Below are positions 1 through 32,831 of a stretch of DNA of 32,831 nt, piece after piece. Source of the DNA: an uncultured Erysipelotrichaceae bacterium (GTDB lineage: Bacteria > Bacillota_I > Bacilli_A > Erysipelotrichales > Erysipelotrichaceae); NCBI GenBank assembly GCA_949289855.1, contig CASEPS010000020.1, positions 1-32,831 of the forward strand, given 5' to 3'. The notes under the pieces were generated by a model. The model was not told where the DNA came from. It ran no database searches and was given only the letters and a program-made list of their open reading frames with translations. Positions within the stretch are counted from its first letter, which is position 1. Each line of letters opens with the position of its first letter. Position numbers and translations under genes: made by a program.

Positions 1-160
1 AAAGAAGGTTTTGCACAATGACTAAAGGAAGCGGCGTTGAGAATAGCCCGCAGGATGATTGATCTAGAGGCGACGGATGAAGAGATATTGGAAGTGGTGA
101 GTGTTAATGCCGAAGAGCTTGCGGAGCTTCACAAAGAGATGAACAAATATGTTATATATG
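1..160 (+). pseudogene. 3' remnant of a probable Rpn/PD-(D/E)XK transposase-like gene
   Basis: The frame starting at base 1 reads KEGFAQ, then TGA (19-21), then LKEAALRIARRMIDLEATDE, EEILEVV and EELAELHKEM. This resembles the C-terminal tail of Rpn-family (recombination-promoting nuclease / putative transposase) proteins, where an E-G-L-K-E rich stretch precedes a short helical hairpin of the form ML..G...EEI...TGL..EEI..L. The TGA sits where a glycine codon (GGA) would be expected, so one G-to-T change explains it. Downstream the frame has no stop before an intrinsic terminator at 161-184 and runs into the convergent rpsT gene, so the natural stop also looks lost. The gene begins outside the window. 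The family call rests on a short tail only and is tentative; a decayed gene is the simplest reading. Confidence 0.45.
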
Positions 161-188
161 GGAAGTACAGATGCACTTCCTTTTGTTT
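161..188 (+). terminator. Intrinsic terminator of the upstream plus-strand unit
   Basis: A GGAAGT / ACTTCC stem (161-166 with 175-180) and an 8-nt loop are followed by TTTTGTTT. It ends transcription from the decayed gene at the left edge and faces the rpsT terminator. Confidence 0.6.
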
Positions 189-192
189 GCAT

Positions 193-217
193 AAAAAAAG
201 AGAAGCAATTGCTTCTC
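193..217 (-). terminator. Intrinsic terminator of rpsT
   Basis: On the minus strand a perfect palindrome GAGAAGCAATTGCTTCTC (200-217) is followed by a seven-T run (193-199). It lies 8 nt past the rpsT stop codon. Confidence 0.85.
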
Positions 218-224
218 AATGTTC

Positions 225-488
225 TCAGCCAATATTGTTAATAGCTGTAGCGAGTCTGGACTTCTGACGAGCAACGTAGTTCTTTTTCTTAATGCCGCTG
301 ACGATTGCCTTATCCAGAAGCTTGTTAGCTGTGTTATATGCTGCAACAGCTGCTTCTTTATCCTTTGCGTCAACAGCTGTTCTTACTGCCTTGATCGCTG
401 TCTTGAGAGCGCTCTTTTCACCAGCCTTGGCATTCTGTCTCTTCAGATTGGTCAGAGCACGCTTTTTCTGTGACTTGATATTTGCCAT
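225..488 (-). CDS. rpsT: 30S ribosomal protein S20
   Basis: This 87-residue protein begins MANIKSQKKRALTNLKRQNA, the typical S20 N-terminus, followed by Lys/Arg/Ala-rich helices and the conserved tail KKNYVARQKSRL. S20 is a primary binder of 16S rRNA in the body of the small subunit; its length is normal for the family. The start at 488 was chosen because GGAGGT lies 6 nt upstream on the minus strand and MANIKS is the family N-terminus, although the frame stays open further upstream. It is monocistronic, with its own promoter (520-548) and terminator (193-217), and is divergent from fmt. Confidence 0.95.
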   Translation of the reverse strand: MANIKSQKKRALTNLKRQNAKAGEKSALKTAIKAVRTAVDAKDKEAAVAAYNTANKLLDKAIVSGIKKKNYVARQKSRLATAINNIG

Positions 489-519
489 GAGTACACCTCC
501 GTTCTTAAATGCACTAGCG

Positions 520-548
520 ATTATAACAAAGGGAAATTTAAAATGCAA
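520..548 (-). promoter_or_regulatory. Promoter of rpsT
   Basis: On the minus strand, -35 TTGCAT (543-548) and -10 TATAAT (520-525) are separated by exactly 17 nt, leaving a leader of about 25 nt. The same -35 hexamer is used for rpsO. Confidence 0.8.
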
Positions 549-583
549 TGAAAAATAGCATAACTGCGCGCGTTTCGGGATAA

Positions 584-613
584 TGCACATTTCTTGTTTT
601 TTTCCTGTATAAT
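584..613 (+). promoter_or_regulatory. Probable promoter of the fmt-lepA-hemW unit
   Basis: There is a perfect -10 TATAAT at 608-613. The -35 is poor (TGCACA at 584-589, 18-nt spacer). AAGGAGG at 624-630 follows, 8 nt before the fmt ATG. Confidence 0.5.
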
Positions 614-638
614 AATGCGCGTTAAGGAGGCCGTATAA

Positions 639-1577
639 ATGAGAAATGAAAGAATTGTATTCTTTGGAACACCTGCTTTTGCGGTTGGTATTCTGAAGAT
701 GTTATTAGATGAAAAATATATTGTCGTTGCGGCTGTCTCCCAGCCTGATCGGCCGGTGGGAAGAAAACATAAAATAGAGAAGACACCTGTGAAGGTACTT
801 TGTGAAGAATATGGTATTCCCTGTCTGCAGATGGACCACTTGAAGGATGAAGTGGATCAGGTACTTGCTTATGAGCCGGATGTCATTGTGACATGTGCCT
901 ATGGACAGATCGTGCCTTCTTCTATACTGGATTATCCACGTCTTGGCTGTATCAACATTCACCCAAGTCTTCTGCCTAAATATCGGGGTGGCGCTCCAAT
1001 GCACTTCGCTATATTAAATGGAGATGCAGTGACGGGTGTTTCTTTGATGGAAATGACAGCGAAGATGGATGCCGGCAAGGTATATGCCCAGGTGGAATTA
1101 CCGATTGGAAAAGATGAAACAGAGGCAGAACTTGAACCAAGGTTGCTGGAAGCTTCTATCGGTTTGTTGAGGGAGAATTTACCGCTCTACCTTGATGGTA
1201 AACTGCCCGGCGTTGAACAGGATGAAACCAGGGTGACATTCTGCCATAACATTTCCCGTGAAATGGAAAAGGTATCTTTCCAAAGTGAAGAGGTACATAC
1301 CCTCTATAACCATATCCGTGGATTGATTGACTGGCCTGTTCCCTATGGCGTGGTTGAAGGAAAACGGGTGAAGTTCTATGCGGTGCGCATGGAAGAAAAG
1401 GATACTGGAAAGCCGGCAGGAGAGATACTTGGCTTTAAAGAGCATGCTATGGAGATAGCTGCTGATGGTGGTTTGATCCGTGTGCTGGAATTACAGATGG
1501 AAGGAAAGAAGAGAATGTCAGCAGATGCCTTTGCCAATGGCTATTCTGCTGAAATGAGAGGAAAGAGATTTGATTGA
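639..1577 (+). CDS. fmt: Methionyl-tRNA formyltransferase
   Basis: The enzyme transfers a formyl group from 10-formyl-tetrahydrofolate to Met-tRNA(fMet) for translation initiation. It has 312 residues, a normal family length. The N-terminal Rossmann-like catalytic domain begins [15 protein letters not shown] and contains the signature [13 protein letters not shown] (about residues 109-121). The C-terminal OB-like tRNA-binding domain includes [20 protein letters not shown]. The ATG at 639 has a strong AAGGAGG. The stop codon overlaps the lepA start (TGATG), which implies translational coupling. No peptide deformylase or priA lies next to it, unlike many Firmicutes. Confidence 0.95.
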
Positions 1578-3397
1578 TGATAGATCAGGAACATATCAGA
1601 AATTTCTGCATTATTGCACATATTGACCATGGCAAGAGCACTCTGGCTGACAGAATTCTTGAAATGACGGATACCGTCCAGCAAAGAGACATGAAGTCAC
1701 AGCTGCTCGATGACATGGAACTGGAAAGAGAACGCGGCATTACTATAAAGCTAAATGCCGTGCAGCTTTCTTATACTGCCAAAAATGGTGAGGAATATCT
1801 TTTCAACCTCATCGATACACCAGGTCATGTTGACTTCAGCTATGAAGTATCAAGATCCCTTGCAGCATGTGAAGGTGCCATTCTTGTGGTGGACTGCACC
1901 CAGGGTGTACAGGCACAGACACTTGCCAATACATACCTTGCTTTGGACAATGACCTCGAAGTCATTCCTGTCATTAATAAAGTTGACATGGTCAATGCCA
2001 TGCCAGATATGACAAAACATGAAATTGAAGACATCATCGGCCTGGATTGTGATGATGCACCACTCATCAGTGCCCGCACAGGCCTCAATGTAGAAGATGT
2101 GCTGGAACAGATTGTACATAAGATTCCTTCACCATCAGGTGATGAGGAAGCGCCATTACAGGCCCTTGTCTTTGACTCTTTCTATGACCCGTATCGTGGT
2201 GTTATTGCCCTGGTCAGAATCCGGGAAGGCAAGTTGTCTGTTGGAGATAAGATTCGCTTTATGGCAACTGGTTCTGAATATGAAGTACTTGAATGTGGTA
2301 TCCGCAACCCGAAAGAAGTGAAGATGAACACGCTAGGCTGTGGAGATGTAGGCTGGTTTGCCGCAAGCATCAAGGACATTCATGATGTCCGTGTTGGTGA
2401 TACGGTCACAAACAGTGCTCGTCCTGCCAGTGCACCACTTGCCGGTTATAAGAAGATGAACCCGATGGTGTATTGTGGTTTGTATCCAAGTGATGCGGCA
2501 AAGTACCAGGACCTGCATGATGCTTTGGATAAGCTGCAGCTCAATGATGCTAGCCTGCAGTATGAACCGGAAACTTCCCAGGCTCTTGGCTTTGGTTTCC
2601 GTGTCGGGTTCCTTGGTCTGCTGCATATGGATGTTGTCCAGGAAAGACTCGAAAGGGAATATAACCTTGATCTCATTGCGACCGCACCTTCTGTTATCTA
2701 CCACTGCTATCTCAGCGATGGCTCAATGATACCGGTCGATAACCCGGCAAAGATGCCAGATGCTTCGCGCATTGACCATGTCGAGGAACCATATGTCAAA
2801 GCGGAAATCATGGTACCGGATGCCTACATAGGCAGTGTTATGGAACTATGTCAGAACAAACGTGGCATATATAAGGGCATGGATGTCATCGATACAGGTC
2901 GTAACAATGTCATCTATGAACTGCCACTGTCTGAAATCATCTTTGATTTCTTTGACAGACTGAAATCATGTTCAAAGGGCTATGCTTCTTTGGACTATGA
3001 AGTGATCGGTTATCGTGAAGATGACCTTGTGCGTATGGACATATTGCTCAATGGGGAAGCAGTCGATGCGCTTTCAGTTATCGTGCACCGTGAACAGGCA
3101 TATGCACGTGGATCAGTGATCACAAGAAAGCTGAAGGACCTGCTGCCCCAGCAGCAGTTTGAAATACCGGTACAGGCTGCCATTGGTGGCAAGGTGATAG
3201 CCCGCACAAACATCAAGGCATTGCGCAAGAATGTCCTTGCCAAGTGCTATGGTGGTGATATTTCCAGAAAGAAGAAACTGCTGGAAAAGCAGAAAGAAGG
3301 AAAGAAGAGAATGAAGGCGGTTGGCTCCGTCGTCATACCACAGGAAGCTTTTATGGCAGTGTTGTCTGTGGATGATGAAAGGAAGCGCAATGGCTGA
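1577..3397 (+). CDS. lepA: Elongation factor 4 (LepA), ribosome back-translocating GTPase
   Basis: This 606-residue translational GTPase starts [20 protein letters not shown]. The G motifs are clear: AHIDHGKST (P-loop), an effector region with [14 protein letters not shown], and NKVD. EF-G-like domains follow, then the LepA-specific C-terminal domain ([20 protein letters not shown]). The ATG at 1577 is preferred over an in-frame TTG at 1574 because it forms a TGATG junction with fmt and matches the family N-terminus; both lie behind GAGAGGAAAGAGA. The end of lepA overlaps hemW by 8 nt. Confidence 0.95.
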
Positions 3398-4484
3398 GCA
3401 CCTCTACCTCCATGTGCCATTTTGTAAAAGTATCTGTTACTATTGTGACTTCTGTCATGTTGCCTATAACGAAAAGACAGCTGACAGATGGTTAAATGCC
3501 CTGGAAGAAGAGTTCTCACTGCGTACCTTTTCCAAGAATCTCAAAACCATCTATATCGGTGGAGGAACACCTTCTTCACTGGATGAAGAAAGGCTGGAAA
3601 GGGTATTGCGGCTGCTCGTGCCGTATCAAAGCGAAGTTGAAGAATATACGATTGAAGTCAATCCGGAAACACTCACAAAGGAAAAGGCTGCACTGTTTGC
3701 AAAATATGGCATCAACCGCATTTCCATGGGATTGCAGACAAGTAATGACAAGCTGCTTTCTGCTATTGGCAGAAGACATACATTTGCGGATGTCAAAGAA
3801 GCGATGCGTCTTTTGCATGATGCAGGCATTACCAATATCTCACTGGATATCATGTATGGTCTTCCTGGACAGGATCTTGTTTCCGTAAAGAAAAGTGTAA
3901 AAGATGCGATCGATCTCAATCCAAAGCATATTTCTCTTTATTCGCTGACCATTGAGGAAAACTCCGTCTTTGGAAAACATGGCGTACAGCCATGTGACAG
4001 TGACCTTGAAGCGGATATGTATGACTGGATAGTCGAAACATTACCACAATATGGCTACAGGCAGTATGAAATCAGCAACTTTGCATTGCCAGGTTACGAG
4101 TCTTTGCATAACAAAGCCTACTGGTATTACAAAGACTTCTATGGTGTGTCATGTGGGGCCAGTGGCAAGGAAGAACACAAGCGTTATGACAATACGGCAA
4201 ACATCATGGAATATTGCGATGATCCTTTGTTAAAAGATGAAATTGTTCTTACAAAAGAAGATGAAGCCTTTGAGATGATCATGATGTCATTGCGGCTGGT
4301 GGAAGGTCTTGATCTCAAACGATATGAACAGCTGACAGGGGAGAGCTTTGACGTGCATTATGGGGAAAAGAGTGCACTGCTCATGGAAGAAGGATTGCTT
4401 GAAAAAAGCGATGATCATGTCAGAGCGACAAAGTATGGCATGAAGATATTGAACAGCGTACTGGTTGCGCTGATGGATGATTGA
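3390..4484 (+). CDS. hemW: HemW-type radical SAM protein (heme chaperone-like)
   Basis: This 364-residue radical SAM protein carries the CxxxCxxC iron-sulfur motif plus a fourth Cys in [12 protein letters not shown] near the N-terminus, the GGGTPSSL glycine motif, and HNKAYW in the C-terminal half, which is typical of HemW rather than of the coproporphyrinogen dehydrogenase HemN. HemW binds heme and is thought to deliver it to respiratory targets. The ATG at 3390 lies inside the lepA end (ATGGCTGA) with GAAAGGA upstream. The open frame begins earlier, but those residues do not match the family. The lepA-hemW order is common in Firmicutes; hrcA, which often follows, is absent here. Confidence 0.9.
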
Positions 4485-4496
4485 AAGGGGACATGT

Positions 4497-4904
4497 ATGG
4501 CTAAGACAAAGCTGAAGAGTGCAAAGGTACACAAGGTAAGTGAACGTGCACTGGAAGAAAGAAAGGCAAAAGAAGAAAAGAAGACATTAGAGGAAAAGCA
4601 GAAGGCAATCCGTGATGCAAGCCGCCGGGAAATGCTTGGGGCTGTTGCCAATGCATTGGGTGGACTGTTGACAATGTTTTCACTGCTTGTTGGTCTGTAT
4701 GGAATTCTTTCCGTCATTGCCCTGTTCCTGCTTGCCTATGGATTGAAGCAGAACTGGGACTATGGATGGCGTGGCAGACTCATTCCTGTGATCTGTATTG
4801 CCCTCAATGTGGTATGGATTTTCTGTCAGGTTGGTCTCATGGTATCAACCGATTTCCGTATCTGGTTCAATGATTTCATGAATAACCTGTTCGGTATTGC
4901 ATGA
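4497..4904 (+). CDS. Small membrane protein with a charged helical N-terminus
   Basis: I do not recognise a family for this 135-residue protein. Residues 1-45 are very rich in Lys, Glu and Ala and look like a cytoplasmic coiled helix (ALEERKAKEEKKTLEEKQKA). Two or three hydrophobic segments follow: about 50-82 (LGGLLTMFSLLVGLYGILSV plus IALFLLAYGL) and 95-118 (LIPVICIALNVVWIFCQVGL). Translation starts 6 nt after GAAAGGGG and 12 nt after hemW, so it is likely the last gene of the fmt operon. The rpsO promoter overlaps its stop codon. Confidence 0.7.
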   Translation: MAKTKLKSAKVHKVSERALEERKAKEEKKTLEEKQKAIRDASRREMLGAVANALGGLLTMFSLLVGLYGILSVIALFLLAYGLKQNWDYGWRGRLIPVICIALNVVWIFCQVGLMVSTDFRIWFNDFMNNLFGIA

Positions 4905-4925
4905 GGCGGGAACTTCTGGTATAGT
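4897..4925 (+). promoter_or_regulatory. Promoter of rpsO
   Basis: -35 TTGCAT (4897-4902), a 17-nt spacer and -10 TATAGT (4920-4925). It overlaps the end of the preceding gene and would start a leader of about 74 nt. Confidence 0.75.
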
Positions 4926-4931
4926 TAGTAA

Positions 4932-5005
4932 GCTTTTGGACTGAGAAATACGACACCTCGACGTATTGCCCGGTTTAAAAGGACAGAAAGAAAGAGGTAA
5001 AAACA
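4932..5005 (+). promoter_or_regulatory. rpsO leader with a candidate S15 pseudoknot
   Basis: A hairpin with stem AATACG / CGTATT (4947-4952 with 4962-4967) has a 9-nt loop containing ACCTC (4955-4959). That loop is exactly complementary to GAGGT of the Shine-Dalgarno (4994-4998). Pairing would form an H-type pseudoknot that hides the ribosome-binding site. E. coli S15 represses its own mRNA through a pseudoknot, so autoregulation is a reasonable inference. The S15 contact itself cannot be judged from sequence. Confidence 0.5.
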
Positions 5006-5272
5006 ATGCTTGAAAAAGAAAAGGTAGCTGAAATTGTCAGAGATTTCGGACGCAAGGAAGGCGACACAGGTTCTCCTGAAGTACAGGTTGCACTGCTCAC
5101 AGAGCAGATCAAGCGCCTGACTGTTCACATGAAGGAAAACAAGAAAGACTATGCTTCCAACCGTGGTCTTATGAAGATGGTTGGTCAGAGAAGAAGTCTT
5201 CTTGACTACCTGAAGAGAACAGACATCAACCGTTACAGAGACCTGATCCAGAGACTTGGACTCCGTAAGTAA
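5006..5272 (+). CDS. rpsO: 30S ribosomal protein S15
   Basis: This 88-residue protein has the usual S15 features: [20 protein letters not shown], then [29 protein letters not shown], and the final [14 protein letters not shown]15 binds the 16S rRNA three-way junction and organises the platform of the small subunit. The length is standard. It is transcribed alone from the promoter at 4897-4925 and ends at a strong terminator (5295-5319). The pnp gene, which often follows rpsO directly in Firmicutes, is 11 kb away here; the accessory island lies within that interval. Confidence 0.96.
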
Positions 5273-5294
5273 TCTTCAGATAATATTCACAAAG

Positions 5295-5319
5295 CCAGAA
5301 GGATATCCTTCTGGTTTTT
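5295..5319 (+). terminator. Intrinsic terminator of rpsO
   Basis: The perfect palindrome CCAGAAGGATATCCTTCTGG (5295-5314) is followed by TTTTT. Confidence 0.9.
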
Positions 5320-5361
5320 CTTTCTCTTTCGGGTAAAATAGAAGTGTTACAGGATAGTTTT

Positions 5362-6063
5362 ATGGGATATATTGCATTCAGAGATGTAAGAAAGACATAC
5401 CATGTCGGTGAAGTGGATATTCATGCCCTGGATGGTATTGATTTTGAAATCGAAAAGGGCGAGTTTGTTGTGGTAGCTGGTGCCAGTGGTGCCGGTAAAT
5501 CAACCATATTGAATATTCTTGGCGGTATGGACCGCTGCACAAGTGGTGAAATTGAAGTGGATGGTGTACGCATTGATGGTCTCAATGAGAAACAACTGAC
5601 GGACTACAGGCGCTATGACATCGGCTTTGTTTTTCAATTCTATAACCTTGTACAGAATCTGACTGCGCTTGAGAATGTGGAACTGGCAACAGAAATCTGC
5701 AAAGATCCATTTGATCCTGCTTCGATGCTTGAACAGGTCGGTCTCAAGGAGAGAATGCATAATTTTCCATCCCAGCTCAGCGGTGGAGAGCAGCAAAGAG
5801 TAGCAATCGCAAGAGCTCTGGCAAAAAATCCAAAGCTCCTTTTGTGTGATGAACCAACAGGTGCACTTGACTATGTGACAGGCAAACAGATTCTCAAGCT
5901 GTTACAGGACACGTGCCGTAACTATGGCATGACCGTTGTCATCATCACCCATAATCTTGCTCTATGTCCAATGGGAGACAAGGTATTCCGGGTCAAGAGT
6001 GGAAAGATCGTCTCTGCTGAAGTAAATGAACATCCTGTGGATATAGCGGAGATTGAGTGGTAA
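5362..6063 (+). CDS. ABC transporter ATP-binding protein (MacB/LolD type)
   Basis: This 233-residue ATPase has Walker [10 protein letters not shown], a Q-loop in FVFQFYNL, signature LSGGEQQR, Walker [13 protein letters not shown] and the H-loop in IITHNLA. The pattern (Y[15 protein letters not shown] near the N-terminus, then [15 protein letters not shown]) is that of the MacB/LolD/FtsE group, which powers FtsX-fold permeases acting on peptides, lipoproteins or drugs outside the membrane. ATG 5362 is preferred, with AGGA 7 nt upstream; a GTG at 5344 is possible but lies near a likely -10 (TAAAAT, 5334-5339). Its stop overlaps the permease start (TAATG), so the two make one exporter. Substrate unknown. 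Confidence 0.9.
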
Positions 6064-9000
6064 TGCCTCGTACATTCTGGAAAAACATTTTACGTCTGAT
6101 CAGAACGACCAAGAGCCGTTTCTTTTCAATGACCGCAATTGTGGCGATAGGTGTTGCCTTTTTTATTGGTGTCTATTCGAGTTCTACCATCATGAGTGCA
6201 TCGGTCGACAAATATGATGATGCATATGGACTCAGAGACATCCAGATTTATTCCAATTATGGCTTTGATGAAAATGACATAGAGGCCATTGAAAAACTGG
6301 AAGATGTTGAAATAGCAGAAGGTTCGAAATATGTGGATGTTGTTGCGGAAAGTGGTACAGCCACCTATGTGACAAGAATCCATTCCTATAAAGAAAACCA
6401 GGAAATCAACCAGTTCAAGCTTGTAGAAGGCAGAATGCCTGCCAATGATCAGGAAGTGCTGGCAGAAAGTGGAACTGCGCTTTCTGAAGTATTCCCGATA
6501 GGTACAAAGATCACTGTCAGCCGTCCGGATGATGACCTCGACACCTTCCTCAATGAGGATACATTTACGGTAGTCGGACTGGTGGATACACCAGACTATC
6601 TGAATTTCACAAAGGGAAACAGCACATTGTCCAACCAGCAGCTGATGACATATCTCTATGTACCAGAGACTGCTTTTTCTATTGCATATGATCTTGAAGT
6701 CAACCTCATCACAAAAGAGGGTGCTTCCTATAATACGTTTTCTGATGAATATGAAGAATACAACAGTAAGGTAAAAGAGGAAGTAGAAACACTGGCAAAG
6801 AGCCAGGAAAATGAACTGTACGATTCGATTAAAGAAGATGCTCTTGAACAATACAACGATGGACTCAGAGAATACCGTGAAGGGGCAGAGACATTCCGTA
6901 CAGAAATTGATGATGCGGAAAAGCAGCTTGCGGATGCGGAAAAAGAAATTGCAGATGGCAAAGCACAATTAGAAGATGGCATCAAACAGCTGCAGGATAG
7001 TGAACAGCAGCTAGCGGATGGCAAACAGCAATTAATAGATGGTGAGCAGCAGTTAAGAGATAGTGAACAACAGCTCAATGAACAGGAAGCCACTAACCGC
7101 AAACAGCTCGAAGATGCTATCACCCAGATCAATGATGGCCTTGTGCAGATCGAAGATGGTATTACCCAGCTTTCTTCTCTTTCTGAAACAAGGGATTCTC
7201 TTGTGGAACAAAGAAACCAGATTGTGCTTATGCGGCCTTCGCTTGTCTTTCTGCAGGAAGTGCTTTCCGCAATGCCGGAAGATGCAGTATTTGGTGAAAT
7301 CCTTGGCAATCTGGAATTGGATGAAAGCATTCTGGATGAACTGGAAAAACTGGATTCGGAATGGGATACAAAGACTTGTGGTGAACTGCTTGCCTTACTA
7401 AATTCCACGATGGAAACCATGGATAGTGGACTTGTGCAGATTGATGATGGTCTTTCCCAGATTGAAAGTAATCTCGATCCATATCTTACCGAAGAAGAAC
7501 GTACAACGGTAACAGATAACAAGAAAACAGTCACCGATAGTGAAGTTATCATCAATGAGAATAACAGTGCTCTTTATGATGACATGCTTGTAGAGGCAGG
7601 TTTGTCCTTTGCGGATGACAATATGACCATGGGTGCCTATCTCAATCAGTTTACTGCGTTGTTAAAGATTATAGATGCCTATGAAGGTACATCTGGTGGT
7701 GATCTCAACGCTTTCTTTGATGCGATCATTGCGGACATTGATGCTAAGATTGCACAAGAAACAGATGAGCTGGAAATCATCCGTCTGCAATTACAGAAGC
7801 AGGTTATTGAAACCGTGAAAGAAGCCATTCCAGAGTCATATGGAAATATGCCTGTTGAAATGATCCGGTTAATCGATACAAAGACAAGAACTGCACTTGA
7901 AACATCCGGTATGTCCTCTGATTGCACAGTAAGTGCATTCAAAACGTATCTGAATAACAAAATGGAAGAAGAGGGAACAGCTCTTTCGGATGCACTTAGT
8001 GCAAAGAATGAAGCAGAAACGTCTCTTTCTTCTATCTATAGTGCATGTGCTGACAGGGCAGTTGCGTCACTCAATGAACAAAAAGCAATGCTCAATGATA
8101 ACCTCAAACAGGCAGAGGATGGTCTTGTAACATTAGAGACTACCATTGCGGACGCAAGACAACAGATCGCAGATGGCTGGGCTGAGATTGAAGCAAACCG
8201 CAAGACACTTGCGGATGGTGAACAGCAGCTGGCAGAAGGCTGGGCAGAAATAGAAACCAATCAGCAGAAACTTGCGGATGCTGAGGTACAGCTGGAAGAA
8301 GGCAGAGCAGAACTGGAAGAACAAAGGGAGAAGGGACAGAAGGAACTGGATGATGCCCTTGCGGAACTACAAGATGCCAAAGCTGACATCGATGCAATGG
8401 AAGAAAATGAATGGACAGTGCTTGACCGTACACAGCATTATGCGACAGCTTCTTTCTCCGGTACGATTGATCAGATGGCTGCCATTGGCAGAATCTTCCC
8501 GCTGTTCTTCTTAATGGTAGCCGTACTTGTCTGCTTTACAACCATGGCAAGAACAGTAGAAGAACAAAGAACAGAAATCGGTGTTCTTCGTGCCCTTGGC
8601 TATTCACAGATGCAATGTGCTGCCAAGTATCTTATCTATGCGGCAATTGCGACCATTCTTGGTGAAATCATCGGTGCTGTGGTTGGTATATTCACATTCC
8701 CGGTCATCATCTATAACACATGGAAAATGATGTATATTCTTCCAGACATTGTCATCACCATGGATTGGGGATTATTAGCGCTTACCGATGTGGCCTTCCT
8801 TGCGGTGATGCTGCTGTCCGCATGGCTTACATGCAAGGCAGATATGAAGGAAGTACCTGCCCAGCTGCTACGGCCAAAGTCACCAAAGCTTGGCAAGAAT
8901 ATGTTGATTGAAAAGATCACACCGATCTGGAAGCGTGTCAGCTTTACAGATAAAGTGACGATCCGCAACATTTTCCGTGACAAGAAGCGGTTTGTGATGA

Positions 9001-10076
9001 CGGTCATCGGTGTAGCCGGATGTGCCGCATTACTTGTGACCGGTTTTGGTGTAAGAGACTCCGTAACTGGTATGGTCGACTTACAATACAATGTCATTAC
9101 CCAGTATGATGGCTTTGTTGCAGTAGATGATCTGTTGACAAACCAGCAGGCTGAAGAACTCAAAGATGATATTGCTGACCACCATGAAGTAGAAGCTGCT
9201 GAGATGATTTATGGCTATACAAGCCAGGTCTATGACAAAGATGATACAGAGACTTCTGTAACTACGCAGATATTTAAAGACAATGAACAGCTTTCTAAAG
9301 CATATCTGTTACGGACAAGAACGGGTCACGATCCATTAACATTAGGTGATGATGGTGTCATCATTTCCGAGAAGCTTTCTGAACTCCTGGATGTAAAGAC
9401 AGGGGATATGATGCGCATGGAAGATGAAACAGGTGATGTTGTTGAAGTGCGCATTGCCGGTATTACAGAAATGTATATCGATCACTATTGTTTCATGAGT
9501 GAAGCGTATTATGCGTCTGTGACAGGTGAAAAGCCATTGGAGAGAACCATTCTCATCAAAGGTACTGGTGATTCCCTTTCTGCATTACAGGCAGAGCTTG
9601 GCCAGAATGATGCGGTCACAGCGATTACGTTCTTTGAAGGAACATTGGAGTCTTTTGAAACAATGGTCAGTTCTCTGGATATCATTGTCTGGACAATTAT
9701 CGTTTCTTCCATGGCGCTTGCCTTTGTTGTCCTTGGCAATCTCATCAATGTCAACATATCTGAAAGGCAAAGGGAAATAGCTACACTCAAAGTATTGGGC
9801 TTCCAGCAGAAGGAAGTACAGAATTATATCTACAAGGAAAACAATGTACTCACATTCTGTGGGGCAGTTGCTGGTGTACCACTTGGCATATGGCTGCACC
9901 GGACGATCATGCTGACGGTAGAAATGGACTATATCATGTTTGGCAGAAGCATATCCATCCTGTCCATGGTCATATCCGTTGCACTTACCATACTCTTTGG
10001 TATATTGGTAGATGTAGCGATGAGAAAGAGATTGCGTAACATTGTGATGGTAGAAAGTCTCAAGAGTGTGGAATGA
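6063..10076 (+). CDS. Large FtsX-type ABC permease with extracellular coiled coil
   Basis: A 1337-residue permease. TM1 is at about residues 20-42. A MacB-like extracellular region follows. Two long heptad stretches rich in Q-L-x-D-G and A-E-x-E (about 260-375 and 660-780) predict a long coiled-coil stalk. The first FtsX domain lies at about 805-920 (with TVEEQRTEIGVLRALGYS, the typical cytoplasmic turn), then a second extracellular domain (about 1000-1195), and a second FtsX domain with SERQREIATLKVLGF to the end. This layout is known from putative lipid or peptide exporters of Firmicutes. It is much larger than MacB (about 650 residues), mainly because of the stalk. It overlaps the ATPase by one base and the next gene by four. 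Confidence 0.9.
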   Translation: MPRTFWKNILRLIRTTKSRFFSMTAIVAIGVAFFIGVYSSSTIMSASVDKYDDAYGLRDIQIYSNYGFDENDIEAIEKLEDVEIAEGSKYVDVVAESGTATYVTRIHSYKENQEINQFKLVEGRMPANDQEVLAESGTALSEVFPIGTKITVSRPDDDLDTFLNEDTFTVVGLVDTPDYLNFTKGNSTLSNQQLMTYLYVPETAFSIAYDLEVNLITKEGASYNTFSDEYEEYNSKVKEEVETLAKSQENELYDSIKEDALEQYNDGLREYREGAETFRTEIDDAEKQLADAEKEIADGKAQLEDGIKQLQDSEQQLADGKQQLIDGEQQLRDSEQQLNEQEATNRKQLEDAITQINDGLVQIEDGITQLSSLSETRDSLVEQRNQIVLMRPSLVFLQEVLSAMPEDAVFGEILGNLELDESILDELEKLDSEWDTKTCGELLALLNSTMETMDSGLVQIDDGLSQIESNLDPYLTEEERTTVTDNKKTVTDSEVIINENNSALYDDMLVEAGLSFADDNMTMGAYLNQFTALLKIIDAYEGTSGGDLNAFFDAIIADIDAKIAQETDELEIIRLQLQKQVIETVKEAIPESYGNMPVEMIRLIDTKTRTALETSGMSSDCTVSAFKTYLNNKMEEEGTALSDALSAKNEAETSLSSIYSACADRAVASLNEQKAMLNDNLKQAEDGLVTLETTIADARQQIADGWAEIEANRKTLADGEQQLAEGWAEIETNQQKLADAEVQLEEGRAELEEQREKGQKELDDALAELQDAKADIDAMEENEWTVLDRTQHYATASFSGTIDQMAAIGRIFPLFFLMVAVLVCFTTMARTVEEQRTEIGVLRALGYSQMQCAAKYLIYAAIATILGEIIGAVVGIFTFPVIIYNTWKMMYILPDIVITMDWGLLALTDVAFLAVMLLSAWLTCKADMKEVPAQLLRPKSPKLGKNMLIEKITPIWKRVSFTDKVTIRNIFRDKKRFVMTVIGVAGCAALLVTGFGVRDSVTGMVDLQYNVITQYDGFVAVDDLLTNQQAEELKDDIADHHEVEAAEMIYGYTSQVYDKDDTETSVTTQIFKDNEQLSKAYLLRTRTGHDPLTLGDDGVIISEKLSELLDVKTGDMMRMEDETGDVVEVRIAGITEMYIDHYCFMSEAYYASVTGEKPLERTILIKGTGDSLSALQAELGQNDAVTAITFFEGTLESFETMVSSLDIIVWTIIVSSMALAFVVLGNLINVNISERQREIATLKVLGFQQKEVQNYIYKENNVLTFCGAVAGVPLGIWLHRTIMLTVEMDYIMFGRSISILSMVISVALTILFGILVDVAMRKRLRNIVMVESLKSVE

Positions 10077-10747
10077 CAGCCTGGGTATATATGCTGCTGT
10101 GTGAAGATGGCAGTTACTATACCGGCTGGACAACCGATGTCGAAAAACGCTTTACAAAACACTGCAATGGTAAAGGGGCAAAGTACACGCGGGTGCACAA
10201 ACCTCTACAAATTGCCTACGCAAAGTGCTATGATGACAAAAAGGAAGCCATGCGTAACGAGTATAGAATCAAACAGCTCTCACACTACGAAAAAGAAAAA
10301 CTGGCTTTAAGCGTTCCGAAGAAAACAGATGGAACGATAGATCTGCATGAGATCTTAAGGAGGAAAATCATGAGCGAATTGAAGTTTTACAAGTGCAACA
10401 AATGCGGCAAGGTCATTGCTGTATTGCACGACACACCAGTACCGACAATGTGCTGTGGTGAGGCGATGACAGAACTCACGGCTAACACAACGGATGCTGC
10501 ACAGGAAAAGCATGTGCCGGTCATCATCCGTGAAAATGGAGAAATCACAGCCCGTGTAGGCAGTGTAGACCATCCGATGATTCCTGAGCATTATATTGAA
10601 TTCCTTGCTTTTGAAACAGATAAGGGATTCAGAATTGCGTATCTCAATCCAGGCGAAGAACCAGCCGCAAAGATCATACAAAATGAAAATGTCAAAGCAG
10701 TGTATGCATATTGCAACCTGCATGGTCTTTGGAAAACAGAAGCATAA
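10073..10747 (+). CDS. GIY-YIG domain protein fused in frame to superoxide reductase
   Basis: Residues 1-95 form a YhbQ/YazA-type GIY-YIG nuclease-like domain: VYM (5-7), YTG (16-18), Arg26, KGAKYTR (34-40) and a likely metal-binding Glu63. Such proteins normally stop at about 95-100 residues. Here no stop codon occurs: the frame passes through DLHEILRRKI straight into Met100 of a complete desulfoferrodoxin, giving 224 residues. The AAGGAGG ribosome-binding site of the second part is itself translated as part of LRR. The start overlaps the permease stop (ATGA). The full-length fusion, the short reductase, or both may be made. YhbQ-type proteins act on nucleic acids; their exact role is poorly defined. 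Confidence 0.8.
   Translation: MTAWVYMLLCEDGSYYTGWTTDVEKRFTKHCNGKGAKYTRVHKPLQIAYAKCYDDKKEAMRNEYRIKQLSHYEKEKLALSVPKKTDGTIDLHEILRRKIMSELKFYKCNKCGKVIAVLHDTPVPTMCCGEAMTELTANTTDAAQEKHVPVIIRENGEITARVGSVDHPMIPEHYIEFLAFETDKGFRIAYLNPGEEPAAKIIQNENVKAVYAYCNLHGLWKTEA
10370..10747 (+). CDS. dfx: Superoxide reductase (desulfoferrodoxin), internal start
   Basis: Numbered from the ATG at 10370, the 125-residue product has Cys9, Cys12, Cys28 and Cys29 (desulforedoxin Fe centre I) and His48, His68, His74, Cys115 and His118 (catalytic Fe centre II). These are the positions known for Desulfovibrio desulfoferrodoxin, so all ligands are intact. The enzyme reduces superoxide to hydrogen peroxide in the cytoplasm of anaerobes. 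AAGGAGG (10357-10363) lies 6 nt before this ATG, strongly suggesting independent initiation within the longer fusion frame. An intrinsic terminator follows 7 nt after the stop. Its last ~40 bp recur at 15465. Confidence 0.9.
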   Translation: MSELKFYKCNKCGKVIAVLHDTPVPTMCCGEAMTELTANTTDAAQEKHVPVIIRENGEITARVGSVDHPMIPEHYIEFLAFETDKGFRIAYLNPGEEPAAKIIQNENVKAVYAYCNLHGLWKTEA

Positions 10748-10754
10748 TCTCATG

Positions 10755-10783
10755 AGAACTCTGTGAAATGCAGAGTTCTTTTT
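10755..10783 (+). terminator. Intrinsic terminator, cassette copy 1
   Basis: AGAACTCTG / CAGAGTTCT stem with a 7-nt loop, then TTTT. It ends the exporter-superoxide reductase operon. The same hairpin is present in copies 2 and 3, and a variant occurs at 16106. Confidence 0.9.
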
Positions 10784-10816
10784 CATTCGTCCCCCGAACA
10801 TGTCATTTCAACACCC
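10784..10816 (+). promoter_or_regulatory. Candidate LytTR operator, copy 1
   Basis: Imperfect direct repeats CATTCGTCCCCC and CATTTCAACACCC start 20 nt apart (10784 and 10804) and end 6 nt before the -35. The block is kept in all three cassettes. Assignment to the island's LytTR regulator is inference from spacing and position. Confidence 0.4.
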
Positions 10817-10822
10817 TGGAGA

Positions 10823-10851
10823 TTTACATTTAAAACACTTGTTCATATAGT
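10823..10851 (+). promoter_or_regulatory. Promoter, cassette copy 1
   Basis: -35 TTTACA (10823-10828), 17-nt spacer, -10 TATAGT (10846-10851). It would drive the mini-ORF and the two small membrane proteins downstream. Confidence 0.7.
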
Positions 10852-10905
10852 GAAATCAGAGATAGAAGCAATGTAAATGGTTCACAAACAAAGGAGGATC
10901 ATCCT

Positions 10906-10977
10906 ATGTGTACAAGTATGGCAAGGTATAAGAACGGGGATGGGTTAACATTCAATCTCAAATGTTGGTTTATTTGA
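10906..10977 (+). CDS. Mini-ORF, cassette copy 1 (23 residues)
   Basis: A 23-codon ORF begins MCTSMARYKNGDGLT and ends in NLKCWFI. AAGGAGG (10891-10897) lies 8 nt upstream, an excellent ribosome-binding site. The first 13 residues are nearly the same in the three cassettes and the tails differ. It could be a leader or signal peptide of this locus. Alternatively it could be the stump of a linear amide C-N hydrolase (choloylglycine hydrolase family), whose mature enzymes start at Cys2 of MCT. I cannot decide between these. Confidence 0.4.
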   Translation: MCTSMARYKNGDGLTFNLKCWFI

Positions 10978-11157
10978 TTGATTGGAAGTTACAGAGATTT
11001 ATGCCTGTTGTTGGATAAATCAACAAATGAATCGCCATTTGATTGACATCACTATGGCAAAAGACTCAGATAGATATGAGCATATATACTGAGTCCGCTC
11101 TCTAAAGACAGAATAGCAATGTTTGAGACGGTGTGCAGCACCGTCATGAAGGAAAAT

Positions 11158-11313
11158 ATGAAAAGAAACATTAAAATTGTCGTAGCATCCATCATTTTGA
11201 TTTTTGTATATTGCCTCCTCACTACTATGCTGAGACTTGAATTTCTAACACTGATAGTATCTACGGTGTTTATCATGATACAAATATGTGTCGTATCGCT
11301 TTTCCGAGAGTAA
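11158..11313 (+). CDS. 51-residue two-helix membrane protein, paralogue A
   Basis: The product starts MKRNIKIVVASIILIFVYCL and has two hydrophobic helices (about residues 5-22 and 31-48) around a short linker containing TTMLRLE. It is a paralogue of the 51-residue protein at 15269-15424: same length, the same MKRNIKIV start and TTMLR linker, and mostly conservative changes. The start is the ATG preceded by GAAGGAAA; earlier in-frame ATGs are not shared by the paralogue. It is the first substantial gene of cassette 1. The function is unknown. Size and context resemble bacteriocin immunity or small regulatory membrane peptides, but nothing in the sequence proves that. Confidence 0.7.
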   Translation: MKRNIKIVVASIILIFVYCLLTTMLRLEFLTLIVSTVFIMIQICVVSLFRE

Positions 11314-11385
11314 ATGAAAACACCATTGGATGCGAACAACCGATGGGACATATAAGAAATCGGATATAGAAAGAGAGGAAATACT

Positions 11386-11658
11386 ATGAATAAATATAGT
11401 CGATATATCTTGCTAGTGATTGGGGTCTTCCTGGTATTGGCAGGCGTGATCATCATTTCTCATAGTAGTTCGTTGTCTGGTAATTCCTTCCCATTTGGGA
11501 TGGACGGTCTTGAACCAGCAAATCGCCAGACAGTAAGTACATATATGATCATGTGGGCGCTGTCATTTGATTTCATTGCCCTGATCATTGCTCTGATTGG
11601 TATTCTTCTGATTCACAGGTTCTTTGTCCTTTCTGATCGGGTGAGTCAACAGAAGTGA
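11386..11658 (+). CDS. Small membrane protein, two helices (90 residues)
   Basis: The product has a hydrophobic helix at about residues 7-25 (YILLVIGVFLVLAGVIII), an extracytoplasmic-looking Ser/Gly/Asn-rich linker (SSSLSGNSFPFGMDGLEPAN), and a second helix at about 53-78 (MIMWALSFDFIALIIALIGI). The ATG at 11386 follows GAGAGGAAA. It shares the cassette 1 transcript with the 51-residue protein and ends before the terminator at 11728-11764. No family recognised. Confidence 0.7.
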   Translation: MNKYSRYILLVIGVFLVLAGVIIISHSSSLSGNSFPFGMDGLEPANRQTVSTYMIMWALSFDFIALIIALIGILLIHRFFVLSDRVSQQK

Positions 11659-11727
11659 CTGTTTTGTGTATCTGCTGTGTGCAAACATTAGAATGCACAT
11701 GTAGTTGTTTTGCATAATCTGTAAGAG

Positions 11728-11764
11728 GAAAGCTTTGGTTAAATTGAAGTCAAAGCTTTCTTTT
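11728..11764 (+). terminator. Intrinsic terminator closing the cassette 1 unit
   Basis: Perfect GAAAGCTTTG / CAAAGCTTTC stem (11728-11737 with 11751-11760), 13-nt loop, then TTTT. It separates cassette 1 from the regulator operon. Confidence 0.85.
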
Positions 11765-11765
11765 G

Positions 11766-11794
11766 TTAACAGAGATTTTAAATCGATTTATAAT
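11766..11794 (+). promoter_or_regulatory. Promoter of the two-component operon
   Basis: -35 TTAACA (11766-11771), 17-nt spacer, -10 TATAAT (11789-11794). The cassette direct repeats are not present upstream, so this promoter may be constitutive. Confidence 0.75.
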
Positions 11795-11851
11795 TGTTAT
11801 CAGAGCAAAGATGTATTCATTTTGTGAAGATTAGAATTGAAGAGGCAATTT

Positions 11852-12556
11852 ATGGTCAGAGTGTTGATAATTGAAGATCATGAAGAAGAAGCACAGCATG
11901 TTAAAGAGGCAATAGTGAGGTTATCTGATTCTTCTACATTGTCCTATGAAATCACGATAATAACGGAGAATTTCAATGAAGAGAAATTATCTGGTTATGA
12001 TTTGTATTTTCTCGATATCAATATGGGTCTAGATAATAATGGCTTTGAAATTGCAAAAACAATTCAACAACAAAATAGTCATGCTTGTATTGTCTTTTGT
12101 TCCAATCATGAAAATCTTGTCTTTGAATCATTCCGCCTTGATGTAATGTTCTTTGTCAGAAAGAGTCATCTGGATCAGGACATTAAGGAAGCGTTATGTA
12201 AATTTGAAAAAGTATATGCTAAGAGATTACAATTTTCTGAGGAATGGATTGGTTTGGATAGATCAAAACAAAAAGTTCAGATGGAAGATATCATATATCT
12301 TGAATCTGATGACAACTATACAATCATTCATTTGAAAGCAAATGATGAGATCCGGATAAAAATGTCTTTGAAAAAAGTAATGGATCAGCTACGGTTTGAA
12401 AAGCTTATTCTGATATCCCGTTCGATAGCCGTAAATTTATTGTATGTGACGGGAATTAACGGCAATTTCATTTATATGGGCAACAAACAACATTTTACAG
12501 CTTCTCAGAGAAAGATGAGTGAAATCAAAAAACTGATTCTGGAGAGTGATGATTGA
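11852..12556 (+). CDS. LytTR-family response regulator (AgrA/ComE-like)
   Basis: A 234-residue regulator. The receiver domain (1-120) has the acidic pair Glu8-Asp9, phospho-acceptor Asp55 in LYFLDINMG, Ser in VFCSNHE, and Lys in FFVRKSHLDQD. The LytTR DNA-binding domain (about 135-232) shows MEDIIYLESDDNYTIIHLKA and LILISRSIAVNLLYV. LytTR regulators bind paired direct repeats about two helical turns apart, and control quorum sensing, bacteriocins and virulence. The ATG at 11852 is preceded by AGAGG and gives the usual N-terminus; an upstream in-frame TTG (11837) is less likely. It is followed by the sensor gene. The DNA is visibly more AT-rich than the core genes. Confidence 0.9.
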   Translation: MVRVLIIEDHEEEAQHVKEAIVRLSDSSTLSYEITIITENFNEEKLSGYDLYFLDINMGLDNNGFEIAKTIQQQNSHACIVFCSNHENLVFESFRLDVMFFVRKSHLDQDIKEALCKFEKVYAKRLQFSEEWIGLDRSKQKVQMEDIIYLESDDNYTIIHLKANDEIRIKMSLKKVMDQLRFEKLILISRSIAVNLLYVTGINGNFIYMGNKQHFTASQRKMSEIKKLILESDD

Positions 12557-12558
12557 TT

Positions 12559-13779
12559 ATGTACATATTAGAAACATGTGTCAATTTAGCTGAGAGTATT
12601 GCGATTGCTATGTTGCTGCTTCAACTTAGTGGGAAGAAATCAACTTCTGCATATGTAAAAACAGCAATTCTTGCCATCATTGATTTCGTTTATATTCAAT
12701 ATATCAATGTCTACTATGGTCTTTCTGAGGGTTTATATGTGTTCTTTGAAATATTGATCCACTTTATTTATGCAATTTCAATGCATGTGAAACCAGCCAA
12801 AGCATTTACTATTGCGACTATTCCGGATTTGTTGCTTGCCTTGATTAATGGTTTATTTTATATCATGATCTCTTTTCTGTTTGGCTTTTACAATATTTCT
12901 TTAGTACTATCTCAATTTCGCATTATCATACTGTTGATCATGTTCTTCATACATGTCATTGTTTTTTATGAATTTTCTATCCAATTCAAGAAATTGGAAC
13001 ATATTGAAAATAATAAATTCTATTTGATGCTTTCTTTGATATGTATTGCAGGAATAGTATTTTTACAATCTTATGTTTCGATGATTTTTAATGGTGTTAC
13101 AGGTAATCTTCTTTTTCTCAGTTTTCTTTCAGGAATGCTTCTTTGTTTGTTTATTGTTATCATCAGCTATCAGACAATGCTGGAAAAAATAGAATACGAA
13201 AAAGAAAAGAACAAATTAATGCAAAATTCCAAAAATGAATGGATGAATTATACGATTAAGGAAAAGGAACGTTATCTGAATGAGTTGTCACATAATGTTC
13301 TCTTGTTTTTACAACTGTTGCAGACGGGAGCGAAAAAAGAAAAGGTTGAGCAGAGTGCCAAAAAGCTTACTTCGCAAATTGAAATGATTGATGTATCTGC
13401 CACAATTAATAATCCTGCATTATCTGCTGCCATAAAAGTGATTGCGGAAGAAGCAGAGAATAAGGGTATACATCTGAAAATTACATATGTATTGCAAAAG
13501 ATAATCGATGTGGATGAAACAGATCTGTATCTGGTCTTGACGCAATTATTGATGAAAGCAATTTCTTTCTGTTCTATGAATACAGAGATGGCAATCGAAA
13601 TCAAAGAAGTAATGGGAAACTGTAAAATTTCTGTTACATACCATGGTGGCAATAAATGTGAAATTGGTGATGAATTAATTAAATTGATCAAAAAGAATAA
13701 TGGTGATATTTTGGTAAAAATGAAGGAAAGGAGAACGGTAATACGTATGGTATTACCTGTCAGGCATAATGAAGATTAG
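12559..13779 (+). CDS. AgrC/ComD-like membrane sensor kinase with degenerate catalytic domain
   Basis: This 406-residue protein has about six membrane helices in residues 1-200, a basic coiled linker (EYEKEKNKLMQNSKNEW), a dimerisation region with the candidate His in ERYLNELSHNVLLFLQLL, and a C-terminal region in the position of a GHKL ATPase. Peptide-sensing HPK10 kinases usually have His-Asp and an N-box like LLDNAIEA. Here His is followed by Asn, and the N-box position reads QLLMKAISFC with no Asn; no glycine-rich G-box is evident. It may be a weak kinase, a phosphatase, or a pseudokinase. ATG 12559 lies 3 nt past the regulator stop. Confidence 0.8.
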   Translation: MYILETCVNLAESIAIAMLLLQLSGKKSTSAYVKTAILAIIDFVYIQYINVYYGLSEGLYVFFEILIHFIYAISMHVKPAKAFTIATIPDLLLALINGLFYIMISFLFGFYNISLVLSQFRIIILLIMFFIHVIVFYEFSIQFKKLEHIENNKFYLMLSLICIAGIVFLQSYVSMIFNGVTGNLLFLSFLSGMLLCLFIVIISYQTMLEKIEYEKEKNKLMQNSKNEWMNYTIKEKERYLNELSHNVLLFLQLLQTGAKKEKVEQSAKKLTSQIEMIDVSATINNPALSAAIKVIAEEAENKGIHLKITYVLQKIIDVDETDLYLVLTQLLMKAISFCSMNTEMAIEIKEVMGNCKISVTYHGGNKCEIGDELIKLIKKNNGDILVKMKERRTVIRMVLPVRHNED

Positions 13780-13927
13780 AGATATAATTTGTGAACAAAT
13801 CATCAAAATTGGTAAGGAACAATTGGAATGCTGTTCGAGATTAGGCATTTATCAGGATGATGTAAGAGATCTCAAAAAGAAGAGACAAGAACTTTCGAAA
13901 AAGAAAATTACGCTAAAGAAATCATAA
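13769..13927 (+). CDS. 52-residue charged protein coupled to the sensor gene
   Basis: This ORF starts inside the sensor gene (11-nt overlap) and encodes MKIRDIICEQIIKIGKEQLE, a Cys-Cys pair at 21-22, and a Lys-rich tail ending in LKKS. It has no signal peptide or membrane helix and looks like a short amphipathic helix plus basic tail. Overlap with the kinase suggests translational coupling. AgrD-like peptide precursors sit near such kinases, but this one lacks the typical precursor pattern. The function is unknown and the ORF could be chance. Confidence 0.4.
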   Translation: MKIRDIICEQIIKIGKEQLECCSRLGIYQDDVRDLKKKRQELSKKKITLKKS

Positions 13928-14055
13928 AAGGAATTTCATCACCAAACATATCATAGTCTGTCACAAATGCATAAAAACTATGAAACAATTTATTTTGATA
14001 TAGATGGGAGGATGAAACAAAAACGAAGGTTGCATAACAGAAGCATAATCTCATG

Positions 14056-14084
14056 AGAACTCTGTGAAATGCAGAGTTCTTTTT
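14056..14084 (+). terminator. Intrinsic terminator, cassette copy 2
   Basis: The same AGAACTCTG / CAGAGTTCT hairpin and T-run as copy 1. It would end the two-component operon. Confidence 0.9.
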
Positions 14085-14117
14085 CATTCATCCCCCAAAC
14101 TTGTCATTTCATCACCC
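14085..14117 (+). promoter_or_regulatory. Candidate LytTR operator, copy 2
   Basis: Direct repeats CATTCATC and CATTTCATC start at 14085 and 14105 (20 nt apart), just upstream of the -35. The block is retained although the neighbouring promoter sequence has diverged. Confidence 0.45.
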
Positions 14118-14123
14118 GCGATA

Positions 14124-14152
14124 TTGAAAATGAACAGACTCATTCTTATGAT
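14124..14152 (+). promoter_or_regulatory. Promoter, cassette copy 2
   Basis: -35 TTGAAA (14124-14129), 17-nt spacer, -10 TATGAT (14147-14152). The sequence differs from copies 1 and 3 but the geometry is the same. Confidence 0.7.
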
Positions 14153-14206
14153 GAAATCAGGAAAAGAAAGACTATAACAGTATCAGAGACAAAGGAGGAT
14201 AATCCT

Positions 14207-14269
14207 ATGTGTACATGTATGGCAAGGTATAAGAACGGAGATGGATTAACGGTCTTTCTCATAAGTTGA
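14207..14269 (+). CDS. Mini-ORF, cassette copy 2 (20 residues)
   Basis: The ORF begins MCTCMARYKNGDGLT and ends VFLIS, with AAGGAGG (14192-14198) 8 nt upstream. Paralogous to the mini-ORFs at 10906 and 15666; see copy 1 for the alternatives. Confidence 0.4.
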   Translation: MCTCMARYKNGDGLTVFLIS

Positions 14270-14408
14270 TTTATCTGACTTGATAAAGAATTAAGTGCAT
14301 TTGATTAGTTGAAAGTTGTATGGATCTGGTTTGTTGGATAAATCAATGAGTGATTCGACATCGCTGACGTAATGAGATAACCGCGTAATATAAAAAGGAG
14401 AAAAAAAC

Positions 14409-15251
14409 ATGAAAAAGATAACTGTAATTCTGTGCACAATATTTAGTTTATGTATTGTGTCTCCTGTTAAAGCAGAATCTGCTTCAGATATGCAGCATCC
14501 TGTTTCGTTTTGTTCGAATGAATATCAGTCATTGTTGAATGAATATGACAGATTATCGAAGGAAGCATTAGTTAAGCCAAATACAGCTAATGTTTCACAA
14601 GTGACAAGTTTGAAGGCTTCAATAGAAAGTTATCCATCATATATCTATTCTTTGCAAAGTAAAAGTTATGAGGAACTGAAACAATTCAATTATACAGATT
14701 CCCAAATTAGCGCAATTAAGGATTATGATGGTTCTGAACAAATGACTATTGCTGCTTCTGCAACAGTTTCAGGAAGTGTTTCACTTTCCTCACGCAGTTA
14801 TAATTCTTCCTCAAATAAAACTACAGCCAGAGTTACTGCGACAGTTCGTTGGAATGGTGTTCCGTTTGTAAAATCAGCAGATACATTTAGTACTGCATTG
14901 GCAGGTTCTTCTGCGAATTTTATGAGAACATCTTCATCTCTCAGAGTTGTATATCCAACATCTGGTACAGTATACGGATCGAACTACTCTGTTACTCTAG
15001 GAGCTGGGGTTTCTTATAAGTTTGGAATTGCGGATGCAAGTGGAGTTTTTTCGAGTGCGACACTAACATATGATGCAATTGCAGAAGGAAATGTAACTGT
15101 CATTGGGTTTGGAGCTGCCTATTCACATGCCGTTACATCTGGGTTGTCTTCAATAGGCATATCGATTGGTGTGTCCGGAGTAGGAATTTCATTTTCTGCA
15201 AATCTTGGAAATGATTTGATGTGGCAATATGCTAGTACAAGAGTTTATTGA
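14409..15251 (+). CDS. Secreted protein of unknown function, beta-rich
   Basis: This 280-residue protein has a clear Sec signal peptide (MKK, hydrophobic core to about residue 17, cleavage probably after VKA at 22). The mature N-terminal part is helical and polar (residues 30-110, with YEELKQFNYTDSQISAIKDY). The C-terminal 160 residues are Ser/Thr/Gly/Ala-rich with alternating hydrophobic residues, suggesting a beta-sandwich or beta-barrel-like fold, and end in LMWQYASTRVY. No lipobox, LPxTG or membrane anchor is seen, so it is probably released. The start follows AAAAGGAG. It is the main product of cassette 2, upstream of the 51-residue membrane paralogue B. A toxin, adhesin or bacteriocin-like role is possible but not shown. 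Confidence 0.8.
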   Translation: MKKITVILCTIFSLCIVSPVKAESASDMQHPVSFCSNEYQSLLNEYDRLSKEALVKPNTANVSQVTSLKASIESYPSYIYSLQSKSYEELKQFNYTDSQISAIKDYDGSEQMTIAASATVSGSVSLSSRSYNSSSNKTTARVTATVRWNGVPFVKSADTFSTALAGSSANFMRTSSSLRVVYPTSGTVYGSNYSVTLGAGVSYKFGIADASGVFSSATLTYDAIAEGNVTVIGFGAAYSHAVTSGLSSIGISIGVSGVGISFSANLGNDLMWQYASTRVY

Positions 15252-15268
15252 TCTGAAAGGGGGAAAAT

Positions 15269-15424
15269 ATGAAACGGAATATAAAAATAGTCATAGCATC
15301 CTTCATTTTGATTTTTGCATATTGCCTGATCACTACTATGCTCAGGATTGAGTCTCTACCAATGATGACAGCTACTGTGTTTATTATGTTGCAGATATGC
15401 ATCGTATCTGTTTTCAAGGAGTGA
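15269..15424 (+). CDS. 51-residue two-helix membrane protein, paralogue B
   Basis: The product starts MKRNIKIVIASFILIFAYCL and ends IVSVFKE, with two helices around TTMLRIE. It is colinear with paralogue A at 11158-11313 without gaps. The ATG follows AAAGGGGG and lies 17 nt after the secreted protein, so the two are co-transcribed from cassette 2. A partner or immunity role for the secreted protein is an untested idea. Paralogue A is downstream of cassette 1 without such a secreted protein. Confidence 0.7.
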   Translation: MKRNIKIVIASFILIFAYCLITTMLRIESLPMMTATVFIMLQICIVSVFKE

Positions 15425-15514
15425 TTGTTTAGAGAGTTATGGATAGCAGTGCATGACTGTTGAAATGCATATTGCAACCTGCATGGTCTTTGGAAACAGA
15501 AGCATAATCTCATG

Positions 15515-15543
15515 AGAACTCTGTGAAATGCAGAGTTCTTTTT
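15515..15543 (+). terminator. Intrinsic terminator, cassette copy 3
   Basis: AGAACTCTG / CAGAGTTCT hairpin followed by T-rich sequence. It closes the cassette 2 transcript after paralogue B. Confidence 0.9.
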
Positions 15544-15576
15544 CATTCATCACCCAAACCTGTTATTTCAACACCC
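15544..15576 (+). promoter_or_regulatory. Candidate LytTR operator, copy 3
   Basis: Direct repeats ATTCATCACCC and ATTTCAACACCC with a 20-21 nt offset, upstream of the -35 at 15583. This copy shows the repeat symmetry most clearly. Confidence 0.45.
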
Positions 15577-15582
15577 GGGATA

Positions 15583-15611
15583 TTTACATATAAAACACAT
15601 GTTCATATAGT
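15583..15611 (+). promoter_or_regulatory. Promoter, cassette copy 3
   Basis: -35 TTTACA (15583-15588), 17-nt spacer, -10 TATAGT (15606-15611). Both hexamers match copy 1. Confidence 0.7.
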
Positions 15612-15665
15612 GAAATCAGAGATAGAAACAAGGTAAAAGGTTCACAACCAAAGGAGGATAATCCT

Positions 15666-15722
15666 ATGTGTACATGTATAGCAAGGTATAAGAACGGAGA
15701 TGGATCAGGCGGGATCAGATAG
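15666..15722 (+). CDS. Mini-ORF, cassette copy 3 (18 residues)
   Basis: The ORF begins MCTCIARYKNGDG and ends SGGIR, with AAGGAGG (15651-15657) 8 nt upstream. Similarity to the other copies stops after the GDG codons, so the tail is unrelated. Confidence 0.35.
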   Translation: MCTCIARYKNGDGSGGIR

Positions 15723-15804
15723 ACAAATCTTTTCTAAATCTGATAACAATTGTAACTCATCAAATTGAAGTAAATAAGTTATGGCATATGCCTGAAGTAA
15801 TGGT

Positions 15805-16062
15805 ATGAAAATGAAAAAAATCTATTATGATATAGCCAAGTACTTTTCAATTACTGCATTGATCATCATACGTATTCCAACTATTGATTTTCCGGTAAAT
15901 GCAATCATAGCAATCTTGTGTTTAAGTATATGCCTGTTGTTCATGGTAAAGGGAAAGAAATGCAAAGACGGTGCTGTGGAAGATTGGGAAAAAGGCTACA
16001 AAATGGTGGATACAGCCAATTGGGTCACATATGGACTGATATTGATCTTATTGCTGTTTTAG
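15805..16062 (+). CDS. Small membrane protein, about three helices (85 residues)
   Basis: The protein starts MKMKKIYYDIAKYFSITALI and has hydrophobic segments at about residues 12-26, 30-48 and 70-85, with a charged loop between (KGKKCKDGAVEDWEKGYKMV). It is the only substantial gene downstream of cassette 3. No good Shine-Dalgarno precedes the ATG at 15805, and the next in-frame ATG (15811) is no better, so the start is uncertain. No family recognised. It ends 43 nt before the terminator at 16106. Confidence 0.6.
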   Translation: MKMKKIYYDIAKYFSITALIIIRIPTIDFPVNAIIAILCLSICLLFMVKGKKCKDGAVEDWEKGYKMVDTANWVTYGLILILLLF

Positions 16063-16105
16063 CACCTGTTACTGAATGCAGGGAAGAATGAATGCTGTAT
16101 TCCGG

Positions 16106-16137
16106 GAGAACTTTGAGTAATGCAGAGTTCTCTTTTT
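16106..16137 (+). terminator. Intrinsic terminator at the right edge of the island
   Basis: GAGAACTTTG / CAGAGTTCTC stem with one G-U pair, 7-nt loop, then TTTTT. Stem and loop length resemble the cassette terminators, so it may be a fourth, older copy. Confidence 0.85.
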
Positions 16138-16142
16138 CTTTG

Positions 16143-16171
16143 TTTCCATGCGTATCTTCTTGTGCTATGAT
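16143..16171 (+). promoter_or_regulatory. Promoter of pnp
   Basis: -35 TTTCCA (16143-16148), 17-nt spacer, -10 TATGAT (16166-16171). The leader of about 42 nt has no hairpin like the RNase III target known in E. coli. Confidence 0.55.
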
Positions 16172-16219
16172 ATTTAAGTTGAAGATTAAAGGTTAGAAGA
16201 AAGAGACAGAAGATTTGAA

Positions 16220-18445
16220 ATGGAAAAGTATAAGAAAAGTTGGAATTTTCATGGCCGTACGATCACTGTAGAAAACGGTGAGATTGCCAAACAGGCCGGC
16301 GGATCAGTTCTTGTCCGCTATGAAGATACTGTTGTGCTTTCAACCGCAACAGCATCCAATGAGGCAAAAGACACGGATTTCTTTCCGCTGACAGTTCTCT
16401 ATCAGGAGAAGATGTATGCAGCTGGCAAGATTCCGGGAGGATTTTTGAGAAGAGAAGGAAGACCTTCCGAACATGCAACACTGACGGCACGTCTGATTGA
16501 CAGACCTATTCGTCCATTGTTTGCGGATGGCTTCCGTAATGAAGTACAGGTTGTCAATACAGTATTCAGCTGTGATCCGGACTGTTCCAGTGAAATGGCT
16601 TCACTGTTTGGTTCTTCCCTTGCATTATGCATTTCGGATATTCCATTCAATGGACCAGTAGCTGGTGTCAAGGTAGGCAAGATTGGTGATGAATTCCTCA
16701 TCAACCCTACAGAAGCACAGCTTGAAGAAGCAGAAATTGATCTGACTGTTGCTGGTACAAAGGCAGCCATCAACATGGTTGAAGCAGGTGCCAAGGAAGT
16801 CAGTGAAGAAGATATGCTCAAGGCTCTGATGGTGGGTCACGAAGCAATCAAAGAGCTCTGTGCGATTCAGGAAGAAATTATCGCTGCATGTGCAAAGCCA
16901 AAGATGGAAGTTGTTCTCTACGAGATCAACCCGATTGTCAAAGACTATATTGACAAGAATGGAGCTGACCGCATTCGTGAAGCTGTTTCCATCAAGGGCA
17001 AGCTTGAGCGTTATGGCAAGATTGATGAAATCATCAATGAGATGGCTGAAGCTGTTGGCAACATGGAATGGGAAGATGAAAAAGCCCGTGACAAAGCTGT
17101 CAAACAGGCTCATGAATATGGCGTAGAAGTAGAAGCAGGTGAAGTGAGAAGACTCATTTCTGAAGATAAGGTAAGACCGGATGGAAGAGCACTTGATGAA
17201 CTCAGACCTCTTGATTCCCAGGTAGACCTTCTGCCACGTGCACATGGTTCTGCTATGTTCACCCGTGGTGAAACACAGGTTCTTTCCATCACCACACTTG
17301 CACCACTGTCTGAAGCACAGGTGATTGATGACCTCACAACACAGACAGAAAAGAGATTCATGCACCAGTACAACTTCCCACCATTCTCTGTTGGTGAAGT
17401 TGGCAGAATGGGCAGCCCTGGCCGTAGAGAAATCGGTCATGGTGCACTTGGTGAAAGAGCATTGAAGCAGGTTATTCCTTCTGCTGAAGAATTCCCATAT
17501 ACCATCCGTACATGTGCGGAAGTTCTCGAATCCAATGGTTCTTCTTCCCAGGCAAGTATCTGTGCCGGCACAATGTCCCTCATGGCTGCCGGTGTACCGA
17601 TCAAAGCCATGGTAGCAGGTGTTGCGATGGGTCTTATTACAGTAGGCGATACATATTCCATCCTGACAGACATTCAGGGTATGGAAGACCACTATGGTGA
17701 TATGGACTTCAAGGTTGCTGGTACACGCAAAGGTATTACCGCATTGCAGATGGATATCAAGGTCACAGGTATTTCTGAAGAAATCCTTGCGGAGGCTCTT
17801 GCCCAGGCACATAAGGGCAGAATGGAAATCCTCGACAACATGGAAACAGCTATTTCTGAACCAAGAGATCATGTATCCAAGTGGGCACCGAAGTATGACC
17901 AGATGATGATTCCGGTAGACAAGATCAGAATTGTTATTGGTAAGGGTGGCGAACAGATCGATAAGATCATCGAAGCATGCAATGATATCAAGATTGACAT
18001 CGACGATGACGGCAGATGTGTCCTCTACCACAATGACCAGGAGATGATCGACAAGGCAAAGGCTATCATCAGCGACCTCATCCGTGAGGCAAAGGTTGAT
18101 GATGTCTATGACGCTACTGTCAGCGAAGTCCGTGACTCCTTCGCATTTGTGACACTCTTCCCGGGCACTGATGCACTGCTGCATGTTTCCCAGCTTTCCT
18201 GGGAACGTACACCAGACATCAAGGAAGTATTGCATGTAGGTGATACGGTCAAGGTAAAGGTCATCAGTATTGATGAAGCAGGCAAGGTCAAGGTTTCTGC
18301 AAAGGAACTGATGGAAAAGCCAGAAGGCTATGTTGAACCAAAGAAGCCGCTTCGTCCCCAGCATGGTGCACGTGGTGAACACCATAGAGAACACGGAAAC
18401 GGTGGCAATGTAGAACGCCGTGTGTTCAAGAAGAAAGCAGAATAA
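16220..18445 (+). CDS. pnp: Polyribonucleotide nucleotidyltransferase
   Basis: This 741-residue PNPase carries out phosphorolytic 3'-5' RNA decay. Domain order: RNase PH-like 1 (about 10-140, AGGSVLVRYEDTVVLSTATAS), helical domain, RNase PH-like 2 (about 320-545, with FNFP-like YNFPPFSVGEVGR and MDIKVTGIS), KH domain (about 555-615, IGKGGEQIDKI), S1 domain (about 625-690, FVTLFPGTDALLHVSQLS). A His/Arg/Gly/Lys-rich tail follows (RPQHGARGEHHREHGNGG), often seen in Firmicute PNPases. Length is normal. The Shine-Dalgarno is weak (AGAAG). It sits just right of the accessory island and ends at a terminator before trmB. Confidence 0.96.
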   Translation: MEKYKKSWNFHGRTITVENGEIAKQAGGSVLVRYEDTVVLSTATASNEAKDTDFFPLTVLYQEKMYAAGKIPGGFLRREGRPSEHATLTARLIDRPIRPLFADGFRNEVQVVNTVFSCDPDCSSEMASLFGSSLALCISDIPFNGPVAGVKVGKIGDEFLINPTEAQLEEAEIDLTVAGTKAAINMVEAGAKEVSEEDMLKALMVGHEAIKELCAIQEEIIAACAKPKMEVVLYEINPIVKDYIDKNGADRIREAVSIKGKLERYGKIDEIINEMAEAVGNMEWEDEKARDKAVKQAHEYGVEVEAGEVRRLISEDKVRPDGRALDELRPLDSQVDLLPRAHGSAMFTRGETQVLSITTLAPLSEAQVIDDLTTQTEKRFMHQYNFPPFSVGEVGRMGSPGRREIGHGALGERALKQVIPSAEEFPYTIRTCAEVLESNGSSSQASICAGTMSLMAAGVPIKAMVAGVAMGLITVGDTYSILTDIQGMEDHYGDMDFKVAGTRKGITALQMDIKVTGISEEILAEALAQAHKGRMEILDNMETAISEPRDHVSKWAPKYDQMMIPVDKIRIVIGKGGEQIDKIIEACNDIKIDIDDDGRCVLYHNDQEMIDKAKAIISDLIREAKVDDVYDATVSEVRDSFAFVTLFPGTDALLHVSQLSWERTPDIKEVLHVGDTVKVKVISIDEAGKVKVSAKELMEKPEGYVEPKKPLRPQHGARGEHHREHGNGGNVERRVFKKKAE

Positions 18446-18451
18446 GTATAA

Positions 18452-18475
18452 AAGAGGGCGTAAGCCTTCTTTTTT
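18452..18475 (+). terminator. Intrinsic terminator of pnp
   Basis: AAGAGGGC / GCCTTCTT stem (one G-U pair) closed by a GTAA tetraloop, then a T-run. The trmB GGAGG begins directly after it, so some read-through into trmB is likely. Confidence 0.7.
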
Positions 18476-18486
18476 GGAGGTAGAAC

Positions 18487-19149
18487 ATGAGAATGCGAAA
18501 AAAGAAATGGGCTGAACCATATCTTGAAGCCCATGGTGACTATGCCATCAGTAATCCATCCGACTACAGTGGCAAATGGAAAGAACTGACAGGCAAAGAA
18601 GAATTACATGTTGAAATTGGAGCTGGCAAAGGCGGCTATATGCTGGAGATGAGCTTAATGTATCCTGATGCTGGCTGGATTGGTATTGAACGAGACCACT
18701 CTGCTGCAGCAGTTGCCTGCCGCAAGGCAATCGAAGAACGCGGTGGTTGTGAAAACAGAAGGCTTATTACCGGCAATGCGGAAGAGATGGAAAACTGGTT
18801 TTCAGAAGGGGAGATTGATGTCATTCATCTCAATTTCTCTGACCCATGGCCAAAGAAGCGTAACCATAAGAAGAGACTGTCTTCTGAGCGCTTTCTTTCC
18901 ATGTATAAAAAGTTATTGTCAGAAAAGGGCTATATTCTGATGAAGACCGACAACAAGGATTTGTTTGAAGACAGTGTCATTTCCTTTCTGGCAAATGGAT
19001 TTACTTTAACCGAAATTTCTGTTGATTACAGAAGGAATGAACATCCGGAAGATGCCATCACTGAATATGAACAGAAGTTTCTGGAAGAGGGCATGCCCAT
19101 CTATCATCTCACGGCTGTACCGGTAAAAGAGCAGTCTGTGGTAAAATAG
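18487..19149 (+). CDS. trmB: tRNA (guanine-N7-)-methyltransferase
   Basis: A 220-residue SAM-dependent enzyme that makes m7G46 in tRNA. The start is MRMRKKKWAEPYLEAHGDYA. The SAM-binding site is VEIGAGKGGYMLEMSLMYPD. The catalytic signature NFSDPWPKKRNHKKRL is intact, and the C-terminal ITEYEQKFLEEGMPIYHL is typical. GGAGGT lies 6 nt before the ATG. In B. subtilis the trmB gene is also in the general murC-ccpA neighbourhood. A lipoprotein gene follows after 5 nt. Confidence 0.95.
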   Translation: MRMRKKKWAEPYLEAHGDYAISNPSDYSGKWKELTGKEELHVEIGAGKGGYMLEMSLMYPDAGWIGIERDHSAAAVACRKAIEERGGCENRRLITGNAEEMENWFSEGEIDVIHLNFSDPWPKKRNHKKRLSSERFLSMYKKLLSEKGYILMKTDNKDLFEDSVISFLANGFTLTEISVDYRRNEHPEDAITEYEQKFLEEGMPIYHLTAVPVKEQSVVK

Positions 19150-19154
19150 AATGT

Positions 19155-19817
19155 ATGAGAATGAAGAAGGTACTGGCAGTTCTGCTGTTGTTATTGACAG
19201 GATGTTCAATAAGCAGAAGTGAAGAAAGTGAAAAAAAGATGGAAGATGATATAGAGGCAGTTCTTTCTGCTGACTATGATCAGCCAAATTATACAAAGGA
19301 ATACTATGCTTACTATCTTCCACCAGATATTGGCCGCTATAGTGGTGATGCGCTTTCCAATACGTTCAACTATGCCGGTACAAGCTTCATTATGAATCTC
19401 AATGTGGACAGCATCCTGGATGAAGATAGTGATACGTTACTGATACAGGAAGATGGTGCCATTTATACAGATAAGGGAGATTATACAGATATGGAGGGCA
19501 CCGTCCATCCATATTCCATTTCTATCTATGCTTTATCCCGTGGCTATGCCGTTTATGTCCATACGGATTATACCGACTACTTTGCCATAGCAGATTATGT
19601 TAAGGCAATGCAGCTGCCAGTCAAGATGATGCGGATTGCCCGCAGTGTGCATATTGATAAGACACGCATAGAAAATGACTTCAATCTGCGTATGCCAATT
19701 ACCTATAAAACACATAAAGCAGAGCTGTTTCAGAACATGGCTCCTGTGGATGGAACACTCGAAGAATTGCTGATTGATGGTGAACAAGTGCCAAATGAGG
19801 CAGAAAACAGGCAATAA
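19155..19817 (+). CDS. Lipoprotein of unknown function
   Basis: This 220-residue protein begins MRMKKVLAVLLLLLTGC, a type II signal peptide with lipobox LLTGC and lipidated Cys17, so it should be anchored on the outer face of the membrane. The mature part is acidic and tyrosine-rich (NYTKEYYAYYLPPDIGRYSG, and a YTDKGDYTDMEG stretch). It is placed 5 nt after trmB and probably co-transcribed; its own ribosome-binding site is poor. No family recognised. Confidence 0.75.
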   Translation: MRMKKVLAVLLLLLTGCSISRSEESEKKMEDDIEAVLSADYDQPNYTKEYYAYYLPPDIGRYSGDALSNTFNYAGTSFIMNLNVDSILDEDSDTLLIQEDGAIYTDKGDYTDMEGTVHPYSISIYALSRGYAVYVHTDYTDYFAIADYVKAMQLPVKMMRIARSVHIDKTRIENDFNLRMPITYKTHKAELFQNMAPVDGTLEELLIDGEQVPNEAENRQ

Positions 19818-19840
19818 TTGGCTGAATTATGGGATTTTTC

Positions 19841-19869
19841 TTAACATTCCCGTGAAAATAGCATAAAAT
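19841..19869 (+). promoter_or_regulatory. Promoter of the acidic disordered protein gene
   Basis: -35 TTAACA (19841-19846), 17-nt spacer, -10 TAAAAT (19864-19869). Confidence 0.7.
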
Positions 19870-19899
19870 TTAACTAGTTATGCAAGAAAGGAACACATT

Positions 19900-20742
19900 A
19901 TGCTGAAGAAACTGCAGAATCTTTTGTTTGAAGACGATGAGGATGATTACCTCGATGATGAAGAAACCGAAGAGGAAGAACAGCCCATCCAGGTACGTCC
20001 TGCACCTGTTCAAAGTGAACCGGTGAAACCTGCGGCGGTTCAGCCGCAGCCTGCTCCAGAACCTGAGCAGTCACATATGAATAGAATTGACGTCACTGGT
20101 TTCGTTCCAGTACAGGAACCTGCTCCAGCAAAGAAGGAACCGGTAAAGGAAGAGAAGAAGCCTCTTGGTATTACAGTGGATGATGACTTTGTCAAAGTGG
20201 AAAAGCCAAAACCAGCACCTGCTGTACGCACTGTCAAACAGGCAAAGCCAAAGACACCAAAACCGGTAAAGAAGGAAAAGCCAGTCTATGAATTCCAGCC
20301 GGTCATCTCTCCGATCTTTGGTGTAGATGAAAAGGATCTCAATGCGCTCAAGACAACAACCCGCAAGGTTGAAGCTATCAGTGCACATTCAGAGGATGAC
20401 AGTAACATAACACCGGTTATCTCTCCAATTTATGGAAGTACTGAAAGATACAGTGCTGTCAAAGAAGAACCGGTGCATGAGGAAGTTTCCATCAAAGAGG
20501 AAAAGCCGGTACAGGCACCTTCTGCTGAAGATGATATTCCAGAATTCTCTCTGGATGATATTCTCAAGGTACGTGATGAAGAATACAGCAATCCTTCTGA
20601 CGACCTTGGCAATACAGCTCCACTTTTCCCGGATCTCGACATCGATTTCCCGGATGATCCGGTTGAAGAAGAACAGGCACCAGCAGTGGAAGTCAAACCT
20701 GCCACAAAGAAGGCACCTGCACGTAAGAAACAAAATGGTTAA
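19900..20742 (+). CDS. Acidic, Pro-rich disordered protein with two PVISPI[F/Y]G motifs
   Basis: A 280-residue protein with little predicted fold. The N-terminus MLKKLQNLLFEDDEDDYLDD is a short amphipathic helix followed by an acidic run, as in proteins that touch the membrane through a terminal helix. Pro/Ala/Lys/Glu-rich linkers follow. The motif FQPVISPIFG recurs later as ITPVISPIYG. A further hydrophobic-acidic element is PEFSLDDILKVRDEEY, and the tail is Lys-rich. Short repeated motifs in a disordered chain suggest an adaptor that binds one partner at several sites. Its position near murC could mean a division or envelope role, but this is inference. It has its own promoter and terminator. 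Confidence 0.75.
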   Translation: MLKKLQNLLFEDDEDDYLDDEETEEEEQPIQVRPAPVQSEPVKPAAVQPQPAPEPEQSHMNRIDVTGFVPVQEPAPAKKEPVKEEKKPLGITVDDDFVKVEKPKPAPAVRTVKQAKPKTPKPVKKEKPVYEFQPVISPIFGVDEKDLNALKTTTRKVEAISAHSEDDSNITPVISPIYGSTERYSAVKEEPVHEEVSIKEEKPVQAPSAEDDIPEFSLDDILKVRDEEYSNPSDDLGNTAPLFPDLDIDFPDDPVEEEQAPAVEVKPATKKAPARKKQNG

Positions 20743-20748
20743 AACACG

Positions 20749-20774
20749 AAGGATCTGTGCATACAGGTCCTTTT
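20749..20774 (+). terminator. Intrinsic terminator
   Basis: AAGGATCTG / CAGGTCCTT stem with one G-U pair, 6-nt loop, then TT. Confidence 0.8.
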
Positions 20775-20809
20775 GCTTTGTAAGTTGTCTGAAAGTGAAA
20801 ATCCTTTTA

Positions 20810-20838
20810 TTGAAAATGTTTTCATGATAGCGTATAAT
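20810..20838 (+). promoter_or_regulatory. Promoter of the two-gene unit upstream of ccpA
   Basis: -35 TTGAAA (20810-20815), 17-nt spacer, perfect -10 TATAAT (20833-20838). A half cre-like sequence TGATAGCG overlaps it from 20825. Confidence 0.85.
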
Positions 20839-20863
20839 ACCATCAGCTTAAGAGGTGAATATC

Positions 20864-21247
20864 ATGTTAGATGCTTTGCTGGCAGATCTTTATGCCGTAT
20901 GTGGACAGCTTCTGCCAATACTTGGTGCAGCAGCTTTAATATTTTTATGTATACTGTTAAGAAAATGCTGGAAACTGATTGAAGAGTTGACAAAGACAGT
21001 ACAAAGTCTTGATCCAACGCTGCGCAAGGTGGATAAAAGCGTTGACAAATTACAGGCTCCACTGGATACAGCCGTGCGCTTATCGCATTCGGTGGATAAG
21101 GTGCAGGAACGTACCGAAGAAGCATTCACTAAGGTTTCTGAGTTTGCAGCTGATTCCATCAACAGTCTGAAAGACTACACGTTGAAGAAAGAACAGGATG
21201 ATGTGACTAATCCTGTAGAAGAGAGAGAAGATGCTTCCACAAGATGA
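20864..21247 (+). CDS. Membrane-anchored coiled-coil protein, DUF948/YtxG-like
   Basis: This 127-residue protein has one N-terminal membrane helix (about residues 13-33, LLPILGAAALIFLCILL) and then a long cytoplasmic helical part with LxxTVQSLDPTLRKVDKSVD and KLQAPLDTAVRLSHSVDKVQ. The arrangement matches DUF948 proteins such as B. subtilis YtxG. Gene order supports this: YtxG and YtxH lie near ccpA and murC in B. subtilis. ATG 20864 is chosen for AGAGGTGA 5 nt upstream over an in-frame GTG at 20855. It overlaps the next gene by 17 nt. Confidence 0.7.
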   Translation: MLDALLADLYAVCGQLLPILGAAALIFLCILLRKCWKLIEELTKTVQSLDPTLRKVDKSVDKLQAPLDTAVRLSHSVDKVQERTEEAFTKVSEFAADSINSLKDYTLKKEQDDVTNPVEEREDASTR

Positions 21248-21737
21248 AAGATCTGAACCAATTGCGGAAATGGAACGTACGGTAGAAGAGTTGAAACAGA
21301 AGATCCAGCAGATTGTCAATGAAAGAGATGGACAGGATGCGGTTGAAGAAGAGAAGCAGGACAGAACAAAGGCAGTGGACTTTATCAAAGAAAATGCCCG
21401 CAGTGCTATCCGTTCTTCTGCATATGCCGCAAGGCATTCCATCCGTAACAGTTCTGTAACAAAAGGAAAAACTGCTCTTGTTAAAGAAAAGGCAGTTGCA
21501 CTTGGAAGAGCCGCATTACGTAATATCCATGCTTCTATCAATGAAGAACAGCGTGAGAAATTCCATGTTGCAAAAGAAACTGCTGTACAAAAGCTCCAGA
21601 TTCTTCATAAAAAAGGATGTCTGTTACTGGATGATGTGATTTCTTCTCCTGCATTCAGTGAGATGCAGGCAAAGGTTCAAAAGGGAATAGAGAATGGCTT
21701 AAACAGACTGCATTGTCTGAAAGATAAGGAAGATTAG
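21231..21737 (+). CDS. Helical cytoplasmic protein in the ytxH position
   Basis: A 168-residue, Lys/Glu/Ala-rich, mostly helical protein with no membrane segment. N-terminal coiled coil: ERTVEELKQKIQQIVNERDG. The middle part, KENARSAIRSSAYAARHSIR, is basic and amphipathic. It starts within the end of the preceding gene, so the two are translationally coupled and probably work together. Position resembles ytxH of B. subtilis, but YtxH has an N-terminal membrane helix and this does not, so I do not assign that name. Confidence 0.65.
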   Translation: MLPQDERSEPIAEMERTVEELKQKIQQIVNERDGQDAVEEEKQDRTKAVDFIKENARSAIRSSAYAARHSIRNSSVTKGKTALVKEKAVALGRAALRNIHASINEEQREKFHVAKETAVQKLQILHKKGCLLLDDVISSPAFSEMQAKVQKGIENGLNRLHCLKDKED

Positions 21738-21750
21738 AAAGAGTGAACGC

Positions 21751-22743
21751 ATGAAAAGAGTGACCATTTACGATGTTGCAAAAGAAGCCGGGGTTTCACT
21801 GGCAACAGTTTCCCGTGTAATCAACGGCTCCAATGTTGTCAAAGGACCGACAAAGGACAGAGTCCAGGCAGCGATTGACAAACTTGGCTACAAACCGAAT
21901 GCCATTGCCCAGGGTCTTGCCCTTCAGAAGACAACGACCATTGGTCTTGTTGTACCGGAGGCTTCATTTACATATACCGGACAGATTATCAATGGTCTGA
22001 TCGATGTGGCAAAAATCTATAATTACAATATCATGCTGCATACGATCACTGCCGGTATTACCGATATCAGCGATGTCATTGAAGATATCATCAAGTCCCG
22101 TGTGGATGGTGTTGTTGTCTACAATGACAAATTGCAGATGCCACAGATGGAAGAGCTTTCCAAGTACAATATTCCGATTGTTGTCATTGGCAACCGCACA
22201 AAGGGACCAAATGTATGTTCAGTATATGTCAATATCCGCAAAGCGGTATATGAGCTGACTTCCAAGTACCTGGAAGAAGGGAAGACAAGAATTGCGATTA
22301 TTGAAGACCGCAAGAATCCATATACTTCCCAGGAGATGAAAGCAGGTACAGAACAGGCTTTTGCAGCACGTGGTCTTACTTTTGATGGATTCCTTGAAAT
22401 TCCATCTTCATCAAGAACCAGCTACGCCTTCCTGTCCAAGTGGCTCAAAGACCATAAATATGATCTCATGATCGGTAACCGTGACTCCCAGGCAATGGCC
22501 ATTGTCAATGCTGCAAGAGAGAATGATATTTCCATTCCGGATGATATGGAAGTGGTTTGTGTCATCGATACAAAGTACAATTCCATGATGCGTCCACAGA
22601 TTTCTTCCTTTGCCATACCAAGTTATGACCTTGGTGCAGTATCAATGCGGGTGATGACAAAGATGCTACAGAGTGAAAGTGAATCGAATAAGGAAATTGA
22701 ACTGAGTTATCTGTTCACACCACGTCAGACGACGAAAAATTGA
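21751..22743 (+). CDS. ccpA: LacI/GalR-family regulator, probable catabolite control protein CcpA
   Basis: This 330-residue regulator has an N-terminal helix-turn-helix and hinge (TIYDVAKEAGVSLATVSRVI, KLGYKPNAIAQGLALQKT) nearly identical in pattern to CcpA. A periplasmic-binding-protein-like core follows (TTIGLVVPEASFTYTGQIIN, VDGVVVYND, AFAARGLTFDG). CcpA binds cre sites with HPr-Ser-P and governs carbon catabolite repression. The ccpA assignment rests on gene context, next to a YtxG-like gene, tyrS and murC as in B. subtilis; another LacI-family role is possible. The ATG is 13 nt after the preceding gene. Confidence 0.75.
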   Translation: MKRVTIYDVAKEAGVSLATVSRVINGSNVVKGPTKDRVQAAIDKLGYKPNAIAQGLALQKTTTIGLVVPEASFTYTGQIINGLIDVAKIYNYNIMLHTITAGITDISDVIEDIIKSRVDGVVVYNDKLQMPQMEELSKYNIPIVVIGNRTKGPNVCSVYVNIRKAVYELTSKYLEEGKTRIAIIEDRKNPYTSQEMKAGTEQAFAARGLTFDGFLEIPSSSRTSYAFLSKWLKDHKYDLMIGNRDSQAMAIVNAARENDISIPDDMEVVCVIDTKYNSMMRPQISSFAIPSYDLGAVSMRVMTKMLQSESESNKEIELSYLFTPRQTTKN

Positions 22744-22768
22744 CGGAACTGAAACCACGATGTACACT

Positions 22769-22800
22769 GACATAGCCGGCTGGATTGCCGGCTGTCTTTA
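22769..22800 (+). terminator. Weak intrinsic terminator after ccpA
   Basis: A perfect AGCCGGC / GCCGGCT stem (22774-22780 with 22787-22793), loop of 6, then GTCTTTAT. The T-run is poor, so read-through into tyrS is likely; no separate tyrS promoter is evident. Confidence 0.55.
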
Positions 22801-22823
22801 TAAGAAGATTTATGGAGGAGAAT

Positions 22824-24071
22824 ATGGATTTTATTGATGAACTGAAATGGAGAGGTCTTGTCAAAGACTGCACTGATTATGACAGCCTTGTGGAAAGGCT
22901 GAAGGCGCCGATGACGGTGTATTGCGGCTTTGATCCGACGGCTGATTCCCTGCATGTTGGTCATCTGCAGCAGATTCTTCTTCTGAGAAGATACCAGAAA
23001 GCAGGACATACACCAATTGCCCTCTGTGGTGGTTTTACCGGTATGATTGGTGACCCACGTCCAACAACAGAAAGAAAGCTCTTATCTCATGAAGAAGTAC
23101 TGCACAATGCTGAGTGCATCAAAGAACAGCTTGCCAAATTCCTGGATTTCGATGGTGAAAATGCTGCGATCATGGACAATAACAACAACTGGCTCGGTGA
23201 ACTCAGTCTGCTTGACTTTTTGAGAGATTATGGAAAGCTCTTCAATGTAGCATATATGCTGCAGAAGGATACCATCAAAAAGAGACTGGATTCCGGACTT
23301 TCCTATACGGAATTTACATATACCATCCTGCAGGCAATTGACTTTCTGAACCTGTATAACAAATATCACTGTGAAGCACAGATCGGTGGTTCTGACCAGT
23401 GGGGTAACCTCACCAGTGGTATAGAACTCATCCGCAAAGTGCTTGGCGATGAAGTCAAGGTCTTCGGCATTACTTCACCACTCATCACAAAGAGTGATGG
23501 TTCCAAGTTCGGCAAGTCTGAAGGCAAGAACATCTGGCTTGATCCAGAGCGTACAAACAGCTATGAATTCTACCAGTTCTGGCTGAACACACCAGATGCG
23601 GACATCATCGACTACTTGAAGCGTCTCAGCATGCGCACACCTGAAGAAATCATGGCTCTTGAAACAGCTATGCAGGAACACCCAGAACGAAGAGAAGCAC
23701 AGATTGCGCTTGCTGAAGAACTGACAGAGATTGTCCATGGTACAAATGGTCTTGAGGTTGCCAAAAAGATTACTGAGACATTCTTCCATGGTTCTATCAA
23801 GGACCTTTCTGCAGATGAACTCAGAGTTGGTCTTTCTGATGCACCTAAGACTGCTATTGAAGATGGTATTGGTCTTCTTGATGCCATGGTTGCCTGTGGC
23901 ATCGCCAAGTCCAAGAGCAACGCCCGTACCCTTGTTCAGCAGGGCAGTATTATGGTCAATGGCGACAAGGTAACTGACATCGGCTATACACTTTCCAGAA
24001 GTGATGCTTATGATCAGGAATTCACCATTCTTAAAAAGGGCAAGAAGAACTGGTACGTTGTGACATTCTGA
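22824..24071 (+). CDS. tyrS: Tyrosyl-tRNA synthetase
   Basis: This 415-residue class I synthetase starts MDFIDELKWRGLVKDCTDYD. It has the HIGH-type motif HVGH in DPTADSLHVGHL, the tyrosine pocket CGFDPTADS, QIGGSDQWGN, the KMSKS-type loop KFGKS, and a C-terminal S4-like RNA-binding domain (NARTLVQQGSIMVNGDKVTD). It charges tRNA-Tyr. GGAGGAG lies just before the chosen ATG. Many Firmicute tyrS genes have T-box leaders; the 80-nt gap to ccpA is too short for a T-box here. Confidence 0.96.
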   Translation: MDFIDELKWRGLVKDCTDYDSLVERLKAPMTVYCGFDPTADSLHVGHLQQILLLRRYQKAGHTPIALCGGFTGMIGDPRPTTERKLLSHEEVLHNAECIKEQLAKFLDFDGENAAIMDNNNNWLGELSLLDFLRDYGKLFNVAYMLQKDTIKKRLDSGLSYTEFTYTILQAIDFLNLYNKYHCEAQIGGSDQWGNLTSGIELIRKVLGDEVKVFGITSPLITKSDGSKFGKSEGKNIWLDPERTNSYEFYQFWLNTPDADIIDYLKRLSMRTPEEIMALETAMQEHPERREAQIALAEELTEIVHGTNGLEVAKKITETFFHGSIKDLSADELRVGLSDAPKTAIEDGIGLLDAMVACGIAKSKSNARTLVQQGSIMVNGDKVTDIGYTLSRSDAYDQEFTILKKGKKNWYVVTF

Positions 24072-24081
24072 ATATGAAAAG

Positions 24082-24112
24082 AAGCCGTTTCGTTCATTGA
24101 AACGGCTTTTAC
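24082..24112. terminator. Bidirectional terminator between tyrS and murC
   Basis: AAGCCGTTTC / GAAACGGCTT stem (10 bp) with a 7-nt loop. T-rich on the plus strand after the stem and TTCTTTTC on the minus strand, so it can serve both convergent genes. Confidence 0.85.
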
Positions 24113-24113
24113 T

Positions 24114-25526
24114 TTATTGATTTTCTTCCGGGAAGTCGTATTCGTAGTTGACAAGGCTGTCAGCTAATTGATAGATGCTGCCAGCACCCATGGAAACAAG
24201 CAGATCGTTTTCTTTGAGATGGTCAAGAATCCACTGTTCTGCTTCTTTGATGGAATTGAAACAGTGACATGGTGTGCCTTTTGCTTCAACTTTTTCAGCA
24301 ATGGCTTCAATGGTAACCCCAAGTGTATCGGTTTCTCTTGCTGCAAATACCGGGACAAGCAGGACAACATCAGCGGTGGAAAGCGCATCGATATATTCAT
24401 TCATCAATGCCTTTGTACGCGTATAAGTATGCGGTTCATAGCAGGCATAGAGCGTATTGTGTGGGATATGCTTTGCAGCTTCAACCGTTACGCGGATCTG
24501 GGTTGGATGGTGGGCATAGTCATCAATGATTTTAAATCCATTGCATATGCCTTTGTACTGGAAACGTCTGTCCGATCCTTCAAAGGCATACAGTGAAGCA
24601 AGAATCGCTTCATCATCTGCACCACAGATATCACATGCCGCAATAGCCGCAAGGGCATCGGCGATATATTGTTTTCCAGGTACTTTCAATGTCACTCTGC
24701 GGTCTTCCTTGGATGGGGAATGGCAGGTGAAGGAAAGCTCCGCATTGTTATTGTAGGAAACATCTTCTGCATAATAGTCATCATGCGCTTTGTCTTTGCC
24801 GAAGCGTACGATATGGCAGGAAAGACCTTCTGTTATTTCTTCGAGATTTGGAATGTCGGAACAAATGATGAGCCAGCCATCATCGTGGATGTTTTCCGCA
24901 AATCTGCGGAAGGAATGACGGATGTCATCAATGTCCTTGAAGAAGTCGAGATGGTCTTCTTCAATATTCATGATGATGCCGATATATGGCCGCATGGACA
25001 GGAAGCTGTTTGTATATTCACAAGCTTCTGCCACAAACAGTTCAGACCTGCCTGTATGGTAGGAAGTGTGAACAGAATTGAGAATGGCACCAATCTGGAA
25101 AGAAGGGTCACTGCCATTGCGACGCAGGATTTCAGAAATCATGGATGTAGTCGTTGTTTTGCCATGTGTACCACTGATGGCAATGGACTTTGGAAACTGG
25201 TCCATGATCTGACCGAGCAGTTCAGCACGGGTGATGTGTGGAATACCTTTTTCTATGACAGCCTGGTATTCAGGATTGTCAGGGGAAATAGCAGCGGTAA
25301 ATACCGCGCAATCAATATCGTCTGTAATATTGTCTCTTTTCTGACCGATGATGACACGGATGCCTTCTTTTTCTGCCTGCCAGGTATGTGGCGACTCACT
25401 GCGATCACTGCCCCAGACCGTAAAACCAAGGTGTTTCATCATGCCGGCAAGGCCGCTCATGCTGGAACCGCCAATGCCACAGAAATATATTTTCGCTTCA
25501 GGATGTTTGAAATCAATCTGATACAT
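24114..25526 (-). CDS. murC: UDP-N-acetylmuramate--L-alanine ligase
   Basis: This 470-residue Mur ligase adds L-Ala to UDP-MurNAc in cytoplasmic peptidoglycan synthesis. N-terminal UDP-binding motif GIGGSSMSGLA, ATP-binding GTHGKTTTTSM, NIEEDHLDFF in the central domain, then DDYAHHPTQI and the C-terminal YEPHTYTRTKAL. Length fits the family. The ATG at 25526 is preferred over an in-frame TTG at 25532, because AGAGG lies 6 nt upstream. It is divergent from a lipoprotein gene and convergent with tyrS. Confidence 0.96.
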   Translation of the reverse strand: MYQIDFKHPEAKIYFCGIGGSSMSGLAGMMKHLGFTVWGSDRSESPHTWQAEKEGIRVIIGQKRDNITDDIDCAVFTAAISPDNPEYQAVIEKGIPHITRAELLGQIMDQFPKSIAISGTHGKTTTTSMISEILRRNGSDPSFQIGAILNSVHTSYHTGRSELFVAEACEYTNSFLSMRPYIGIIMNIEEDHLDFFKDIDDIRHSFRRFAENIHDDGWLIICSDIPNLEEITEGLSCHIVRFGKDKAHDDYYAEDVSYNNNAELSFTCHSPSKEDRRVTLKVPGKQYIADALAAIAACDICGADDEAILASLYAFEGSDRRFQYKGICNGFKIIDDYAHHPTQIRVTVEAAKHIPHNTLYACYEPHTYTRTKALMNEYIDALSTADVVLLVPVFAARETDTLGVTIEAIAEKVEAKGTPCHCFNSIKEAEQWILDHLKENDLLVSMGAGSIYQLADSLVNYEYDFPEENQ

Positions 25527-25551
25527 AGTCAACCTCTTTTCTTACCTTGAT

Positions 25552-25580
25552 ATTATAGCGAAAAATGATGGTGATTTGAA
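25552..25580 (-). promoter_or_regulatory. Promoter of murC
   Basis: On the minus strand -35 TTCAAA (25575-25580), 17-nt spacer, -10 TATAAT (25552-25557). Confidence 0.7.
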
Positions 25581-25604
25581 ATATCCTCCCAATTGTTGCG
25601 CATT

Positions 25605-25613
25605 TGGTATAAT
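25605..25613 (+). promoter_or_regulatory. Extended -10 promoter of the lipoprotein-flippase unit
   Basis: TGG plus TATAAT (25605-25613) forms an extended -10 element; no good -35 is present. It is divergent from the murC promoter. Confidence 0.65.
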
Positions 25614-25634
25614 GGCAATGTTGAAGGTGTGACT

Positions 25635-26165
25635 ATGAACAGATGGAAACAGTTGTTATGTATGGTTGTCCTGCTGCTTGCTGGTTGTAAGCAGAGCAGT
25701 ACTGTCGACAATCTTGCTTATGATGAATATGAAAGAGATTTTAATGAAATCAGTGAGATAACAGAATTTGCTGAGGAAAGTGATGTTTGTTCCATGAGTT
25801 ATGAAATGGTGAATAACGAAGATGGTACATATACCTACAGCATCATTGTCGATGAACCGCGCATTGCCATGTATGACGTGACGGTAATGGCAGTGGAAGA
25901 AGGGGTTGGTATTCGTGAGAAGATGATGCCAAGCATTGGTATCTTTGATGGCCCCTATGCGATGATTCCTTCCCAGATCAACAAGGAAGATGGTTTTGTC
26001 AAAGGGCTTGCCATCAATGGGACGACCAGCCAGTCACCTGTTGTATTGCGGGTGATGGTAGAGTGGAAAGACCGCCATGAAAGAAGTGCAGCAAGGATGT
26101 ATTACCGCATGCAGGTAGATGAAAACGGTGCAGTTTCTTTACCGCTGGAAGGAGAGAACGCATGA
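25635..26165 (+). CDS. Lipoprotein of unknown function
   Basis: This 176-residue protein begins MNRWKQLLCMVVLLLAGC: a type II signal peptide with lipobox LLAGC and lipidated Cys18. The mature part is acidic, with a beta-rich middle (MVNNEDGTYTYSIIVDEPRI, VLRVMVEWKDRH). ATG 25635 has GAAGGTG upstream; the frame is open earlier but without a signal sequence. Its stop overlaps the flippase start (ATGA), which suggests a joint envelope function. No family recognised. Confidence 0.75.
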   Translation: MNRWKQLLCMVVLLLAGCKQSSTVDNLAYDEYERDFNEISEITEFAEESDVCSMSYEMVNNEDGTYTYSIIVDEPRIAMYDVTVMAVEEGVGIREKMMPSIGIFDGPYAMIPSQINKEDGFVKGLAINGTTSQSPVVLRVMVEWKDRHERSAARMYYRMQVDENGAVSLPLEGENA

Positions 26166-27709
26166 AGCGGACGAACCTCAGAAGGTTTGAAGACACTTCA
26201 TTGCTATTGCAATGGATAAACCGCACTGCAGATGTATTGTTTCTCATTCCGTTATGTGTTATTGGTGGTAATGCATTGGCAGCTCTTGTGCCATTTGTCA
26301 TCCTGCACCAGTTTCTGGTAGATGTGTTTTGTGTGACATTGCCATTTGCTTTTTCTGATGCCTTTTCCTATCTTCTTGCAAGACACAAAAAGAGAGCATT
26401 TTTCTCTGCGTACAGAGCATTGATGATCATGATGCTCGTCACTGGCGTGACAGTTGGCCTTATAGTTGCCCTTGCTGCAGATCCGCTTGCCCACTGGATG
26501 CTTGGCAGCAGTGCACCAGCAGCTGACTATCAGTTGTTTACGTACGGTTTCTATGGTATTGCATTACTTCTTCCCATTGAATGCATATTGTCTGTTTACC
26601 ATAGTATTGATCATTGTGGACAGAACAAAAAGTTTTTTGTCTTCAGCATCATCCTTACACAGGTGTTGCGTGTTATTGGTGGCATAGTGACCGCCCTGGT
26701 TGTTTACCAGAAGGAAATCAGTGATCCATTGCGCATATGGATCGTCATATTGTTATGCCTTGTGCCGGCATTGATCCTGTTAGTGGTGGAAGTTGTGCGG
26801 GCAGGGGGATTGTTTCCACGGAATATGCCGCATAGTGAAGGCAGTCTTTCCCTCTTTCTTTCCCGGAGTATTTCCTCCTTTCTTTCCCTTGTCATGCATA
26901 ACCTGTATCTTCTTTTCGATGTCTTTGCGGCAATACCACTTGCCTTGTATTGTGGCATGGACTACAACAATGCACTCTGTGCTTATGGGGTGTTCTATAT
27001 CGGTTCTCTTATGCTTTCCCTTATACCGCTGCTGTTTACGTTTCATCTTGCCAATAACAGCCTTGTGCCCCTCGAGAAGGCATTATCAAAAGGGGATGGT
27101 GACCGCATTGAGCAGCAGGTTACCGCAGCGTTTAACAGGTCTTTAAAGATCATCATTCCTTTTGGTATCTTCCTGTTTTTGCATGGGGATGTTGTCGCAA
27201 GGTGCCTTTTGGGATTTATGAATGGTGGCACAGGTACGGTTTATATAGCCCTTGGTGGTCTTTATGCCATTCTTTATGGGGCTTGTGTATTTTCATCGCT
27301 CATGATGGACGCATTACATCTGAAGGGAAAGAAGAACAGTTACTGGCTTGCCGGGTTTGTGTTCAAGGCAGTGCTCGTCTATCCTCTTGCAAAGCAGGCT
27401 GGCATGCAGGGAATCATCCTTTCCGATATCATCTGTCTGTTTGTGATACTCTTTTTAAACCTTGCAAGAATCAAAAACAAAGCACTTGTCGAATATAAAC
27501 GGACTGCTGTTGTACTGTTTCGCATCATCCTGTCAACATTTGCCATGCATGGGGCGATTTATGCCTTGTCACTAGTCGGAATTACCGGTATGGTGGAGAA
27601 CCTGAACGAGGCATGTATGCACCTGGGGATGATGGTTGCAGCAGGTGCAGTTGCCTATTATATGACAGGTGATATATTGAGAATATTTCATTTTGGGGGA
27701 AAACGATGA
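26162..27709 (+). CDS. MOP-superfamily flippase (MurJ/SpoVB/YtgP-like)
   Basis: This 515-residue integral membrane protein has about 13-14 helices spread over the whole length and small charged loops (ARHKKRAFF, LEKALSKGDGDRIEQQ). Size and pattern fit polysaccharide/lipid II flippases of the MurJ, SpoVB and YtgP group, which move lipid-linked precursors across the membrane. The next gene is an rsuA-type pseudouridine synthase, the same neighbour ytgP has in B. subtilis. It overlaps its neighbours at both ends by 4 nt. Sequence alone does not settle which lipid-linked substrate it moves. Confidence 0.8.
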   Translation: MKRTNLRRFEDTSLLLQWINRTADVLFLIPLCVIGGNALAALVPFVILHQFLVDVFCVTLPFAFSDAFSYLLARHKKRAFFSAYRALMIMMLVTGVTVGLIVALAADPLAHWMLGSSAPAADYQLFTYGFYGIALLLPIECILSVYHSIDHCGQNKKFFVFSIILTQVLRVIGGIVTALVVYQKEISDPLRIWIVILLCLVPALILLVVEVVRAGGLFPRNMPHSEGSLSLFLSRSISSFLSLVMHNLYLLFDVFAAIPLALYCGMDYNNALCAYGVFYIGSLMLSLIPLLFTFHLANNSLVPLEKALSKGDGDRIEQQVTAAFNRSLKIIIPFGIFLFLHGDVVARCLLGFMNGGTGTVYIALGGLYAILYGACVFSSLMMDALHLKGKKNSYWLAGFVFKAVLVYPLAKQAGMQGIILSDIICLFVILFLNLARIKNKALVEYKRTAVVLFRIILSTFAMHGAIYALSLVGITGMVENLNEACMHLGMMVAAGAVAYYMTGDILRIFHFGGKR

Positions 27710-28398
27710 TCAGACTGGATAAAGCACTGTCTTCCATGGGTATTGGAAGCCGTAATGATGTAAAGAATATGCTCAGGGATAATAGGGTAAAGGTCAATGG
27801 AGAAATCATCCGCAATCCTGCCACAAAGATTGCAGAAGATGCGGACATTACCATTGATGACATGCCCTTTGTGTATGAGAAGTTCACCTACCTCATGATG
27901 AACAAGCCAAAGGGTGTTATCAGTGCAACAGAAGGCTATGAACCGACAGTGATCGATCTTGTGGACATGCCGGTAAAGGGATTGTTTCCCTGTGGACGTC
28001 TGGATAAAGATACGACGGGTTTGTTGTTATTAACCAATGATGGTCAGCTTGCCCACCGGCTTCTTTCCCCAAAACACCATGTGGACAAGGAGTATGAGGT
28101 TGTTGTGGCAAAAGCTGTTACTGAAGAAGATATAGCAAAGATAAAAGCTGGTATTCATGATGGTGAAGATCAGTTTATGCCGGCAGAATATAAAAAACTC
28201 ACGGAGACTTCCGGGAGAATCATTCTCCATGAAGGAAAGTTCCATGAGATCAAGCGCATCTTTCTTGCCCTTGGCAATGAAGTTGTTTCTTTAAAGCGCA
28301 TCCGGATGAAGAATCTTGTATTGGATGAAAGCCTTGCGGAAGGAATGTACAGAAGTCTTACCGAGGAAGAGATCAAAGAATTGCAGGATCTGCTTTAG
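27706..28398 (+). CDS. rsuA: RsuA-family 16S rRNA pseudouridine synthase
   Basis: This 230-residue enzyme has an N-terminal S4 domain (IRLDKALSSMGIGSRNDVKN, DNRVKVNGEIIRNP), the catalytic motif GRLDKDTTGLLLLTNDG with the active Asp, the KEYEVVV strand, and the C-terminal GKFHEIKRIFLALGNEV. The family makes pseudouridine in small-subunit rRNA (position 516 in E. coli) or at related sites. It starts within the flippase stop (ATGA). Its 3' end overlaps the convergent ispH gene by 26 nt, without an intergenic terminator. Confidence 0.9.
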   Translation: MIRLDKALSSMGIGSRNDVKNMLRDNRVKVNGEIIRNPATKIAEDADITIDDMPFVYEKFTYLMMNKPKGVISATEGYEPTVIDLVDMPVKGLFPCGRLDKDTTGLLLLTNDGQLAHRLLSPKHHVDKEYEVVVAKAVTEEDIAKIKAGIHDGEDQFMPAEYKKLTETSGRIILHEGKFHEIKRIFLALGNEVVSLKRIRMKNLVLDESLAEGMYRSLTEEEIKELQDLL

Positions 28399-29269
28399 CA
28401 GGGTGGAATATGCCGGTAGTGGCATATTCCTGTAAGACATCAATGACCTGTTTTGTTAATGCATTTGGTGTTGAAGAACCACTTGTCACCGCAATTCTTT
28501 CATGATTTCGTATCATTGCAACAGATAAATCCTCCACAGAGGAGATGAGCAGGCATTGCGGTATGCCTGCTTTTTTACCGGTTTCCGCAAGCTGGCGGGA
28601 ATTGTTGGAGCGCGGGTCACCAACGACAATGAGCAGGTCTGCATCTTTGATTTTCATGACGGCTTCCTGACGGATGCGGGTCGCATTGCATATTTCTTCC
28701 GAAGCAACAGCACCAGGATATTTTGTCAGACATGCCTCAATGATTTTCTTTGTATCAAGGATGGAGAGGGTGGTCTGGTTGGTGATGAGCACATTGTGCA
28801 ATTCACCTAAAGCATCCACATCTTCGATACATGTCACAAGGTGAACATGGTCTGACAGGCCAGCAGCCGCTTCAGCTTCCGGATGGTTTTTCTTGCCGAT
28901 GTATATGACGTCACCGTTATGGTTTTTGATAAGGGTGTGGGTGCGGGCAACATCACGGCATGTGGCATCGACCACAAGCAGTCCTTTTTCTTCTGCTTTC
29001 TTTCTGACCGCATCACTGACGCCATGGGCGGTGAAGATGACTACTCCTTCATCGATTTCATCGAGCAGTTCAAGACGGGTCTTATTGCTGTTTTCAATGA
29101 AGCTGATACCTGCTTTGCGGCAGGCTTCTACAACATAGCTGTTATGTACAATCATGCCCAGCATCGTAATGGGCATGCCTTTATATGTTTCGGCTGTTTC
29201 TTTTGCAATCTGTATGGCACGGACTACGCCCTGGCAATAGCCGCGCGGGACAACACTGATGATTTCCAT
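28373..29269 (-). CDS. ispH: 4-hydroxy-3-methylbut-2-enyl diphosphate reductase
   Basis: A 298-residue iron-sulfur enzyme making IPP and DMAPP in the last step of the MEP isoprenoid pathway. The cluster cysteines are Cys12 (PRGYCQGV), the Cys in VDATCRDV, and the Cys in EEICNATRIRQEAV. Further motifs are IVHNSYVV, FTAHGVS and TSGSSTPN. ATG 29269 is favoured over ATG 29275: AAAGGA is 6 nt from the former but directly abuts the latter, and MEIISVVPRGYC is the usual N-terminus. ispG, encoding the preceding MEP enzyme, is at 31695-32765 on the same strand. Confidence 0.95.
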   Translation of the reverse strand: MEIISVVPRGYCQGVVRAIQIAKETAETYKGMPITMLGMIVHNSYVVEACRKAGISFIENSNKTRLELLDEIDEGVVIFTAHGVSDAVRKKAEEKGLLVVDATCRDVARTHTLIKNHNGDVIYIGKKNHPEAEAAAGLSDHVHLVTCIEDVDALGELHNVLITNQTTLSILDTKKIIEACLTKYPGAVASEEICNATRIRQEAVMKIKDADLLIVVGDPRSNNSRQLAETGKKAGIPQCLLISSVEDLSVAMIRNHERIAVTSGSSTPNALTKQVIDVLQEYATTGIFHPAKADPAIL

Positions 29270-29296
29270 CGACATTCCTTTCTTTTTCGGTATAAT
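29269..29296 (+). promoter_or_regulatory. Promoter of the helicase-nfo operon
   Basis: -35 TCGACA (29269-29274), 16-nt spacer, -10 TATAAT (29291-29296). The -35 lies within the start region of the divergent ispH. Confidence 0.7.
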
Positions 29297-29302
29297 GCTA
29301 AT

Positions 29303-29390
29303 ACGGGATTTTGAAAAAGTCCCTTATTCATGCACTTTTGTGCACGATACAGCACTATTGTAACCTTTTGGAAAGGAGGATGCCACCATT
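29303..29390 (+). promoter_or_regulatory. Structured leader of the DEAD-box helicase gene
   Basis: Three hairpins follow one another: GGGATTTT / AAAGTCCC with a GAA loop (29305-29323), TGCAC-TTTT-GTGCA (29331-29344), and CCTTT-TGG-AAAGG (29364-29376), which covers part of the AAAGGAGG Shine-Dalgarno (29372-29379). A tiny ORF ATG CCA CCA TTG TGA (29380-29394) overlaps the helicase start as TGATG. The layout suggests translational control, for example by temperature or by the helicase itself. Confidence 0.5.
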
Positions 29391-29393
29391 GTG

Positions 29394-30782
29394 ATGTGTG
29401 GCAGATGTGATATGAAGAAGTTTGAAGATTTTAATATGCATAAAGAAGTGATGGATCTCATCCATCTCTGTGGATTTACCACACCTACCCCCATCCAGGA
29501 ACAGGTCATTCCGGCTGCGATCAAAGGAAAGGATGTCATCGGTCTTTCCAAAACCGGTACTGGTAAAACACATGCCTATCTGATTCCGATCATGCAGAAA
29601 ATTGATCCGGACAAGGATCATACCCAGGCGGTTATCACTGCGCCAACCCGGGAACTTGCCATGCAGATATATGAAAAGGCTAAGATGATTACAGAATGTG
29701 ATCCGCGCATCAGCGTCATGCTCTATACCGGTGGCAGGGAGAGATCAAAGGATGTGGAATTCCTGGAGAAGAAACAGCCGCATATTGTTATTGGTACCCC
29801 AGGCAGAATCAAAGATCTCTTTCTCAATGGTGGTGCATTACGCCTTGATAAGGCAAGAATCCTTGTTGTGGATGAAGCAGATATGACACTGGAATATGGA
29901 TTCCTCGATGAGATTGATGCATTTGCTGGCAGAATGGGTGAAGATCTGCAGATGCTTGCTTTTTCAGCAACGATGCCAGATCAGTTGAGACCATTTATCC
30001 GCAAGTACATGCATCATCCGATCACCTTTCAGGTTGGTGAAACAGTCCGTTTTAATCCGGATATCCGCCATGTGCTTGTGCCATGTTACCACCATACATT
30101 TGCAGAGACGATTCTTTCCATCCTGCCAGGTTTTCAGCCATATGTATGCCTGATTTTTACAAACACCCGCCAGGAAGCTTCGGAGATTGCGGAAGAATTG
30201 CGCAACCATGGCATTTCTGCTTCCGAATTGCATGGTGATCTCACATCCCGCAAGAGAAGGCAGTCAATGAAGAATCTTGCCGAAAGCAGACATACGTATG
30301 TTGTCTGTACGGACCTTGCCGCAAGAGGTATTGATATTGATACGGTAAGCCATGTCATTTCCTGTGGTTTCCCGGATGATCTTGAATATTATGTGCACCG
30401 TGCCGGCAGAACCGGCAGAGCTGGTGAAAAGGGCACATGTTATGCCCTCTACCATGAGTCTGATGATGCTTCCATCCGTTCTTTGATGAAGATGGGCATC
30501 CACTTTGACCATATGCGTTGCCGCAAGGAAGGCTGGGTAAACCTGCATCCATATGGACAGAAGAGATTGAAGAAGGATGATGATCTTGAGCAGAAGATCG
30601 CCATGATTTATACAAAGAAGAACCAGAAGGTAAAACCTGGTTATAAGAAGAAGCGTGCTGCCAAGATTGCCCAGGTGCACCGCCACAAGAAGCGTGAGAT
30701 GATCCGGGCAAAGATCAGGGAAGAGAAAAAGGCGATGTATAAGCAGAGACAGATTGAAAAGAACAGGGAGAATGGAAGATGA
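29394..30782 (+). CDS. cshB: DEAD-box RNA helicase (CshB-like)
   Basis: This 462-residue helicase has all the core motifs: Q-motif GFTTPTPIQ, motif I SKTGTGKT, Ia PTRELA, II DEAD, III SAT, ARGID (V) and HRAGRTGR (VI). The C-terminal 80 residues are very basic (KKKRAAKIAQVHRHKKRE) and probably bind RNA. CshB-type helicases act in cold adaptation and ribosome assembly or RNA turnover. The ispH-cshB-nfo-ispG neighbourhood is as in B. subtilis. Start choice is uncertain: GTG 29391, ATG 29394 and ATG 29412 are all in frame, and the GGAGG is 11-14 nt before the first two. Confidence 0.88.
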   Translation: MCGRCDMKKFEDFNMHKEVMDLIHLCGFTTPTPIQEQVIPAAIKGKDVIGLSKTGTGKTHAYLIPIMQKIDPDKDHTQAVITAPTRELAMQIYEKAKMITECDPRISVMLYTGGRERSKDVEFLEKKQPHIVIGTPGRIKDLFLNGGALRLDKARILVVDEADMTLEYGFLDEIDAFAGRMGEDLQMLAFSATMPDQLRPFIRKYMHHPITFQVGETVRFNPDIRHVLVPCYHHTFAETILSILPGFQPYVCLIFTNTRQEASEIAEELRNHGISASELHGDLTSRKRRQSMKNLAESRHTYVVCTDLAARGIDIDTVSHVISCGFPDDLEYYVHRAGRTGRAGEKGTCYALYHESDDASIRSLMKMGIHFDHMRCRKEGWVNLHPYGQKRLKKDDDLEQKIAMIYTKKNQKVKPGYKKKRAAKIAQVHRHKKREMIRAKIREEKKAMYKQRQIEKNRENGR

Positions 30783-31651
30783 TTCTTGGATGTCATGTGC
30801 AGATGAAAGCACCGCTGTTTCTCGAAGGCAGTGTAAAGGAAGCGCTTGGGTATGGCTGTAATGCATTGATGCTCTATACTGGTGCTCCACAGAATACAAA
30901 GCGCCGGCCAACGGAAGAGATGCATATCAAAGAAGCGCAGGCATTGATGAGAGAAAATGGAATGGACATGGAAAGGATGATCATCCATGCCCCATATATC
31001 ATCAATCCTGCCAACAGCATCAAACCGGAAGTACAGGAACTTGCCAGAGAGTTTCTTGCCTTTGAAACACAAAGGACAAGTGACATTGGTGCAAAGTATA
31101 TGGTCCTGCATCCTGGTTCCTTTACCACAACAGATCTTGAAACAGGTATCCGTTCAACCATTGACTGTCTCAATACCGTACACTATCCAGATAATGTCAT
31201 CGTATGTCTTGAAACGATGGCAGGGAAAGGCAGTGAGATTGGTTTCCGCTTTGAACAGCTTGCGGAGATACTGGAAGGAGTAAACGAGCCGGAACATTTC
31301 GGCATATGTCTCGATACATGTCATATATCTGATGCCGGCTATGATGTGACGGATTTTGATGCCGTGCTTGACGAATTTGATCATGTCATTGGTCTAGACC
31401 GGTTACATGTCATCCATCTCAACGATTCCAAAAATGTACGTGGTGCCCGCAAGGACAGACATGCTAACCTTGGCAGGGGAGAAATCGGTTTTGATGTTCT
31501 GCATGCTATAGCAGAAAACAAGCGGACGGCTCATGTCGCCAAGATTCTGGAAACACCATATATCAATAAAAAGCCTCCGTATGCTGAGGAAATAAAGATG
31601 CTGAGAAGCGGCATCTATGACCCCAAGGCTCTTGAGGCACTTGAAGAATAG
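30779..31651 (+). CDS. nfo: Endonuclease IV (apurinic/apyrimidinic)
   Basis: A 290-residue TIM-barrel DNA repair enzyme that cuts 5' to abasic sites. The zinc-ligand motifs are all visible: IIHAPYIIN, VLHPGSF, CLETMAGKGSEIG, CLDTCHISDAGYD, VIHLNDSKN, RHANLGRGEIG and ILETPY. Length is typical. ATG 30779 overlaps the helicase stop (ATGA), so the genes are coupled. The gene ends before a strong bidirectional terminator. Confidence 0.96.
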   Translation: MILGCHVQMKAPLFLEGSVKEALGYGCNALMLYTGAPQNTKRRPTEEMHIKEAQALMRENGMDMERMIIHAPYIINPANSIKPEVQELAREFLAFETQRTSDIGAKYMVLHPGSFTTTDLETGIRSTIDCLNTVHYPDNVIVCLETMAGKGSEIGFRFEQLAEILEGVNEPEHFGICLDTCHISDAGYDVTDFDAVLDEFDHVIGLDRLHVIHLNDSKNVRGARKDRHANLGRGEIGFDVLHAIAENKRTAHVAKILETPYINKKPPYAEEIKMLRSGIYDPKALEALEE

Positions 31652-31659
31652 GTTAATAC

Positions 31660-31691
31660 AAAAGGCAGGTTTCGTGTGAAATCTGCCTTTT
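31660..31691. terminator. Bidirectional terminator between nfo and ispG
   Basis: A 14-bp stem (31660-31673 with 31678-31691, one G-U pair) with a GTGT loop. A-rich on the left arm and T-rich on the right arm, so it works for both convergent genes. Confidence 0.9.
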
Positions 31692-31694
31692 ATA

Positions 31695-32765
31695 CTACTG
31701 TTCGTTGTGTTTTTCTTTGATGATGCTTTCAATTTCTGCAATCAGTGCATCCCTGATTTCATTCTGGGGAACGGTACGGATGATCTTTCCCTTGCGGAAG
31801 AGAATGCCAGAGTCATAGGAACCGGCAATGCCTACATCAGCACGGCCTGCTTCCTGAATACCATTGACCGGACAGCCCATGATGGCTACGGTAATGTCTT
31901 CATGTATTGTTGAGAGGTACTCTTCCATCTCTTTGACCAGTGGTAACATATCATACTGGATTCTGCCACAGGTCGGACAGGAAATGAGGTCTGGCACACC
32001 TTCGATGAGGTTGAAGCATTTGAGCAATTGCTTGCCGATGATCAGTTCATCTTCTGGTGGTGCTGAAACAGATACGCGGATTGTATCACCGATGCCTTCA
32101 TGCAGTAATGTGCCAAGTGCTGCACTTGATTTGACGGCACTTTCTGTGAAACCACCTGCTTCGGTTACGCCAAGATGTAAAGGGTAGGGGTAGTGATTTG
32201 CGGCAAGTTCATATGTTGCGATGGTCAGTTCCACATTGCTGCTTTTGAAAGAAAGACAGATGTCATGGAAGTCGAGGTCCTCCAGGATTTTGACATGTCT
32301 GTCAGCAGAGGCAATCATTGCTTCAGCACTGAGTCCATATTGTTCAAGGAACTGTTTTTCCAAAGATCCACCATTGATACCAATGCGGATCGGTACATGT
32401 TTTTCTTTGCATTTGCGCACTACGGCTTCTGTCTTTTCCCTTGAACCAATATTGCCAGGGTTGATGCGGATGGCATCTACACCACCATCCAGTGCCTTAA
32501 GGGCAAGCAGGTGGTTGAAGTGGATGTCCGCAACAAGGGGAATGCGTATGCGCTTTTGTATTTCACTGATGGCTTCCGCATCCTTTTCATCAAGTACGGC
32601 AATGCGGGCAATTTCACAGCCGTGGTCTGTGAGTTTTTCAATCTGTTCAACCGTACGGTCTACATCTTTTGCAGGTACATTTGTCATGGACTGCAATACA
32701 CAGCGGTTCTGACCGCCAACCTGTACACCGCCAACATAGATAGGTCTTGTTTCTGTACGTTTCAT
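31695..32765 (-). CDS. ispG: 4-hydroxy-3-methylbut-2-en-1-yl diphosphate synthase
   Basis: A 356-residue [4Fe-4S] enzyme converting MEcPP to HMBPP in the MEP pathway, directly before IspH. The N-terminal TIM barrel shows VGGQNRCVLQSMTN, PLVADIHFNH, RINPGNIGSREK and GVTEAG. The cluster cysteines are SCPTCGR and the Cys in AIMGCPVNG; NGIQEAGRADVGIAG is conserved. GAGGTG lies 8 nt upstream of the ATG on the minus strand. It is alone on its strand here; ispH is 2.4 kb further along on the same strand. Confidence 0.96.
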   Translation of the reverse strand: MKRTETRPIYVGGVQVGGQNRCVLQSMTNVPAKDVDRTVEQIEKLTDHGCEIARIAVLDEKDAEAISEIQKRIRIPLVADIHFNHLLALKALDGGVDAIRINPGNIGSREKTEAVVRKCKEKHVPIRIGINGGSLEKQFLEQYGLSAEAMIASADRHVKILEDLDFHDICLSFKSSNVELTIATYELAANHYPYPLHLGVTEAGGFTESAVKSSAALGTLLHEGIGDTIRVSVSAPPEDELIIGKQLLKCFNLIEGVPDLISCPTCGRIQYDMLPLVKEMEEYLSTIHEDITVAIMGCPVNGIQEAGRADVGIAGSYDSGILFRKGKIIRTVPQNEIRDALIAEIESIIKEKHNEQ

Positions 32766-32801
32766 GTTTGTTCACCTCAACACAATTATTACATAATTTT
32801 C

Positions 32802-32830
32802 TTGGAATAGAGGGATGATTCTGCTATAAT
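32802..32830 (+). promoter_or_regulatory. Promoter for a gene beyond the right edge
   Basis: -35 TTGGAA (32802-32807), 17-nt spacer, -10 TATAAT (32825-32830). It is divergent from ispG. The driven gene is outside the window. Confidence 0.7.
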
Positions 32831-32831
32831 C

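Follow-up and report, generated by a model that had tools for sequence, protein, structure and literature searches.

The window, a stretch of 32,831 nt from an uncultured Erysipelotrichaceae bacterium (contig CASEPS010000020.1), contains an island in which three cassettes for small exported or membrane proteins accompany a sensor/LytTR regulator operon. What controls these cassettes? The first-pass annotation proposed that a block of paired direct repeats upstream of each cassette promoter is bound by the island's regulator. We analysed the blocks, the DNA around them and a short leader ORF that follows each promoter. The features are listed in Table 1.

Table 1. Coordinates of the cassette control modules, cargo genes and regulator operon in the window.
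Feature	Position	Strand	Details
Module copy 1	10729-10977	+	249 nt; terminator, block, promoter, RBS, leader ORF; repeat search and alignment
Module copy 2 (diverged)	14030-14278	+	repeat search and alignment
Module copy 3	15489-15737	+	repeat search and alignment
Desulfoferrodoxin terminator hairpin and T run	10754-10783, 14055-14084, 15514-15543	+	100% identical in 3 copies
Repeat block 1	10784-10816	+	half-sites 10786-10794 / 10807-10815, 6/9 alike
Repeat block 2	14085-14117	+	half-sites TTCATCCCC 14087-14095 / TTCATCACC 14108-14116, 8/9
Repeat block 3	15544-15576	+	half-sites TTCATCACC 15546-15554 / TTCAACACC 15567-15575, 8/9
Cassette 1 promoter	10823-10851	+	TTTACA-17-TATAGT
Cassette 2 promoter	14124-14152	+	TTGAAA-17-TATGAT
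Cassette 3 promoter	15583-15611	+	TTTACA-17-TATAGT
Regulator operon promoter	11766-11794	+	TTAACA-17-TATAAT, without block
Leader ORF 1	10906-10977	+	MCTSMARYKNGDGLTFNLKCWFI
Leader ORF 2	14207-14269	+	MCTCMARYKNGDGLTVFLIS
Leader ORF 3	15666-15722	+	MCTCIARYKNGDGSGGIR
Cassette 1 cargo, 51-aa membrane peptide	11158-11313	+	79% DNA identity to 15269-15424
Cassette 1 cargo, 90-aa membrane protein	11386-11658	+	
Cassette 2 cargo, 280-aa protein	14409-15251	+	signal peptide, no known family
Cassette 2 cargo, 51-aa membrane peptide	15269-15424	+	
Cassette 3 cargo, 85-aa membrane protein	15805-16062	+	
LytTR response regulator	11852-12556	+	Pfam PF04397 (LytTR) 4e-15, PF00072 (Response_reg) 2e-9
Membrane sensor-kinase-like partner	12559-13779	+	phospho-acceptor-like H (LSHNVLLFLQLL); ATPase domain not recognisable

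Repeat blocks in a duplicated module

The coordinates given earlier for the three blocks were exact on a sequence check, and the reported block end 6 nt before the -35 was seen at all three promoters; the half-site pairs end 6-7 nt 5' of the -35 in every copy. The description of each block as a pair of direct repeats held for copies 2 and 3, which carry 9-12-9 direct repeats with 8/9 matches and a period of 21 nt, but not for copy 1, where the repeat is weak (6/9). Shuffling within the 33-nt block gave p = 0.42, 0.0095 and 0.0035 for copies 1, 2 and 3, respectively, and a joint column permutation over the blocks gave p = 0.0026; in the wider 110-nt region, the repeats of the best copies reached p ~0.09. 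With the geometry fixed beforehand from the published range (9-mers separated by 11-13 nt and placed 4-11 nt upstream of the -35), the background probability of a pair with at least 8/9 matches was 0.009 per promoter. Of the window's 26 promoter-like sites, 2 had such a pair: the cassette promoters of copies 2 and 3. A scan of the 2.3-Mb genome tolerating up to 3 mismatches returned the three island blocks only, with none at unrelated promoters, and the block had no match in 70 genomes of the genus.

Each block sits within a duplicated module of 249 nt that comprises the desulfoferrodoxin (dfx) terminator, the block, the promoter and the leader ORF. The duplicated unit shows 82% identity to copy 1, and copies 1 and 3 also have the 3' end of the dfx gene in common (10704-10735 equals 15465-15496). 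These repeats show that the module spread by segmental duplication; its copies would drive different small exported/membrane proteins. Because the blocks belong to one duplicated unit, the "three promoters" amount to about one observation plus its conservation. Copy 2 is diverged: its block differs at 4/33 positions compared to 27/75 in its promoter and 5'UTR (p = 0.012). The RBS and leader ORF changed least, at 1-3 of 52 positions (p = 1.6e-6); the leader ORF, overlooked in the first-pass annotation, is the module's most conserved functional element. In the window it starts with the pattern MCT[CS][MI]ARYKNGD.

The LytTR regulator and its candidate operator

The presence of a LytTR-type regulator in the island was borne out by Pfam. 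Its membrane partner matched no Pfam family at E<=1 and only weakly matched kinases in NCBIfam (PnpS, 1e-4), and phosphorylation of the regulator is uncertain because ATP-binding motifs are not recognisable in the sensor. A membrane sensor and a LytTR response regulator in one operon resemble AgrCA and ComDE. Unlike in those systems, no AgrB-like gene was noticed in the island and the sensor ATPase domain is not recognisable by Pfam; the ORFs between 10.7 and 16.1 kb included no recognisable pheromone precursor or processing exporter, although small precursors are easily missed.

The classical LytTR consensus, [TA][AC][CA]GTTN[AG][TG], had 0 matches in the three cassette control regions. Published LytTR sites consist of 9-bp repeats that lie 11-13 bp apart and 4-11 bp before the -35, and the repeat sequences of known sites diverge widely (PMC6193735). 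The missing consensus therefore lowers, but does not exclude, membership of the blocks among LytTR operators, and their spacing (12 nt) and distance to the -35 (6-7 nt) fit the published ranges. As in the HdrR/BrsR-type and AgrA operators (9-bp direct repeats, 12-bp spacer), the window repeats are paired with a 21-nt period, are placed just before the -35 near a LytTR gene, and precede genes for small exported proteins. Unlike LytTR operators, they are off the classical consensus and one of the three copies is degenerate. HdrR-type operons are autoregulated via their repeats, whereas the window regulator's own promoter lacks the block, as had been noted; the best pair at 11766 has only 4/9 matches. 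In place of the family motif FhRhHRS (PMC4227749) the regulator carries LILISRS, so a non-canonical site is possible, though not predicted.

The proposal that the blocks are LytTR operators thus fared unevenly: the geometry, the regulator gene and the restriction of the block to the island speak for it, and the absent consensus, the degenerate copy 1 and the origin of the copies by duplication speak against it. We consider it plausible from the sequence. Two other readings have to be weighed. The block may be a passenger of the twice-duplicated stretch from dfx terminator to leader ORF, with no operator function, as would suit its position inside homologous 249-nt copies that include an identical terminator, to which copies 1 and 3 add the dfx 3' end; the p value of ~0.09 in wider sequence and the lack of a recognisable repeat in copy 1 point the same way. 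We nevertheless regard a passenger as unlikely, since the copy 2 block changed less than the promoter and 5'UTR, and few background sites have 9-12-9 repeats so placed before the -35. Alternatively, the operator could belong to another regulator, such as a repressor that sits beside a strong promoter. The cassette promoters need not depend on an activator because they are near consensus with an ideal 17-nt spacing, which suits repression at least equally with activation, and the absence of both a LytTR consensus and a block at the LytTR regulator's own promoter is consistent with a different protein. This reading appears improbable, given that the block is confined to an island carrying a LytTR gene and has the geometry of LytTR sites.

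Contig C59 carries a paralogous sensor/LytTR pair (26% identity for the sensor and 32% for the regulator), which adjoins two RYKNGD cassettes, and the divergent promoter region there contains a consensus LytTR site (ACCGTTGAG + ACCGTTGAA). No RYKNGD leader was found at other LytTR loci or at the dfx loci of relatives. Several genomes with many RYKNGD leaders contain no LytTR gene. Since RYKNGD cassettes exist elsewhere without any such gene, LytTR control is at most a local layer.

A family of RYKNGD leader ORFs

The RYKNGD mini-ORF recurs together with its ribosome-binding site. The motif is present in 9 copies in the bacterium's own genome (0 for the reversed pattern) and in up to 10 copies in related genomes, and a prophage-like contig also carries the mini-ORF. 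In a search of genome contigs with [CS][MI]ARYKxGD, a match in Streptococcus hillyeri was judged real and those in Legionella (L053) and Persicitalea (L054) were judged to be chance. Three family-wide matches (L027, L030, L031) lie inside long genes, as do most of the 69 viral matches unless they lack a start; only L156 was convincing. A bile salt hydrolase gene in the own genome (L005) has a leader-like start (MCTC.TYKN), but it encodes a full 325-aa enzyme with ~33 nt in common and was rejected. Within the genus of S. hillyeri, 52 genomes match the DNA pattern, a tally that contains chance matches because the pattern lets Ser (AGY) stand in for Arg; the Streptococcus counts therefore rest on the 35 genomes with at least 2 matches and on a short-ORF check. 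In Streptococcus, tandem arrays of 2-8 mini-ORFs lie between mutY and rpsF, each between a promoter and a terminator with no other gene, and no exported-protein gene follows within their transcription unit.

The leader is conserved as a peptide. All six codons of the core vary at wobble positions, and the SD-preceded short ORFs of the Streptococcus loci comprised 59 exact RYKNGD cores, 7 with one residue off and 0 with two off, compared to 0 exact matches for scrambled control motifs. The core is invariant and the ends are variable. Of 42 single-copy leaders, 37 have a same-strand gene within 300 nt at a median gap of ~50 nt (leader stop to next start mostly 24-98 nt), and 35 of these 37 genes encode exported/membrane proteins compared to 38/137 background ORFs (p = 4.6e-14). 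Thus, the RYKNGD family exists and precedes genes for exported proteins. Some of the Streptococcus single leaders precede lactococcin-972-like bacteriocin genes, two of them directly upstream of a lactococcin-972-type gene paired with one for a DUF1430 membrane protein. The window cargos resemble such loci in encoding small exported or membrane proteins, but match no member of that family. The RYKNGD leader was absent from a lactococcin-like locus carried by a plasmid of Macrococcus, and the 280-aa exported protein of cassette 2 had no homologues in plasmids or viral contigs.

RYKNGD was not found in the literature searched, where the papers containing YKNGD were unrelated and a pneumococcal ribosome-profiling paper did not mention mutY/rpsF, and the mini-ORF family is apparently undescribed. 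Like the ErmBL, ErmCL and TnaC leaders, the RYKNGD ORFs are short (9-25 aa), have their own SD, lie directly upstream of a gene, and are conserved as peptides with variable codons. Their core, however, matches no leader peptide in the literature searched, and unlike ErmBL, ErmCL and TnaC they precede diverse exported-protein genes rather than resistance or amino-acid genes, occur also as the stand-alone Streptococcus arrays, and lack a conserved attenuator structure. Rfam identified no regulatory family at the leader loci, only tRNA and SRP RNA. No RNA structure was shared among leaders, and structure between leader and gene was not conserved (mean folding z -0.48, 35 loci), which lends classical attenuation no support.

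The peptide could instead be a functional product in trans, serving as a ligand or as a signal, whether intracellular or exported. The Streptococcus arrays, as units without any other gene, and the invariant core with variable ends would be consistent with this. We consider a trans role rather unlikely: the position of 37/42 single copies a median of ~50 nt upstream of exported-protein genes fits a cis leader, and the mini-ORFs have no signal peptide. A still simpler role, in which the leader, whatever its sequence, merely recruits ribosomes by reinitiation or translation coupling, would account for the strong SD and the position just upstream of a gene, and reinitiation at leader genes has been described (PMC4833913). 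It is very unlikely, given that the hexapeptide is invariant in amino acids while its codons vary, and that the distances from leader stop to start mostly exceed the Firmicutes reinitiation peak of 15-16 bp (PMC4833913).

Proposed control and its significance

We see a roughly even chance that the three cassettes are under two-layer control, by a regulator-bound promoter and then by the conserved leader peptide. The LytTR regulator, bound as a dimer at the repeats 5' of the -35, would alter transcription of the three cassettes and leave that of its own operon unchanged. That the 9-12-9 repeats are the operator of this regulator is a finely balanced proposition. The transcript would then start with a short RYKNGD-family leader ORF, translation of which would set expression of the exported, bacteriocin-like protein encoded downstream. 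Leader translation probably acts on its own transcript. In the likeliest mode, which we put forward only as a possibility, a nascent chain containing RYKNGD would make the ribosome pause close to the mRNA 5' end. In the stand-alone arrays of Streptococcus the peptide is encoded with no gene downstream, which leaves some room for an action in trans. We tentatively suggest that the RYKNGD mini-ORFs may form an undescribed class of regulatory peptide genes common to the window's order and Streptococcus, in which single leaders would govern secreted bacteriocin-like proteins, probably via a nascent peptide acting on the ribosome, and the arrays of up to 8 copies between mutY and rpsF would be a stand-alone peptide-encoding transcript.

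Should the operator reading hold, the uncharacterised sensor/LytTR pair of this non-model lineage would have a set of targets open to testing. The greater interest lies in the leader family. Its 13-residue ORF, with the invariant hexapeptide, precedes dozens of unrelated genes for exported proteins in distant Bacillota and recurs in tandem arrays in Streptococcus; it is too short for annotation and appears unreported in the literature searched. RYKNGD would serve as a sequence tag for secreted bacteriocin-like proteins without a family, and would offer a new case of nascent-peptide or mini-peptide control.

The duplicated cassette module

A repeat search of the window revealed a direct repeat of 249 nt at each of the three cassettes (82% identity to copy 1), in which the desulfoferrodoxin hairpin terminator is followed by the repeat block, the promoter, a strong Shine-Dalgarno (SD) sequence and a short ORF. 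The terminator (30 nt) is identical in all three copies. Duplication of the module took in the end of this neighbouring gene, since the 32 nt that close the desulfoferrodoxin coding sequence are found again ahead of copy 3. Since the blocks belong to one duplicated unit, their recurrence does not amount to three independent discoveries. The 51-aa membrane peptide of cassettes 1 and 2 is encoded by another duplication, of 166 nt (79%), and a fourth, diverged (87%) copy of the desulfoferrodoxin-type terminator immediately precedes pnp, perhaps marking the original island boundary.

Coordinates of the cassette features and related loci
Feature	Sequence	Position
249-nt module, copies 1, 2, 3 (starts)	window	10729, 14030, 15489
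Repeat block, copies 1, 2, 3	window	10784-10816, 14085-14117, 15544-15576
Shared desulfoferrodoxin gene end, copies 1 and 3	window	10704-10735, 15465-15496
LytTR response regulator	window	11852-12556
Partner sensor kinase	window	12559-13779
166-nt duplicated segment	window	11151-11316, 15262-15427
Diverged terminator copy	window	16106-16135
Paralogous sensor/LytTR locus (L096)	own genome, C59	3043-8411
Shortened leader locus (L004)	own genome, C17	1103-803, minus strand
Tandem cassette duplicate (L103)	G094, C17	3189, 4162

The repeat blocks and the LytTR regulator

The block positions in the first-pass annotation were exact for all three copies, and the genome-wide motif scan that it proposed, run on the same assembly with up to three mismatches, returned only these blocks. 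The paired direct repeats that it described in each were recovered in copies 2 and 3 (8/9), but copy 1 reaches only 6/9; the promoter of the regulator operon indeed lacks the block, its best pair being just 4/9. Shuffling inside the 33-nt block gave p values for the internal repeat of 0.42, 0.0095 and 0.0035 for copies 1, 2 and 3, and a joint column permutation gave p = 0.0026; over 110 nt, p was about 0.09 even for the best copies. Published LytTR sites are 9-mers 11-13 nt apart that end 4-11 nt before the -35 (PMC6193735). With this geometry fixed before the window promoters were scored, copies 2 and 3 matched at 8/9 with a spacing of 12, 6-7 nt from the -35 (background 0.9% per position); of the window's 26 promoter-like sites, only these 2 had a pair of at least 8/9. 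In the diverged copy 2, the block changed at 4/33 positions compared to 27/75 in the promoter and 5'UTR (p = 0.012). The sequence evidence thus lends moderate support to the view that cassettes 2 and 3 carry a paired site that functions.

The proposal that the blocks are LytTR sites held in part. The island regulator is a true family member by domain search, and the geometry-matched sites agree with known LytTR operators, which vary widely in sequence (PMC6193735). Against this, copy 1 is weak and the classical consensus has no match at the cassette sites. The cassette promoters are near-consensus with 17-nt spacers and so need no activator, which counts against a confident claim, as do the regulator's recognition motif and its partner kinase. 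In translation, the regulator has LILISRS where the family has the recognition motif FhRhHRS (PMC4227749). The partner kinase yielded no ATPase domain by Pfam at E<=1 and no recognisable N and G boxes on reading; it shares the histidine region LSHNVLLFLQLL with a paralogue on contig C59; perhaps both are kinases that have degenerated, or else membrane inhibitors. Two RYKNGD cassettes with secreted cargo of 222 and 141 aa run divergently from the paralogous sensor/LytTR pair, and the promoter region between them carries a consensus LytTR site, ACCGTTGAG, and, 31 nt along, a second one, ACCGTTGAA. RYKNGD cassettes adjoin 2 of the 4 LytTR loci of this genome, expected by chance about once in 700 genomes on a rough estimate. 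Taken alone, the repeat block would be a further instance of known LytTR-type sites.

A family of RYKNGD leader ORFs

By sequence comparison, conservation among the functional parts of the module peaks at the ribosome-binding site with the short ORF, not at the block: copy 2 differs from the others at 1-3 of 52 nt (p = 1.6e-6 against the promoter region). The leader peptides of copies 1-3 are MCTSMARYKNGDGLTFNLKCWFI, MCTCMARYKNGDGLTVFLIS and MCTCIARYKNGDGSGGIR. The first cross-genome match, MKKDNIYHVCMARYKTGDYCQFLNLISEII, lies upstream of a secreted-protein gene in a congeneric species (L006), and a pattern scan of genome contigs then turned up Streptococcus hillyeri, in which mini-ORFs like MCVARYKNGDNFLVA stand in tandem. 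By its gene content, the window would belong to Erysipelotrichales. Searches with an exact-core DNA pattern on samples of species representatives, whose counts are lower bounds, found the back-translated RYKNGD core 9 times in the window's own genome, where the reversed pattern used as a control had 0 matches; the related genomes G094, G194 and G216 had 10, 7 and 7 copies, and several others 2-3. Among 147 Streptococcus genomes, 35 had at least 2 matches, up to 8; the control never exceeded 2. The Streptococcus arrays occupy one conserved place, with tandem arrays of 2-8 mini-ORFs between mutY and rpsF-ssb (L244-L263), and in some species variable cargo follows the array (for example signal peptidase and pilin-like genes, or bacteriocin-like genes). 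Two arrays read base by base comprise a promoter, 6-8 mini-ORFs and a terminator, and no other genes. One phage contig has a helix-turn-helix regulator, MIYLNPQRYKNGDIDCSI and a secreted protein in that order. Matches beyond these groups are mostly chance occurrences inside long genes, except L282, where a 213-aa secreted protein follows 63 nt after the leader. Locus L004 encodes a shortened leader, MCTYMAR and a stop, whose nucleotides match those of the window leaders. The 57-aa membrane peptide encoded after it resembles the 51-aa cargo, so that the locus has the look of a cassette in decay. The near-identical tandem copies of an entire leader and secreted-protein cassette at L103 are, from their sequence, a fresh example of cassette duplication.

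Across 101 distinct mini-peptides, wobble positions vary at 6/6 core codons (for Arg: AGG 37, CGG 18, AGA 18, CGT 15, CGC 13). The core usually follows 7 residues, with consensus M-L-x-[MFL]-N-[IVL]-[SAG], and most often precedes 0-3. When SD-preceded short ORFs at the Streptococcus loci were counted without requiring the exact core, 59 matched RYKNGD exactly, 7 were one residue off and none two; scrambled targets gave 0 within one residue on the same ORFs. The codons vary at wobble positions while the residues hardly change: selection acts on the peptide.

Exported genes after the leader and a proposed mechanism

For 42 single leaders from related genomes and phage, a gene starts no more than 300 nt past the leader stop in 37 (median gap about 50 nt). 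By a simple hydrophobicity rule, 35/37 of these genes begin with an export or membrane segment, compared to 38/137 background ORFs at the same loci (p = 4.6e-14). Almost none belong to a known family. Downstream of two isolated Streptococcus leaders (L239, L260) come genes for a lactococcin-972-like protein of 98 aa (Pfam E = 0.04, which misses the cut-off) and for a DUF1430 protein (E = 6e-4, tested on L260). The window cargo, a 280-aa secreted protein and membrane proteins of 51, 85 and 90 aa, fits this pattern. No common RNA structure and no Rfam regulatory family were found at the leader loci. The literature searched held no description of the RYKNGD family, which as far as this shows is undescribed; leader peptides as such are already known.

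Ribosomes might reinitiate at the downstream gene after the leader, but reinitiation in Firmicutes peaks at 15-16 bp (PMC4833913) and most leader-to-gene gaps lie far above this, making it less likely. A RYKNGD peptide acting in trans is a serious rival because of the stand-alone Streptococcus arrays. The chances are even that the LytTR regulator acts on the repeats and so governs how cassettes 1-3 are transcribed. The leader family itself does not depend on LytTR regulation, since several leader-rich genomes have no LytTR genes. With somewhat better than even confidence, leader translation would act in cis and set the output of the downstream exported protein; the simplest route, which we propose tentatively, would be for ribosomes to pause on the nascent RYKNGD chain close to the 5' end of the mRNA.

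Follow-up and report, generated by a model that had tools for sequence, protein, structure and literature searches.

Three mini-ORFs in the genome of an uncultured Erysipelotrichaceae bacterium belong to a widespread and, apparently, undescribed family of short genes marked by the hexapeptide RYKNGD, and there is very little doubt that this family is real, conserved at the peptide level and tied to exported proteins. The family consists of 173 distinct peptides that end in or near RYKNGD and are encoded in Erysipelotrichaceae, Tissierellia, Lachnospiraceae, Gemella and Streptococcus; the consensus is M-L-x-[MFLY]-N-[VLPI]-[SGAQ]-R-Y-K-N-G-D, and the ORFs are preceded by very strong Shine-Dalgarno (SD) sequences. 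Owing to the small size of the ORFs, 10 to 32 codons, a strongly selected peptide motif found in gut anaerobes and common streptococci has apparently escaped notice.

Identification and conservation of the mini-ORF family

In the window, that is, the entire stretch of 32,831 nucleotides analyzed here, the three mini-ORFs with strong ribosome-binding sites reported in the initial annotation were confirmed by the sequence and the family pattern at positions 10906-10977 (MCTSMARYKNGDGLTFNLKCWFI, 23 aa), 14207-14269 (MCTCMARYKNGDGLTVFLIS, 20 aa) and 15666-15722 (MCTCIARYKNGDGSGGIR, 18 aa), all on the plus strand. The same SD sequence, AAAGGAGGAT, precedes all three (10890-10899 on the plus strand for mini-ORF 1; 14191-14200 and 15650-15659 for the others) and, at each of the three copies, overlaps the palindrome AGGATNATCCT. 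The informative part of these mini-ORFs is RYKNGD, not the N-terminal MCT. The strict MCT pattern is present in only one of 70 genomes of the genus, the source genome itself, and yielded no matches in a wider genome-contig collection or in a viral-contig collection; the broader pattern was traced from the RYKNG core at a locus (L086) where it lies upstream of a homolog of the 280-aa secreted protein described below.

The matches to the family pattern far exceed those to the reversed pattern, with 41 versus 8 in 272 family genomes, 32 versus 0 in 14 genomes, and 83 (3 of these not RYKNG) versus 1 in 118 Streptococcus genomes; chance is therefore excluded. All 77 wobble-free matches, from 20 streptococcal loci, encode RYKNGD, with synonymous variation in each of the six codons (Arg is encoded by 6 codons; TAT/TAC, 53/24; AAA/AAG, 63/14; AAT/AAC, 41/36; GGA/GGT/GGC, 52/21/4; GAC/GAT, 43/34), and thus selection acts on the peptide. 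The hexapeptide recurs across classes of Bacillota in unrelated sequence contexts and hardly varies, RYSNGD, RFKNGD, RYRNGD and SYKNGD being the rare variants, and the tails that follow it differ between the window copies and between species. Phage carriage was considered and rejected: two viral contigs matched, one match lying inside a longer frame and the other starting a 71-aa HTH-like frame, so no phage copy was accepted.

The mini-ORF corresponds to no family in Rfam, Pfam or NCBIfam. Pfam profiles matched nothing in the two window mini-ORFs that were scanned, no Rfam 15 covariance model matched in the window, 12 family loci contained only rRNA, tRNA and one azaaromatic riboswitch among Rfam 15 matches, and a permissive Rfam search gave chance-level matches only. 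Text searches of the literature retrieved no paper with RYKNG; the matches to YKNGD were unrelated and other search terms gave no relevant match.

Genomic context in the window

The mini-ORFs head three units of an island located between a superoxide-reductase-like gene and pnp; all island genes listed here are on the plus strand. Unit 1 encodes a small, 51-aa membrane protein (11158-11313), the first gene 3' of mini-ORF 1, and is followed by a gene for a 90-aa membrane protein with no family above the cut-off (11386-11658). The middle of the island is occupied by a LytTR response regulator (11852-12556; Pfam Response_reg and LytTR) and a multi-pass sensor-kinase-like protein (12559-13779) that is AgrC/HPK10-like by context and has no Pfam match. 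In unit 2, the first gene 3' of mini-ORF 2 encodes a 280-aa secreted protein with a signal peptide (14409-15251) and is followed by a gene for a second 51-aa membrane protein in an immunity-like position (15269-15424), a paralog of the first one (71% identical); the arrangement resembles a bacteriocin-plus-immunity pair. Homologs of the 280-aa protein were found in 9 other genomes of the 244 searched, along with a second, weak match inside its own genome; its single-sequence structure model had a pLDDT of 40 and was set aside. Unit 3 encodes an 85-aa membrane protein, whose gene is the first 3' of mini-ORF 3 (15805-16062).

Sequence comparison places each mini-ORF in a copy of a repeat of approximately 215-250 nt, with 82-92% identity between copies (10704-10990, plus strand; 14030-14278; 15465-15737). 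Copy 1 runs from the end of the reductase gene through a terminator, promoter and SD sequence to the mini-ORF. A 30-nt terminator-like hairpin (10754-10783, plus strand) is identical at 14055-14084 and 15514-15543; promoter-like sites, recognized by consensus match only, precede mini-ORF 1 (TTTACA-17-TATAGT, 10823-10851), mini-ORF 2 (TTGAAA-17-TATGAT, 14124-14152) and mini-ORF 3 (TTTACA-17-TATAGT, 15583-15611), all on the plus strand. A 32-nt segment from the end of the upstream reductase gene is present in both copy 1 and copy 3, indicating that the cassette arose by duplication. When pairwise differences in the SD plus mini-ORF block (57 nt) were compared with those in the promoter stretch (103 nt), the block was more conserved between copies 1 and 2 (4 versus 30 differences, p = 0.001) and between copies 2 and 3 (3 versus 29, p = 0.0004), and not between copies 1 and 3 (5 versus 12, p = 0.79).

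Genes downstream of the mini-ORFs

Outside streptococci, among the mini-ORFs with a gene located 15-350 nt downstream, 44 of 47 are followed by a product with a hydrophobic export or membrane N-terminus, compared with 214 of 522 background ORFs (p = 3e-13). Products encoded behind the mini-ORFs of the family include Lactococcin_972 (PF09683), DUF6973, Amidase_6 and C39/C70 peptidases; the Lactococcin_972 gene is found behind the mini-ORF at L149, and at the pneumococcal locus L148 the match is below the cut-off. For 17 of the 64 non-streptococcal mini-ORFs, some of which are at contig ends, no SD-preceded ORF was found in the same range.

Across 33 leaders, the spacer between mini-ORF and gene shows no more structure than upstream control sequence (mean z of -0.43 versus -0.40), and classical attenuation is therefore not supported; single spacers, such as those at L141, L112 and L124, are structured. 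A LytTR regulator is encoded near the window copies, at three G215 loci (L095, its overlapping duplicate L109, and L116) and at L126, with one further match, partial and weak, at L119. LytTR/HPK10 as a general partner of the mini-ORFs is not supported, such genes having been found near few loci only.

Streptococcal arrays

In streptococci, the RYKNGD mini-ORFs form stand-alone tandem arrays of 2 to 8 copies with a cre-like promoter, among them the mutY-rpsF arrays. The arrays appear to be independent transcription units that end in terminator-like sequences and lack a downstream coding gene of their own, and conserved SD-AUG-stop elements are present in 9 of the 20 arrays. To our knowledge, no regulatory system is known to work through tandem arrays of near-identical mini-ORFs. 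The string NRYKNG is absent from the main text of the report on D39 ribosome profiling that lists 114 sORFs, as judged by a term search (PMC9426450).

Possible mode of action and alternative explanations

The RYKNGD mini-ORFs are translatable short ORFs located 5' of a gene and conserved at the peptide level, as expected of uORFs, and we consider a translated regulatory leader peptide, with an inferred mode of action, the most likely reading, at about even odds. The near-invariance of the hexapeptide across classes, together with Arg as residue 8 in 120 of the 173 distinct peptides, suggests an equally conserved target, most simply the ribosome. Ribosomes translating RYKNGD might pause under some condition, a mechanism that we regard as plausible although somewhat short of an even chance; the paused ribosome would then make the mRNA behind the mini-ORF more or less stable, or change its translation, and streptococci would use the element, repeated in tandem, as a stand-alone regulatory RNA. 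A purely cis-acting leader would leave the gene-less streptococcal arrays unexplained, and the missing D39 string (within the text cited above), the spacers with no more structure than controls and the 17 mini-ORFs for which no downstream ORF was found also weigh against a leader. A broader possibility, which we consider rather doubtful, is that Bacillota use RYKNGD as a single old peptide code, nascent or released, to coordinate the production of secreted competition proteins: exported-protein operons would begin with the hexapeptide, and streptococci would make it from dedicated array RNAs under carbon-source control, with up to eight copies and, in addition, a conserved anti-Shine-Dalgarno-like element.

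Several alternatives to a leader have to be weighed. A released peptide could act in trans, in signaling or regulation, with exported-protein operons co-producing it and arrays raising the dose; the organization of the streptococcal arrays, the retention of the hexapeptide in their copies, and the LytTR regulators near the window copies and the three G215 loci all favor such a role. However, pheromones usually diverge between species, unlike this hexapeptide, which is nearly constant across classes; the mini-ORFs show no apparent signal peptide or processing signal, LytTR regulators were found near few loci, and the position of the mini-ORF outside streptococci, first and close 5' of a gene, is unneeded for action in trans, so that we view this alternative as possible but rather unlikely. 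The initial annotation had, in addition, compared the NLKCWFI tail of mini-ORF 1, next to an AgrC-like sensor, to a Cys-containing pheromone core. This tail is specific to copy 1, tails not being conserved between copies or species, and no gene for an AgrB-like processing protease was recognized among the island ORFs scanned against Pfam; with neither a conserved Cys/Ser core nor such a gene recognized among these ORFs, an AgrD-like cyclic pheromone is not supported. The mini-ORF could also be a mere ribosome landing site that stabilizes the mRNA through a strong ribosome-binding site close to its 5' end, the peptide sequence being incidental. The very strong SD sequences, the spacers without structure above controls and the SD-AUG-stop elements of the arrays would fit, but landing alone does not account for peptide-level conservation with free synonymous change, making this explanation improbable.

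Two further possibilities appear extremely unlikely. A promoter cassette that recombines could carry the mini-ORFs passively, with recent duplication as the only reason for their persistence; the window copies do sit in a duplicated cassette, but the recurrence of the hexapeptide across classes in unrelated contexts contradicts this. According to the other, MCT with Cys2 is what is left of the start of a truncated gene of the choloylglycine hydrolase family (PF02275) that once followed the reductase gene. In its favor, the genome does encode an intact hydrolase elsewhere (C3), which begins MCTCITYKNQGSFYFGRN and has a similar ribosome-binding context. Nevertheless, the N-terminal MCT is all that this family shares with the window mini-ORFs, and other mini-ORFs mostly begin with MLxxN-, as in MLxYNPxRYKNGD and the like. 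A tblastn search with 16 hydrolases detected no hydrolase sequence in any frame of the mini-ORFs and downstream regions, with a best E-value of 0.69 for the window stretch and of 0.074 for 39 sequences that surround the reductase in relatives. Among 29 loci of relatives, the reductase gene is followed directly by pnp in 17, by pnp after other genes in 5, and by other genes or the contig end in 7, and never by a hydrolase gene or remnant. Neither explanation in the initial annotation holds as worded. Of its readings, the leader peptide is supported in outline, short ORFs with their stops being conserved in many species; the hydrolase stump is not supported, and this same conservation is what the annotation itself had set against it.

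Comparison with known systems

The erm leader peptides are regulatory leaders that sense translation stress, and (+)x(+) is the motif of macrolide-dependent stalling; judging by sequence, the R-x-K of RYKNGD may be akin to this motif. E. coli toiL is likewise presented as a regulatory leader peptide/uORF that senses translation stress (PMC12121999). Like toiL and the erm leaders, RYKNGD mini-ORFs are short ORFs with a strong ribosome-binding site, a conserved peptide motif and a position 5' of a gene; unlike them, they carry a near-invariant hexapeptide that, in several classes, stands before many genes for unrelated exported proteins, have spacers without structure above background, and form stand-alone tandem arrays in streptococci.

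The small pheromone ORFs of streptococci, SHP and ComS/XIP, resemble the RYKNGD mini-ORFs in being unannotated short ORFs in Streptococcus. In contrast to these, the RYKNGD core is hydrophilic and near-invariant between species, it comes in multiple tandem copies, and no Rgg gene was recognized by eye beside the copies at the loci inspected. Lactococcin 972 bacteriocin operons (PF09683/TIGR01653) represent one class of genes 3' of the mini-ORF, whereas most genes in this position, including that of the 280-aa protein in the window, encode other secreted proteins. RYKNGD links otherwise unrelated secreted proteins, namely, lactococcin-972-type bacteriocins, peptidases, amidases and unknown families, and can therefore guide the search for new bacteriocin-like effectors.

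A repeated mini-ORF cassette in a genomic island

Three copies of a repeat cassette are present in the window, each comprising, in this order, a 30-nt terminator identical in all three, a sigma-A-like promoter site, the ribosome-binding site AAAGGAGGAT and a mini-ORF. The mini-ORFs, of 23, 20 and 18 codons (10906-10977, 14207-14269 and 15666-15722, plus strand), are found in the sequence exactly as described in the initial annotation. Cassette copies 1 and 3 also include the last bases of the upstream superoxide-reductase-like gene (hereinafter reductase). The first genes behind mini-ORF copies 1, 2 and 3 encode a 51-aa membrane protein, a 280-aa secreted protein and an 85-aa membrane protein, respectively. 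Among 29 loci of relatives with a similar reductase, the pnp gene directly follows the reductase in 17 and lies one to three genes past it in 5; the remaining 7 reach a contig edge or contain different genes. Given this gene order, the region at 10.8-16.1 kb, which in the window separates the reductase from pnp, is an island that is not seen at the same place in the relatives looked at. The island encodes two paralogous 51-aa membrane proteins, membrane proteins of 90 and 85 aa, a LytTR response regulator, a sensor-kinase-like protein and the 280-aa secreted protein.

In each copy, a palindrome, AGGATNATCCT, overlaps the ribosome-binding site (10895-10905, 14196-14206 and 15655-15665); it may form a hairpin or serve as an operator. 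The sensor kinase gene overlaps at its end with a 52-aa ORF (MKIRDIICEQIIKIGKEQLECCSRLG..., 13769-13927) that has no family match. Before pnp, at 16104-16134, lies a terminator that is a diverged copy (87%) of that of the reductase gene.

The MCT start of the mini-ORFs had also been read as the remnant of a choloylglycine hydrolase gene that once followed the reductase. A tblastn search with 16 choloylglycine hydrolases yielded no hydrolase match either in the window (best E = 0.69) or in 39 sequences around the reductase of relatives (best E = 0.074); the 29 relatives' loci showed no MC[TSRA]-type start preceded by a Shine-Dalgarno (SD) sequence close to the reductase; and the genome has one intact hydrolase (MCTCITYKNQGSFYFGRN...), on a different contig. 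These observations make a hydrolase stump very unlikely. The strict MCT pattern was detected in 1 of 70 genomes of the genus, namely, the source genome itself, with zero matches in the genome contig and viral contig collections.

A wider family of RYKNGD mini-ORFs

The 280-aa secreted protein has homologs in 9 other genomes among the 244 searched, along with a second, weak match within its own genome. Upstream of one of these homologs, at locus L086 (L-numbers denote fetched loci), there is a 23-aa mini-ORF, MLSYNPHRYKNGIIYYLGIWRYY, and a broader search pattern was therefore built on RYKNG. This pattern, consisting of an SD, ATG and RYKNG codons, gave 41 matches in 20 of 272 genomes of the family, compared to 8 for the reversed pattern used as a control; most of the matches translate as short peptides with RYKNGD at or near the end. 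Six of the 41 come from the source genome, three of these from outside the window, where L305 and L306 precede export-type genes and L307 does not. In a draw of 392 genomes from the phylum of the window, there were 4 matches, all in the bacterial family to which the window belongs, and none for the reversed pattern.

With a stricter pattern, 84,980 species genomes yielded 76 stretches, of which 65 were judged genuine and 11 due to chance. The genuine ones come from Streptococcus, Gemella, Anaerococcus, Peptoniphilus, Parvimonas, Peptostreptococcus, Tissierella, Lachnospiraceae, Eubacterium yurii, Erysipelotrichaceae and some metagenome-assembled genomes (MAGs). One MAG labeled as a proteobacterium (L157) is probably a mislabeled contig because its mini-ORF is identical to those of three other MAGs. 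Rfam, Pfam and NCBIfam contain no family for this mini-ORF; in the running text of the papers searched, RYKNG is absent and YKNGD occurs in just four, which are unrelated judging by title and abstract. The main text of a study listing pneumococcal sORFs from ribosome profiling (PMC9426450) does not include NRYKNG.

Conservation of the peptide

In streptococci, codons were scanned with every third base left free, in 20 loci that were themselves recruited by a pattern likewise free at third bases, two genomes being known beforehand from the species-genome search. All 77 in-frame matches, which share descent and hence are not 77 independent events, encode RYKNGD, and each codon varies among synonyms; none of them shows TAR, Glu, Asn in place of Lys or Lys in place of Asn. 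This codon usage shows that the peptide is what is conserved in these mini-ORFs. The 173 distinct peptides collected (N and G fixed in the search, length <=32) give the consensus M-L-x-[MFLY]-N-[VLPI]-[SGAQ]-R-Y-K-N-G-D, with Arg as residue 8 in 120 and a stop codon directly after Asp in 27%.

Stand-alone arrays in streptococci

Genuine matches are present in 24 of 118 Streptococcus genomes (26 with any match), with up to 8 per genome. The 20 fetched loci (L255-L274) each contain 2 to 8 tandem copies, some of which are decayed, and mutY adjoins the array in 19. A cre-like (CcpA) sequence, the pattern for which was written only once the array promoters had been inspected, overlaps these promoters in 20/20 loci; 17 loci have a conserved [AC]CTCCTTATGA-type element near the array end, and 9 have an SD-AUG-stop element. 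No coding gene belonging to the array units was seen in the 20 loci, and the arrays look like an undescribed dual-function RNA.

Genes behind the mini-ORFs and possible function

Outside streptococci, 47 of 64 distinct mini-ORFs are followed, 15-350 nt downstream, by an SD-preceded ORF. The product has a strongly hydrophobic N-terminus in 44 of these 47 cases vs 214 of 522 background ORFs from the same loci (Fisher p = 3e-13). Two of the exceptions, the near-identical L102 and L119, read as signal peptides barely below the cut-off, and the product at the third, L106, resembles a cytoplasmic enzyme. Family scans of 17 distinct products recognized Lactococcin_972, DUF6973, Amidase_6 and C39/C70 peptidases; most of the products had no match. 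A Streptococcus pneumoniae genome carries one intact mini-ORF copy, 179 nt ahead of a lactococcin-972-like gene, and a second RYKNGD site (L303), whose frame is interrupted, before another gene, which likewise reads as lactococcin-972-like. The L303 promoter region contains a cre-like AGAAAGCGGTTTCA.

The cis position outside streptococci suggests that the mini-ORF acts as a leader, and the stand-alone streptococcal arrays suggest an independent function for its translation or for the peptide. Ribosome pausing on the invariant peptide would fit both the cis leaders and the stand-alone arrays; the rival explanation is that the RYKNGD peptide is released and acts in trans. In 33 leaders, the stretch from mini-ORF to gene is no more structured than background and, therefore, a leader, if it is one, would mostly not work via the usual alternative hairpins.

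The secreted protein of the window and those at L079-L088 form a family of ~280-aa proteins of Erysipelotrichaceae, often followed by a 50-65 aa membrane protein; the two (14409-15424 in the window) look like a bacteriocin/immunity-like pair, for which there is no family in Pfam or NCBIfam.
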